From a virus: a DNA stretch of 30,059 nucleotides. The DNA is taken from positions 1 to 30,059 of the IMG/VR virus record IMGVR_UViG_3300036398_000090; one strand, 5' to 3'. The notes under the pieces were generated by a model. It worked only from the letters and a program-made list of their open reading frames with translations. It was not told where the DNA came from and searched no databases. The position numbers and the translations under genes were made by a program. Numbering within the stretch: position 1 is the first letter of the stretch; the number at the start of each line of letters is the position of its first letter. Below are positions 1 to 30,059 of this stretch, one piece after another.

Positions 1-664
1 CATTATTAGTCTTTGCTTTAATGTGGATGAATTACTTTATCCAGAAGAAAAAACAATTCGTGGAGTAGATTCTGGTTCACCTTATGAAATTACTTACAAG
101 CCAACTAAAGACATCAAAAATGATTATTCCGCTGATGTTCGCTATGGCATGCTTGCTGGTCTTAACCCAGCACAAGGTCTTATCTTTATGCTTCAAGCAC
201 TTGGAGGAAAACTCATCAGCCGAGATATGGCTATGAGGGAACTACCATTTACTGTTAACGTTACACAAGAATTAGAAAAGATTGAAATTGAAGAGATGCG
301 TTCAGCACTCCTTGGTTCACTTACGGCATACACACAAGCAATTCCACAAATGGCTACTCAAGGTCAGGATGCTTCAGAGGTAGTTCGTAAGATTGCTGCG
401 GTAATAAAGGCTCGTCAAAAGGGACAAGCATTAGAGGACGCAATAGAAGAAACCTTTGCTCCGCAGCAGCAAGTTCCTCCTGCTGGTGCACCAACTAATG
501 CGGTTGAGCAAATGTCCCCTGCTCCCGCTGGCTCGCCAGCAGGAGGTTCTCCAATGCCAGAGCAACCACAAGCAAGACCAGATTTACAAACAATGCTTTC
601 AAGTCTTTCTGGTGATGGACGAGGACAAGCAGCCGTAAGAACAACTAGAGAACGAGCAATCTAA
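1..664 (+). CDS. Phage portal protein, C-terminal part (5' end outside window)
   Basis: The reading frame is open to the left edge, so the GTG at 23 is probably not the true start and the gene is 5'-truncated. The visible part (about 220 aa) holds a motif around YGMLAGLNPAQGL, then LQALGGKLISRDMAMRELPF, a helical EIEEMRSALLGSLTAYTQAI segment and a Pro/Gln/Ala-rich tail ending RERAI. From memory this matches the C-terminal stem/crown region of actinophage portal proteins (phage ID, KIA..I..RQKG, PE/PP-rich tail). The portal is the dodecameric ring at the capsid vertex through which DNA is packaged and ejected. Position fits: large virion genes, scaffold and capsid follow on the same strand. 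The family call rests on remembered similarity and context; there is no catalytic motif to check. Confidence 0.72.
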   Translation, partial: IISLCFNVDELLYPEEKTIRGVDSGSPYEITYKPTKDIKNDYSADVRYGMLAGLNPAQGLIFMLQALGGKLISRDMAMRELPFTVNVTQELEKIEIEEMRSALLGSLTAYTQAIPQMATQGQDASEVVRKIAAVIKARQKGQALEDAIEETFAPQQQVPPAGAPTNAVEQMSPAPAGSPAGGSPMPEQPQARPDLQTMLSSLSGDGRGQAAVRTTRERAI

Positions 665-674
665 GGAGTAAATC

Positions 675-896
675 ATGGCAGCACGTAAACGTAAAGTGCG
701 TACTGTTGATGACAATTATTCAAAATTAGATGAATACGCAATTAGTCTGCATGAGTATTATAAGTCTTTACGTAAGGCTGGTTTTTCTGTAGAAAATGCA
801 TTATGGTTATTGGCATCAAAAGAATCGCATCCTGATTGGATGCAAGAAGTCACAATGGATGACATTAGAAATCATATTGAAGAAGAAGAGGATTAG
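675..896 (+). CDS. Small hypothetical protein downstream of portal
   Basis: 73 aa, unrecognised. ATG at 675 has a good Shine-Dalgarno (AAGGAG at 663-668), which overlaps the portal stop. The N-terminus is very basic (AARKRKVR) and the C-terminus very acidic (EEEED), so the charge is strongly polarised. The middle is predicted helical (LDEYAISLHEYYKSLRKAGF, then ENALWLLASK). No Cys, signal peptide or membrane segment is visible. It lies between portal and a Pro-rich protein in a tightly packed virion operon, so a role in head assembly or as a minor virion part is plausible, but only by position. Confidence 0.7.
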   Translation: MAARKRKVRTVDDNYSKLDEYAISLHEYYKSLRKAGFSVENALWLLASKESHPDWMQEVTMDDIRNHIEEEED

Positions 897-898
897 AA

Positions 899-1321
899 AT
901 GGTTGAAAGAAGAGGCGGCTATCGACAGCCTAGTAATCCAGCACCAGTTTCAGGTCCTAGTGCGCTATCACAGCGCACAGATGGTGGACCTACACAACCT
1001 GCTCAATATATTTCTGGACTCCCTTATGGACAAGGACAGGCAACATATGACCAACAAACTTCTGCTCCTATGGCTGGTAGAAATACCGCGGAACCAACAT
1101 TGCAGTTCCCAGAACCAACTCCACTTATGGCTCCAACCGAGCGTCCAGATGAACCAGTAACTGCTGGAATTAATTCTGGACCTGGACCAGGTTCTGAAGT
1201 TATGATGGACCGCCCTAATCAGTCTTATACACTTGCACAGACTTTACAACAACTTATCAAGTATGACCCAAGTGGAGATACTGAAATGATTTACAGAGCA
1301 TTAGTTGATGAAGGATACTAA
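899..1321 (+). CDS. Proline/glycine-rich hypothetical virion-region protein
   Basis: 140 aa, not recognised. The first about 100 residues are low complexity and rich in Pro, Gly, Gln, Ser and Thr (for example PTQPAQYISGLPYGQGQ), so probably disordered. The last about 35 residues (SYTLAQTLQQLIKYDPSGDT onward) look like a short helical domain. The ATG at 899 follows the previous stop by 2 nt. The stop overlaps the next start in a TAATG junction, which suggests translational coupling to the 1691-aa gene. A disordered linker or assembly factor is possible; no function can be assigned. Confidence 0.68.
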   Translation: MVERRGGYRQPSNPAPVSGPSALSQRTDGGPTQPAQYISGLPYGQGQATYDQQTSAPMAGRNTAEPTLQFPEPTPLMAPTERPDEPVTAGINSGPGPGSEVMMDRPNQSYTLAQTLQQLIKYDPSGDTEMIYRALVDEGY

Positions 1322-4300
1322 TGGCTTACAAAGTAAACTATGTCGTTGCAAAGACGAGTCCCAATCTTTATGCTGCTGCACAACAGGGTAACTTAAATCC
1401 AGAACAGACAACTCAACTAGAACAGTTTAGTTGGACTATTCAAAAAAATAAAAATTTAATGACGCTTCCTGTAGAAGATGCTCGTAAAGAGTTTTTTAAA
1501 CTAGAGACAGATGCACAGGATAAGATTAAGTTTCTTTATCCAGATGCTACATATGCTCAAGAAGCAGACACATTTAGCGACAACGTTGTTGGCGCATTAA
1601 AAGCAACTGGTAAGATAGCAGCAAGCCCGCTTATTGGTTTGTTTAAAGGTCTTACTGCGTGGACACGTATTATTAATACTCCATACCTTATGTCACGTCA
1701 GGCTGCACAAGGCGAAGGTTTTTTTAACAAGCAAACATTTACTGATGCTTGGGATGGTCGCCGTGTTTATGACAACGGTGCACTAGATGAAACTATTAAG
1801 TATTTTGGTGAAGAGCGTGTAAACGTAGCAAAAGGAATCCTTTCTGGATTAAAACCTGGAGAGATTGTTGCTACTGGTGGAGAAGTAACGCAAAAAATGC
1901 TTGATGCTTTACAAGAAGCATATAACGAGCCAGAGAAGTTTAAGCAGGTAATGGATGGCGTTAAGTACGCACAAGTTTCACCTGGTCGCGACATCTTACG
2001 TATGTTTGATACAAAGCCAACAAACGCAAGTTTGCAACAAGATTACATTGATGGCAAAACAAAATTTGCTTCTGGTGCTATTGATTTTATTTATCAGTTA
2101 GCAATTGACCCACTAACATATTTAACATTTGGTGGTTCTGCTCTTCTTAAGCGTGGAGACAAACTTGCTGCTATTGTGCAGAAGCACGGTACTGATGGTG
2201 TACGTCAAATTTTTGCAACTGAACCAGATGTTGTAAAACTATGGGACGGACTTGGTTCGGAAATTAAACGTCTTAAGGATGCTCCAGATACAGCAGCACG
2301 CTCTGTTGTTATCCGCGATATTAAAACAAACTTTCCTGCCTACAATAACGATGAAGCAATTAAGTTGCTTGAACGTAATGATATTACAGATGCTAAATCT
2401 GCGCTTGGATACTTTGAACAAGTAGAAAACGTACCTCTATTTCTTTCTGGTCGTGTTGATGGTATTCAATACTTCCGTAATGGTGTGGCTACTGCACGTA
2501 GCCAACGCCGTTTAGGTGAAGGTATGGGTCGCTGGCTAGATAGAGAACTTAACTACACTGGTCGCACAACAAAAGAAATTGCTGCAGATGGTGAAGACGC
2601 ATTTAAAACCTTATCTACATTAGGTAAAGAAGGCGAACTATTTGCTGAAAACATTGATGACATTAAAAAGTTTTACAAAGGTATGTCACGTAGGGAAAAA
2701 TTAGCCCAGCGTTTTGCACGCAGTCCACAAGGTGGCGTAATTCTTCTTGGAGAAGATGCCTACAAGACTGCAGATAATTTCCGTGCCGTAGCACGTCAAG
2801 TATTGCCACGCGATTTGGCTGATTTTATGACACAGAAGTTTATTGCTGCTGATGCAAATGACCAAGTTGTCATTATGCGTAATATGTATGTTGGTATTAT
2901 GCAGCGTTTTGGTCTTGATGGTCATCCAGATGGTAAAAAACTTATGGAAGAAATTCTCAAGTCTAAGTTTGGTGACAAAGAAGGCTTGTCTATTGTTTCT
3001 AAACTAGAAGTTAACCCAGCGTTTATTGATGAAGTCGGTAAAGTCGGTCTTAAAACAGAAGATGATGTACTTAAATATGAGTCATCTGGAATTATTCACC
3101 CATTTCAAGAGGCTGGTGCTATTGGTTCTCTCAATTACATTGAGATTGCACAAATGGCAGGTCGAATTAAAAGTAAGAAAAACCTTATTGGTGCAATGGG
3201 TGGGGCAACACAGTTAAAAATTGCAGATGATTTTGTAAACGCATGGTCTGTTCTCACTTTGTTCCCACGATTGGGTATCCGAAGTGCAATTGATGAAGGC
3301 TTTATGTTCCTTCTTACTGCACCTGGAAGAGAAGTATTTGACCTTGCGCTTCGCAGGGGACATCGTTTAGGTAAAATGGCTACTGCTTATACTGGTAGCA
3401 AAACAGCAGAGCCGCTTCGTCAAGGATTAAAGAAATGGCTAGGCGGAACACGTACATCTGAAACGCTAACACTTGCTGACCGCGCTTCTAAGCGAGCAAA
3501 AATTGCTAAAGAGCAAGGCATTAGCGAAGATATGGTTCGCAGTCTTGATGTTGCATTTGGTATGGCAGAAGATGCATCAATGCCATTCCGTAAAGGTGCT
3601 GATGACCTAGAGGCTGACTTAATTGTTGAAGGATTAGCGCATAGCGCACACCTTCTTAACTCTGCTACACGTTCTATGGCTGGTGCTGCTAGCATTACAG
3701 GTAAGTTTGAACGTGAAATTGTAGAAGAACTTATTGACCCTAACAACTATGACATGATGCTCAAGGACCTTGATGCAGTATCTGGTCGTGGTGGTCAGGC
3801 TATATCTACCACTGACCTAGCAGATGCAAGAATCTTTGGTGGTCGCGGAGTAGCAACGGTTCACTTTGAAAACTGGATTAAGCGTTTCTATGGAAATGCT
3901 AAGTCACTAGATGGTGATGATGGTGCTCGTTTATTTGACCCTTCAACTAACTTTCTTGCTAACAATGGACTTAGAACTGCTGCTGATTTTCGTAAGGCTA
4001 AAGATGAAGCCCTTGCTGCTATCGGCATACGCCGCAATACTGAACTTATTGAAGAAATTGGCGAAGATGGTGTTAAGTTACTTAAGCCAAGTTCTAGTTA
4101 TGTTGTTGTTGACGCTAAGGCTGTCAAAGAGTTTATTCAAATGTCATCTCGCAGCAGCGAACTTGGGCAACGTGGCGTTAGCCAAGTAGATATTGTTGTT
4201 GACCAAGTTGACCGCATACTTCTTGACCTATACTCAACATTCCACGGTTCTGCTACTAAGTTTAATGATAAATTATTTGATGCCGTTAAGTCACGTCATA

Positions 4301-6396
4301 CACAATTGGTAGATGAAGAAACTAAAAGTCTAATACCTATTGCTGATAAGTGGCACAAGTCTACTAAGGCTCTTACATTTGAAGACTTTGAAAAGGCTAC
4401 GCAGGGATTTCAGCCTAAGGGTAAGATGTTTACATCTTTGCGCATTGAAGGTTTAACTGATGATGCAGAAAGCGTGCTTTCAAAGTATGGAAATCGTGCA
4501 TTTGAATTAATGGACCGTCAAGTTACTGCGGCTTTCCGTCAGCCAGCAGTAATGTTAGGCTATGTGCGTATTAGAAAGAACCTTATGGTTCTTCAAAAAG
4601 AAGAAACCGCTAAAGCAGTCAAGCGTGCAATTGCTGACTTAGGCGATAATCCACCTAAGTGGAAGATTCAAGCAGCAACAGAGAACGCTACTGAACTTGT
4701 AGTTCGTAGATACGTACAGATTGCTACACAGCAGGCTGCAGATACAGTACTTAAGTTTGCAGATAACCCATCTATTCGTTCTAACTTTGCTCTTGCACAG
4801 CGTAACGTAAGCCGATTTTATCGTGCTACAGAAGACTTCCATCGCCGTATTTATCGTATGCGTGATGTGCCACTACGTGTTGCATATCGTATTCGCTTGA
4901 TGCATCTTGGATTAGATTCATCTGGATTCATTCATAATGACGCTAAGGGCGACCCATATGTAATGATGCCTATGGATAACGTAATCTTTAAGACTGTTGA
5001 CAGTACAGTGCGTACACTTACTGGCAATGGTGCTTTCCAGCAGCCTATCTTTAATGACTTTACTATGAAATTAAAGTTGGCTAACCCATCATTTAGCCCC
5101 GATGCTGGTCTGCCTACATTGAGTGGACCTATTTCAGCATTAGGTGTTATTACAATGAAGGCTTTGCTTGGTCAAACTGGTGCAAGAGGCGAATTAATTG
5201 GTGAAGAACTAGACAACCTTGCACTTGGTAATATCGGCGAAGGCATAGATATTGTTCGTGCAGTTGTCCCTGCATCAGTGCAAAAGGCTTGGACTATTCT
5301 TAACAAAGATGAAAAGAATCGTCAACAGGCTACCGCTGCCATGGCAGCAATTGCATACAATGCATCTCAGGGACGCGGTCTTGACCCTAATGCTACAGAA
5401 GCAGAGAAGTATGAATACTTAAAGCAGATTCGCATATCTGCTCACAACATTATTGCTATGCGTGCAGTTCTTGGATTCTTATCACCGCTTGCTCCATCTA
5501 TGCAAGAAAGCATTGGAGTTCCAGACTACTTAAAGGATGTTGGAATTACAGGACTACGTCCTGAGTTCTATGACCTAGTCAATGGTGTTATGAAAACATA
5601 CAATGGTGATGTTCAAGACCCATACGAGATGGCACTTGCTACGTTTGTAGGCAAGAACCCAGGCAAGTTAGTCTATACAGTAGCCCGTGATGAGAAACAA
5701 ACTAATACAGTTATTCAAAAGACCAAGGAACTAAAAACTTGGGCTATTAAAAATAAAAGTATGATTAAAACATATGGTGAAGCAGCCTTTATCTTGGCTC
5801 CATATGTAGGTGAGTTTGATGCTGCTACTTATGCTTGGCTAGAAGCAGCAGAGTTTATCAAAGATAAAGATGTAGAAAAGTATCTTACAGATGTTTTAGT
5901 ATCAGGCGATAAGCAGGCTTACTACGATATTGGTCGTTTAGAACGTGAGGCTCTTAATAATACATTTAGTATCTCTGAACGTAAAGCACTTATACAGCGT
6001 TCTACTAACCAACGTGCAGCACTTAAGGCTTCCAACCCATTGCTTGAAGCAGCACTTACTGCTGGTGGTAATGAGGTAGCCTCAGAAGAACGCATGCTTG
6101 TTAGTATGGAAGAGATGTTGTCTAATATTCAAATTGACCTTCCTAAAGAATCACGTATGAAAATGTTAAATGTAACATCACAAGTTCGTGAGTTTATTAA
6201 TTTCTCACTTGATTCTACTGCACGTCAAACAAGTAACTTCTCTGCTTTAAAGCGTGAACGCAGAGAACAGATTGAAGCAATGATTCAAGACCTATCAATT
6301 GGTGACCTTATGCTTAAAGAAGCCAATCGTGCAATCTTTCGTGCGATTCTTAATTACTATTCCCGTGACACATATGTCGCAATACCGAGAGGATAA
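1321..6396 (+). CDS. Very large (1691 aa) putative internal virion / ejection protein
   Basis: This single uninterrupted frame is the largest gene of the window. The ATG at 1321 overlaps the upstream stop (TAATG). The sequence is mostly helical and charged. A hydrophobic Ala/Gly/Ile stretch near residues 95-120 (ALKATGKIAASPLIGLFKGL) could interact with membrane, and further Ala/Gly-rich amphipathic stretches occur, for example around residues 640-700 and 1270-1300. I see no polymerase, protease or lysozyme motif. It lies between portal and scaffold/capsid, and no tape-measure gene is visible elsewhere in the window, so I infer a virion-internal protein ejected with DNA, analogous in role to the big T7/N4 internal proteins. 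It could instead be a polyvalent protein carrying several undetected domains. Confidence 0.6.
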   Translation: MAYKVNYVVAKTSPNLYAAAQQGNLNPEQTTQLEQFSWTIQKNKNLMTLPVEDARKEFFKLETDAQDKIKFLYPDATYAQEADTFSDNVVGALKATGKIAASPLIGLFKGLTAWTRIINTPYLMSRQAAQGEGFFNKQTFTDAWDGRRVYDNGALDETIKYFGEERVNVAKGILSGLKPGEIVATGGEVTQKMLDALQEAYNEPEKFKQVMDGVKYAQVSPGRDILRMFDTKPTNASLQQDYIDGKTKFASGAIDFIYQLAIDPLTYLTFGGSALLKRGDKLAAIVQKHGTDGVRQIFATEPDVVKLWDGLGSEIKRLKDAPDTAARSVVIRDIKTNFPAYNNDEAIKLLERNDITDAKSALGYFEQVENVPLFLSGRVDGIQYFRNGVATARSQRRLGEGMGRWLDRELNYTGRTTKEIAADGEDAFKTLSTLGKEGELFAENIDDIKKFYKGMSRREKLAQRFARSPQGGVILLGEDAYKTADNFRAVARQVLPRDLADFMTQKFIAADANDQVVIMRNMYVGIMQRFGLDGHPDGKKLMEEILKSKFGDKEGLSIVSKLEVNPAFIDEVGKVGLKTEDDVLKYESSGIIHPFQEAGAIGSLNYIEIAQMAGRIKSKKNLIGAMGGATQLKIADDFVNAWSVLTLFPRLGIRSAIDEGFMFLLTAPGREVFDLALRRGHRLGKMATAYTGSKTAEPLRQGLKKWLGGTRTSETLTLADRASKRAKIAKEQGISEDMVRSLDVAFGMAEDASMPFRKGADDLEADLIVEGLAHSAHLLNSATRSMAGAASITGKFEREIVEELIDPNNYDMMLKDLDAVSGRGGQAISTTDLADARIFGGRGVATVHFENWIKRFYGNAKSLDGDDGARLFDPSTNFLANNGLRTAADFRKAKDEALAAIGIRRNTELIEEIGEDGVKLLKPSSSYVVVDAKAVKEFIQMSSRSSELGQRGVSQVDIVVDQVDRILLDLYSTFHGSATKFNDKLFDAVKSRHTQLVDEETKSLIPIADKWHKSTKALTFEDFEKATQGFQPKGKMFTSLRIEGLTDDAESVLSKYGNRAFELMDRQVTAAFRQPAVMLGYVRIRKNLMVLQKEETAKAVKRAIADLGDNPPKWKIQAATENATELVVRRYVQIATQQAADTVLKFADNPSIRSNFALAQRNVSRFYRATEDFHRRIYRMRDVPLRVAYRIRLMHLGLDSSGFIHNDAKGDPYVMMPMDNVIFKTVDSTVRTLTGNGAFQQPIFNDFTMKLKLANPSFSPDAGLPTLSGPISALGVITMKALLGQTGARGELIGEELDNLALGNIGEGIDIVRAVVPASVQKAWTILNKDEKNRQQATAAMAAIAYNASQGRGLDPNATEAEKYEYLKQIRISAHNIIAMRAVLGFLSPLAPSMQESIGVPDYLKDVGITGLRPEFYDLVNGVMKTYNGDVQDPYEMALATFVGKNPGKLVYTVARDEKQTNTVIQKTKELKTWAIKNKSMIKTYGEAAFILAPYVGEFDAATYAWLEAAEFIKDKDVEKYLTDVLVSGDKQAYYDIGRLEREALNNTFSISERKALIQRSTNQRAALKASNPLLEAALTAGGNEVASEERMLVSMEEMLSNIQIDLPKESRMKMLNVTSQVREFINFSLDSTARQTSNFSALKRERREQIEAMIQDLSIGDLMLKEANRAIFRAILNYYSRDTYVAIPRG

Positions 6397-6398
6397 CA

Positions 6399-7868
6399 AT
6401 GGCTGAACAACCAAAGAACTCGCGCATTGTACAAATTATTAACTTTGGCGTTGATAAGCGTATTCCACTTGGTGTTGTTAATCAAGTCATTGACAAAAAT
6501 ACAGGTTATCTTATTGGTTATATGCGTGGCGATAAGTTCTATCAACTTAATACTGATGCTGCTGAAGTAGATGCTGCTCTTGTTCAAGAAGAACAAAGAG
6601 TTACAACAGAAAGAAAAAAGGCTGAAGTTCTACAAGAACAAACAGACCCATTCTTTAAACCATTTACTGATATGAAACTTGGCGTAACCGTTGACCCTGA
6701 AACAGGTAAAACAAAGGTTATGAACAAGGATGGTGAAGTATTTATCTACGTAGGTCCTGCTAAAAATAAACCTGCACCACGTGGTAGTTATCTTAAAACA
6801 CAAGGTATGGAAAAAGATAACAAAATAGATGTTATTAATAATTTTGATACCATTCGTAAAAATATAATTAACGATGCAACTGCTACACCTGGTGGTATAG
6901 ATGCATTGTTTGAAAAGTTATACAAGAATGGTTCACTTTCTGAAGAAACATATAAGTCAAAGAATATATCAGCAGATGATTTTAATACAGGTTTGCTATA
7001 TACTGTTCGTAAGTTTTCAATTGAAACAGTAGACAAGTACACAATTGATGGTGTTAAAAAGCCAATGGAGTTTGGCGAATACTTATCAATGGGCTTTAAG
7101 GCTGCTAAACCAACAAGCAAAACTGCATATGAATCAATTGTTACTAAGCGTCAAGACGCAGCAGAAGATGCTGACCAGTTCTTTATGGCTAATGTAGGGC
7201 GCAATGCTACTAAAGAAGAAGAGAACGCATATTATGAATTACTTCGTGATGCAGAAAAGAAAGCAGTTCAGTCTGTTACTACTAAGTATGACGCTGAAGG
7301 TAACAGGATGGGTAGTACTCAGACTGGTGAACTTATGTCTGACTTGGACAAAACCTTACTCCTTGGCAAGGTTGCTGGAAAGGCTATTCAAAACAGCGAT
7401 ATCAATACATTGCTCAGTGCTGGAGGCTCGGCGGCTAAAGATGTAAACTCTATTCTTGCATACGCTAAGAACTATGGAGTCGTCCTTACTAAAGAACAGG
7501 CTATAAGTTATGTAGCAACTAACCTTAAAAAGGGTCAGAACGTAGATGCAACTAGAGCAAAGATTTTACAGATTGCTAAGTCACAACCACAGTATGCTGC
7601 TATTGCAGACAAGATTACAAATGATGTAAGTGTCAAGGAACTTGCTGGTAATTATATTTACCAGAAGGCACAGACACTTGAACTTAATATGGATGCTATT
7701 GATGTATTCGATAAAGATATTCAAGATGGTTTAACTGGCAACCTATCTATGACAGATTTCAACAAAAGACTACGCAAGAACTCTGCATGGGCTAATACAA
7801 AGAACGCTAAAGAAGAAGCCGCTAACTATGCGACTGACATTCTTAAGTCGTTCGGATTGATGGGATAA
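6399..7868 (+). CDS. Putative virion structural protein, 489 aa
   Basis: Unrecognised. ATG at 6399 with SD GAGAGGA (6387-6393) inside the end of the previous gene. The N-terminus (IVQIINFGVDKRIPLGVVNQ) looks like a small beta domain. A Lys/Glu-rich helix near residues 60-80 follows, then an alpha-rich body with many Ala/Lys/Asn, ending KSFGLMG. It has no signal peptide, TM segment or Cys cluster. It lies between the 1691-aa protein and a 443-aa coiled-coil protein, and the three may form one functional unit such as an internal core or ejection apparatus. That grouping is positional inference only. It ends in a TAATG overlap with the next gene. Confidence 0.6.
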   Translation: MAEQPKNSRIVQIINFGVDKRIPLGVVNQVIDKNTGYLIGYMRGDKFYQLNTDAAEVDAALVQEEQRVTTERKKAEVLQEQTDPFFKPFTDMKLGVTVDPETGKTKVMNKDGEVFIYVGPAKNKPAPRGSYLKTQGMEKDNKIDVINNFDTIRKNIINDATATPGGIDALFEKLYKNGSLSEETYKSKNISADDFNTGLLYTVRKFSIETVDKYTIDGVKKPMEFGEYLSMGFKAAKPTSKTAYESIVTKRQDAAEDADQFFMANVGRNATKEEENAYYELLRDAEKKAVQSVTTKYDAEGNRMGSTQTGELMSDLDKTLLLGKVAGKAIQNSDINTLLSAGGSAAKDVNSILAYAKNYGVVLTKEQAISYVATNLKKGQNVDATRAKILQIAKSQPQYAAIADKITNDVSVKELAGNYIYQKAQTLELNMDAIDVFDKDIQDGLTGNLSMTDFNKRLRKNSAWANTKNAKEEAANYATDILKSFGLMG

Positions 7869-9199
7869 TGGCTGACACATCAAAGCAGGAAATAGCAGCA
7901 GCAAAAAGGGCTGCAGAGGCAAAGAAAGCAGCAGATGCAAAAAAAATAGCAGACGCTAAAGCAAAAGCAAATGCTGCAGAAAAGGCTAAAGAAAAAGCCG
8001 CAAACGTAAAACTACTTGCGCAAGCCCAAGCATTGCTTGCTAAACAAAAGGCTACACTTGCTTCTCTTGAAAAGTCACAAGCAGAAACTAAAAAGTTTTT
8101 AACAGAACCAGGCATGCCTTTGCCATCAAGTTTTAAGCCTTATATTAATGTTACACCTGCACCATCTGACCAGCAGATTGGACCAATGATTGGTCCTAAT
8201 TTAGGACGCGATGCTGCATATGCTATGGGCGCAGGAATAAAACTAACTCCAGAACAACAGACTGCTGCAGAAGCATTTAATGTTAGTAAGGGTTTGAATC
8301 CTGATGGAACTAAACCTGTTGAGAAAAAAGAAATTACCAAAGAAACACGCGATGCATATGCATTGCTCGAAGCAGCCTTTAAAGAATATGGACTAGACAG
8401 TTTAGTTCCTATCATTCGTCAATATATGGAAGATGACCTTGGACCAGAGCAGGCTAAACTTAAACTTAGAAGTGAACCTGTTTATAAGCAAAGATTTAAA
8501 GGTAATGAATTAAGACTTGGTAAAGGTCTTAATGCTCTTAGTGAAGTAGACTATCTTGAACTTGAAAATGATTATAGCGAAACACTTAGGTCATATGGTT
8601 TAGCAGATTACTTTGGTACAGTAACAGATGCCAGTAGTCGTCTTGCTCGTCAGCAAAAAATGGCTGATGTTATTGGTAATAACATATCAGCACTAGAGTT
8701 TAAAGACCGCATTAAGACAGTAGTTACACGTGTAAATATGGCAGATGCAAATGTCAAGAGTGAACTTAAGGCTTTTTATAATATTACTGATACTGATTTA
8801 ATTAAGTATTTTTTAAATCCAGCAGAAGGTTCTGATAGATTAAAAGAGAAAGTAACTGCTGCTGAAATTAGTGCAGCATCTATTACTCAGGGGCTTGGTC
8901 AAACAAGCCTTGGCACAGCAGAAGAACTTGCTCGCCTTGGTATTGATAGAGCGGAGGCACTTGCTGGCTATGCAAAGATTGCTGAATATTTACCTACATC
9001 AGAAAAACTTAGTTCTATTTATAAAGAACAAGGCATTACATACAATAAAGCAACAGGTGAAGAAGAAGAATTTAAGGGATTGGCTTCTGCTAAGCGCAAA
9101 CGTGAACGTTTGAAGGAAAGCGAAACATCTACTTTTGCTGGTTCATCTGGAACATCGCAATTAAGTCTTAAAAATAAGACGACTGCGGGACAAATCTAA
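7868..9199 (+). CDS. Putative virion protein with N-terminal Ala/Lys coiled coil, 443 aa
   Basis: The first about 65 residues are almost entirely Ala, Lys, Glu, Asp and Gln (AAAKRAAEAKKAADAKKIAD), a long single helix or coiled coil. After a Pro-containing linker (about 80-105) comes a folded alpha-helical domain. It includes EAAFKEYGLDSLVPIIRQYM, a YKQRFKGNELR stretch, DYLELENDYSETLRSYGLAD and later ASITQGLGQTSLGTAEELAR. I recall similar helical stretches (Y..L...Y...L...GLP) in virion proteins of other phages but cannot name a family. The ATG overlaps the upstream stop (TAATG). The gene ends just before the structured leader at 9201, so it closes a transcription or translation unit. Confidence 0.6.
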   Translation: MADTSKQEIAAAKRAAEAKKAADAKKIADAKAKANAAEKAKEKAANVKLLAQAQALLAKQKATLASLEKSQAETKKFLTEPGMPLPSSFKPYINVTPAPSDQQIGPMIGPNLGRDAAYAMGAGIKLTPEQQTAAEAFNVSKGLNPDGTKPVEKKEITKETRDAYALLEAAFKEYGLDSLVPIIRQYMEDDLGPEQAKLKLRSEPVYKQRFKGNELRLGKGLNALSEVDYLELENDYSETLRSYGLADYFGTVTDASSRLARQQKMADVIGNNISALEFKDRIKTVVTRVNMADANVKSELKAFYNITDTDLIKYFLNPAEGSDRLKEKVTAAEISAASITQGLGQTSLGTAEELARLGIDRAEALAGYAKIAEYLPTSEKLSSIYKEQGITYNKATGEEEEFKGLASAKRKRERLKESETSTFAGSSGTSQLSLKNKTTAGQI

Positions 9200-9200
9200 A

Positions 9201-9312
9201 ATCCTATCGGACCCACCAGCCCCGATAGCGTAGAAGACTGGTAGTAAGAGCCAGACTAGTTCCCCGACTAGAACCTGAGGCTTGCGATTCAAACGAATAG
9301 AAGGGTGGGTTG
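9201..9312 (+). promoter_or_regulatory. Structured 5' leader upstream of scaffold gene (candidate cis-regulatory RNA)
   Basis: This is the longest non-coding gap of the rightward block. Seen directly: hairpin 1 CTATCGG (9204-9210) / CCGATAG (9222-9228), 7 perfect pairs with an 11-nt loop; hairpin 2 CTGG (9238-9241) / CCAG (9251-9254); hairpin 3 CTAGT/ACTAG around a TCCCCG loop (about 9256-9271); hairpin 4 ATTC-AAAC-GAAT (9287-9298). The loop of hairpin 1 (ACCCACC, 9211-9217) is perfectly complementary to GGTGGGT at 9304-9310, which overlaps the end of the scaffold SD (AAGGG, 9301-9305). A pseudoknot would therefore occlude the ribosome binding site. I see no convincing -35/-10 pair. The function is inferred; it could instead be a transcript-processing or early-packaging element. 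Confidence 0.55.
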
Positions 9313-9314
9313 CT

Positions 9315-9794
9315 ATGAGCAACAACTACTGGGATGAAGACGAAGACGACCTAGATACTGACAACGAAGTGCAGATGGACGGAAGTGACTTACTTAAAAA
9401 GTTACGGAAAGCCAAGCGCAACGATGAAAAGCGTATCAAAGAACTCACTGAGCAACTTGAGCAATTATCCAAGACGCAGCGTGAGCGTACAGTCAAAGAA
9501 GTCCTAGACAAGAAGGGTGTCAATCCAAAGGCACAAAGATTAATCCTAAAAGACTTGGATGATATTACCGAAGAGTCAGTTAATTCTTGGCTTGAAGATA
9601 ATGGAGACTTGTTTGGATTAACACAGCCAGAGGTAAATCAAGAGCAAGAACTAAATCGTGCAGCCTTACGGCAGCAAGATGTAGTTACTCAACTTGGTAT
9701 GACCCCTGACCGAGCAGATGATTTATTGAATAGAATTAACAGTGCGGAAACCGCAGAAGAACTCCATTCAATTATCTACTCTCAAAGACAGTAA
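9315..9794 (+). CDS. Capsid scaffolding protein
   Basis: 159 aa from ATG 9315, which has AAGGG (9301-9305) at 9-nt spacing. A TTG at 9282 in the same frame would add 11 residues but lies inside the structured leader and has no SD. The protein is very acidic at the N-terminus (YWDEDEDDLDTDNE). It then has a strongly charged coiled coil (about residues 24-60, KKLRKAKRNDEKRIKELTEQ) and a helical C-terminal region. This is the standard scaffold pattern: a coiled coil that guides procapsid assembly and is then expelled or degraded. It lies directly before the major capsid gene, as scaffold genes usually do. Identification is by composition and synteny, not by a motif. Confidence 0.78.
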   Translation: MSNNYWDEDEDDLDTDNEVQMDGSDLLKKLRKAKRNDEKRIKELTEQLEQLSKTQRERTVKEVLDKKGVNPKAQRLILKDLDDITEESVNSWLEDNGDLFGLTQPEVNQEQELNRAALRQQDVVTQLGMTPDRADDLLNRINSAETAEELHSIIYSQRQ

Positions 9795-9813
9795 TACATA
9801 GTAATTTCACAAC

Positions 9814-9828
9814 TCACCTTGGAGGTGA
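9814..9828 (+). promoter_or_regulatory. Hairpin on the major capsid ribosome binding site
   Basis: TCACCT (9814-9819), loop TGG (9820-9822, read T-G-G) and AGGTGA (9823-9828) form a 6-bp perfect hairpin. Its 3' arm lies within the SD GGAGGTGA (9821-9828), 3 nt before the capsid ATG. The 5' arm mimics the 16S anti-SD sequence, so it can sequester the SD. The strong SD explains high capsid expression, and the hairpin suggests it can be gated. Regulatory meaning is inferred. Confidence 0.5.
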
Positions 9829-9831
9829 CAA

Positions 9832-11025
9832 ATGCCTAACGCATTCACAAGTACAGGGTCCGCCACACTCGGCGGTACCTCTGGTGGTGCAGGTCTAGTC
9901 CAGCAAGCGTATGACCGCTTACTGGAGTTTGCTCTTCGTTCAGAACCGCTAATCCGTTCAGTCGCAGATAAGACACCTGCTCGCCAATCAATCCCAGGCT
10001 CAACCGTTGTTCTACAGCGTTACGTTGACTTGGCTAAAAATACTACTCCTCTGACAGAAACAACTGACCCAGATGCAGTAGCACTATCAACACCAACCAA
10101 TGTTCCTATTACTCTACAAGAGTACGGAAACTCTGTGTTGGTAACTCGCGCACTGGAACTCTTCAGCCTTGCTGATGTAGACCCAGCAATCGCAAACATC
10201 ATTGCTTTCAACCTAGCAGATTCTATTGATGAGGTCGCAATGACAACATTGCGTGCTGGTCAGAATAAAATCTTTGGTGGCAACGCTACATCAACCGTAA
10301 CAGTTGATGCTTCAGACACAATTGACTCAGCGGACATCCGCAAGGCAGTTGCTAAGTTGCGTTCTAACAAGGCTGTTGGACGCAAGGGTTCACTCTACTG
10401 GGCTGGTATCCACCCAGAAGTATCACACGACCTACGTGCCGAGTCCTCTTCAGGACAGGGCTGGTTGCTACCTAACCAATACGGTTCTTCACAGGACCGC
10501 ATTTGGGCAGGAGAAATCGGTAACTACGAAGGCGCATACTATGTTGAATCAGCACGTATGTACAACGCTAAGACTGGTGCAAACCAGACAGCACTCGCAA
10601 CTGCATCAGCAGTAAGCGGTGCTTCAGGTGCATTTACAATCGTAGCAGCAAACGCTGCTTTCGGTGGACGTGCTGAAGTTGGAGATAAAATCTCTGGTAC
10701 AAACGTAGGTACTGATGCAAAGATTACAGCAATTTCTGTTGGTGCAACAAACACTACATATACTGTAGACGTTGCTAACTCAGGAACCGTAGGAACTAAT
10801 ACTCTTACAGTAACTCCAGTAACACGTGTTTATAACACAATCGTATGTGGACAGCAAGCAATGGCACAAGCCGTTGCTGAAGAACCACACACAGTTATCG
10901 GACCAGTAGTTGACAAGTTAATGCGTCACCGCCCAATGGGTTGGTACGGCGTACTTGGCTTTGCTATCTACCGTGAAGATGCATTGTATCGCCTAGAAAC
11001 AGGCTCATCAATCGCTGCTCTTTAG
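9832..11025 (+). CDS. Major capsid protein, N4-gp56 family (HK97 fold)
   Basis: 397 aa with a near-perfect SD (GGAGGTGA). Recognisable N4-gp56-family landmarks: KTPARQSIPGSTVVLQRYVD near residue 47, TTPLTETTDPDAVALS near 67-83, the ITLQEYGNSVLVTRALELFS segment near 92-111, then LADSIDEVAMTTLRAGQ. Further on are GIHPEVSHDLRAE near 192 and VVDKLMRHRPMGWYGVLGFA near 360-380. This subunit builds the icosahedral shell. A Thr/Ala/Gly-rich stretch (about residues 245-330) interrupts the usual path between the ARMYN and RVYNTIV elements. It has the look of a small beta domain that could be displayed on the capsid surface. The gene sits after the scaffold and before a GC-rich hairpin, the usual arrangement for a highly expressed capsid gene. 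Confidence 0.9.
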   Translation: MPNAFTSTGSATLGGTSGGAGLVQQAYDRLLEFALRSEPLIRSVADKTPARQSIPGSTVVLQRYVDLAKNTTPLTETTDPDAVALSTPTNVPITLQEYGNSVLVTRALELFSLADVDPAIANIIAFNLADSIDEVAMTTLRAGQNKIFGGNATSTVTVDASDTIDSADIRKAVAKLRSNKAVGRKGSLYWAGIHPEVSHDLRAESSSGQGWLLPNQYGSSQDRIWAGEIGNYEGAYYVESARMYNAKTGANQTALATASAVSGASGAFTIVAANAAFGGRAEVGDKISGTNVGTDAKITAISVGATNTTYTVDVANSGTVGTNTLTVTPVTRVYNTIVCGQQAMAQAVAEEPHTVIGPVVDKLMRHRPMGWYGVLGFAIYREDALYRLETGSSIAAL

Positions 11026-11032
11026 TAGCAAT

Positions 11033-11060
11033 GGGGGGTAGGGCGCAAGCCCTGCCCCTC
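11033..11060 (+). terminator. GC-rich hairpin after capsid gene (attenuator or 3'-stabiliser)
   Basis: GGGGTAGGGC (11035-11044), GNRA-type tetraloop GCAA (11045-11048) and GCCCTGCCCC (11049-11058) give a 10-bp stem with one G-U pair, extendable by two more pairs. No U-run follows (TCTCTAAAC), so it is probably a partial terminator or an mRNA 3' stabiliser that keeps capsid transcript above its downstream neighbours. Confidence 0.55.
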
Positions 11061-11077
11061 TCTAAACAGAGGACAAT

Positions 11078-11347
11078 ATGACTACATATATTTTTGAGCC
11101 ACCAATAGTTAGAGAAGGTCCATCAGGTGGACACCGTCTGTTTAGTTTTTATAAGTTAAATGTTGGTATCAGTATTATTAAAGATGCTGGAGTATACAGA
11201 CAAGTCCGTTACTTAACAGATGAAGATTTAAGAAGTTATCAAGAAGTTTATCTAGGTGGTAATAAACACGTAGTTGATGCAACTACTAGAGCCGCATTAA
11301 TTGCTGGCGGTGTTGGTGTTACTGCAGATAATTTTACAGCACAGTAG
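11078..11347 (+). CDS. Small hypothetical protein after capsid
   Basis: 89 aa, unrecognised. ATG at 11078 with SD AGAGGA (11067-11072). Beta-type N-terminus (TTYIFEPPIV), a GGHRLFSFYKLNVGISIIKD segment, then YRQVRYLTDEDLRSYQEVYL and a Gly/Ala-rich end (AALIAGGVGVTADNFTAQ). It has no Cys and no TM segment. As the first gene after the capsid hairpin, it could be a decoration or head-completion protein, but only position supports this. The stop at 11347 is 8 nt before the next ATG. Confidence 0.65.
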   Translation: MTTYIFEPPIVREGPSGGHRLFSFYKLNVGISIIKDAGVYRQVRYLTDEDLRSYQEVYLGGNKHVVDATTRAALIAGGVGVTADNFTAQ

Positions 11348-11355
11348 GGGACAAC

Positions 11356-11814
11356 ATGGAATGCGACCATATAAGTAAAGTTATTAATTGGGCATATGAA
11401 TTAAAAAATGGTCAGATGAATCAATATGTATCTTTATATGGGTGCACTAAATGTGATGCTACATCACCTAAACCATTTGTAAGCAAAGAAGAAGTTTACG
11501 TAACAGACCACAGCAATTGTAATTTTAATCCTTGCTTTGGATGCAAGGCTAAGGGATTACAGTTAAGCACAGGCGATGCTAATGGAAGAGCCGCTATGCC
11601 AAAGCGTAAGTGGGAAGGCGAATTAGCAAGATATAAAGAAGCACGCAGACAAGGTATCCAACCAGCAGGGACAACAATGGATAAAATTATTGCTGCGGAA
11701 AAAGCATCAGAGAATTTGGGTCGGGCTTACAATGCAGAGAAAGACCCAAATGCAAAATCCATAGATAAAAGAACCGCTAACGCAATCAACGAGGTAAAGA
11801 AAGCAGGACTATAA
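11356..11814 (+). CDS. Cys/His-rich zinc-binding-type protein, 152 aa
   Basis: The N-terminal 65 residues contain C3, H5, C30, C33 (CTKC), H52, C55, C60 and C63 (CFGC), enough ligands for two zinc sites. The C-terminal half is basic and helical (KRKWEGELARYKEARRQGIQ, then DKIIAAEKASENLG) with no Cys. SD GGGGACAAC precedes ATG 11356. The family is unknown to me. A zinc ribbon plus a basic helical tail suggests nucleic-acid or protein binding. It stands at the head of the Lys-rich gene cassette and shares a TAATG overlap with the next small gene, so it may be co-translated with it. Confidence 0.68.
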   Translation: MECDHISKVINWAYELKNGQMNQYVSLYGCTKCDATSPKPFVSKEEVYVTDHSNCNFNPCFGCKAKGLQLSTGDANGRAAMPKRKWEGELARYKEARRQGIQPAGTTMDKIIAAEKASENLGRAYNAEKDPNAKSIDKRTANAINEVKKAGL

Positions 11815-11945
11815 TGCCTAAAGTAGGAAAAATGTCATTCCCATACACAGCAAAAGGTATGGCAGAAGCAAAGATGGCAAGTAAGAAGACTGGTAAGAAG
11901 ATGGTCAAGAAGACTGCTATGAAAAAGATGGGCAAGAAGAAGTAA
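11814..11945 (+). CDS. 43-aa Lys/Met-rich basic miniprotein
   Basis: Starts in a TAATG overlap at 11814 and ends in another at 11945. The N-terminal third (MPKVGKMSFPYTAKGMAEAK) is followed by a run of Lys, Met, Gly and Thr (KKTGKKMVKKTAMKKMGKKK). Almost half of the C-terminal 25 residues are Lys. This is the first of six consecutive tiny basic genes. The exact stop/start overlaps and composition shared with its neighbours argue that it is real despite its size. DNA condensation in the virion, or binding to packaged DNA, is a guess from charge. Confidence 0.65.
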   Translation: MPKVGKMSFPYTAKGMAEAKMASKKTGKKMVKKTAMKKMGKKK

Positions 11946-12169
11946 TGGCAACACCAAAGCCAACTCCTAAACCTAAGGTTATGGCTAAGCCTACTGCTAA
12001 GGCAACTGTTAAGCCTAAGCCTAAGGCTACACCAGTGCCTAAGTTTACAGCACCTAGCGTTGCTGAGTTCCGAAAGTCTGCTGCATATAAAACAGACTCA
12101 ATGACTTACAAAGAGTATGTAGATGCATCATATGATGTTTACAAATATAAATTAAAGAGAGGCAAGTAA
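11945..12169 (+). CDS. 74-aa Pro/Lys-rich protein with C-terminal Tyr-rich domain
   Basis: The N-terminal about 37 residues are Lys-Pro-Thr-Ala repeats (ATPKPTPKPKVMAKPTAKAT), reminiscent of histone H1-like tails. A small folded part then carries SVAEFRKSAAYKTDSMTYKE and YVDASYDVYKYKLKRGK, in which Tyr recurs. It starts in a TAATG overlap with the 43-aa gene and directly abuts the next ATG. Function unknown; charge and composition suggest binding to nucleic acid or to an acidic capsid surface. Confidence 0.65.
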   Translation: MATPKPTPKPKVMAKPTAKATVKPKPKATPVPKFTAPSVAEFRKSAAYKTDSMTYKEYVDASYDVYKYKLKRGK

Positions 12170-12331
12170 ATGCCTAAAGGTATGGGCTTTAAAGCCGCAC
12201 AAAAGTCTATTGCTAAAAAGCAAAACGTTTCTATGGAATCTGCTGGAGCAATTTTAGCATCAGGTGCACGCAAAGCATCACCAGCAGCAAAAAAGAAAAA
12301 TCCTAATCTTAAGAAGGTTAAAGGAAAGTAA
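12170..12331 (+). CDS. 53-aa basic miniprotein
   Basis: ATG at 12170 directly follows the previous stop, and the stop at 12331 is directly followed by the next ATG. Sequence begins PKGMGFKAAQKSIAKKQNVS, has a short helix (MESAGAILASGARKAS) and ends with a Lys-rich tail (AAKKKNPNLKKVKGK). It belongs to the same Lys-rich series. No family recognised. Confidence 0.62.
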   Translation: MPKGMGFKAAQKSIAKKQNVSMESAGAILASGARKASPAAKKKNPNLKKVKGK

Positions 12332-12589
12332 ATGGCTGACCCACGACTAAAGCGAGCAGGAGTATCTGGGTTTAATAAACCGAAGCGTACACCAAGCCAC
12401 CCTAAGAAGTCACATATTGTTGTGGCTAAAGAAGGTGACAAGGTCAAGACTATTCGCTTTGGTCAGCAGGGTGTTACTGGTGACAGAAAGCCAACACCAC
12501 GACAGGCTTCTTTTAAAGCACGTCATGCTAAAAATATTGCTAAAGGAAAAATGAGTGCTGCATATTGGGCAGATAAGGTGAAGTGGTAA
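12332..12589 (+). CDS. 85-aa basic phage protein
   Basis: Very basic: RLKRAGVSGFNKPKRTPSHP, then a short beta part (SHIVVAKEGDKVKTIRFGQQ), then QASFKARHAKNIAKGKMSAA and a Trp-containing end (YWADKVKW). I recall proteins with the R..GV.GFNKPKRTP...KSH and IRFGQQGV..G signature from genomes of aquatic phages and giant viruses, where they are uncharacterised. The gene abuts the previous stop and overlaps the next gene as TAATG. The ordered beta segment sets it apart from the purely Lys-rich neighbours. Probably a virion or DNA-binding protein, by context. Confidence 0.7.
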   Translation: MADPRLKRAGVSGFNKPKRTPSHPKKSHIVVAKEGDKVKTIRFGQQGVTGDRKPTPRQASFKARHAKNIAKGKMSAAYWADKVKW

Positions 12590-12771
12590 TGGCTGCTAAG
12601 AAAAAATCTACAGTTAATGCTGCTGGTAACTATACTAAGCCAGGCATGCGTGCTTCATTGTTTAAAAAAATTAAGGCTGGTTCTAAGGGTGGAGACCCTG
12701 GAGAATGGTCAGCGCGTAAAGCACAACTACTAGCGGTTCAATATAAAAAGGCAGGCGGAGGCTACAAGTAA
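12589..12771 (+). CDS. 60-aa basic protein, DUF5872-like
   Basis: I choose ATG 12589 (TAATG overlap) over the GTG at 12583, which would overlap more without a better SD. The protein has an N-terminal Lys run and then GNYTKPGMRASLFKKIKAGS followed by KGGDPGEWSARKAQLLA and a YKKAGGGYK end. The motif KGG.PG.WSARKAQ...Y...GGGY is one I associate with DUF5872, a small family in viruses and bacteria of unknown function. The domain assignment is from memory. It is in the basic-protein cassette and overlaps the next ATG as TAATG. Confidence 0.7.
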   Translation: MAAKKKSTVNAAGNYTKPGMRASLFKKIKAGSKGGDPGEWSARKAQLLAVQYKKAGGGYK

Positions 12772-13007
12772 TGGCACTTGCTAAATCGCAGAAGTCTTTA
12801 AAAAACTGGACTGCACAGAAGTGGAAAACTTCTGACGGCAAACCATCAAAAGGCAAAAAAAGATATTTGCCTGCTGCTGCTTGGGCTTCTTTAAGCCCAT
12901 CAGAAAAAGCAGCAACTAATAAAGCCAAGGCTGCAGGTAATGCCAAAGGTAAACAATTTGTTAAGCAACCTAAATCAATTGCAAAGAAAACGGCGGGGTA
13001 TAGATAA
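12771..13007 (+). CDS. 78-aa basic phage protein
   Basis: Sequence features: KSLKNWTAQKWKTSDGKPSK, KKRYLPAAAWASLSPSEKAA and an Ala/Lys/Gly-rich end (KGKQFVKQPKSIAKKTAGYR). The pattern KSLK.WT.QKW.T..GKPS...RYLP...W..L...E..AT...K is familiar to me from aquatic phage genomes, where it often lies beside the DUF5872-type protein. No biochemical role is known to me. It starts and ends in TAATG overlaps and is the last gene of the basic cassette, directly coupled to the connector-like gene. Confidence 0.7.
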   Translation: MALAKSQKSLKNWTAQKWKTSDGKPSKGKKRYLPAAAWASLSPSEKAATNKAKAAGNAKGKQFVKQPKSIAKKTAGYR

Positions 13008-13954
13008 TGGCTACATTATCAGATATGATTAATGAAGTGTCTATTAACCTTTCAGGTTATACACTTCAGCAAGACCGTGCTACTCACATTACTGCGGATG
13101 TACCAGCAACTGCCTCAACTATTGCAGCACCAATTAACCTATCCCTTGCATCTACTGACAGCGTAGGTAAGGGTATTATTGAAATTGATGAAGAACTATT
13201 TTGGGTAGATAACTATGACCGAGTTGGTAACACTGCAACTATTGCTCCCTATGGTAGAGCATATTTAGGTACTACTCTTGCTTCACATACAGCAGGTACT
13301 AAGGTTACTATTGCTCCTACATTCCCACGCTTTGTAATTAAACGTGCAATTAACGATACTATTAATGCTATTGGCTCATCTATCTTTGCAGCCAAGACAA
13401 CTACAATTACTTCTAATCTTGCTACATCAGCCTTTAGATTACCTGCTACTGGTGATAGCCTAAACATTCGTTCTGTTCTTGCTGTTGCATATGAAGCAAT
13501 AGGTCCAAGTAAAGAATGGATACCTATTCGTAGTTGGCGTTTTGATGGTAATGCTAACTCAAGTGCATTTACTAGCGAGCAAACTATATCTATCTACGAC
13601 ATGATTACTTCAGGTAGAACTATTCAAGTTGTTTATTCTACTGACCCATCTGTCTTTCCAGAACTAGCAACTACTGCATTAACTAATGCACAGGTTTTTG
13701 AAACAGTATCAGGTCTTCCAGCCTCATGTAAAGACCTAGTTATTCTTGGTGCTACTTATCGTCTGCTATCTAATCTTGACCCAGCGCGTGCTGCAATGAT
13801 TAGCCCACAGGCAGATGAGACAGATTCCAAGCGTCCGTATGGTTCATCTCAATCTATTACAAGACAAGTTTATGCTTTGTTTACTCAAAGACTAAGCGAA
13901 GAAATAAAGAATCAGCAAGACAAATATCCTATCCGTGTCCACTATTCCCTTTGA
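13007..13954 (+). CDS. Putative head-tail connector / tail adaptor protein, 315 aa
   Basis: ATG in a TAATG overlap. The N-terminus is TLSDMINEVSINLSGYTLQQ, then a beta-rich region with an EIDEELFWVDNYDRVGNTAT core and APYGRAYLGTTLASHTAGT. A helix (RFVIKRAINDTINAIGSSIF) follows near residue 106, then a second beta region. The C-terminus is helical (LVILGATYRLLSNLDPARAA, then QVYALFTQRLSEEIKNQQDK). The beta part near residues 35-100 resembles segments found in phage fibre and neck proteins that carry an E(E/L)..V......VTV.RG....A..H..G signature. A similar motif recurs at the start of the next gene. A neck or tail-adaptor role is inferred from its place before the fibre and from its helical ends. 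Confidence 0.5.
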   Translation: MATLSDMINEVSINLSGYTLQQDRATHITADVPATASTIAAPINLSLASTDSVGKGIIEIDEELFWVDNYDRVGNTATIAPYGRAYLGTTLASHTAGTKVTIAPTFPRFVIKRAINDTINAIGSSIFAAKTTTITSNLATSAFRLPATGDSLNIRSVLAVAYEAIGPSKEWIPIRSWRFDGNANSSAFTSEQTISIYDMITSGRTIQVVYSTDPSVFPELATTALTNAQVFETVSGLPASCKDLVILGATYRLLSNLDPARAAMISPQADETDSKRPYGSSQSITRQVYALFTQRLSEEIKNQQDKYPIRVHYSL

Positions 13955-13965
13955 TAGGCAGATAA

Positions 13966-15705
13966 ATGACAAATAGAAAATACTCATCCAGAGCACAACA
14001 GACCACACTAAGCAGTGCTATTACTTCTACTGCTACAACTATGACCGTAGGTTCTGGTTCTAACCTAATGGGTGGTAGAACACCTGCAGTAGGTGAAACC
14101 TATACAGTTGTCATTGACCCTGATACAGCCCTTGAAGAAATTGTAGACGTAAGTAATTACACATCTGGCAATACTCTTACTATTGCCCGTGGTATAGAAA
14201 ATAGCGGTAATGGTGTAGCCCACTCTGCTGGTGCGGTAGTTAGACATATGGTTACTGGTCGTGATTTAAGAGAAGCCAATGAACATATTGAAGGAACTCT
14301 TGCTGCTCACGCAGCAACTACTTCTACTGAACTTAGAGGCGTTATTTCTGACGAAACAGGTACTGGCTCTTTAGTATTTGCTACATCTCCTACTCTTGTA
14401 ACTCCAGCACTTGGCACTCCAGCATCTGGAGTTATGACAAACGTAACTGGACTTCCTCTTACAACTGCTGTAACTGGAACTCTTCCAGTAGCCAATGGTG
14501 GTACTGGAGTTACAACTTCAACTGGTACTGGAGCAACAGTTCGTGATACTAGTCCAACTTTGTCTAGCCCTACTATTACTGGTACTGGTACTATTGCAGG
14601 AACATTTACTGGAAACATTACAGGTAACGTAACTGGCAATGTAACTGGCAATGTGACAGGCAACGTAACTGGCTCATCTGGTTCAACTACAGGTAACGCA
14701 GCCACAGCCACAGCCTTTGCTACGGGACGTACAATCAGCCTTGCAGGAGATGTAAGCGGCACTTCTGCATCATTCGATGGAACTGCTAATGCTTCCATTA
14801 CAGTAGCCATTGCAGCCAATACAATCGTAGATGCTGACATCAATGCCAGTGCAGCAATTGCACTTAGCAAATTGGCTACCGACCCGTTGGCTCGCGCCAA
14901 CCACACAGGTACACAGACAGCCTCAACTATTTCAGACTTTGATACACAAGTTCGTACATCTCGCTTAGACCAGATGGCAGTACCAACTGCTGCCGTGTCA
15001 GTAAACAGTCAGAAGATTACAAATCTTGATACACCAACCGCATCAGCAGATGCTGCAAATAAAGGTTATGTAGATACTTCTATCTCCAACCTTATTGATG
15101 GTGCTCCATCTACCCTTGACACACTTAATGAGATTGCAGCAGCCTTGGCTGATACAGCAAACTTCTCAGACACAGTAGTACTCAAGTCTGGTAGCACAAT
15201 GACTGGTGCTCTGGCTATGGGAACCAACAAGATTACAGGTCTTGGTGACCCAACTAATGCACAGGATGCAGCAACTAAGAACTATATTGACACAGCATCA
15301 ATTGCTCCAAGCAACTTGACTGGTCCTATTACCTCTGTTGGTCCTGCAACATCTGTAGCATCACAGACAGGTACTGGCAGCAAGTTCGTAATGGACAATA
15401 CTCCAACACTTATTACCCCTGTGCTTGGTGTGGCTACTGCTACATCTATCAACGGAACAACTATTCCATCCAGCAAGACTCTTGTGGCTACAGACTCAAC
15501 AGCCTTTGTTGTGCCTAGCCAAACCAGCAATGCTGGTAAGTATTTAACTACAGATGGAACTACATCTTCTTGGGGTGTCGTAGATGCCCTACCAAGTCAG
15601 ACAGGCAATTCAGGAAAATATCTAACCACAAACGGAACAGCCGCTTCGTGGGCATCAATCGTAACAGACCCAACACCGTCAATCTTTATGCTTATGGGAG
15701 CGTGA
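13966..15705 (+). CDS. Tail fibre protein with collagen-like/beta repeats, 579 aa
   Basis: The N-terminus (residues 1-100) repeats the beta signature of the upstream gene: [20 protein letters not shown] and then [20 protein letters not shown]. This may be the virion-attachment part. The shaft has motifs typical of phage fibres: [39 protein letters not shown], five GN(I/V)T repeats (14611-14670), [36 protein letters not shown] and [19 protein letters not shown]. Two copies of QT.N.GKYLTT.GT..SW lie near residues 517-570. The end is FMLMGA. It should mediate host binding or carry the adhesins encoded downstream. SD is weak, and the start sits 11 nt after the previous stop. Confidence 0.85.
14611..14670 (+). 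repeat. Five in-frame 12-nt repeats (GNIT/GNVT) in tail fibre
   Basis: Five consecutive 12-nt units encode [20 protein letters not shown]. They differ at synonymous third positions (GGTAACGTAACT, GGCAATGTAACT, GGCAATGTGACA, GGCAACGTAACT), so the repeat is old or selected at protein level, yet it could still slip. It corresponds to a short repeat in the fibre shaft. Confidence 0.85.
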
Positions 15706-15709
15706 AACA

Positions 15710-16036
15710 ATGGCTAAAAAAGTCCTAGGACAATCTAATCCGTCAGCAACTACTGCTACTACACTCTACACAGTTCCCTCTGCTAAAGAGGCTGTAGTCT
15801 CAAGTATCTCAGTTGCTAATCTAACATCAACTGCTGCTACGTTTCGTATTGCTATCCGCCCTGCGGGTGCAACACTAGCAAACGTGCATTACTTTGCTTA
15901 CGACATCACAGTAGGTGCATCAGATACTACAGTTATTACTGTTGGTCTTACCCTTGCAACTACAGATGTAGTAACAGTTTATGCATCAACTGCTAACCTT
16001 GTATTCCACGCGTATGGTGATGAGGCTTCTGTCTAA
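15710..16036 (+). CDS. Small beta-sandwich-type virion protein, 108 aa
   Basis: ATG at 15710 follows the fibre stop by 4 nt. The sequence alternates Val/Thr/Ala in beta-strand fashion: TLYTVPSAKEAVVSSISVAN, STAATFRIAIRPAGATLANV, YDITVGASDTTVITVGLTLA and VVTVYASTANLVFHAYGDEA. I recall proteins of this kind (N-terminal LGQ..P.A...T.LYTVP, then ISVAN......FRIA) next to fibre genes in many aquatic phages. Likely a fibre-associated or decorating beta-sandwich. It ends in a TAATG overlap with the first glycine-rich adhesin, so co-assembly with the adhesins is plausible. Confidence 0.72.
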   Translation: MAKKVLGQSNPSATTATTLYTVPSAKEAVVSSISVANLTSTAATFRIAIRPAGATLANVHYFAYDITVGASDTTVITVGLTLATTDVVTVYASTANLVFHAYGDEASV

Positions 16037-16893
16037 TGTCAATTAAGAGTGTTAAGACTGGCGAAAACAGTATTAGCCTCTTAGTGGGCAATACGGCATA
16101 TTTGCCACCTACAGCAACTGGTGGAACTTTAACGTCTGATTCTACATATTTCTATAGAACATTCATAACAACAGATACTTCAGGTATAACTATTGCAAAT
16201 AGTTCACTACTTGTTGACATACTTGTTGTGGCTGGCGGCGGTGGGTCTGGAACGGGTGGTCGTGTAGGCGGCGGCGGCGCAGGTGGTTTATTAGCATTTA
16301 CAAATCAAACACTTACTCCAGGAAACTATTCAATAACTGTAGGCGCAGGTGGTGCTGCTGGTTCTAATGGTAATAACTCTACATTTCAAGGTTTAACTGC
16401 TTGCGTTGGTGGTGGTCGTGGTGGTAACTCACAGGCTGCTGGACAAAACGGCGGTTCAGGCGGCGGTGGTGGTAACGACATTGGTAACTTCCCAAAGGCT
16501 GGTGGTTCCCCAACATCAGGTCAAGGTAACGCAGGTGGCTCTACAACTACCACTGGTTATTCATCTGGCGGTGGCGGTAAAGGTGCAGCAGGCGGAGATA
16601 ACCGAGATGGTGGCGTAGGCGTAAACACTTATTCTTCTTGGGCTTCTGCTACTACTACAGGTGCTAGTGGTTACTATGCTGGCGGTGGAGGCGGAGCCTC
16701 TGGTTCAGGCTTTCTTCCAACTGGTGTAGGCGGAGCAGGTGGTGGCGGTAACGGTGAATACCAAAATTCAGGTAGTTCAAATGGTACTGCTCTTACTGGT
16801 GGTGGCGCTGGTGGTGTGTGGGATGGTGGCACATTTAGAAGCGGTGGTTCAGGCGTTGTAATTGTTCGTTATCTAAAGACGGCGGTGGGTTAA
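16036..16893 (+). CDS. Glycine-rich tail adhesin, paralogue 1
   Basis: 285 aa. A short N-terminal segment (SIKSVKTGENSISLLVGNTA) and a beta region lead to the VDILVVAGGGGSGTGG motif near residue 59 that marks the glycine-rich phage tail domain. After that the protein is dominated by GG/GGG runs separated by Asn, Ser and Thr, ending GSGVVIVRYLKTAVG. Glycine-rich phage tip proteins can pack as polyglycine-II helix bundles and bind receptors (known for T4-like adhesins; applied here by analogy). Unlike its two neighbours it lacks the C-terminal LTYTK..T.GFK...FTAGTG block. It begins and ends in TAATG overlaps. Confidence 0.78.
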   Translation: MSIKSVKTGENSISLLVGNTAYLPPTATGGTLTSDSTYFYRTFITTDTSGITIANSSLLVDILVVAGGGGSGTGGRVGGGGAGGLLAFTNQTLTPGNYSITVGAGGAAGSNGNNSTFQGLTACVGGGRGGNSQAAGQNGGSGGGGGNDIGNFPKAGGSPTSGQGNAGGSTTTTGYSSGGGGKGAAGGDNRDGGVGVNTYSSWASATTTGASGYYAGGGGGASGSGFLPTGVGGAGGGGNGEYQNSGSSNGTALTGGGAGGVWDGGTFRSGGSGVVIVRYLKTAVG

Positions 16894-17690
16894 TGGCTAT
16901 TTCATCTATGAGAACTAAAAAAATTAAATCTAGAATTTCTGCTGGAAATTATGATGTTCCATCTACTATTGAAGTTCTTATTGTTGCAGGTGGTGCTAGT
17001 GGTGGTAGAAATGATGCTAACGGTGCGGGTGGTGGCGGTGCTGGCGGTTACTTAGAAGGTTCACTATCTGTTGTTGCTTCTACAAACTACACAGTAACAG
17101 TTGGTGCAGGCGGCGCTAGTAGAACTTCATCTCCTACAACTGGCGCTAGTGGCAACAATTCAGTATTTGACACGGCTACTGCTCTTGGTGGTGGTGGTGG
17201 TGGAGTTGGTGAAGGCGGCGCTGGTAACTCAGGCGGTTCAGGTGGTGGTGCAGGACCTAACTCAACAAGTAATGGTGCATCCACTCAAACAAATCAAGGA
17301 GCATTAACTAAATATGCAAACGCTGGTGGAACATCTACTGGTTTAGGTGGTCTTGGCGGCGGTGGCGGTGGTGCTGGAGCAGCACCTGGAAACTCTGCAA
17401 CTGGTGGTGCTGGTCGTGCTAATTCAATTACTGGTTCATCAGTAACTTATGCAGCAGGTGGCAGTTATGGTGGTACTACTACTACGCCTGGAGCAAACAA
17501 TACTGGTAATGGCGGAAGTGGTAACTTTACCGCTAACTCAGGTGCTGGTGGTTCAGGTATTGTAATTATTAAATTTACAGATGTAAGTAATGACCCAACT
17601 ATTTCTGGTGGTCTTACTTATACTAAAACAACACCAACAGGATTTAAAGTATTTTCATTTACAGCAGGAACAGGAACGGTGAACTGGTAA
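16893..17690 (+). CDS. Glycine-rich tail adhesin, paralogue 2
   Basis: 265 aa. The N-terminus MAISSMRTKKIKSRISAGNY parallels paralogue 3 (KTKIKSRSLLAGNEAY). EVLIVAGGASGGRNDANGAG opens the glycine-rich domain, TNYTVTVGAGGASRTSSPTT is a conserved strand pair, and the body is rich in GG/GGG. The C-terminus is GSGIVIIKFTDVSNDPTISG, then LTYTKTTPTGFKVFSFTAGT. That end block is shared with paralogue 3 and absent from paralogue 1. Probably part of the receptor-binding tip. TAATG overlaps on both sides suggest equal synthesis of the three paralogues. Confidence 0.78.
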   Translation: MAISSMRTKKIKSRISAGNYDVPSTIEVLIVAGGASGGRNDANGAGGGGAGGYLEGSLSVVASTNYTVTVGAGGASRTSSPTTGASGNNSVFDTATALGGGGGGVGEGGAGNSGGSGGGAGPNSTSNGASTQTNQGALTKYANAGGTSTGLGGLGGGGGGAGAAPGNSATGGAGRANSITGSSVTYAAGGSYGGTTTTPGANNTGNGGSGNFTANSGAGGSGIVIIKFTDVSNDPTISGGLTYTKTTPTGFKVFSFTAGTGTVNW

Positions 17691-18616
17691 TGGCAGTTAT
17701 TAGTCTTAAAACTAAAATTAAAAGTCGCAGCCTTCTTGCTGGCAATGAAGCATACAATCCACTTTATGATGTTTTAATTGTTGCAGGTGGTGGTCCAGGT
17801 GGACTTTCAAGTGCATCAGGCGGTGGTGGTGGAGCAGGTGGACTTTTATCTTTTACTTCACAAAGTCTAGGTGCTATTTCTTCTTACACAGTAACAGTAG
17901 GAGCAGGTGGAACTGGTGGCGTGTCCTCAGACGGCGCATACTCATATTCTTCTAACCCTACTAATGGTGTTAACTCTTCATTTGGTCCACTAACTGCTGC
18001 CGTAGGTGGCGGTAGAGGTGGTGGATATGACGTTGGTAACGGAGCATCTGGTGGTTCAGGTGGTGGTGGTTCAACCAATGCTGGAACTGGTGGTTCACCA
18101 ACTTCTGGACAAGGCAATGCTGGTGGTACTGCTGGTACAGGTGGTAACTATTACTCAGGTTCAGGCGGTGGAGCAGGTGCTGCTGGAGGTAATGGAAGCA
18201 GCGGATTAGTTGCAGGCGGCGTAGGTTTATCTACTTTTTCTTCTTGGGGTGCTGCAACAAGTTCTGGTCAAAATGTTAGCGGAACATACTTCTACGCTGG
18301 TGGTGGTGGTAACTCATCAAACGGTGTAGGTGGTGGTTCAGGCGGTAACGGTGGCGGAGGTGCTGGTGCTAGTATTAATAAGGCTGGTGGAACTGCTGGA
18401 ACTGTTAACACAGGTGGTGGTGCAGGAGCGGGTAGCAATACAGAGGCTACTGTAGTAACTGCTGGTAACGGTGGTTCTGGAATTATTATTATTAAATATG
18501 CCGACACTATTAAAGATTTAACATCTATTGGTGGAGGATTAACTTACACAAAATACACAACAGGCGGATTTAAATACTACAAGTTTACCGCAGGAACAGG
18601 GAGCGTAACATTCTAA
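17690..18616 (+). CDS. Glycine-rich tail adhesin, paralogue 3
   Basis: 308 aa, the longest of the three. YDVLIVAGGGPGGLSSASGG opens the domain, then LLSFTSQSLGAISSYTVTVG and a long Gly/Ser/Asn region. Middle segments such as PTSGQGNAGGTAGTGGNYYS and STFSSWGAATSSGQNVSGTY parallel paralogue 1 (PTSGQGNAGG, TYSSWASATTTGASG). The C-terminal block GSGIIIIKYADTIKDL ... GGGLTYTKYTTGGFKYYKFT matches paralogue 2. It thus looks like a mosaic that shares middle pieces with copy 1 and ends with copy 2. Likely host-range determinant by analogy with other glycine-rich adhesins. Confidence 0.78.
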   Translation: MAVISLKTKIKSRSLLAGNEAYNPLYDVLIVAGGGPGGLSSASGGGGGAGGLLSFTSQSLGAISSYTVTVGAGGTGGVSSDGAYSYSSNPTNGVNSSFGPLTAAVGGGRGGGYDVGNGASGGSGGGGSTNAGTGGSPTSGQGNAGGTAGTGGNYYSGSGGGAGAAGGNGSSGLVAGGVGLSTFSSWGAATSSGQNVSGTYFYAGGGGNSSNGVGGGSGGNGGGGAGASINKAGGTAGTVNTGGGAGAGSNTEATVVTAGNGGSGIIIIKYADTIKDLTSIGGGLTYTKYTTGGFKYYKFTAGTGSVTF

Positions 18617-18963
18617 TGGCACACTATGCATTTCTAGATGAAAACAATATTGTTACAGAAGTTATTGTAGGTCGTAATGAAGATGAAGTAGTAGATGGCA
18701 TTTCTGATTGGGAAGCACACTATGGCGAGTTTCGTGGACAACGCTGCAAGCGTACAAGTTACAACGCAAATATACGTGGTGTATACGCAGGTATTGGATA
18801 CTCATATAATGAAGAAGAAGATATTTTTGTAGCACCACAGCCATATCCATCTTGGACACGCAATGGTTCTGGTTGGGTTCCTCCAACACCTATGCCAACT
18901 GATGGAGCAATCTATCGCTGGGTAGAAGATGACCTTAACTGGCAAGTAATTCCAACCGAATAA
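18616..18963 (+). CDS. Conserved fibre-region protein found in aquatic phages, 115 aa
   Basis: Starts in a TAATG overlap. Features: HYAFLDENNIVTEVIVGRNE, then YGEFRGQRCKRTSYNANIRG, YAGIGYSYNEEEDIFVAPQP and PYPSWTRNGSGWVPPTP. The end is YRWVEDDLNWQVIPTE. I recall this architecture (A.LDENN.V..VIVV ... KRTSYN...G......YAGIG..Y....D.F..P.PYPSW) from many cyanophage and pelagiphage genomes, where it is annotated as hypothetical or as a fibre-associated protein. Aromatic-rich beta protein with no catalytic motif. Presence next to fibre genes suggests a tail or fibre accessory. A short in-frame open stretch follows its stop (see the next entry). Confidence 0.8.
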   Translation: MAHYAFLDENNIVTEVIVGRNEDEVVDGISDWEAHYGEFRGQRCKRTSYNANIRGVYAGIGYSYNEEEDIFVAPQPYPSWTRNGSGWVPPTPMPTDGAIYRWVEDDLNWQVIPTE

Positions 18964-19047
18964 TTGGACACGTTAGTAACTGACATAGTTCCGTTACTAC
19001 GGGACATAGATGATGCAATAGACGAATCAGAAGAACAAATATACTAA
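18964..19047 (+). other. Short in-frame open stretch after TAA (possible 27-aa miniprotein or readthrough tail)
   Basis: Directly after the stop of the 115-aa gene, in the same frame, a TTG begins a 27-codon stretch ending in TAA at 19045-19047. The product is acidic and helical (IVPLLRDIDDAIDESEEQIY). No SD precedes the TTG. It could be a readthrough extension, a decayed C-terminus or chance. Its acidic helical composition resembles a real peptide, but the evidence is thin. Confidence 0.25.
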
Positions 19048-19056
19048 GGAGATGCA

Positions 19057-21018
19057 GTGGCAACTAGAGATATAACCGAAGGTAGAGGCTCTGCAACTAC
19101 TGATGTAGGTCGTGCTATTGCCGTTGACTTAGGTATTGTTTCATCTACTTCTACTTGGCAAAACACTACCGAATCATATGATGTTGCAGTGGGTGGCTTG
19201 CCGTTCTTTTATGCTATTAATGATGAACGCCCATATATCCGTCAGACTGCACCTTTTAATAAAGAACAACAAGATACAAGTGCTGAACCAGGTGAGCAAT
19301 CGCTTACTGGTTGGTGGTTAAGAAGTCAGTCTTCTTTTCATAATGGTACTGGTATTAGGTTTTATGACCCATCTGCTGGTGAAACAGTTGCTCATCGTTT
19401 TACAGACTCAGACAATGTAGATGTATGGACTAAAGGGCAAGTAACTTTACTTAAAGAAACAGCCAATATGTCTGGTGTTACTACTGGTGTGTACAAAATA
19501 CTATCTATTGTTGATGGCTCAACAAATAAAATACTTGGTTGGATTCCAGCAAGTACAACTATAAAAAATTATACTGCCAGTGGTACTGCCGTTGAATATA
19601 CACACGTAACTGGTATAACTACACCGCTAGATACTGCCATTCTTGCTATTGCAACAGATGGTACTCACTTGTTTATTGCCGACAATGACCACATTTATAC
19701 AGGTCCAATTGCTACACCTACTGCTGGTTACTCTCGTTATTACAATACTGATAGTGAAAAAGTAGTATTGGCTTGGGTTAAACAACGTCTTGTTGGCTGT
19801 ATTGGTGCTAGTGTTTATGAATTAACTGCTAGTAAAAGTTCAAGTCATACATTACCTACACCTGTATATACACACCCTAATAGTAGTTGGACATGGACAT
19901 CTATATCTGAAGGTGGCTCTGCTATCTATGCTGCAGGTTATGCTGGCGGAAACTCCGCCATCTACAAGTTTGTTCTAACTACTGCTGGTTCTATGCCTAC
20001 CCTGACATCAGGGATTGTAGCAGCACAACTACCTATTGGTGAGATTGTCTACAAGATTGAGTCGTACCTTAGTTACCTAATGATAGGTACTAATAAGGGT
20101 ATGCGTGTGGCTGCTATTTCAGATACAACTGGCGACTTATCTTATGGTCCATTAATATTTGAAGACGCCAACGGTGTTTATGATTTTGCTTTTCGCGATA
20201 GATTTGTTTGGGCTACAGGTACAATTAATGGTTGTCCTGGTTTGTATCGTGTTGATTTAGGTTCAGAAATTGAATCTTTACGTTTTGCTCATGCAAAAGA
20301 TACTTACCTTAAAGATGCTACTGGTTATGCTACCACTGTAGATTTTGTAGGTAATACAGACCAAATAGCATTTACTACATCTGGTAGCAACGGTATAGCA
20401 ATTCAATCAACTACTGTTTTAGCAACAACTGGTTCTATAACTACAGGTAAAATTAGATTTTCTACTTTAGAGCCTAAAAATTATAAACGTCTTGTTGCAC
20501 GCGGTACATTTACATCTGGTGAGTTTACATTATCATCTCTTGCTACCGAAGTAACTGGTAGTGAAACACAATATGACCACATTTCTTATAACTCAGGTGT
20601 TGGTGCAGTAGAAGTAACTACAACTCAACCTGAAGTAGCACAAGAGTTTCTTGCATATAAGTTTACATTTAATCGTGATACTACAACTACATCTGCTGGT
20701 CCAATCTTTAAGGGCTATCAGGCTAAAGCAACTATTGCTACACCACGTCAACGTATAATCCAGTTTCCTGTTTATTGTTTTGATATAGAAACAGATAGGT
20801 TTAATACTGTAGTTGGCTATGATGGTAGAGCATATGCTCGTATGCAACTGTTAGAAGAAATTGAAAAGACAGGTGACGTACTCACTTGGCAAGACCTGAC
20901 AACAGGAGAGTCACAGCAAGCAGTAATACAGCAAGTTACATTCACTCGTATGACACCACCTGATAAGCGGTTTGATGGCTTTGGTGGCGTTATCAACATA
21001 ACTATCAGAACGGTATAA
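19057..21018 (+). CDS. Large tail/virion structural protein, 653 aa (tail hub or nozzle-like)
   Basis: GTG start at 19057 with SD AAGGAG (19046-19051); the nearby ATG at 19052 is out of frame and closes at once. The protein is beta-rich throughout. Repeated strands with small loops (AILAIATDGTHLFIADNDHI, GGSAIYAAGYAGGNSAIYKF, SYLSYLMIGTNKGMRVAAIS, NGVYDFAFRDRFVWATGTIN) look like blades of a beta-propeller. The C-terminus TGDVLTWQDLTTGESQQAVI, then FGGVINITIRTV, resembles a galectin/OB-like end seen in tail proteins. I infer a tail-hub, nozzle or adsorption-apparatus protein. It has no signal peptide. It ends 4 nt before the lysis region, closing the virion block. Confidence 0.62.
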   Translation: MATRDITEGRGSATTDVGRAIAVDLGIVSSTSTWQNTTESYDVAVGGLPFFYAINDERPYIRQTAPFNKEQQDTSAEPGEQSLTGWWLRSQSSFHNGTGIRFYDPSAGETVAHRFTDSDNVDVWTKGQVTLLKETANMSGVTTGVYKILSIVDGSTNKILGWIPASTTIKNYTASGTAVEYTHVTGITTPLDTAILAIATDGTHLFIADNDHIYTGPIATPTAGYSRYYNTDSEKVVLAWVKQRLVGCIGASVYELTASKSSSHTLPTPVYTHPNSSWTWTSISEGGSAIYAAGYAGGNSAIYKFVLTTAGSMPTLTSGIVAAQLPIGEIVYKIESYLSYLMIGTNKGMRVAAISDTTGDLSYGPLIFEDANGVYDFAFRDRFVWATGTINGCPGLYRVDLGSEIESLRFAHAKDTYLKDATGYATTVDFVGNTDQIAFTTSGSNGIAIQSTTVLATTGSITTGKIRFSTLEPKNYKRLVARGTFTSGEFTLSSLATEVTGSETQYDHISYNSGVGAVEVTTTQPEVAQEFLAYKFTFNRDTTTTSAGPIFKGYQAKATIATPRQRIIQFPVYCFDIETDRFNTVVGYDGRAYARMQLLEEIEKTGDVLTWQDLTTGESQQAVIQQVTFTRMTPPDKRFDGFGGVINITIRTV

Positions 21019-21022
21019 CACC

Positions 21023-21223
21023 ATGACACCACAGGATTGGGTTGCATTTGCCCTATCAATCACATCTTTAATAGGTGCGTTTGCTCTTATGATTCGTTGG
21101 ATGGTTAAACATTACTTAGCAGAACTTAAACCAAATGGAGGTAGCAGTGTCTCTGATAGACTCAATCGCGTTGAAAGTCGGGTTGATGACATTTATAATA
21201 TTCTCTCTAGGCGCACTGACTAG
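21023..21223 (+). CDS. Small membrane protein with C-terminal coiled coil (holin- or i-spanin-like)
   Basis: 66 aa. One N-terminal TM helix (about residues 8-27, VAFALSITSLIGAFALMIRW) is followed by a basic linker and an amphipathic coiled coil (DRLNRVESRVDDIYNILSRR). This layout is seen in small phage lysis proteins (DUF2746/holin-like) and in i-spanins. Its 3' end overlaps the lipoprotein gene by 77 nt, and the lipoprotein is in the +1 frame, the same frame relation as the nested Rz/Rz1 pair. In an actinobacterial host a true two-membrane spanin would be unexpected, so a holin-type function remains an alternative. ATG 21023 lies 4 nt after the upstream stop. Confidence 0.7.
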   Translation: MTPQDWVAFALSITSLIGAFALMIRWMVKHYLAELKPNGGSSVSDRLNRVESRVDDIYNILSRRTD

Positions 21224-21359
21224 TTGTGGCTATCAAGGATGGGTCAGGTATCCCTGCCAAGAGTATGAAAACTGGGAAAAGCCAGAGTGTAAACCGCCGC
21301 AGTGTTTACCAACAGGTACATGTACCAAAGACATTCTTCCAGGAATTGTTGATGAGTAA
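21147..21359 (+). CDS. Small phage lipoprotein with lipobox (o-spanin-like)
   Basis: I choose GTG 21147 because SD GGAGG (21137-21141) precedes it by 5 nt; an ATG at 21135 would add 4 residues but destroys that spacing. The 70-aa product has a type II signal peptide: hydrophobic helix VGLMTFIIFSLGALTS, then Cys27 in an LTSC lipobox. The mature part contains GYQGWVRYPCQEYENWEKPE, then CKPPQC and TGTC, so it is Cys- and Pro-rich. I recall this GY.G.VRYPCQ...NWE..ECKPP.C...GTC pattern as a small lipoprotein in many aquatic phages, function unknown. It overlaps the preceding membrane protein in the +1 frame. Superinfection exclusion or lysis are both possible. Confidence 0.75.
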   Translation: MSLIDSIALKVGLMTFIIFSLGALTSCGYQGWVRYPCQEYENWEKPECKPPQCLPTGTCTKDILPGIVDE

Positions 21360-21639
21360 GCGCCGTAAGTTTAGCCCTGAAGAATTACACGCAAGACTTA
21401 TTGTAACCATTGGAATTATACTAGCCATTGTATTTGCTGGTTCTGTCTTTGCATTGCTATACGCACTGCTATTTATTACCCAACCACTAGGAGAACAAGC
21501 GCCAAATGATGCTGCATTTATTGACCTTGTTAGTACCCTTTGTGTGTTTCTTACTGGTTCTCTTGCTGGCGTACTTGCAGGAAATGGATTAAAGTCTAAG
21601 CCTAAAGAACCACAACCAGAACCAGAGGTAAGTAAATGA
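21352..21639 (+). CDS. Two-TM small membrane protein (possible holin/antiholin)
   Basis: I choose ATG 21352, overlapping the lipoprotein stop by 8 nt. The longer open frame from 21226 would add residues that merely mirror the lipoprotein gene in another frame. The 95-aa product has a basic N-terminus (SKRRKFSPEELHARL) and two TM helices (IVTIGIILAIVFAGSVFALL and LVSTLCVFLTGSLAGVLAGN) joined by a short polar loop. The tail is Pro/Glu/Lys-rich (KSKPKEPQPEPEVSK). Lysis-cassette position and topology are holin-like. It ends in an ATGA overlap with the next small gene. Confidence 0.7.
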   Translation: MSKRRKFSPEELHARLIVTIGIILAIVFAGSVFALLYALLFITQPLGEQAPNDAAFIDLVSTLCVFLTGSLAGVLAGNGLKSKPKEPQPEPEVSK

Positions 21640-21728
21640 GACTTGGTTTTATAATTCCTGAACCTGATTGGGATATTACATTTCCAGATATAAATCCAGA
21701 AGAATGGATAGATGAGGACGAAGAATGA
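21636..21728 (+). CDS. 30-aa acidic peptide gene in lysis cassette
   Basis: Enclosed by two ATGA (4-nt) overlaps, with the preceding membrane protein and with the endolysin. Product starts RLGFIIPEPDWDITF and ends in an acidic run (EEWIDEDEE). Trp and Pro are over-represented and there is no TM segment. The exact overlaps on both sides support translation, and it may serve mainly to couple endolysin translation. No function can be assigned. Confidence 0.55.
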   Translation: MRLGFIIPEPDWDITFPDINPEEWIDEDEE

Positions 21729-22237
21729 GTCAACGTAATAAGTTTATAGCCACAGCCCGTGCTGAACTTGGCGTAATTGAAGGACCTAAAGAGAATCAAA
21801 CTAAGTATGGTGCATTTACTAAAGCAAACTTTTTGCCTTGGTGTGGGTCATTTGTTAACTGGTGTGCAAACGAAGTAGGACTTAAGATTCCTAATTGCGT
21901 ATCAACAGTTGTAGGTGCTAAGGCATTTGAAAAGAAAGGTCAATGGGAGTTAGCAAGTAATACTGCTATGCCATTGCCAGGCGATATATGTTTCATGGAC
22001 TTTCCAAATGATGGATTAGACCGAATTTCTCACGTTGGAATCGTAGTTAAAGACAATGGTGATGGAACAGTTACTTGCATTGAAGGTAACACAGCACCAG
22101 ATAAGAAGGGTGACCAACGCAATGGCGGTCAGGTCTGCTTGAAGGTTCGTGCTTTCAAGAAGAAGAACGGTAGTAAATTGCGCCGTTCACAAGCGGTAAC
22201 AGTGGTTGGCTTTGGTAAGCCAGTCTTTAAGTCATAA
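21725..22237 (+). CDS. CHAP-domain endolysin
   Basis: 170 aa. A CHAP (NlpC/P60-superfamily) amidase/endopeptidase core is visible: FLPWCGSFVNWCANEV with likely nucleophile Cys40, SHVGIVVKDNGDG with His103, and CIEGNT with acidic residue Glu120. The order Cys-His-Glu matches the family. It should cut peptide bonds in peptidoglycan at lysis. There is no signal peptide and no separate cell-wall-binding domain after the catalytic region (C-terminus KLRRSQAVTVVGFGKPVFKS), so the enzyme is minimal and needs a holin for release. The following gene is a holin-like membrane protein, and the preceding genes encode membrane and lipoproteins, which forms a complete lysis cassette. ATGA overlap at the start. 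Confidence 0.88.
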   Translation: MSQRNKFIATARAELGVIEGPKENQTKYGAFTKANFLPWCGSFVNWCANEVGLKIPNCVSTVVGAKAFEKKGQWELASNTAMPLPGDICFMDFPNDGLDRISHVGIVVKDNGDGTVTCIEGNTAPDKKGDQRNGGQVCLKVRAFKKKNGSKLRRSQAVTVVGFGKPVFKS

Positions 22238-22245
22238 GGAGAAAC

Positions 22246-22437
22246 ATGAATACAGATAAACTAGTTGCTATCGCAACTACCTATGCACGTGCAGCAGTAC
22301 CATCAGTGGTTGCACTATATGCAGCAGGAGTAACAGACCCTAAGACACTGGCATATGCTTTCTTGTCAGCGTTTATCGCTCCACTATGGAAGGCACTAGA
22401 CCCTAAGGCTAAGGAATTTGGTCGCGGTTCTAAGTAA
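22246..22437 (+). CDS. Holin-like small membrane protein
   Basis: 63 aa with a clear SD (AAGGAG, 22236-22241) before ATG 22246. Two hydrophobic segments (YARAAVPSVVALYAAG and LAYAFLSAFIAPLWKAL) are separated by a VTDPKT turn. The C-terminus is charged (DPKAKEFGRGSK). Size, position right after the endolysin and the positive tail fit a small holin that permeabilises the membrane. I cannot assign a named holin superfamily. It is the last gene of the rightward block, immediately before the terminator. Confidence 0.72.
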   Translation: MNTDKLVAIATTYARAAVPSVVALYAAGVTDPKTLAYAFLSAFIAPLWKALDPKAKEFGRGSK

Positions 22438-22448
22438 ATATAAGTAAA

Positions 22449-22494
22449 AGCCCCCGCTCAGGTAAATTAACCTACCTGGCGGGGGTCTTTTTTT
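22449..22494. terminator. Strong bidirectional-type Rho-independent terminator between converging gene blocks
   Basis: CCCCCGC (22451-22457) pairs with GCGGGGG (22479-22485), and CAGGTA (22459-22464) with TACCTG (22473-22478), with one bulged T (22458) and an 8-nt loop. Seven T residues (22488-22494) follow on the + strand, and four T residues follow on the - strand. It can stop both the rightward structural transcript and the leftward transcript, whose last gene (WhiB) ends at 22493. Confidence 0.92.
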
Positions 22495-22753
22495 ATTGGT
22501 ACGTTAAATATAATGGTATTGGTTTTATATTAAATGCATCTCGTAACTTGTGGCGCTGACCTTCAGTAGTATTACCCCAGTAACCTGACACACCATACTT
22601 AAGTGCATAGTCAAGACATTCTTTTTGAACAACACAATTGCCACAAATAATTTTAAGTGCTTTCATTTCTGGATAAGTACCTTGTCCATCTGGTACAAAA
22701 AACAATTCACTATCTGTTGACTCGCAATTAGGTGTATCACTGGGTCTAAACAT
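22493..22753 (-). CDS. WhiB-like transcription factor
   Basis: 86 aa with the WhiB signature: C10, then C37-x2-C40 and C46 (CGNCVVQKEC) to bind an [4Fe-4S] cluster, followed by the GVSGYWGNTTEGQRHKLR region (G[VI]WGG turn and basic tail). WhiB-like proteins occur in Actinobacteria and their phages, so this gene is the best host marker in the window. Phage copies (for example in mycobacteriophages) have been reported to affect host gene expression and septation; here regulation of host or phage genes is inferred. ATG directly follows the FmdB-like stop. The terminator U-run overlaps its stop. Confidence 0.88.
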   Translation of the reverse strand: MFRPSDTPNCESTDSELFFVPDGQGTYPEMKALKIICGNCVVQKECLDYALKYGVSGYWGNTTEGQRHKLRDAFNIKPIPLYLTYQ

Positions 22754-22915
22754 TTATCCCCCTGTTGAGTAAAATCCTGGACCGTTAAACTTAACGGCTA
22801 CGCTAGACCATACACGTGTCATAGTTCCATTACAAGTAGTACACATTGGTGGTATGTTCTCATTTGTTTCTATAATTGTAGTGCATGTTTCGCATTTAAA
22901 ATCATATGCAGGCAT
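22754..22915 (-). CDS. FmdB-family zinc ribbon protein, 53 aa
   Basis: Too short for usual calling. Sequence: MPAYDFKCETCTTIIETNEN, then PPMCTTCNGTMTRVWSSVAV and KFNGPGFYSTGG. Two CxxC pairs (C8/C11, C25/C28) form a zinc ribbon, and MPxYDFxCxxC with the KF(N)GxGFYSTG end is the FmdB/zinc-ribbon pattern. Family role: putative regulatory proteins of unknown mechanism. Upstream overlap is TAATG at 22915-22913. WhiB starts on the next base after its stop, so the two are co-translated. Confidence 0.82.
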   Translation of the reverse strand: MPAYDFKCETCTTIIETNENIPPMCTTCNGTMTRVWSSVAVKFNGPGFYSTGG

Positions 22916-23133
22916 TATTCGCAATCTTTCCAATCGATTGGTGTTGGTGCAGTTGTTATAGTTCCACAGTCTTTACATTTTTGGGCAAGGTCATACCAAG
23001 AAACTTCTCTTGATTCCCAATCCCACATAACGGTAATCTCAAACATAAGACAACCACATATACAAGCAAAGGTTGGTTCTCCTCTTAAGTCATTCAACTC
23101 TGGAGTCCTCATCTGTTTGAGGTCGCCACCCAC
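22915..23133 (-). CDS. Zinc-ribbon-like hypothetical protein, 72 aa
   Basis: Cys pattern C24, C26, C28 (FACICGC) and C53, C56 (KCKDCG) suggests a zinc ribbon; the end is TAPTPIDWKDCE. I recall the LRGEPTF.C.CG.....I...W......WY...A.C..CG...TAPTP.D pattern from actinophage genomes. Two starts are possible: ATG 23133 (44-nt overlap with the sigma-like gene) or ATG 23112 (23-nt overlap). Neither has a clear SD. It ends in a TAATG overlap with the FmdB-like gene, forming a run of three consecutive metal-binding small proteins with WhiB. Confidence 0.7.
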   Translation of the reverse strand: MGGDLKQMRTPELNDLRGEPTFACICGCLMFEITVMWDWESREVSWYDLAQKCKDCGTITTAPTPIDWKDCE

Positions 23134-23713
23134 CTAGATGTTTAATGAGGGAAGTAATTGCACGTTGTACTTTCATACGTGCACCATCTGGTGTGCTGTC
23201 CATTTCTTTTGCAAGTGATGACCAGTCTGGTTGCTCTACGCTAAAGCGTAGTCGCAATATGTTTTGCTTTGCTTCTGATAATTTGTAATAACCTGATGCT
23301 ATGTCTGACCTCAATGATAACCAATTGTTACCATCTGAAATTTCACTAGTCTTTACTGTTCCACCTAAATCTTTAATCTTTGTAGGTATCTCGTAAGACT
23401 CCCCAATGATTGAAGGAAGAAAAGCCTCTATAACTGACACGTCATAGTAGTATAAATCGGACATATCGTACCCAATTTTCCTTGCTTTTTCTTTTTCACA
23501 GAACTTAAGTGCTGCATTACGTAACGATTTAGCGATAAGTTTATCTCGGTCTTTTTGTTCTAACTCAGACCACTCTTTGTACTTGCGTGGATGTCCTACA
23601 AACCACACCCACAACTCTTGCCCAATGTCATCACGCTCTACCATACTATATCTGCGTGCGTATTCTGCTGCAAGAGTTTGTACCAACTCGTTGTACTCCT
23701 CAATGTAATTCAT
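23090..23713 (-). CDS. Sigma-70-like RNA polymerase sigma factor
   Basis: 207 aa. The N-terminal part (VQTLAAEYARRYSMVERDDI, then GQELWVWFVGH) has the sigma region-2 pattern (a helix followed by D(D/E)(I/L)xQE(L/A)W). The C-terminal part has LSEAKQNILRLRFSVEQPDW and SSLAKEMDSTPDGARMKVQR, a region-4-like helix-turn-helix for -35 recognition. A less conserved linker (about residues 85-140) separates them. It could direct host RNA polymerase to phage promoters; related genes are annotated as sigma factors in actinophages. TAATG overlap with the phosphoesterase stop (23713). Identification is by fold pattern, so this could be a divergent regulator. Confidence 0.72.
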   Translation of the reverse strand: MNYIEEYNELVQTLAAEYARRYSMVERDDIGQELWVWFVGHPRKYKEWSELEQKDRDKLIAKSLRNAALKFCEKEKARKIGYDMSDLYYYDVSVIEAFLPSIIGESYEIPTKIKDLGGTVKTSEISDGNNWLSLRSDIASGYYKLSEAKQNILRLRFSVEQPDWSSLAKEMDSTPDGARMKVQRAITSLIKHLGGWRPQTDEDSRVE

Positions 23714-24462
23714 TATGGAATAATTACCTCGCCATTAACAATGGGTACAGCAAATGGTACAACTTTGCGATTAGTTTCTACTAAGATACCAATGCCATGC
23801 TGCCAGTTAGCACTGCCTGATGTTAGGTAACTAGCCTGTTTTATATCCATCATATGCCCGACTTCTAAACCGTAGAGCGTATGTGTCTTACCATAAAAAC
23901 CTGTTGTTTCATGTTGCAAGCCCACGCGATGCGTGTGCCCACATACTACTGACTTGCCTAATCGTTTGGCTAAGTTCAAAGCGGTAGCCCCAGGTGCACG
24001 ATTAAGTGCGCCTTCATCTCCGTGTGCCATTACCCAACCAGGAAGTAACTCATGCATTTTGTGTAAGTAATTAATTCTTAACTTACTGTAACCTAATAGT
24101 TCTTCAATCTCTAAAGACTTGAGTGACATAAATGCAGGTGCATACTTGCGCATGTAAGTATCAATGCGGTCAGTATGATTACTGCGTTGAATGTAAAATG
24201 GCTTGTTACCCAAAGCCTTGCGGTAACTAGCCATTATGTCGTGCGTTAAATCTATACTATCTTGTAGCGTTTCTGCATACTCACCTGCCATACCCTTGTT
24301 CCAACGACTAGGTTCGGGTGCATCTAGTTCATCACCTACGCACCACAACTCGTCTGGTTTGTACTCCTGAATGAAATTCAGGGTTGCTTGCACCACTGAA
24401 TTGTTTTGGTATGGAATTTGCAGGTCGCTGAGTACTACCACTCGCTTTTGTTTCGCTGCCAT
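23713..24462 (-). CDS. Calcineurin-like metallophosphoesterase
   Basis: I start at ATG 24462 (249 aa); GTG 24492 would add 10 residues. Neither has a good SD, but the first motif begins at residue 8, so no later start is possible. Motifs in order: VVVLSDLQIP (Asp13, with Gln15 in place of the usual His), GDELD (43-47), SNH (94-96), then AHGDEG and GHTHR in the C-terminal half. All metal-ligand blocks of the two-metal phosphoesterase fold are present. Substrate unknown: nucleotide, nucleic acid or protein. The 5' end overlaps the DUF1599-like gene by 131 nt. TAATG junction to the sigma-like gene downstream. Confidence 0.85.
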   Translation of the reverse strand: MAAKQKRVVVLSDLQIPYQNNSVVQATLNFIQEYKPDELWCVGDELDAPEPSRWNKGMAGEYAETLQDSIDLTHDIMASYRKALGNKPFYIQRSNHTDRIDTYMRKYAPAFMSLKSLEIEELLGYSKLRINYLHKMHELLPGWVMAHGDEGALNRAPGATALNLAKRLGKSVVCGHTHRVGLQHETTGFYGKTHTLYGLEVGHMMDIKQASYLTSGSANWQHGIGILVETNRKVVPFAVPIVNGEVIIP

Positions 24463-24748
24463 TTGAATTGGGTAAACCTTCCCACTGTCCACGTTGGACT
24501 AGCAGCCCAATTATGGCATAGTTTGCAAGGTCAATTAGAGTATCTTCAATTGATTCGTAGTTGGGCGTGTCGCCAGTATCTACCAAGTTGTTTAGCCTAG
24601 CCAACTTGTCATACATACGTACACGTAGTCCATTCATAGCACCACCTGGTGCTCCTGCTATGTTCATTGGACCATAATCTTTGTGCTTCTTGTACATAAT
24701 CTTGGCTAATTCATTTAAGATTACATCTACATCATCACTGCTTTTCAT
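24332..24748 (-). CDS. DUF1599 (nucleotide modification associated domain 1)-like protein
   Basis: 138 aa. The first about 90 residues carry MYKKHKDYGPMNIAGAPGGA, then GLRVRMYDKLARLNNLVDTG and SIEDTLIDLANYAIIGLLVQ. The KH.DYG, R...K..RL and ED...DLANYA.I motifs are those I associate with DUF1599, found in phages and linked by family name to nucleotide modification, with a MazG-like all-alpha look. The last about 45 residues are low complexity (SNGSETKASGSTQRPANSIP) and lie over the phosphoesterase gene in another frame, so this tail may be a simple read-on to a chance stop. ATG overlaps the preceding gene by 14 nt. Confidence 0.72.
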   Translation of the reverse strand: MKSSDDVDVILNELAKIMYKKHKDYGPMNIAGAPGGAMNGLRVRMYDKLARLNNLVDTGDTPNYESIEDTLIDLANYAIIGLLVQRGQWEGLPNSNGSETKASGSTQRPANSIPKQFSGASNPEFHSGVQTRRVVVRR

Positions 24749-25043
24749 TTAGAATACCTTCAATTCCTTTATCAAAGTTCTGCATGGTGTCCTTCACCAT
24801 AAACTCTTCGAATACTATGTCTGCCTTATCATCTTTAACTGATGTTAAGATTGCAGCCAGTCCTATAAGTAGGTCTTTGGCTGCATTTACATCATGGTCT
24901 AGCGTTTGGTATACATCATACAATGCACCCAAGATATTAAGCACACGCTTTTCTGATACGGGTATACCAACGGTATAATCCATATGCCTAATATGTTCCC
25001 AGATACTTTCATCCAATGGAAATGCATTCGTTGATTCGCTCAT
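24735..25043 (-). CDS. Hypothetical protein, 102 aa
   Basis: Unrecognised, mostly helical: SIWEHIRHMDYTVGIPVSEK, then LNILGALYDVYQTLDHDVNA, LIGLAAILTSVKDDKADIVF and EEFMVKDTMQNFDKGIEG. No Cys, TM helix or catalytic pattern. ATG 25043 overlaps the TOPRIM gene stop (25009) by 35 nt. It lies between primase and DUF1599-like genes in the replication block, so a nucleotide or replication-linked role is possible but unsupported by the sequence. Confidence 0.65.
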   Translation of the reverse strand: MSESTNAFPLDESIWEHIRHMDYTVGIPVSEKRVLNILGALYDVYQTLDHDVNAAKDLLIGLAAILTSVKDDKADIVFEEFMVKDTMQNFDKGIEGILNEKQ

Positions 25044-25641
25044 CTACCCAATCGCTCCCTCGTTTTACCATCATACTATTAACGTCTTCGCCTTCTGGCA
25101 TACTGATTATGTTGACGTTACCTAGTTCTCTACTTATCTTCTTGCCGAACTCTAACCCTGCTGCGTCTCCATCTGCCAGCACAATAACTATTTCAAAGTC
25201 ATCTAGTATCTTGGCATAATGTGGCTTCCAGTTGTTAGCACCTGGAATACCAATGGTTGGATGCTGTGTCTTGACACCCATCATAATACAATCGAACTCA
25301 CCTTCGGTTACGCAGATGTATTTGTCTGCGACAAAGCAAGCCTTAGTATTAAACATCGTAGTTTTAGCACCAACTAATCCCATATACTTAGGGTCTTCGT
25401 TATGCATAGCACGGAATCGTATATCAACTACACCTGATGGTGTGATGTATGGAATTGCTAGCCTACCTTTGTAAGGTTCATGTCCTGGTAGAGGGTCTGC
25501 GACCACTCCCAGATGAAATATGTTTGCCTCTTCTACCGAGAGATGACGGCTTGACAGATACTCTGTTGCTAGTTCTATCGTTCCCGCGTACCTCTGTGTT
25601 GCCTGAAGCAAGAACTGACGCTGCGAATTTGACAGCCTCAC
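25009..25641 (-). CDS. DnaG-like primase, TOPRIM part (split primase, gene 2)
   Basis: I choose GTG 25641 because GGAAGGTGG precedes it by 8 nt; GTG 25653 lies almost on that SD. The 210-aa product begins with a helical region (LATEYLSSRHLSVEEANIFH), then GRLAIPYITPSGVVDIRFRA. The TOPRIM core follows: VTEGEFD (111-117, catalytic Glu) and LADGDAAG (155-162, DxD). These motifs match DnaG primase polymerase domains that make RNA primers on the lagging strand. It has no zinc finger of its own; this is supplied by the upstream overlapping gene. A +1 shift from that frame could give a fusion, but the internal SD supports independent synthesis. Confidence 0.85.
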   Translation of the reverse strand: MRLSNSQRQFLLQATQRYAGTIELATEYLSSRHLSVEEANIFHLGVVADPLPGHEPYKGRLAIPYITPSGVVDIRFRAMHNEDPKYMGLVGAKTTMFNTKACFVADKYICVTEGEFDCIMMGVKTQHPTIGIPGANNWKPHYAKILDDFEIVIVLADGDAAGLEFGKKISRELGNVNIISMPEGEDVNSMMVKRGSDWVDERINECISIG

Positions 25642-25855
25642 GATAATCGCCACCTTCCTTATACATAATCAGGGAGAAAGTATCACCCTTAACGCCACAT
25701 CCGTGGCAAACAAAAGCGTTCTTATCAAAGTTAACTGCTGCACTTGCATGTGTATCTATGTGGAATGGACACTTCATCTTGCGCCAGCCGCTGCCCATAG
25801 AAGGCACGGCTGCGCCTATGTAATGAAGATATTCTTCAATGCTTGGCTTCTCCAA
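25478..25855 (-). CDS. DnaG-like primase zinc-finger part (CHC2; split primase, gene 1)
   Basis: TTG start at 25855 with AAGGAG 5 nt upstream, overlapping the resolvase-like gene by 20 nt. 125 aa. The CHC2 zinc finger is clear: CPFHIDTHASAAVNF then FVCHGCGVKGDTFSLIM (C29, H32, C50, C53). It would recognise the priming site. Residues after about 80 (GNTEVRGNDRTSNRVSVKPS) are basic, Ser/Arg-rich and overlap the TOPRIM gene, which is in another frame. Normally both modules are in one polypeptide; here they are on two overlapping genes and probably form a complex. I recall split primases in some actinophages. Confidence 0.85.
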   Translation of the reverse strand: MEKPSIEEYLHYIGAAVPSMGSGWRKMKCPFHIDTHASAAVNFDKNAFVCHGCGVKGDTFSLIMYKEGGDYREAVKFAASVLASGNTEVRGNDRTSNRVSVKPSSLGRRGKHISSGSGRRPSTRT

Positions 25856-26183
25856 GTGCTCTCCTTAGTAAGTCTACCCATACGTGAGCAGGCATGGTGC
25901 AATACCAATCGCCAGGACTTCCCCTACCCTTGCGCTTGTGCCACACCACACCTGTCCACGCCTTGTCGTTAGCCATCTCGACTATCAACTCTTCTGTCCA
26001 CTCTGACAACTTCATTGTCGCGTGGTTTTTGATTTCAATTGTAACTCCAGGTATACCTGAGATGTCACCTTTATCTAATGTAGCACCAGCCAATCGCCTA
26101 TCAACATAAGGAAACCATTGCTTGAGGTACTTAACTACATCTCGCTCTGCTCCTGAGCCTTTGGCTTTGGCTGCGCTACTCAT
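25836..26183 (-). CDS. Holliday-junction-resolvase-like PD-(D/E)XK nuclease
   Basis: 115 aa with KGSGAERDVVKYLKQWFPYV (E13), then RRLAGATLDKGDISGIPGVT and EIKNHATMKLSEW. The GD(I) acidic residue (D40) and E50-x-K52 form the PD-(D/E)XK active site, and the order matches Hjc/VRR-type nucleases. It should cut branched DNA formed during phage replication or packaging. I recall the same kind of gene beside primase in actinophages. It starts in an ATGA overlap with the 47-aa gene and overlaps the zinc-finger primase gene by 20 nt at the end. Confidence 0.8.
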   Translation of the reverse strand: MSSAAKAKGSGAERDVVKYLKQWFPYVDRRLAGATLDKGDISGIPGVTIEIKNHATMKLSEWTEELIVEMANDKAWTGVVWHKRKGRGSPGDWYCTMPAHVWVDLLRRALGEAKH

Positions 26184-26323
26184 TCGTTAGGTTCGTCTCT
26201 AACTTCTGTTAGTTCCCAACGTCCTGTTTCTGCTTTCTTTGCACGTTCTTCTGCTATCTCTAGTGAAGAAGCACGAATAACTTTTACTTTATACTGCGAG
26301 TATGTGACTCTATATTTTGGCAT
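26180..26323 (-). CDS. 47-aa hypothetical protein between helicase and resolvase
   Basis: ATG at 26323 overlaps the helicase stop (TAATG); its TGA overlaps the next start (ATGA). Product: MPKYRVTYSQYKVKVIRASS, then LEIAEERAKKAETGRWELTE. A short beta-beta-alpha-beta pattern with an acidic end (VRDEPNE) is visible. Overlaps on both sides support a real gene. Not recognised. Confidence 0.72.
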   Translation of the reverse strand: MPKYRVTYSQYKVKVIRASSLEIAEERAKKAETGRWELTEVRDEPNE

Positions 26324-27138
26324 TATACCGTCATTTCTGGTTGTCTGTAATCTCGTACTACATCTTCAAGATACATAGAGCCAGGCTCAAATGATAATGA
26401 AAGATATGTAGCACCTGTGTGGTCTGCTTTACCATAGCGATTCTTAACAGCGGCTACACATAAATATGCATCTTGCCCCTGTAACATCTGACCTACAGTT
26501 AACACCATAGCAGGAATTTGTGCGACTTTGCCTTGCAACGCTGAGCGTGGCTGACACGGATAACCTGGTGCACTCTCCTGTGTATGGTGTAACACTAGTA
26601 CTGCTGCATTGGTATCACGTGCAAGATACTTTAACTCTTTCATAACTTGACGCATACCAGCAAACTCTTCATGCCCATCAATTGCAATATCCATAAGGTT
26701 ATCTACAACTATAAGAGTTGGGCTTCTACCCCACATGGTTTCAAATGCAGATACTTCTTCATCTAAATCCTTGAGGGTAGGGCTAGGCTCAAACGACCAG
26801 TAAAGATTACCGAACTCACGAAGAAGTCCTTCTGCTTTGTATGGGTCTGTTTTGAGCATGTACTCGGCATGAGCCTGAGTTATTTTAGCCTTCATAGCAA
26901 GCAAACGCATTGCCATTGTATGTGCATTGGTATCAGCAGAGAAATATAATGTTGGTTGTTTTAGTCTTGCTGCGATATGCAATGCAATAGATGACTTACC
27001 TGCGCCTGGAGTACCTGCTATGACGGTAACTTCTGCTCTACGCAGAATGATTCCTTCACGTTGGAAAGCCTGAAAAGGTGGGGGTAATGGTTCTCCCCCC
27101 ACCTCTGGCTTGCCTATACTACGGCGAAGTGTTTTCAT
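26323..27138 (-). CDS. DnaB/RecA-like ATPase (replicative helicase C-domain)
   Basis: 271 aa. Walker A GTPGAGKSS near 42-50 (Lys48), a YFSADTNAHTMAMRLLAM block, Walker B-like LIVVDN near 141-146 and an H-H-T-Q motif (LVLHHTQESA). This is the RecA-fold core of DnaB-type helicases. There is no N-terminal DnaB domain (the core starts by about residue 15), so the protein is a short version, or DNA unwinding needs a partner. The neighbouring primase parts, resolvase and nuclease make a replication role probable. A RadA/KaiC-type ATPase is an alternative. The ATG directly follows the stop of the zinc-motif gene, and its own stop overlaps the next gene (TAATG). Confidence 0.82.
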   Translation of the reverse strand: MKTLRRSIGKPEVGGEPLPPPFQAFQREGIILRRAEVTVIAGTPGAGKSSIALHIAARLKQPTLYFSADTNAHTMAMRLLAMKAKITQAHAEYMLKTDPYKAEGLLREFGNLYWSFEPSPTLKDLDEEVSAFETMWGRSPTLIVVDNLMDIAIDGHEEFAGMRQVMKELKYLARDTNAAVLVLHHTQESAPGYPCQPRSALQGKVAQIPAMVLTVGQMLQGQDAYLCVAAVKNRYGKADHTGATYLSLSFEPGSMYLEDVVRDYRQPEMTV

Positions 27139-27588
27139 TTATGCTTTTGTACTGTCTGGTTGGAACGCGTTCCACTCAGGTTGGTTCTGCTTGATGTACT
27201 GGGTTGTGCATTTGGTTGGGTCGCCTTGCTGTGCTGGACAGAAGTGACCCTTGTATGGACCAAACTTACCTGTTAGTCCGTGGATACGTGTCATTGTTCC
27301 GTGAGGACACATACGCTGACCTGTTCCACCACCCATTGGTGCTGTGGTTTCGCTGATTACTGTACCGCCTAGCGCATTAGATGCATACGCAACTGCTGGT
27401 GCTGGTGGTACTGCTGCATTACCTGCTCCACGTACATTGAGTTCAATCTCTTTAACTGCATCTGCAATTGTAAAGATACCTTGCGCAACTAAGTTGCCCA
27501 AGTCTTCTGGTGTTTCTGCTCGTAATGTAACTAGCGTACCTGCTGCTGTCTTAGCAGTGATGCTAATTGGTGCTTCTGTTGATGACAT
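27139..27588 (-). CDS. Hypothetical protein with C-terminal Cys/His zinc motif, 149 aa
   Basis: The N-terminal 55 residues form a small beta-alpha unit (ISITAKTAAGTLVTLRAETP and LGNLVAQGIFTIADAVKEIE). A Pro/Ala/Gly linker follows, then C94-x-H96 (MCPHGTMTR), C117 (GHFCPAQQ) and C127 (DPTKC) in a probable zinc site. I recall the CxHG.M..R.......G.....C........C pattern in actinophage replication regions. SD AAGGAG (27593-27598 on this strand) sits inside the end of the nuclease gene, 4 nt upstream of ATG. Single-strand DNA binding is possible from position between helicase and nuclease, but unproven. Confidence 0.72.
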   Translation of the reverse strand: MSSTEAPISITAKTAAGTLVTLRAETPEDLGNLVAQGIFTIADAVKEIELNVRGAGNAAVPPAPAVAYASNALGGTVISETTAPMGGGTGQRMCPHGTMTRIHGLTGKFGPYKGHFCPAQQGDPTKCTTQYIKQNQPEWNAFQPDSTKA

Positions 27589-27589
27589 A

Positions 27590-28363
27590 TCACTCCTTGA
27601 TTGATGTGACTAGATTTTTCTTAGTGTCTCTGAAGGTTTTTACCTTCATCGCTAATTGTATACCCTTCCAACCTTCTTTGATATCAACGAAATGTAATTC
27701 GCATTTACCTGAACCTGCTGGTAGGTGGACAATGATTCCTTTATCTTGATTGACATCACCCCAACTGCCACGGGTTGCCGTAGCAGGGTCATACGGCAAG
27801 CCGTGTGCATACACTGCTAACTGCATTGCTATCTTGTTGGGATAAGAAATGCTTCCAGTTTTTAAGTCAGAGATAAACAGTTCACCTTTGTATCTAACTA
27901 TGCGGTCAGGTGTACCTGCTATCTTGTACTTATCTAATACGCAGAACTGTTCGATGTTTACATTTTCAAAGTGTTTAGTTGCATCAGCATACGCTTGTAT
28001 ATCTGCAACATAATCCTCTGGTATAACACCTAAATCCTGACCCCTATCATGTTTTTCTGTCAGTGTATGTATGGCTGTGCCAATTGTAGCCTGCTTGGTA
28101 GCACCTGCTGCTTCCATTGCATCTTCAACTAACTTGTCCATCTCTAACTTATTGTCTCGCTGTGCTGATGCGGCTAACAACAGGTCAGGTCGCAATGTTA
28201 AACCTGCTGCTGCCATACGTAACTTCCATGCTACTAGTGCAGTGCCATCATCTAATGACCCTGCAACTGTAGTAGTACGTGTGTATGGTACTGGCTTACC
28301 ACCTTTAGGTGGCACGACCATTGGTCTGCCGTATCTATCTCTAGGTATTTCTACTTCCGACAT
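27590..28363 (-). CDS. Cas4/RecB-like PD-(D/E)XK exonuclease
   Basis: I start at ATG 28363 (257 aa) because AAAGGAG lies 4 nt upstream; an ATG 17 codons earlier lies in the leader with no SD. The N-terminus is SEVEIPRDRYGRPMVVPPKG then YTRTTTVAGSLDD. Motifs: GTAIHTLTEKHDRG (His/Glu), AGTPDRIVRYKGELFISDLK (D then D-x-K) and MQLAVYAHGL (Q-x3-Y), all in RecB-family order. It probably degrades or resects DNA for recombination or for host DNA breakdown. SD and upstream structured leader (28364-28458) suggest independent control at this point of the operon. Confidence 0.85.
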   Translation of the reverse strand: MSEVEIPRDRYGRPMVVPPKGGKPVPYTRTTTVAGSLDDGTALVAWKLRMAAAGLTLRPDLLLAASAQRDNKLEMDKLVEDAMEAAGATKQATIGTAIHTLTEKHDRGQDLGVIPEDYVADIQAYADATKHFENVNIEQFCVLDKYKIAGTPDRIVRYKGELFISDLKTGSISYPNKIAMQLAVYAHGLPYDPATATRGSWGDVNQDKGIIVHLPAGSGKCELHFVDIKEGWKGIQLAMKVKTFRDTKKNLVTSIKE

Positions 28364-28458
28364 ACTTCTCCTTTGATTAAAGAACCAGCAGGGGTAGGAC
28401 AAGGAGAGAGCCAAAACCTACCGCCCACTGGTTGTCCCCATCTTAGCATAGGTGACGG
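28364..28458 (-). promoter_or_regulatory. Structured leader upstream of RecB-like nuclease gene
   Basis: 95-nt gap within the leftward block. AACCAG (28383-28388) pairs with CTGGTT (28428-28433), and GGTAGG (28393-28398) pairs with CCTACC (28417-28422), nested around a purine-rich loop. A second hairpin GCATAG (28446-28451) / CTATGC (28459-28464) straddles the preceding stop. On the - strand TATGCT could serve as a -10, but I see no matching -35. Terminators usually have a U-run; there is none here. A regulatory or processing element is likely, exact role unknown. Confidence 0.42.
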
Positions 28459-28833
28459 CTATGCGTTGATGTCATGCCCGCAATGCGGACAAAACTTTTT
28501 TTGTTTCTTATATGGTTCTACTTTAACTTCATCTTTGAAGTTTTGATGCACATATACTTTACATCTGTTACGTCTTGTATATGTACGTACTATAGCACCA
28601 GCCAAATGCATTACTGATAACACACCACTTGCTGTGCCGTGATGCCAACCTGTTGCGGTGGCTAACTCTTTCCAAGTTAGCCCTGTAGTACCTGCTTTTT
28701 TTAACAGGTATAACGCTTTTACTTGGTTAGTTAATTCCCGACCTGATTGAATATTATCTAATGCACGCTGCTCAGATGTGTCACTACCTGACCAGCCAGC
28801 AGTACCATTGTACGGTACGTATGGTTCTTTCAT
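28459..28833 (-). CDS. Winged-helix/zinc DNA-binding protein, 124 aa
   Basis: ATG 28833 in a TAATG overlap, with GGGGGAAG upstream. Residues about 36-90 (QVKALYLLKKAGTTGLTWKE, then LATATGWHHGTASGVLSVMH) show a winged-helix/MarR-like HTH: helix, turn, recognition helix (HHGTASGVLSVMHLAG) and a wing (IVRTYTRRNRCKVYV). The C-terminus has FCPHCGHDINA, a CxxCxH pair that could bind zinc alone or as a dimer. Likely transcriptional regulator of phage genes. No operator is obvious around it. Confidence 0.72.
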   Translation of the reverse strand: MKEPYVPYNGTAGWSGSDTSEQRALDNIQSGRELTNQVKALYLLKKAGTTGLTWKELATATGWHHGTASGVLSVMHLAGAIVRTYTRRNRCKVYVHQNFKDEVKVEPYKKQKKFCPHCGHDINA

Positions 28834-28943
28834 TACTTCCCCCTTGCTGGGCAGTTCATATGAAAGTATACGATTAGTTGATGTGTTGGGTCAGTAGTAG
28901 TAGCACCACAATATGCACATGCCCATTCTTTTTTGTTATCCAT
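28833..28943 (-). CDS. 36-aa zinc-knuckle miniprotein
   Basis: MDNKKEWACAYCGATTTDPT, then HQLIVYFHMNCPARGK. C9, C12, H21 (or H28) and C31 could bind one zinc. Its ATG is inside the end of the 35-aa gene (8-nt overlap) and its stop overlaps the next ATG (TAATG). Unrecognised; size and overlaps match the other small metal proteins in this region. Confidence 0.58.
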   Translation of the reverse strand: MDNKKEWACAYCGATTTDPTHQLIVYFHMNCPARGK

Positions 28944-29043
28944 GACTGCAATCTCCCCAACATTCGCAGCATACTGACTTTGGACCAAGACCTTCTACGT
29001 GTGTTGGTTCAGCACCACACATAAAACATTCTTGCTTACTCAT
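28936..29043 (-). CDS. 35-aa Cys-rich zinc-binding miniprotein
   Basis: MSKQECFMCGAEPTHVEGLG, then PKSVCCECWGDCSHG. Two CxxC-like pairs (C6/C9 and C25/C26/C28) plus C32, with CECWGDC near the end. It starts in a TAATG overlap with the acidic-protein gene and overlaps the next gene by 8 nt. Zinc binding is inferred from the Cys spacing; function unknown. Confidence 0.58.
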   Translation of the reverse strand: MSKQECFMCGAEPTHVEGLGPKSVCCECWGDCSHG

Positions 29044-29423
29044 TATTCTTCTTCTACGTCAGATACTTCAACACTATCTACATCTATACTGCCGTCAGAA
29101 CCAATGCTTACATTGATGTCGTCTGCAATACAGTTTTCTGCATCATCTTCATCTTCGGCTGAGTATCCTGTAACGTAAGCAGTAATTGTAACAGTTGCTT
29201 TATACTCTGCTCTGATGAGGTCGCATTGAATTGATTTGAGTAACTTGTTAACGTCACTACGAGTAATTGTTGCTTCTCCATCTGACCATTCAAGTTCACT
29301 GAAGAAGTCACGTACTTTATATTTAATGTCACTTAATTGTTCTGCTCTCTCTACGTAGCGTTTTACTTCTAACTCGCTATATGTTACTACATTTTCTCCT
29401 GTTGTGATTGCTATTGTGTTCAT
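29043..29423 (-). CDS. Acidic hypothetical protein, 126 aa
   Basis: I start at ATG 29423 because of GAGAGGGA upstream; an in-frame ATG at 29513 forms a TAATG overlap with the previous gene, but the extra 30 residues (LRWLAVISSKVRSSLRIPAQ) do not look like the rest. Middle segment: KYKVRDFFSELEWSDGEATI, then SDVNKLLKSIQCDLIRAEYK. A beta strand (ATVTITAYVTGY) leads to a very acidic C-terminus (SAEDEDDAENCIADDINVSI and DVDSVEVSDVEEE). Unrecognised; a DNA-mimic or chaperone-type protein would fit the charge, as a guess. Confidence 0.62.
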   Translation of the reverse strand: MNTIAITTGENVVTYSELEVKRYVERAEQLSDIKYKVRDFFSELEWSDGEATITRSDVNKLLKSIQCDLIRAEYKATVTITAYVTGYSAEDEDDAENCIADDINVSIGSDGSIDVDSVEVSDVEEE

Positions 29424-29512
29424 GTTTCCCTCTCGTTGTTTGTTGTTATGTTGTGCTGGTATTCGTAGGCTACTACGAACCTTACTGCTTATCACTGCTA
29501 ACCAGCGTAACA
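29424..29512 (-). promoter_or_regulatory. Structured leader / possible operator upstream of acidic-protein gene
   Basis: Outer pair GCTGGT (29455-29460) / ACCAGC (29501-29506) encloses a perfect 7-bp hairpin TTCGTAG (29462-29468), loop GCTA, CTACGAA (29473-29479). Between them lie two direct ACTGCT repeats (29483-29488 and 29493-29498). A CAA-rich, unstructured stretch runs from there to the SD. I see no clear -35/-10. Regulatory role inferred from structure and from the rarity of gaps in this block. If translation starts at 29513 instead, these bases would be coding. Confidence 0.38.
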
Positions 29513-30059
29513 TTATGCAAGCACTAGGTCTAGTGCTTTGTTCTTGATGCGGTCATTTCTTCCGCTGATGGTGGCGATAGCACGGCGGTCTGAGCCACCA
29601 GATGCGTAGTGGTCTGCGTGTTCTACTACTGCCTGCCATGCACCAAAGGCTGTGCCTCTGATGTTCTCTTGAGTATGTGATTGGCTGTAGATATTCCATG
29701 CAGAGTCACGACCATTGAGTGCAATGGTACGTTGACGACGTTGACCTTGTGATAGTAGATGGTCAGGTGCTTCTTCAACTTCTGATGGCAATGCCCATAC
29801 AGCCTTGAAGATATTGCGTACTTGACGGTCATCAACCTTACGTTCCAACAGTTTACCTGCAATCATTTCATACTGTTGAATAGAATCATAAGTCAACTGA
29901 GTGATGTTCCGAATGTCATTGACTGACAACTCGGAGTTAGTGGTGTGCTTCATAACATAGGTGTAATCATTCTTATGCTTACCTTTGATGATGCGGTTGA
30001 TTTGATTCATGCAGAATAAACGCTCAATGATTGGGCGGATACGTACTGCACATGAACCA
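29513..30059 (-). CDS. DUF932-like phage protein, C-terminal part (5' end outside window)
   Basis: The frame is open through the ATG at 30010 to the right edge (upstream residues CAVRIRPIIERLFC), so the ATG at 30010 is internal and the gene is 5'-truncated. The visible part contains CMNQINRIIKGKHKNDYTYV, then HTTNSELSVNDIRNITQL and IRGTAFGAWQAVVEHADHYA. The end is AIATISGRNDRIKNKALDLV. A C.N...........HT.N then G(T)(A)(W/F)AA..AV.E..DH ... R.........ALDL pattern is what I associate with DUF932, a phage/plasmid family of unknown function. The last codons overlap the next ATG (TAATG at 29513). Confidence 0.72.
   Translation of the reverse strand, partial: GSCAVRIRPIIERLFCMNQINRIIKGKHKNDYTYVMKHTTNSELSVNDIRNITQLTYDSIQQYEMIAGKLLERKVDDRQVRNIFKAVWALPSEVEEAPDHLLSQGQRRQRTIALNGRDSAWNIYSQSHTQENIRGTAFGAWQAVVEHADHYASGGSDRRAIATISGRNDRIKNKALDLVLA

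Follow-up and report, generated by a model that had tools for sequence, protein, structure and literature searches.

A conserved pseudoknotted leader RNA before a phage scaffold gene, with a possible role in gating scaffold translation

Why is a tightly packed run of phage genes interrupted immediately before the scaffold gene? The question arises in the virus record IMGVR_UViG_3300036398_000090, whose 30,059 bases were studied on the + strand and are called the window here. The gap (9200-9314) extends from the stop of an upstream gene of unassigned function (7868..9199, + strand, phrog_8424; stop codon TAA at 9197-9199, 4 nt before the first helix, P1) to the start of the scaffold gene (9315..9794, + strand, 159 aa, phrog_7813), which is followed by the gene of the major capsid protein (9832..11025, + strand, phrog_1357, PF13252). 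A leader RNA spanning 9204-9323 is, judging from comparative evidence, a real and deeply conserved structured RNA. Our best explanation, to which we give a probability of roughly 0.5, is that this RNA acts in cis on the scaffold-capsid message and gates scaffold translation, plausibly by feedback from a head protein.

The scaffold gene is named on two grounds: profile-profile homology across three clades (probability 100, 97.6 and 98.0), and a Streptomyces phage homologue annotated as scaffolding protein in Dennebes, RetrieverFever, Vorvolakos, Gremlin23 and JPandJE. Relatives were collected from IMG/VR by four scans with capsid proteins and two with DNA patterns, and by one genome scan. Clade 1 comprises two of the capsid scans and nearly all of the first pattern scan; one of these capsid scans and this pattern scan contribute the matches listed for them. 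Clades 2 and 3 come from one further capsid scan each, and clade 3 includes Streptomyces phages. For the comparison of clades 1 and 2, 363 raw matches were reduced by 31 (30 chance matches recognized by eye, and L107, which is cut before the start codon) and identical leaders were merged, which left 253 unique leaders. This set required a CCCC motif and, where the start is in view, an acidic protein start; a separate annotation of clade-1 leaders by anchors, covering 166 of 169, did not. In other steps, one row selection took 253 of 259 rows, and one excluded L044, L046, L047, L048 and L050 (short or deleted leaders) as well as L081, which is the window itself.

The RNA begins with the P1 hairpin (9204..9228, + strand), in which CTATCGG at 9204-9210 pairs with CCGATAG at 9222-9228 around an 11-nt loop (9211-9221). 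This 7-bp hairpin had already been proposed from the window alone and is confirmed by the relatives, where it is conserved with changes on both sides at all 7 pairs; its percentage of pairing is partly given by construction, since P1 was picked as the best helix. The loop measures 11 nt in 163 of the 166 annotated clade-1 leaders. Inside it lies the 5′ strand of a pseudoknot, ACCAG (9215..9219, + strand), which pairs with CTGGT (9238..9242, + strand) downstream of the hairpin.

The evidence for this pseudoknot is exchange of its two strands in concert. Of 253 unique clade-1/2 leaders, 251 have a 4-mer cognate to the loop strand, compared with a mean of 120 and a maximum of 139 in 1000 shuffles. 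Four interchangeable versions account for these helices (CCAG/CTGG in 166, CCGG/CCGG in 42, CTGG/CCAG in 32 and TCGG/CCGA in 11 of the 253), and the loop strand, ACCAG in the window, reads ACCGG, ATCGG or ACTGG in relatives. The outermost, fifth pair, A-U, is kept in 128 of 163 leaders. We also mapped both strands on a capsid tree, for which 224 capsids were reduced to 180 and where L317 was unresolved in the pseudoknot mapping. On this tree we counted 26 changes of the 3′ strand, 25 of the loop strand and 26 of their joint state, with a mismatch in 1 of 179, against a mean of 60 and a minimum of 55 changes when labels were shuffled. By this count, pair type and partner have switched in step some 26 times.

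Downstream of the pseudoknot, P3 (9244..9285, + strand; GTAAG at 9244-9248 with CTTGC at 9281-9285) encloses P4 (9252..9277, + strand), which consists of CAG/CTG at 9252-9254/9275-9277 and CTAGTT/GACTAG at 9256-9261/9266-9271. The sequence-only reading had described three further small hairpins in this region; in the relatives these elements form one compound arm. All five positions of P3 are paired in 166 of 166 annotated clade-1 leaders, with changes on both sides at three of the five. The CCCC loop of P4 (9262..9265, + strand) is present in the same 166 of 166 and stays in the loop while stem and loop size vary.

Statistics on the whole structure agree with this picture. In a 52-sequence alignment, 95.6% of the structure cells are paired versus 76.2% after shuffling, the covariation score is 0.592 versus 0.199 in shuffled alignments and at most 0.084 in slid controls, and 19 of 29 pairs have changed on both sides. 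Alignment A4 was fitted to P1, P3 and P4; the pseudoknot and the hairpin at the start codon lie outside the fit. G-U pairs, for example 19 U-G at one position of P3, are in keeping with a structured + strand RNA and less so with its complement. Folding of the window alone is unremarkable in energy (z -1.23; 23 of 200 shuffles equal or better it), and the minimum-energy fold includes P1 and the P4 stem and lacks P3. This fold also pairs the 3′ strand of P3 with the ribosome binding site, a candidate that we rejected: by eye the pairing is lost when P3 changes from GCUU to GUCU with the start region unchanged, and a comparison of pairing energies between cognate and swapped leaders gave no support for it.

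The final element, absent from the elements named by the sequence-only reading, is a hairpin that holds the start codon in its loop (P5, 9309..9323, + strand; GUUGCU-AUG-AGCAAC), so that the sequence before the AUG pairs with codons 2-3. Other leaders carry variants such as GUUGC-UAUG-GCAAC, GGUUG-CUAUGAC-CAACC, AUAUUGC-GAUGA-GCAAUGU and (U)GGAC-UAU-GUCC(A). Under a fixed definition (at least 4 bp, with a 3-7 nt loop over the start codon), P5 is found at every one of the 248 scaffold starts of clades 1 and 2 versus 15 of 211 capsid starts in the same genomes. Swapping upstream and coding parts between phages lowers the count to a mean of 197 and a maximum of 207 of 248. The best helix scores 14.07 at scaffold starts against 10.62 in swapped sequences (maximum 11.37), a figure that includes five starts set one ATG too far upstream and 37 leaders whose best helix is longer and in another register; with corrected starts, a helix score of at least 12 is reached at 234 of 248 scaffold starts versus 15 of 211 capsid starts. 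Protein conservation alone is insufficient to explain this pairing because Ser-2 is encoded by AGC in most of clade 1 and by UCC in clade 2, with matching changes in the upstream arm (GUUGCU and GGAC, respectively). The spacing is also narrow: in 248 leaders the distance from P3 to the AUG is 25-35 nt.

Could the leader hide the Shine-Dalgarno (SD) sequence (AGAAGGG, 9299..9305, + strand)? In relatives the first GGG or GGA lies 11-15 nt from the AUG. The sequence-only reading proposed that the P1 loop hides the SD by a 7-nt pairing, and its elements are exactly as it described: the loop segment ACCCACC (9211-9217) has a perfect complement, GGTGGGT (9304-9310), shortly before the ATG at 9315, and such a complement in the 26 nt before the AUG arises in 0.8% of mononucleotide shuffles of that stretch, which made it noteworthy in a single genome. 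The pairing is not conserved in relatives, however. Of 163 unique clade-1 leaders whose P1 loop has 11 nt, 15 keep seven contiguous pairs, with G-U allowed; total pairing in the 52-sequence alignment equals that of shuffles (73.9% versus 72.9%); two of the central pairs are broken in 31 and 42 of the 52 sequences; and the fourth loop base varies freely (G, C, A or T) while the SD varies little. Moreover, ACC, the second half of ACCCACC, overlaps the pseudoknot strand ACCAG, and the loop pairs with CTGGT at 9238-9242 instead. Nor do the leaders show coevolution with the SD: cognate leader bodies pair with their own SD no better than with those of other phages (-9.61 versus -9.83 kcal/mol in clade 1, -7.88 versus -7.70 kcal/mol in clade 2), and the same holds for the initiation region (-17.88 versus -18.06 kcal/mol in clade 1, -14.78 versus -15.05 kcal/mol in clade 2). 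Occlusion of the SD by the P1 loop is hardly tenable. A different contact, in which the CCCC loop of P4 would pair with the GGG of the SD and hide it, could even form part of our best explanation. Both motifs co-occur in 248 of 248 leaders, and the loop keeps its CCCC in stems and loops of varying size; but CCCC was a selection criterion for the 248/253 set, though not for the 166/166 count, the contact comprises only 3-4 bp and its flanks do not covary (UCCC occurs with GGGU in 86 of 248). We consider it highly unlikely. Among the leaders compared, no conserved pairing of the pseudoknot or the leader with the SD, of the kind found in SD-sequestering riboswitches, was detected; CCCC and GGG are both invariant and lie outside the reach of covariation. 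As far as comparison indicates, the SD lies outside every conserved helix. Plain folding, a method blind to the pseudoknot, gives the SD a mean unpaired probability of 0.35, or 0.41 with P1 and P3 imposed (80 sampled leaders), and the AUG one of 0.83-0.90.

The RNA is tightly linked to the scaffold gene. Of the 221 clade-1/2 capsid loci whose sequence reaches 700 nt or more beyond the capsid start on its upstream side, 220 carry it ahead of scaffold; 216 were detected by script (65/67, 76/76 and 75/78) and 4 by eye. Inspection of the five script misses shows the RNA in L328, L343 and L360 and, in inverted orientation, in L062; L046 is without it. In L062 (595-1184) the scaffold gene is flipped along with its RNA with respect to the capsid gene, possibly as a contig artefact. 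In L046 (~3450-3487) P1 to P4 are missing between short repeats while the SD and the start hairpin are kept, which may reflect either natural loss or an assembly error. The DNA-pattern scan gives the same association from the other direction: a capsid gene follows 591-1000 nt downstream in 67 of 80 loci, and the remaining 13 are, by eye, 5 copies at contig ends and 8 chance matches. These 80 loci come from 83 stretches, the other three of which (L532-L534) show the RNA and the protein start by eye. A pseudoknotted RNA directly before scaffold and capsid, as had been suspected from the window, is thus shared by related phages and carries compensatory changes.

The leader also seems, from the sequences compared, to sit at the 5′ edge of a head module that has been exchanged. 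A DNA match to OX376640.1 begins at position 9200 of the window. In the loci of the first capsid scan, identity is 44-99% for scaffold and 65-99% for capsid; for the gene upstream it often drops to 33-53%, or that gene was not detected. Among the 209 of 253 clade-1/2 leaders in which it could be resolved, the median distance from the preceding stop codon to P1 is 7 nt. A local search for promoters and terminators yielded a single promoter-like and a single terminator-like site, which does not exceed the yield of shuffled sequences. One relative, L363 (G001), is an Actinomycetota MAG contig, RHAS01000055.1, which carries the capsid gene and the RNA and offers weak evidence of the host phylum of clade 1. 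A search of 396 genomes of this phylum with model R2, which applied stricter filters and scored part of each genome's candidates, matched this MAG only, already known with its capsid gene.

How far does the RNA extend beyond its own clade? Model R1, built from 13 clade-1 sequences, gives one match per matched locus in clades 2 and 3 (for example L355 at E = 1e-12, L445 at 1.3e-7, L446 at 1.9e-6 and L409 at 8.4e-6); at E ≤1 it matches 27 of the 40 loci searched, the weakest of them partially. Model R2 matches 15 of 22 loci, including the Streptomyces phages Manuel (9e-8) and Immanuel3 (3.2e-5), whose laboratory hosts are S. lividans and S. griseus, respectively; these two matches are not fully independent since R2 was trained on A5, which contains a partial match from Streptomyces phage Kumquat (L365). 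R2 has no match in FlowerPower, Stella, Abafar and JXY1 (Streptomyces Beephvirinae), in which the layout is seen by eye and, in FlowerPower, Stella and JXY1, P3, P4 and the pseudoknot are found by script. The distant capsid relatives BRock (L371) and Pascal (L372) yielded no model match, and records outside the Beephvirinae (Lemuria, D29 and others) gave short matches. In seven Streptomyces phages the same layout is visible by eye between a tRNA array and the scaffold gene, with pseudoknots of the types GTCAG/CTGAC, GCCAG/CTGGC and GCTGG/CCAGC. The idea in the sequence-only reading of similar motifs before actinophage scaffold genes is borne out to the extent that a structured RNA is present there, cultured Streptomyces phages included.

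Across clade 3, the script finds P3 and P4, with CCC[CT] required, in 50 of 76 loci; seven of the 26 misses (L409, L446, L424, L426, L434, L450 and L451) are matched by the models. A pseudoknot of at least 4 bp occurs in 35 of 42 unique loci (shuffled mean 16.6, maximum 23), and one of at least 5 bp in 26 of 42 (shuffled mean 8.9, maximum 16). The start hairpin takes forms such as GGUCA-CUA-UGACC, GAGUCA-UCA-UGACUC, GGACA-UCA-UGUCC and GCUC-UCAU-GAGC, and is weak or absent in many loci, a score of at least 12 being reached in 20 of 60. The tRNA survey of this clade covered L364-L370 together with 60 loci from the range L373-L452. Of the 60 loci listed, 44 have a tRNA ending where the RNA begins, its identity differing between loci, and in the seven Streptomyces phages the abutting tRNA closes a series of 13-21 tRNA genes annotated in the stretch examined. 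No tRNA was found in 215 clade-1/2 loci. The part of PMC11536984 consulted describes Abafar and its tRNAs and does not contain the words scaffold or structured RNA.

Several known systems invite comparison. In the RNA phage MS2, the coat operator is a single hairpin located at a gene's start codon and bound by the coat dimer. In clades 1 and 2 the studied leader likewise encloses its start codon in a conserved hairpin (in clade 3 as given above), but here the hairpin sits in a larger RNA and the phages are dsDNA phages. In the SAM-II and preQ1-II riboswitches an H-type pseudoknot in the 5′ leader includes the SD, whereas the pseudoknot of the studied leader does not. A 2017 survey reportedly listed 224 candidate RNAs. 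For P22 we know of no described leader pseudoknot. Its scaffolding gene is of the same kind as ours and provides a precedent for scaffold feedback, its autoregulation being attributed to Wyckoff and Casjens 1985 in the cited passage of PMC5744158. According to the relevant part of PMC3014915, T4 gp32 binds a leader pseudoknot and represses its own translation. The gene 32 leaders of T4, T2 and RB69 resemble ours in placing a pseudoknot upstream of a phage gene's ribosome binding site, and an H-type pseudoknot is indeed found there in the studied leader. In T4, an unstructured A+U-rich stretch connects the pseudoknot to the binding site (PMC3014915, same part); the studied leader has no such tract and the P3/P4 arm fills its place, followed by the start-codon hairpin. 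The genes themselves are unrelated. The manA and wcaG motifs of cyanophages are candidate cis-regulatory RNAs of phages that were found by comparison, as stated in the portion of PMC2864571 consulted; their genes and hosts differ from ours, and their structures were compared with the leader by Rfam scans alone, with negative results.

Rfam 15 at gathering scores matched only tRNAs in the window and 17 relatives (8 + 9 loci), the nine loci giving 29 matches, all of them tRNA genes. At E ≤5 the leader itself gave one chance hit, to CRISPR-DR12 (E 3.4; 13.7 bits versus a gathering score of 37). Among the titles and abstract openings listed from an open-access library, no description of the leader RNA was found. 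As an operator in a phage leader it is of a known kind; as an RNA family, and in its link to capsid morphogenesis, the leader appears new.

How might such an RNA work? In the mechanism that we favor, the pseudoknot domain would serve as a fixed receptor, with the gate formed jointly by the SD and the start-codon hairpin. The receptor would most likely be bound by a head-assembly protein, either free scaffold or unassembled coat. Binding would stabilize the closed initiation site and lower scaffold synthesis until scaffold is drawn into procapsids; in the unbound state, ribosomes would open the weak start hairpin. That the controlled step is translation is somewhat more likely than not, and a head protein as the ligand has a little less than an even chance. 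Translational or assembly-linked control, as the sequence-only reading had imagined it, remains plausible in view of the start-codon hairpin, the narrow distance to the AUG and the linkage to scaffold; the part that does not hold is concealment of the SD by the P1 loop. Several points count against our best explanation. The predicted coupling of receptor to gate would have to operate in leader bodies that lack coevolved pairing with the SD or initiation region, and the strongly acidic N-terminus of the scaffold protein does not suggest an obvious RNA-binding surface. Plain folding leaves the AUG mostly unpaired and the SD mostly paired, in varied ways, and so lends no support to an open SD in the ligand-free state. 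In addition, the clade 3 start hairpin is often weak or absent, and L046 keeps its SD and start hairpin without the RNA.

The main rival is an element of the mRNA 5′ end, in which the pseudoknot would protect the processed scaffold-capsid mRNA from 5′ decay or define the cut. It is serious because of the abutting tRNA in one clade: excision of that tRNA would leave P1 near the mRNA 5′ end, and in clades 1 and 2 P1 likewise starts just past the upstream stop. It leaves the start-codon hairpin and the narrow distance from P3 to the AUG unexplained, however, and no tRNA was found in the 215 clade-1/2 loci; we consider it unlikely, and it may act alongside translational control. The leader could also be constitutive, recruiting ribosomes to raise scaffold and capsid translation with no switch involved. 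A good SD, steady geometry and the high demand for head proteins would suit this view, but a hairpin conserved over the start codon (248/248) would usually lower initiation, which makes it decidedly improbable. A compact pseudoknot with conserved unpaired residues at gene boundaries might further recall a self-cleaving ribozyme, a small-molecule riboswitch or a trans-acting or packaged RNA; the lack of an Rfam match to any such family and the linkage to scaffold render these options very unlikely. Returning to translational gating by a head protein, a bolder and more doubtful form of this reading would see the leader as a new RNA class, a capsid-assembly sensor in dsDNA phages of actinobacteria in which free scaffold or coat would bind the pseudoknot and lock the start hairpin, so that scaffold translation would follow procapsid demand, with one ancestral RNA inherited by three capsid clades and, where a tRNA abuts, its excision setting the mRNA 5′ end.

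A widespread pseudoknot leader is here tied to capsid morphogenesis and has relatives in cultured Streptomyces phages, which makes the matching of scaffold and coat synthesis directly testable in a dsDNA phage. The leader also adds an RNA family that Rfam 15 scans missed, and can serve to flag scaffold genes that lack annotation and to pinpoint where their translation truly starts. In Immanuel3, gp36 (L364 1932, record 18067) is annotated with a GTG start that lies inside the RNA; the position of the RNA would place the start at an ATG 36 nt downstream of the annotated GTG.

Follow-up and report, generated by a model that had tools for sequence, protein, structure and literature searches.

A phage lipoprotein gene that overlaps a coiled-coil membrane protein gene probably belongs to an optional two-gene lysis-region module rather than to a spanin pair

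Introduction

Superinfection exclusion is exerted by the T4 proteins Sp, which is secreted, and Imm, which has two transmembrane (TM) segments, and by lipoproteins such as Llp of phage T5. A two-component spanin combines an i-spanin with an o-spanin, an outer-membrane lipoprotein, in a complex that spans the periplasm, and its two genes may be embedded, overlapped or separated. The i-spanin, as exemplified by Rz, is a class II inner-membrane protein with N-in/C-out topology and periplasmic coiled coils (PMC6139136). Actinophage lysis cassettes are known to include proteins with one TM segment and N-out/C-in topology (PMC13056207, PMC9671378), and deletion of one of them, LysF1b, disturbs lysis in mycobacteriophages (PMC13056207).

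Here we describe the lysis region of an uncultured virus, IMG/VR record IMGVR_UViG_3300036398_000090, in which a lipoprotein gene overlaps the gene of a one-TM coiled-coil protein. The whole stretch of DNA analyzed (30,059 nt, hereinafter the window) covers a siphophage-like genome from its tail genes to its lysis genes.

Results

Gene order in the lysis region

The region comprises the following features:

19057..21018, + strand: structural (tail) protein, directly upstream of TM66 (tblastn, 31 records)
21023..21223, + strand: TM66, MTPQDWVAFALSITSLIGAFALMIRWMVKHYLAELKPNGGSSVSDRLNRVESRVDDIYNILSRRTD, 66 aa (open reading frame; PHROG 9869, E 4e-13, function unknown)
21137..21142, + strand: GGAGGT Shine-Dalgarno sequence of the lipoprotein gene, within the TM66 frame (Asn-Gly-Gly codons)
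21147..21359, + strand: small lipoprotein, 70 aa from GTG 21147, lipobox LTSC (open reading frame, 58-sequence alignment)
21352..21639, + strand: two-TM protein (2TM), 95 aa (phrog_25359, E 8e-36, function unknown)
21725..22237, + strand: CHAP endolysin (PF05257, E 1e-11; PHROG endolysin, E 3e-21)
22246..22437, + strand: small holin-like protein (weak PHROG 37724 match; synteny and homology, also in the cultured phages E7 and F5)
22493..22753, - strand: WhiB-like regulator, an actinophage marker (PF02467, E 8e-13)

From GTG 21147, which is the favoured start because GGAGGT lies 4 nt upstream, the lipoprotein gene overlaps TM66 by 77 nt in the +1 frame; the other possible starts, ATG 21135 and TTG 21171, give overlaps of 89 and 53 nt. 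The coordinates, overlap and frame reported for this pair in the first-pass annotation are correct, and the Cys/Pro-rich lipoprotein with lipobox LTSC that it described is confirmed (five Cys, six Pro). At its other end, the lipoprotein stop is overlapped by 8 nt by the 2TM start codon (ATG 21352). TM66 lies upstream of the lipoprotein gene and overlaps it in 63 of 81 close loci, the window counted, and many relatives have a 44-nt overlap with a TTG start and GGAG upstream. The lipoprotein is also conserved where TM66 is absent. This conservation, together with the recurrence in 63 loci, argues that the overlap is not due to chance. Rfam and tRNA scans of the whole window found nothing. Between 2TM and the endolysin there is an acidic open reading frame of 30 codons, MRLGFIIPEPDWDITFPDINPEEWIDEDEE, at positions 21637-21729. 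The lipoprotein and 2TM genes are referred to below as the module.

Host and cultured relatives

The major capsid protein is, over its full length, 74.6% identical to that of OX376640.1 and 74.3% identical to that of OX376641.1, the cultured Planktophila phages E7 and F5 (LanE43-AprE7 and LanE43-AprF5), which lyse the actinobacterium Ca. Planktophila strain LanE-43 (PMC10202952). The next capsid matches are Streptomyces phages, with 44-55% identity over 71-94%. Homologues of the tail protein encoded at 19057-21018 were found in the annotated phage collection only in E7/F5 and in 29 Streptomyces (Beephvirinae) records. WhiB is present in 38 of the 50 records searched, E7 among them, and hence in 37 of the 49 module-bearing records. 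Judging from the capsid, the tail protein and WhiB, an actinobacterial host is well supported, and it is probably a member of the Nanopelagicales. The actinobacterial host that had been proposed from WhiB thus gains the Planktophila and Streptomyces matches of the capsid and tail proteins, and the competing suggestion that this host assignment was wrong is rejected.

Two scans of bacterial and archaeal genomes returned zero lipoprotein matches and one 2TM match; with the scans near-empty, no prophage points to the host. Nanopelagicales are devoid of CRISPR-Cas (PMC10202952). The E7 and F5 records are filed under 'Caudovirales sp. ct2KA10' without host or annotation, and for lack of a filed host they are missed in host tallies.

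In E7 and F5, TM66 is followed directly by an M15-type endolysin and then by a holin-like gene. Neither lipoprotein nor 2TM was found in the whole E7 genome, or in the E7/F5 records by collection-wide tblastn; these cultured actinophages carry TM66 without the lipoprotein.

TM66

TM66 consists of a single N-terminal TM helix and a short heptad-like helix (coiled coil). In 40 of 40 distinct homologues the N-flank (the eight N-terminal residues) has a charge of 0 or -1 and the C-flank a charge of +2, and the stretch after the TM helix reads R-W-x-V-K-H in nearly all of them. From these flank charges an N-out/C-in topology is predicted, which would place the coiled coil in the cytoplasm, where TM66 would be unable to reach any partner on the outside. 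About 39 aa of the protein are soluble, compared with 153 residues for the whole of lambda Rz. A Pfam scan with TM66 yielded noise only, and tblastn with a homologue of TM66, with E values up to 10 allowed, gave nothing convincing besides E7/F5.

An IMG/VR search with the TM66 alignment identified at least 592 stretches, of which the best 80 were examined and 75 were assessable. Among these 75 loci, lipoprotein and 2TM are both present in 10 and both absent in 65; none contains only one of the two. TM66 is best read as an ordinary endolysin-adjacent membrane protein of actinophages, part of a Nanopelagicales-type lysis cassette. In two loci (L180 and L183), the 3' end of TM66 is overlapped by a different, much longer open reading frame (about 420 codons), which begins some 60 nt ahead of the TM66 stop and has a signal-peptide-like start ending ...LAYA, as if the codons of the TM66 coiled coil, read in the +1 frame, were prone to yield signal peptides.

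The lipoprotein and its partner

Lipoprotein loci were collected by IMG/VR searches with the window lipoprotein (best 80 of 202 confirmed stretches) and with DSL-LC01 (best 80 kept); the two queries gave about 280 matches, some possibly common to both. Together with reference records, these yielded 165 loci by lipoprotein profile search. Since many contigs are near-identical and the best 80 matches per search were kept, the locus counts do not represent independent events.

The mature lipoprotein has 44 residues, including five Cys (the lipobox Cys counted) and six Pro, and the alignment of 58 sequences contains an invariant R-Y-x-C-Q...N-W...C...C...C pattern. The lipobox Cys is present in all distinct homologues but two; these divergent proteins (L083 and L156) have an N-terminal hydrophobic anchor instead. 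No match to the lipoprotein was found in Pfam, PHROGs or PADLOC, NCBIfam gave weak matches far below the curated cut-offs, and profile comparison with lambda Rz1 gave no match. One distant homologue matched the PHROG annotation 'Rz-like spanin' (E 0.05), but this match was discarded, as it covers the signal peptide only. AlphaFold modelled the lipoprotein head poorly (pLDDT 64).

The 2TM gene is found in 163 of the 165 lipoprotein loci, directly downstream of the lipoprotein in 158; the remaining two loci (L053 and L121) stop at contig ends. TM66, by comparison, lies upstream in 64 loci and is absent within the fetched flanks in 99, a contig edge intervening in two. By gene neighbourhood, the constant partner of the lipoprotein is 2TM, not TM66. 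The lipoprotein is thus often, though not always, without the membrane partner originally assigned to it. The 2TM signature is F...Q-P...N-D...F-x-T-G-x-L (30 sequences), with the exoplasmic loop motif F-[VI]-T-Q-P...N-D, and AlphaFold models the protein as a helical hairpin only (pLDDT 72). Neither the lipoprotein model nor the 2TM model offers a useful fold, and a Foldseek search against viral models (E<=0.001) retrieved only uncharacterised proteins of uncultured phages.

Close relatives of the window share the order TM66-endolysin-holin, with or without lipoprotein and 2TM between TM66 and the endolysin, which is M15-type as in E7/F5 (47 loci) or CHAP (8 loci, the window among them). This pattern indicates that the two genes of the module are gained and lost together and that lysis is possible without it. 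Holin or endolysin genes also neighbour the module in phages of several unrelated types. Lipoprotein and 2TM are best read as an undescribed, optional two-gene module of the phage lysis region.

The 2TM protein of the window is ~90-97% identical to those of loci whose tail gene is 37-55% identical, and at fourfold-degenerate sites the identity is 62-79% in 2TM vs mostly 33-50% in the adjacent lipoprotein gene. Such a pattern could reflect recent recombination around 2TM, perhaps as an anchor for endolysin swapping, or an extra constraint on the DNA. On a contig binned with a Proteobacteria MAG (L169, 7280-7692), the gene upstream of a 2TM homologue (55%) encodes a different small lipoprotein, MKQTHYLASLALLIVATACETTRDNTQQ..., which the lipoprotein profile missed; 2TM may therefore pair with unrelated lipoproteins.

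A GH19 lineage with apparent Gram-negative hosts

A group of 17 loci (L151-L168 except L156) encodes a GH19 endolysin, and its hosts are assigned by inference rather than by culture. The stabilisation protein is closest to that of DSL-LC04, followed by those of the cultured Pelagibacter phages HTVC027P and HTVC023P; neither lipoprotein nor 2TM is detectable in these relatives. WhiB was not found in the three GH19-group records tested. The module is accompanied in 16 of the 17 loci by a separate DUF2514/Rz1-type pair about 0.5-0.6 kb downstream, and the 17th locus (L158) ends near the expected Rz/Rz1 position. The DUF2514 protein (PF10721, E 5e-11 in L153) is overlapped in the +1 frame by a lipoprotein of the form T-A-C-[AS]...P-P; from the sequences, the two have the textbook Rz/Rz1 layout, separate from the module. 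In this group the lipoprotein gene of the module can have its start within the 3'-terminal part of the endolysin gene, suggesting that it overlaps any preceding gene and not TM66 in particular.

The +2 residue of the module lipoprotein is Asp in 17 of 17 GH19-group loci, while the Rz1-like proteins of these loci have Ala or Ser. Asp at +2 is the classical inner-membrane retention signal (the Lol rule), established for enterobacteria. Together with the anchors that lack the lipobox Cys (L083 and L156), it points to the outer face of the cytoplasmic membrane as the working site of the lipoprotein. An exception is the GH19-type record MW202462 (L088), in which Ser is at +2 and the rule would send the lipoprotein to the outer membrane. 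Hosts apparently with and without an outer membrane thus seem to be served by phages with the module, and the lipoprotein is not confined to phages of Gram-negative bacteria, the outcome that would have spoken against the initial reading.

Discussion

The first-pass annotation had described an Rz/Rz1-like pair with the layout of i-spanin/o-spanin genes and had left three readings open: another function for the lipoprotein, envelope disruption in actinobacterial hosts, or a wrong host. Its account of the gene layout stands: a one-TM coiled-coil protein and a small Pro-containing lipoprotein are encoded in an overlapped +1 arrangement in the lysis region, which speaks for a genuine two-component spanin, with TM66 as i-spanin and the lipoprotein as o-spanin, in an actinobacterial host or one with an unrecognised outer layer. 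The pairing, in contrast, fails on topology, on partnership and on the co-existence of the module with Rz/Rz1-type pairs. TM66 was rejected as an i-spanin since its predicted orientation is the opposite of that of Rz in 40/40 homologues, and its soluble part is far shorter (about 39 aa against the 153 aa of lambda Rz). Nor do the two form a co-occurring pair, 65 of 75 assessable TM66 loci being without the lipoprotein and 99 of 165 lipoprotein loci without TM66, so neither needs the other. With regard to o-spanin traits, the lipobox Cys is kept in all but two homologues, the host is without a classical outer membrane and Asp occupies +2 throughout the GH19 group; the lipoprotein does not match lambda Rz1, and phages in which an outer membrane of the host is expected encode an Rz/Rz1-type pair of their own. 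A spanin of a Gram-negative host is rejected by the capsid identity to E7 (74.6%), by WhiB and by tail homologues restricted to actinophages. A genuine spanin is consequently extremely improbable. The best explanation is that TM66 and the lipoprotein are two unrelated genes that happen to overlap. The lipoprotein and 2TM are very probably not a spanin but a module at the cytoplasmic membrane, in keeping with the suggestion, made alongside the spanin reading, that the lipoprotein does something else.

We propose that the lipoprotein is exported and, as predicted, fixed by a lipid anchor to the outer surface of the cytoplasmic membrane, where its 44-residue head, probably disulfide-stapled (model pLDDT 64), would sit on the loop of 2TM. 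The short exoplasmic T-Q-P...N-D loop of 2TM would face the head, and we infer that the two bind. The complex might then tune the last step of infection, through holin triggering or endolysin access and hence lysis timing, with no membrane fusion involved. Such a role is favoured by the usual setting of the module, beside endolysin or holin genes in phages of several unrelated types. As a whole, the explanation that combines a non-spanin pair, the lipoprotein-2TM module and lysis tuning appears marginally probable to us; lysis tuning as the function, suggested by position and gene neighbourhood, is possible and tentatively held. A broader idea, that the module is an undescribed device for ending infection, by lysis timing or superinfection lysis inhibition, and works in the same way in hosts with and without an outer membrane, is rather unlikely; if true, it would account for the presence of the module, its mature signature intact, in phages of very different kinds.

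The main rival to lysis tuning is superinfection exclusion, in which lipoprotein and 2TM in the membrane would block the DNA entry or the tail-lysin action of a second phage. This rival is kept alive by the dispensability of the module, which is present or absent among close relatives, and by a build like that of T4 Sp and Imm, a small exported Cys-containing protein with a 2-TM protein; the apparently very different hosts and the strong conservation of the mature lipoprotein are also consistent with it. However, profile comparison with Imm and Sp of T4 shows no relation (hhalign probability 0.4% and 0.1%, respectively), and the module gave no PADLOC match. It lies mostly among lysis genes, whereas imm and sp are surrounded by replication genes in T4, and we regard exclusion as unlikely. 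The lipoprotein could instead disturb the wall or lipoglycan layer outside the membrane, as an envelope-weakening lysis factor LysZ-like in function. Its lysis-cassette position fits this role, and corynephage LysZ suggests that an additional lysis protein can be necessary for actinobacterial envelopes (PMC13056207). However, LysZ is a 177-aa one-TM protein and not a lipoprotein (PMC13056207), the cultured Planktophila phages lyse without the module (PMC10202952), and the module also occurs in Gram-negative-looking phages that already possess an Rz/Rz1-type pair, making envelope weakening very unlikely.

Lysis tuning and its rivals concern an unannotated gene pair in phages of abundant freshwater bacteria, and the cultured Planktophila phages, naturally without the module, provide a clean background for testing its function. 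The analysis also disposes of a mistaken spanin assignment in actinophages and shows that the overlap of a TM-protein gene with a lipoprotein gene is insufficient to call a spanin.

Comparison with known systems

T4 Sp and Imm share with the module the combination of a small exported protein and a 2-TM membrane protein, but they have no profile similarity to it, and sp and imm are neither adjacent to each other nor located in a lysis cassette. By family, 2TM is a member of phrog_25359, of unknown function, and its partner lipoprotein has no PHROG match. Stella gp48 of the Beephvirinae (Stella, Manuel and FlowerPower, Streptomyces phages) resembles TM66 in its position after the homologous tail gene, in its one TM segment followed by K/R and a helical tail, and in the holin further on; it differs in its length (104 aa) and in having no detectable sequence match to TM66, and the Beephvirinae are without the lipoprotein and 2TM. 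LysF1b (Girr/NormanBulbieJr) and the Gordonia 1-TM proteins have one N-terminal TM segment in N-out/C-in orientation, as predicted for TM66, and a charged cytoplasmic tail, and adjoin endolysin and holin-like proteins (PMC13056207, PMC9671378). The Gordonia proteins, unlike TM66, have no predicted coiled coil, and the likeness of TM66 to the LysF1b type is one of build and lysis-cassette place and does not imply homology. Lambda Rz/Rz1, in an overlapped form as in P2, shares the +1 overlap of a lipoprotein gene with a one-TM coiled-coil gene in the lysis region. It differs in that TM66 is far shorter and predicted to be N-out/C-in, that the partner of the lipoprotein is a 2-TM protein, and that the host is an actinobacterium; Gram-negative-type phages with the module have Rz/Rz1-type pairs as separate genes.
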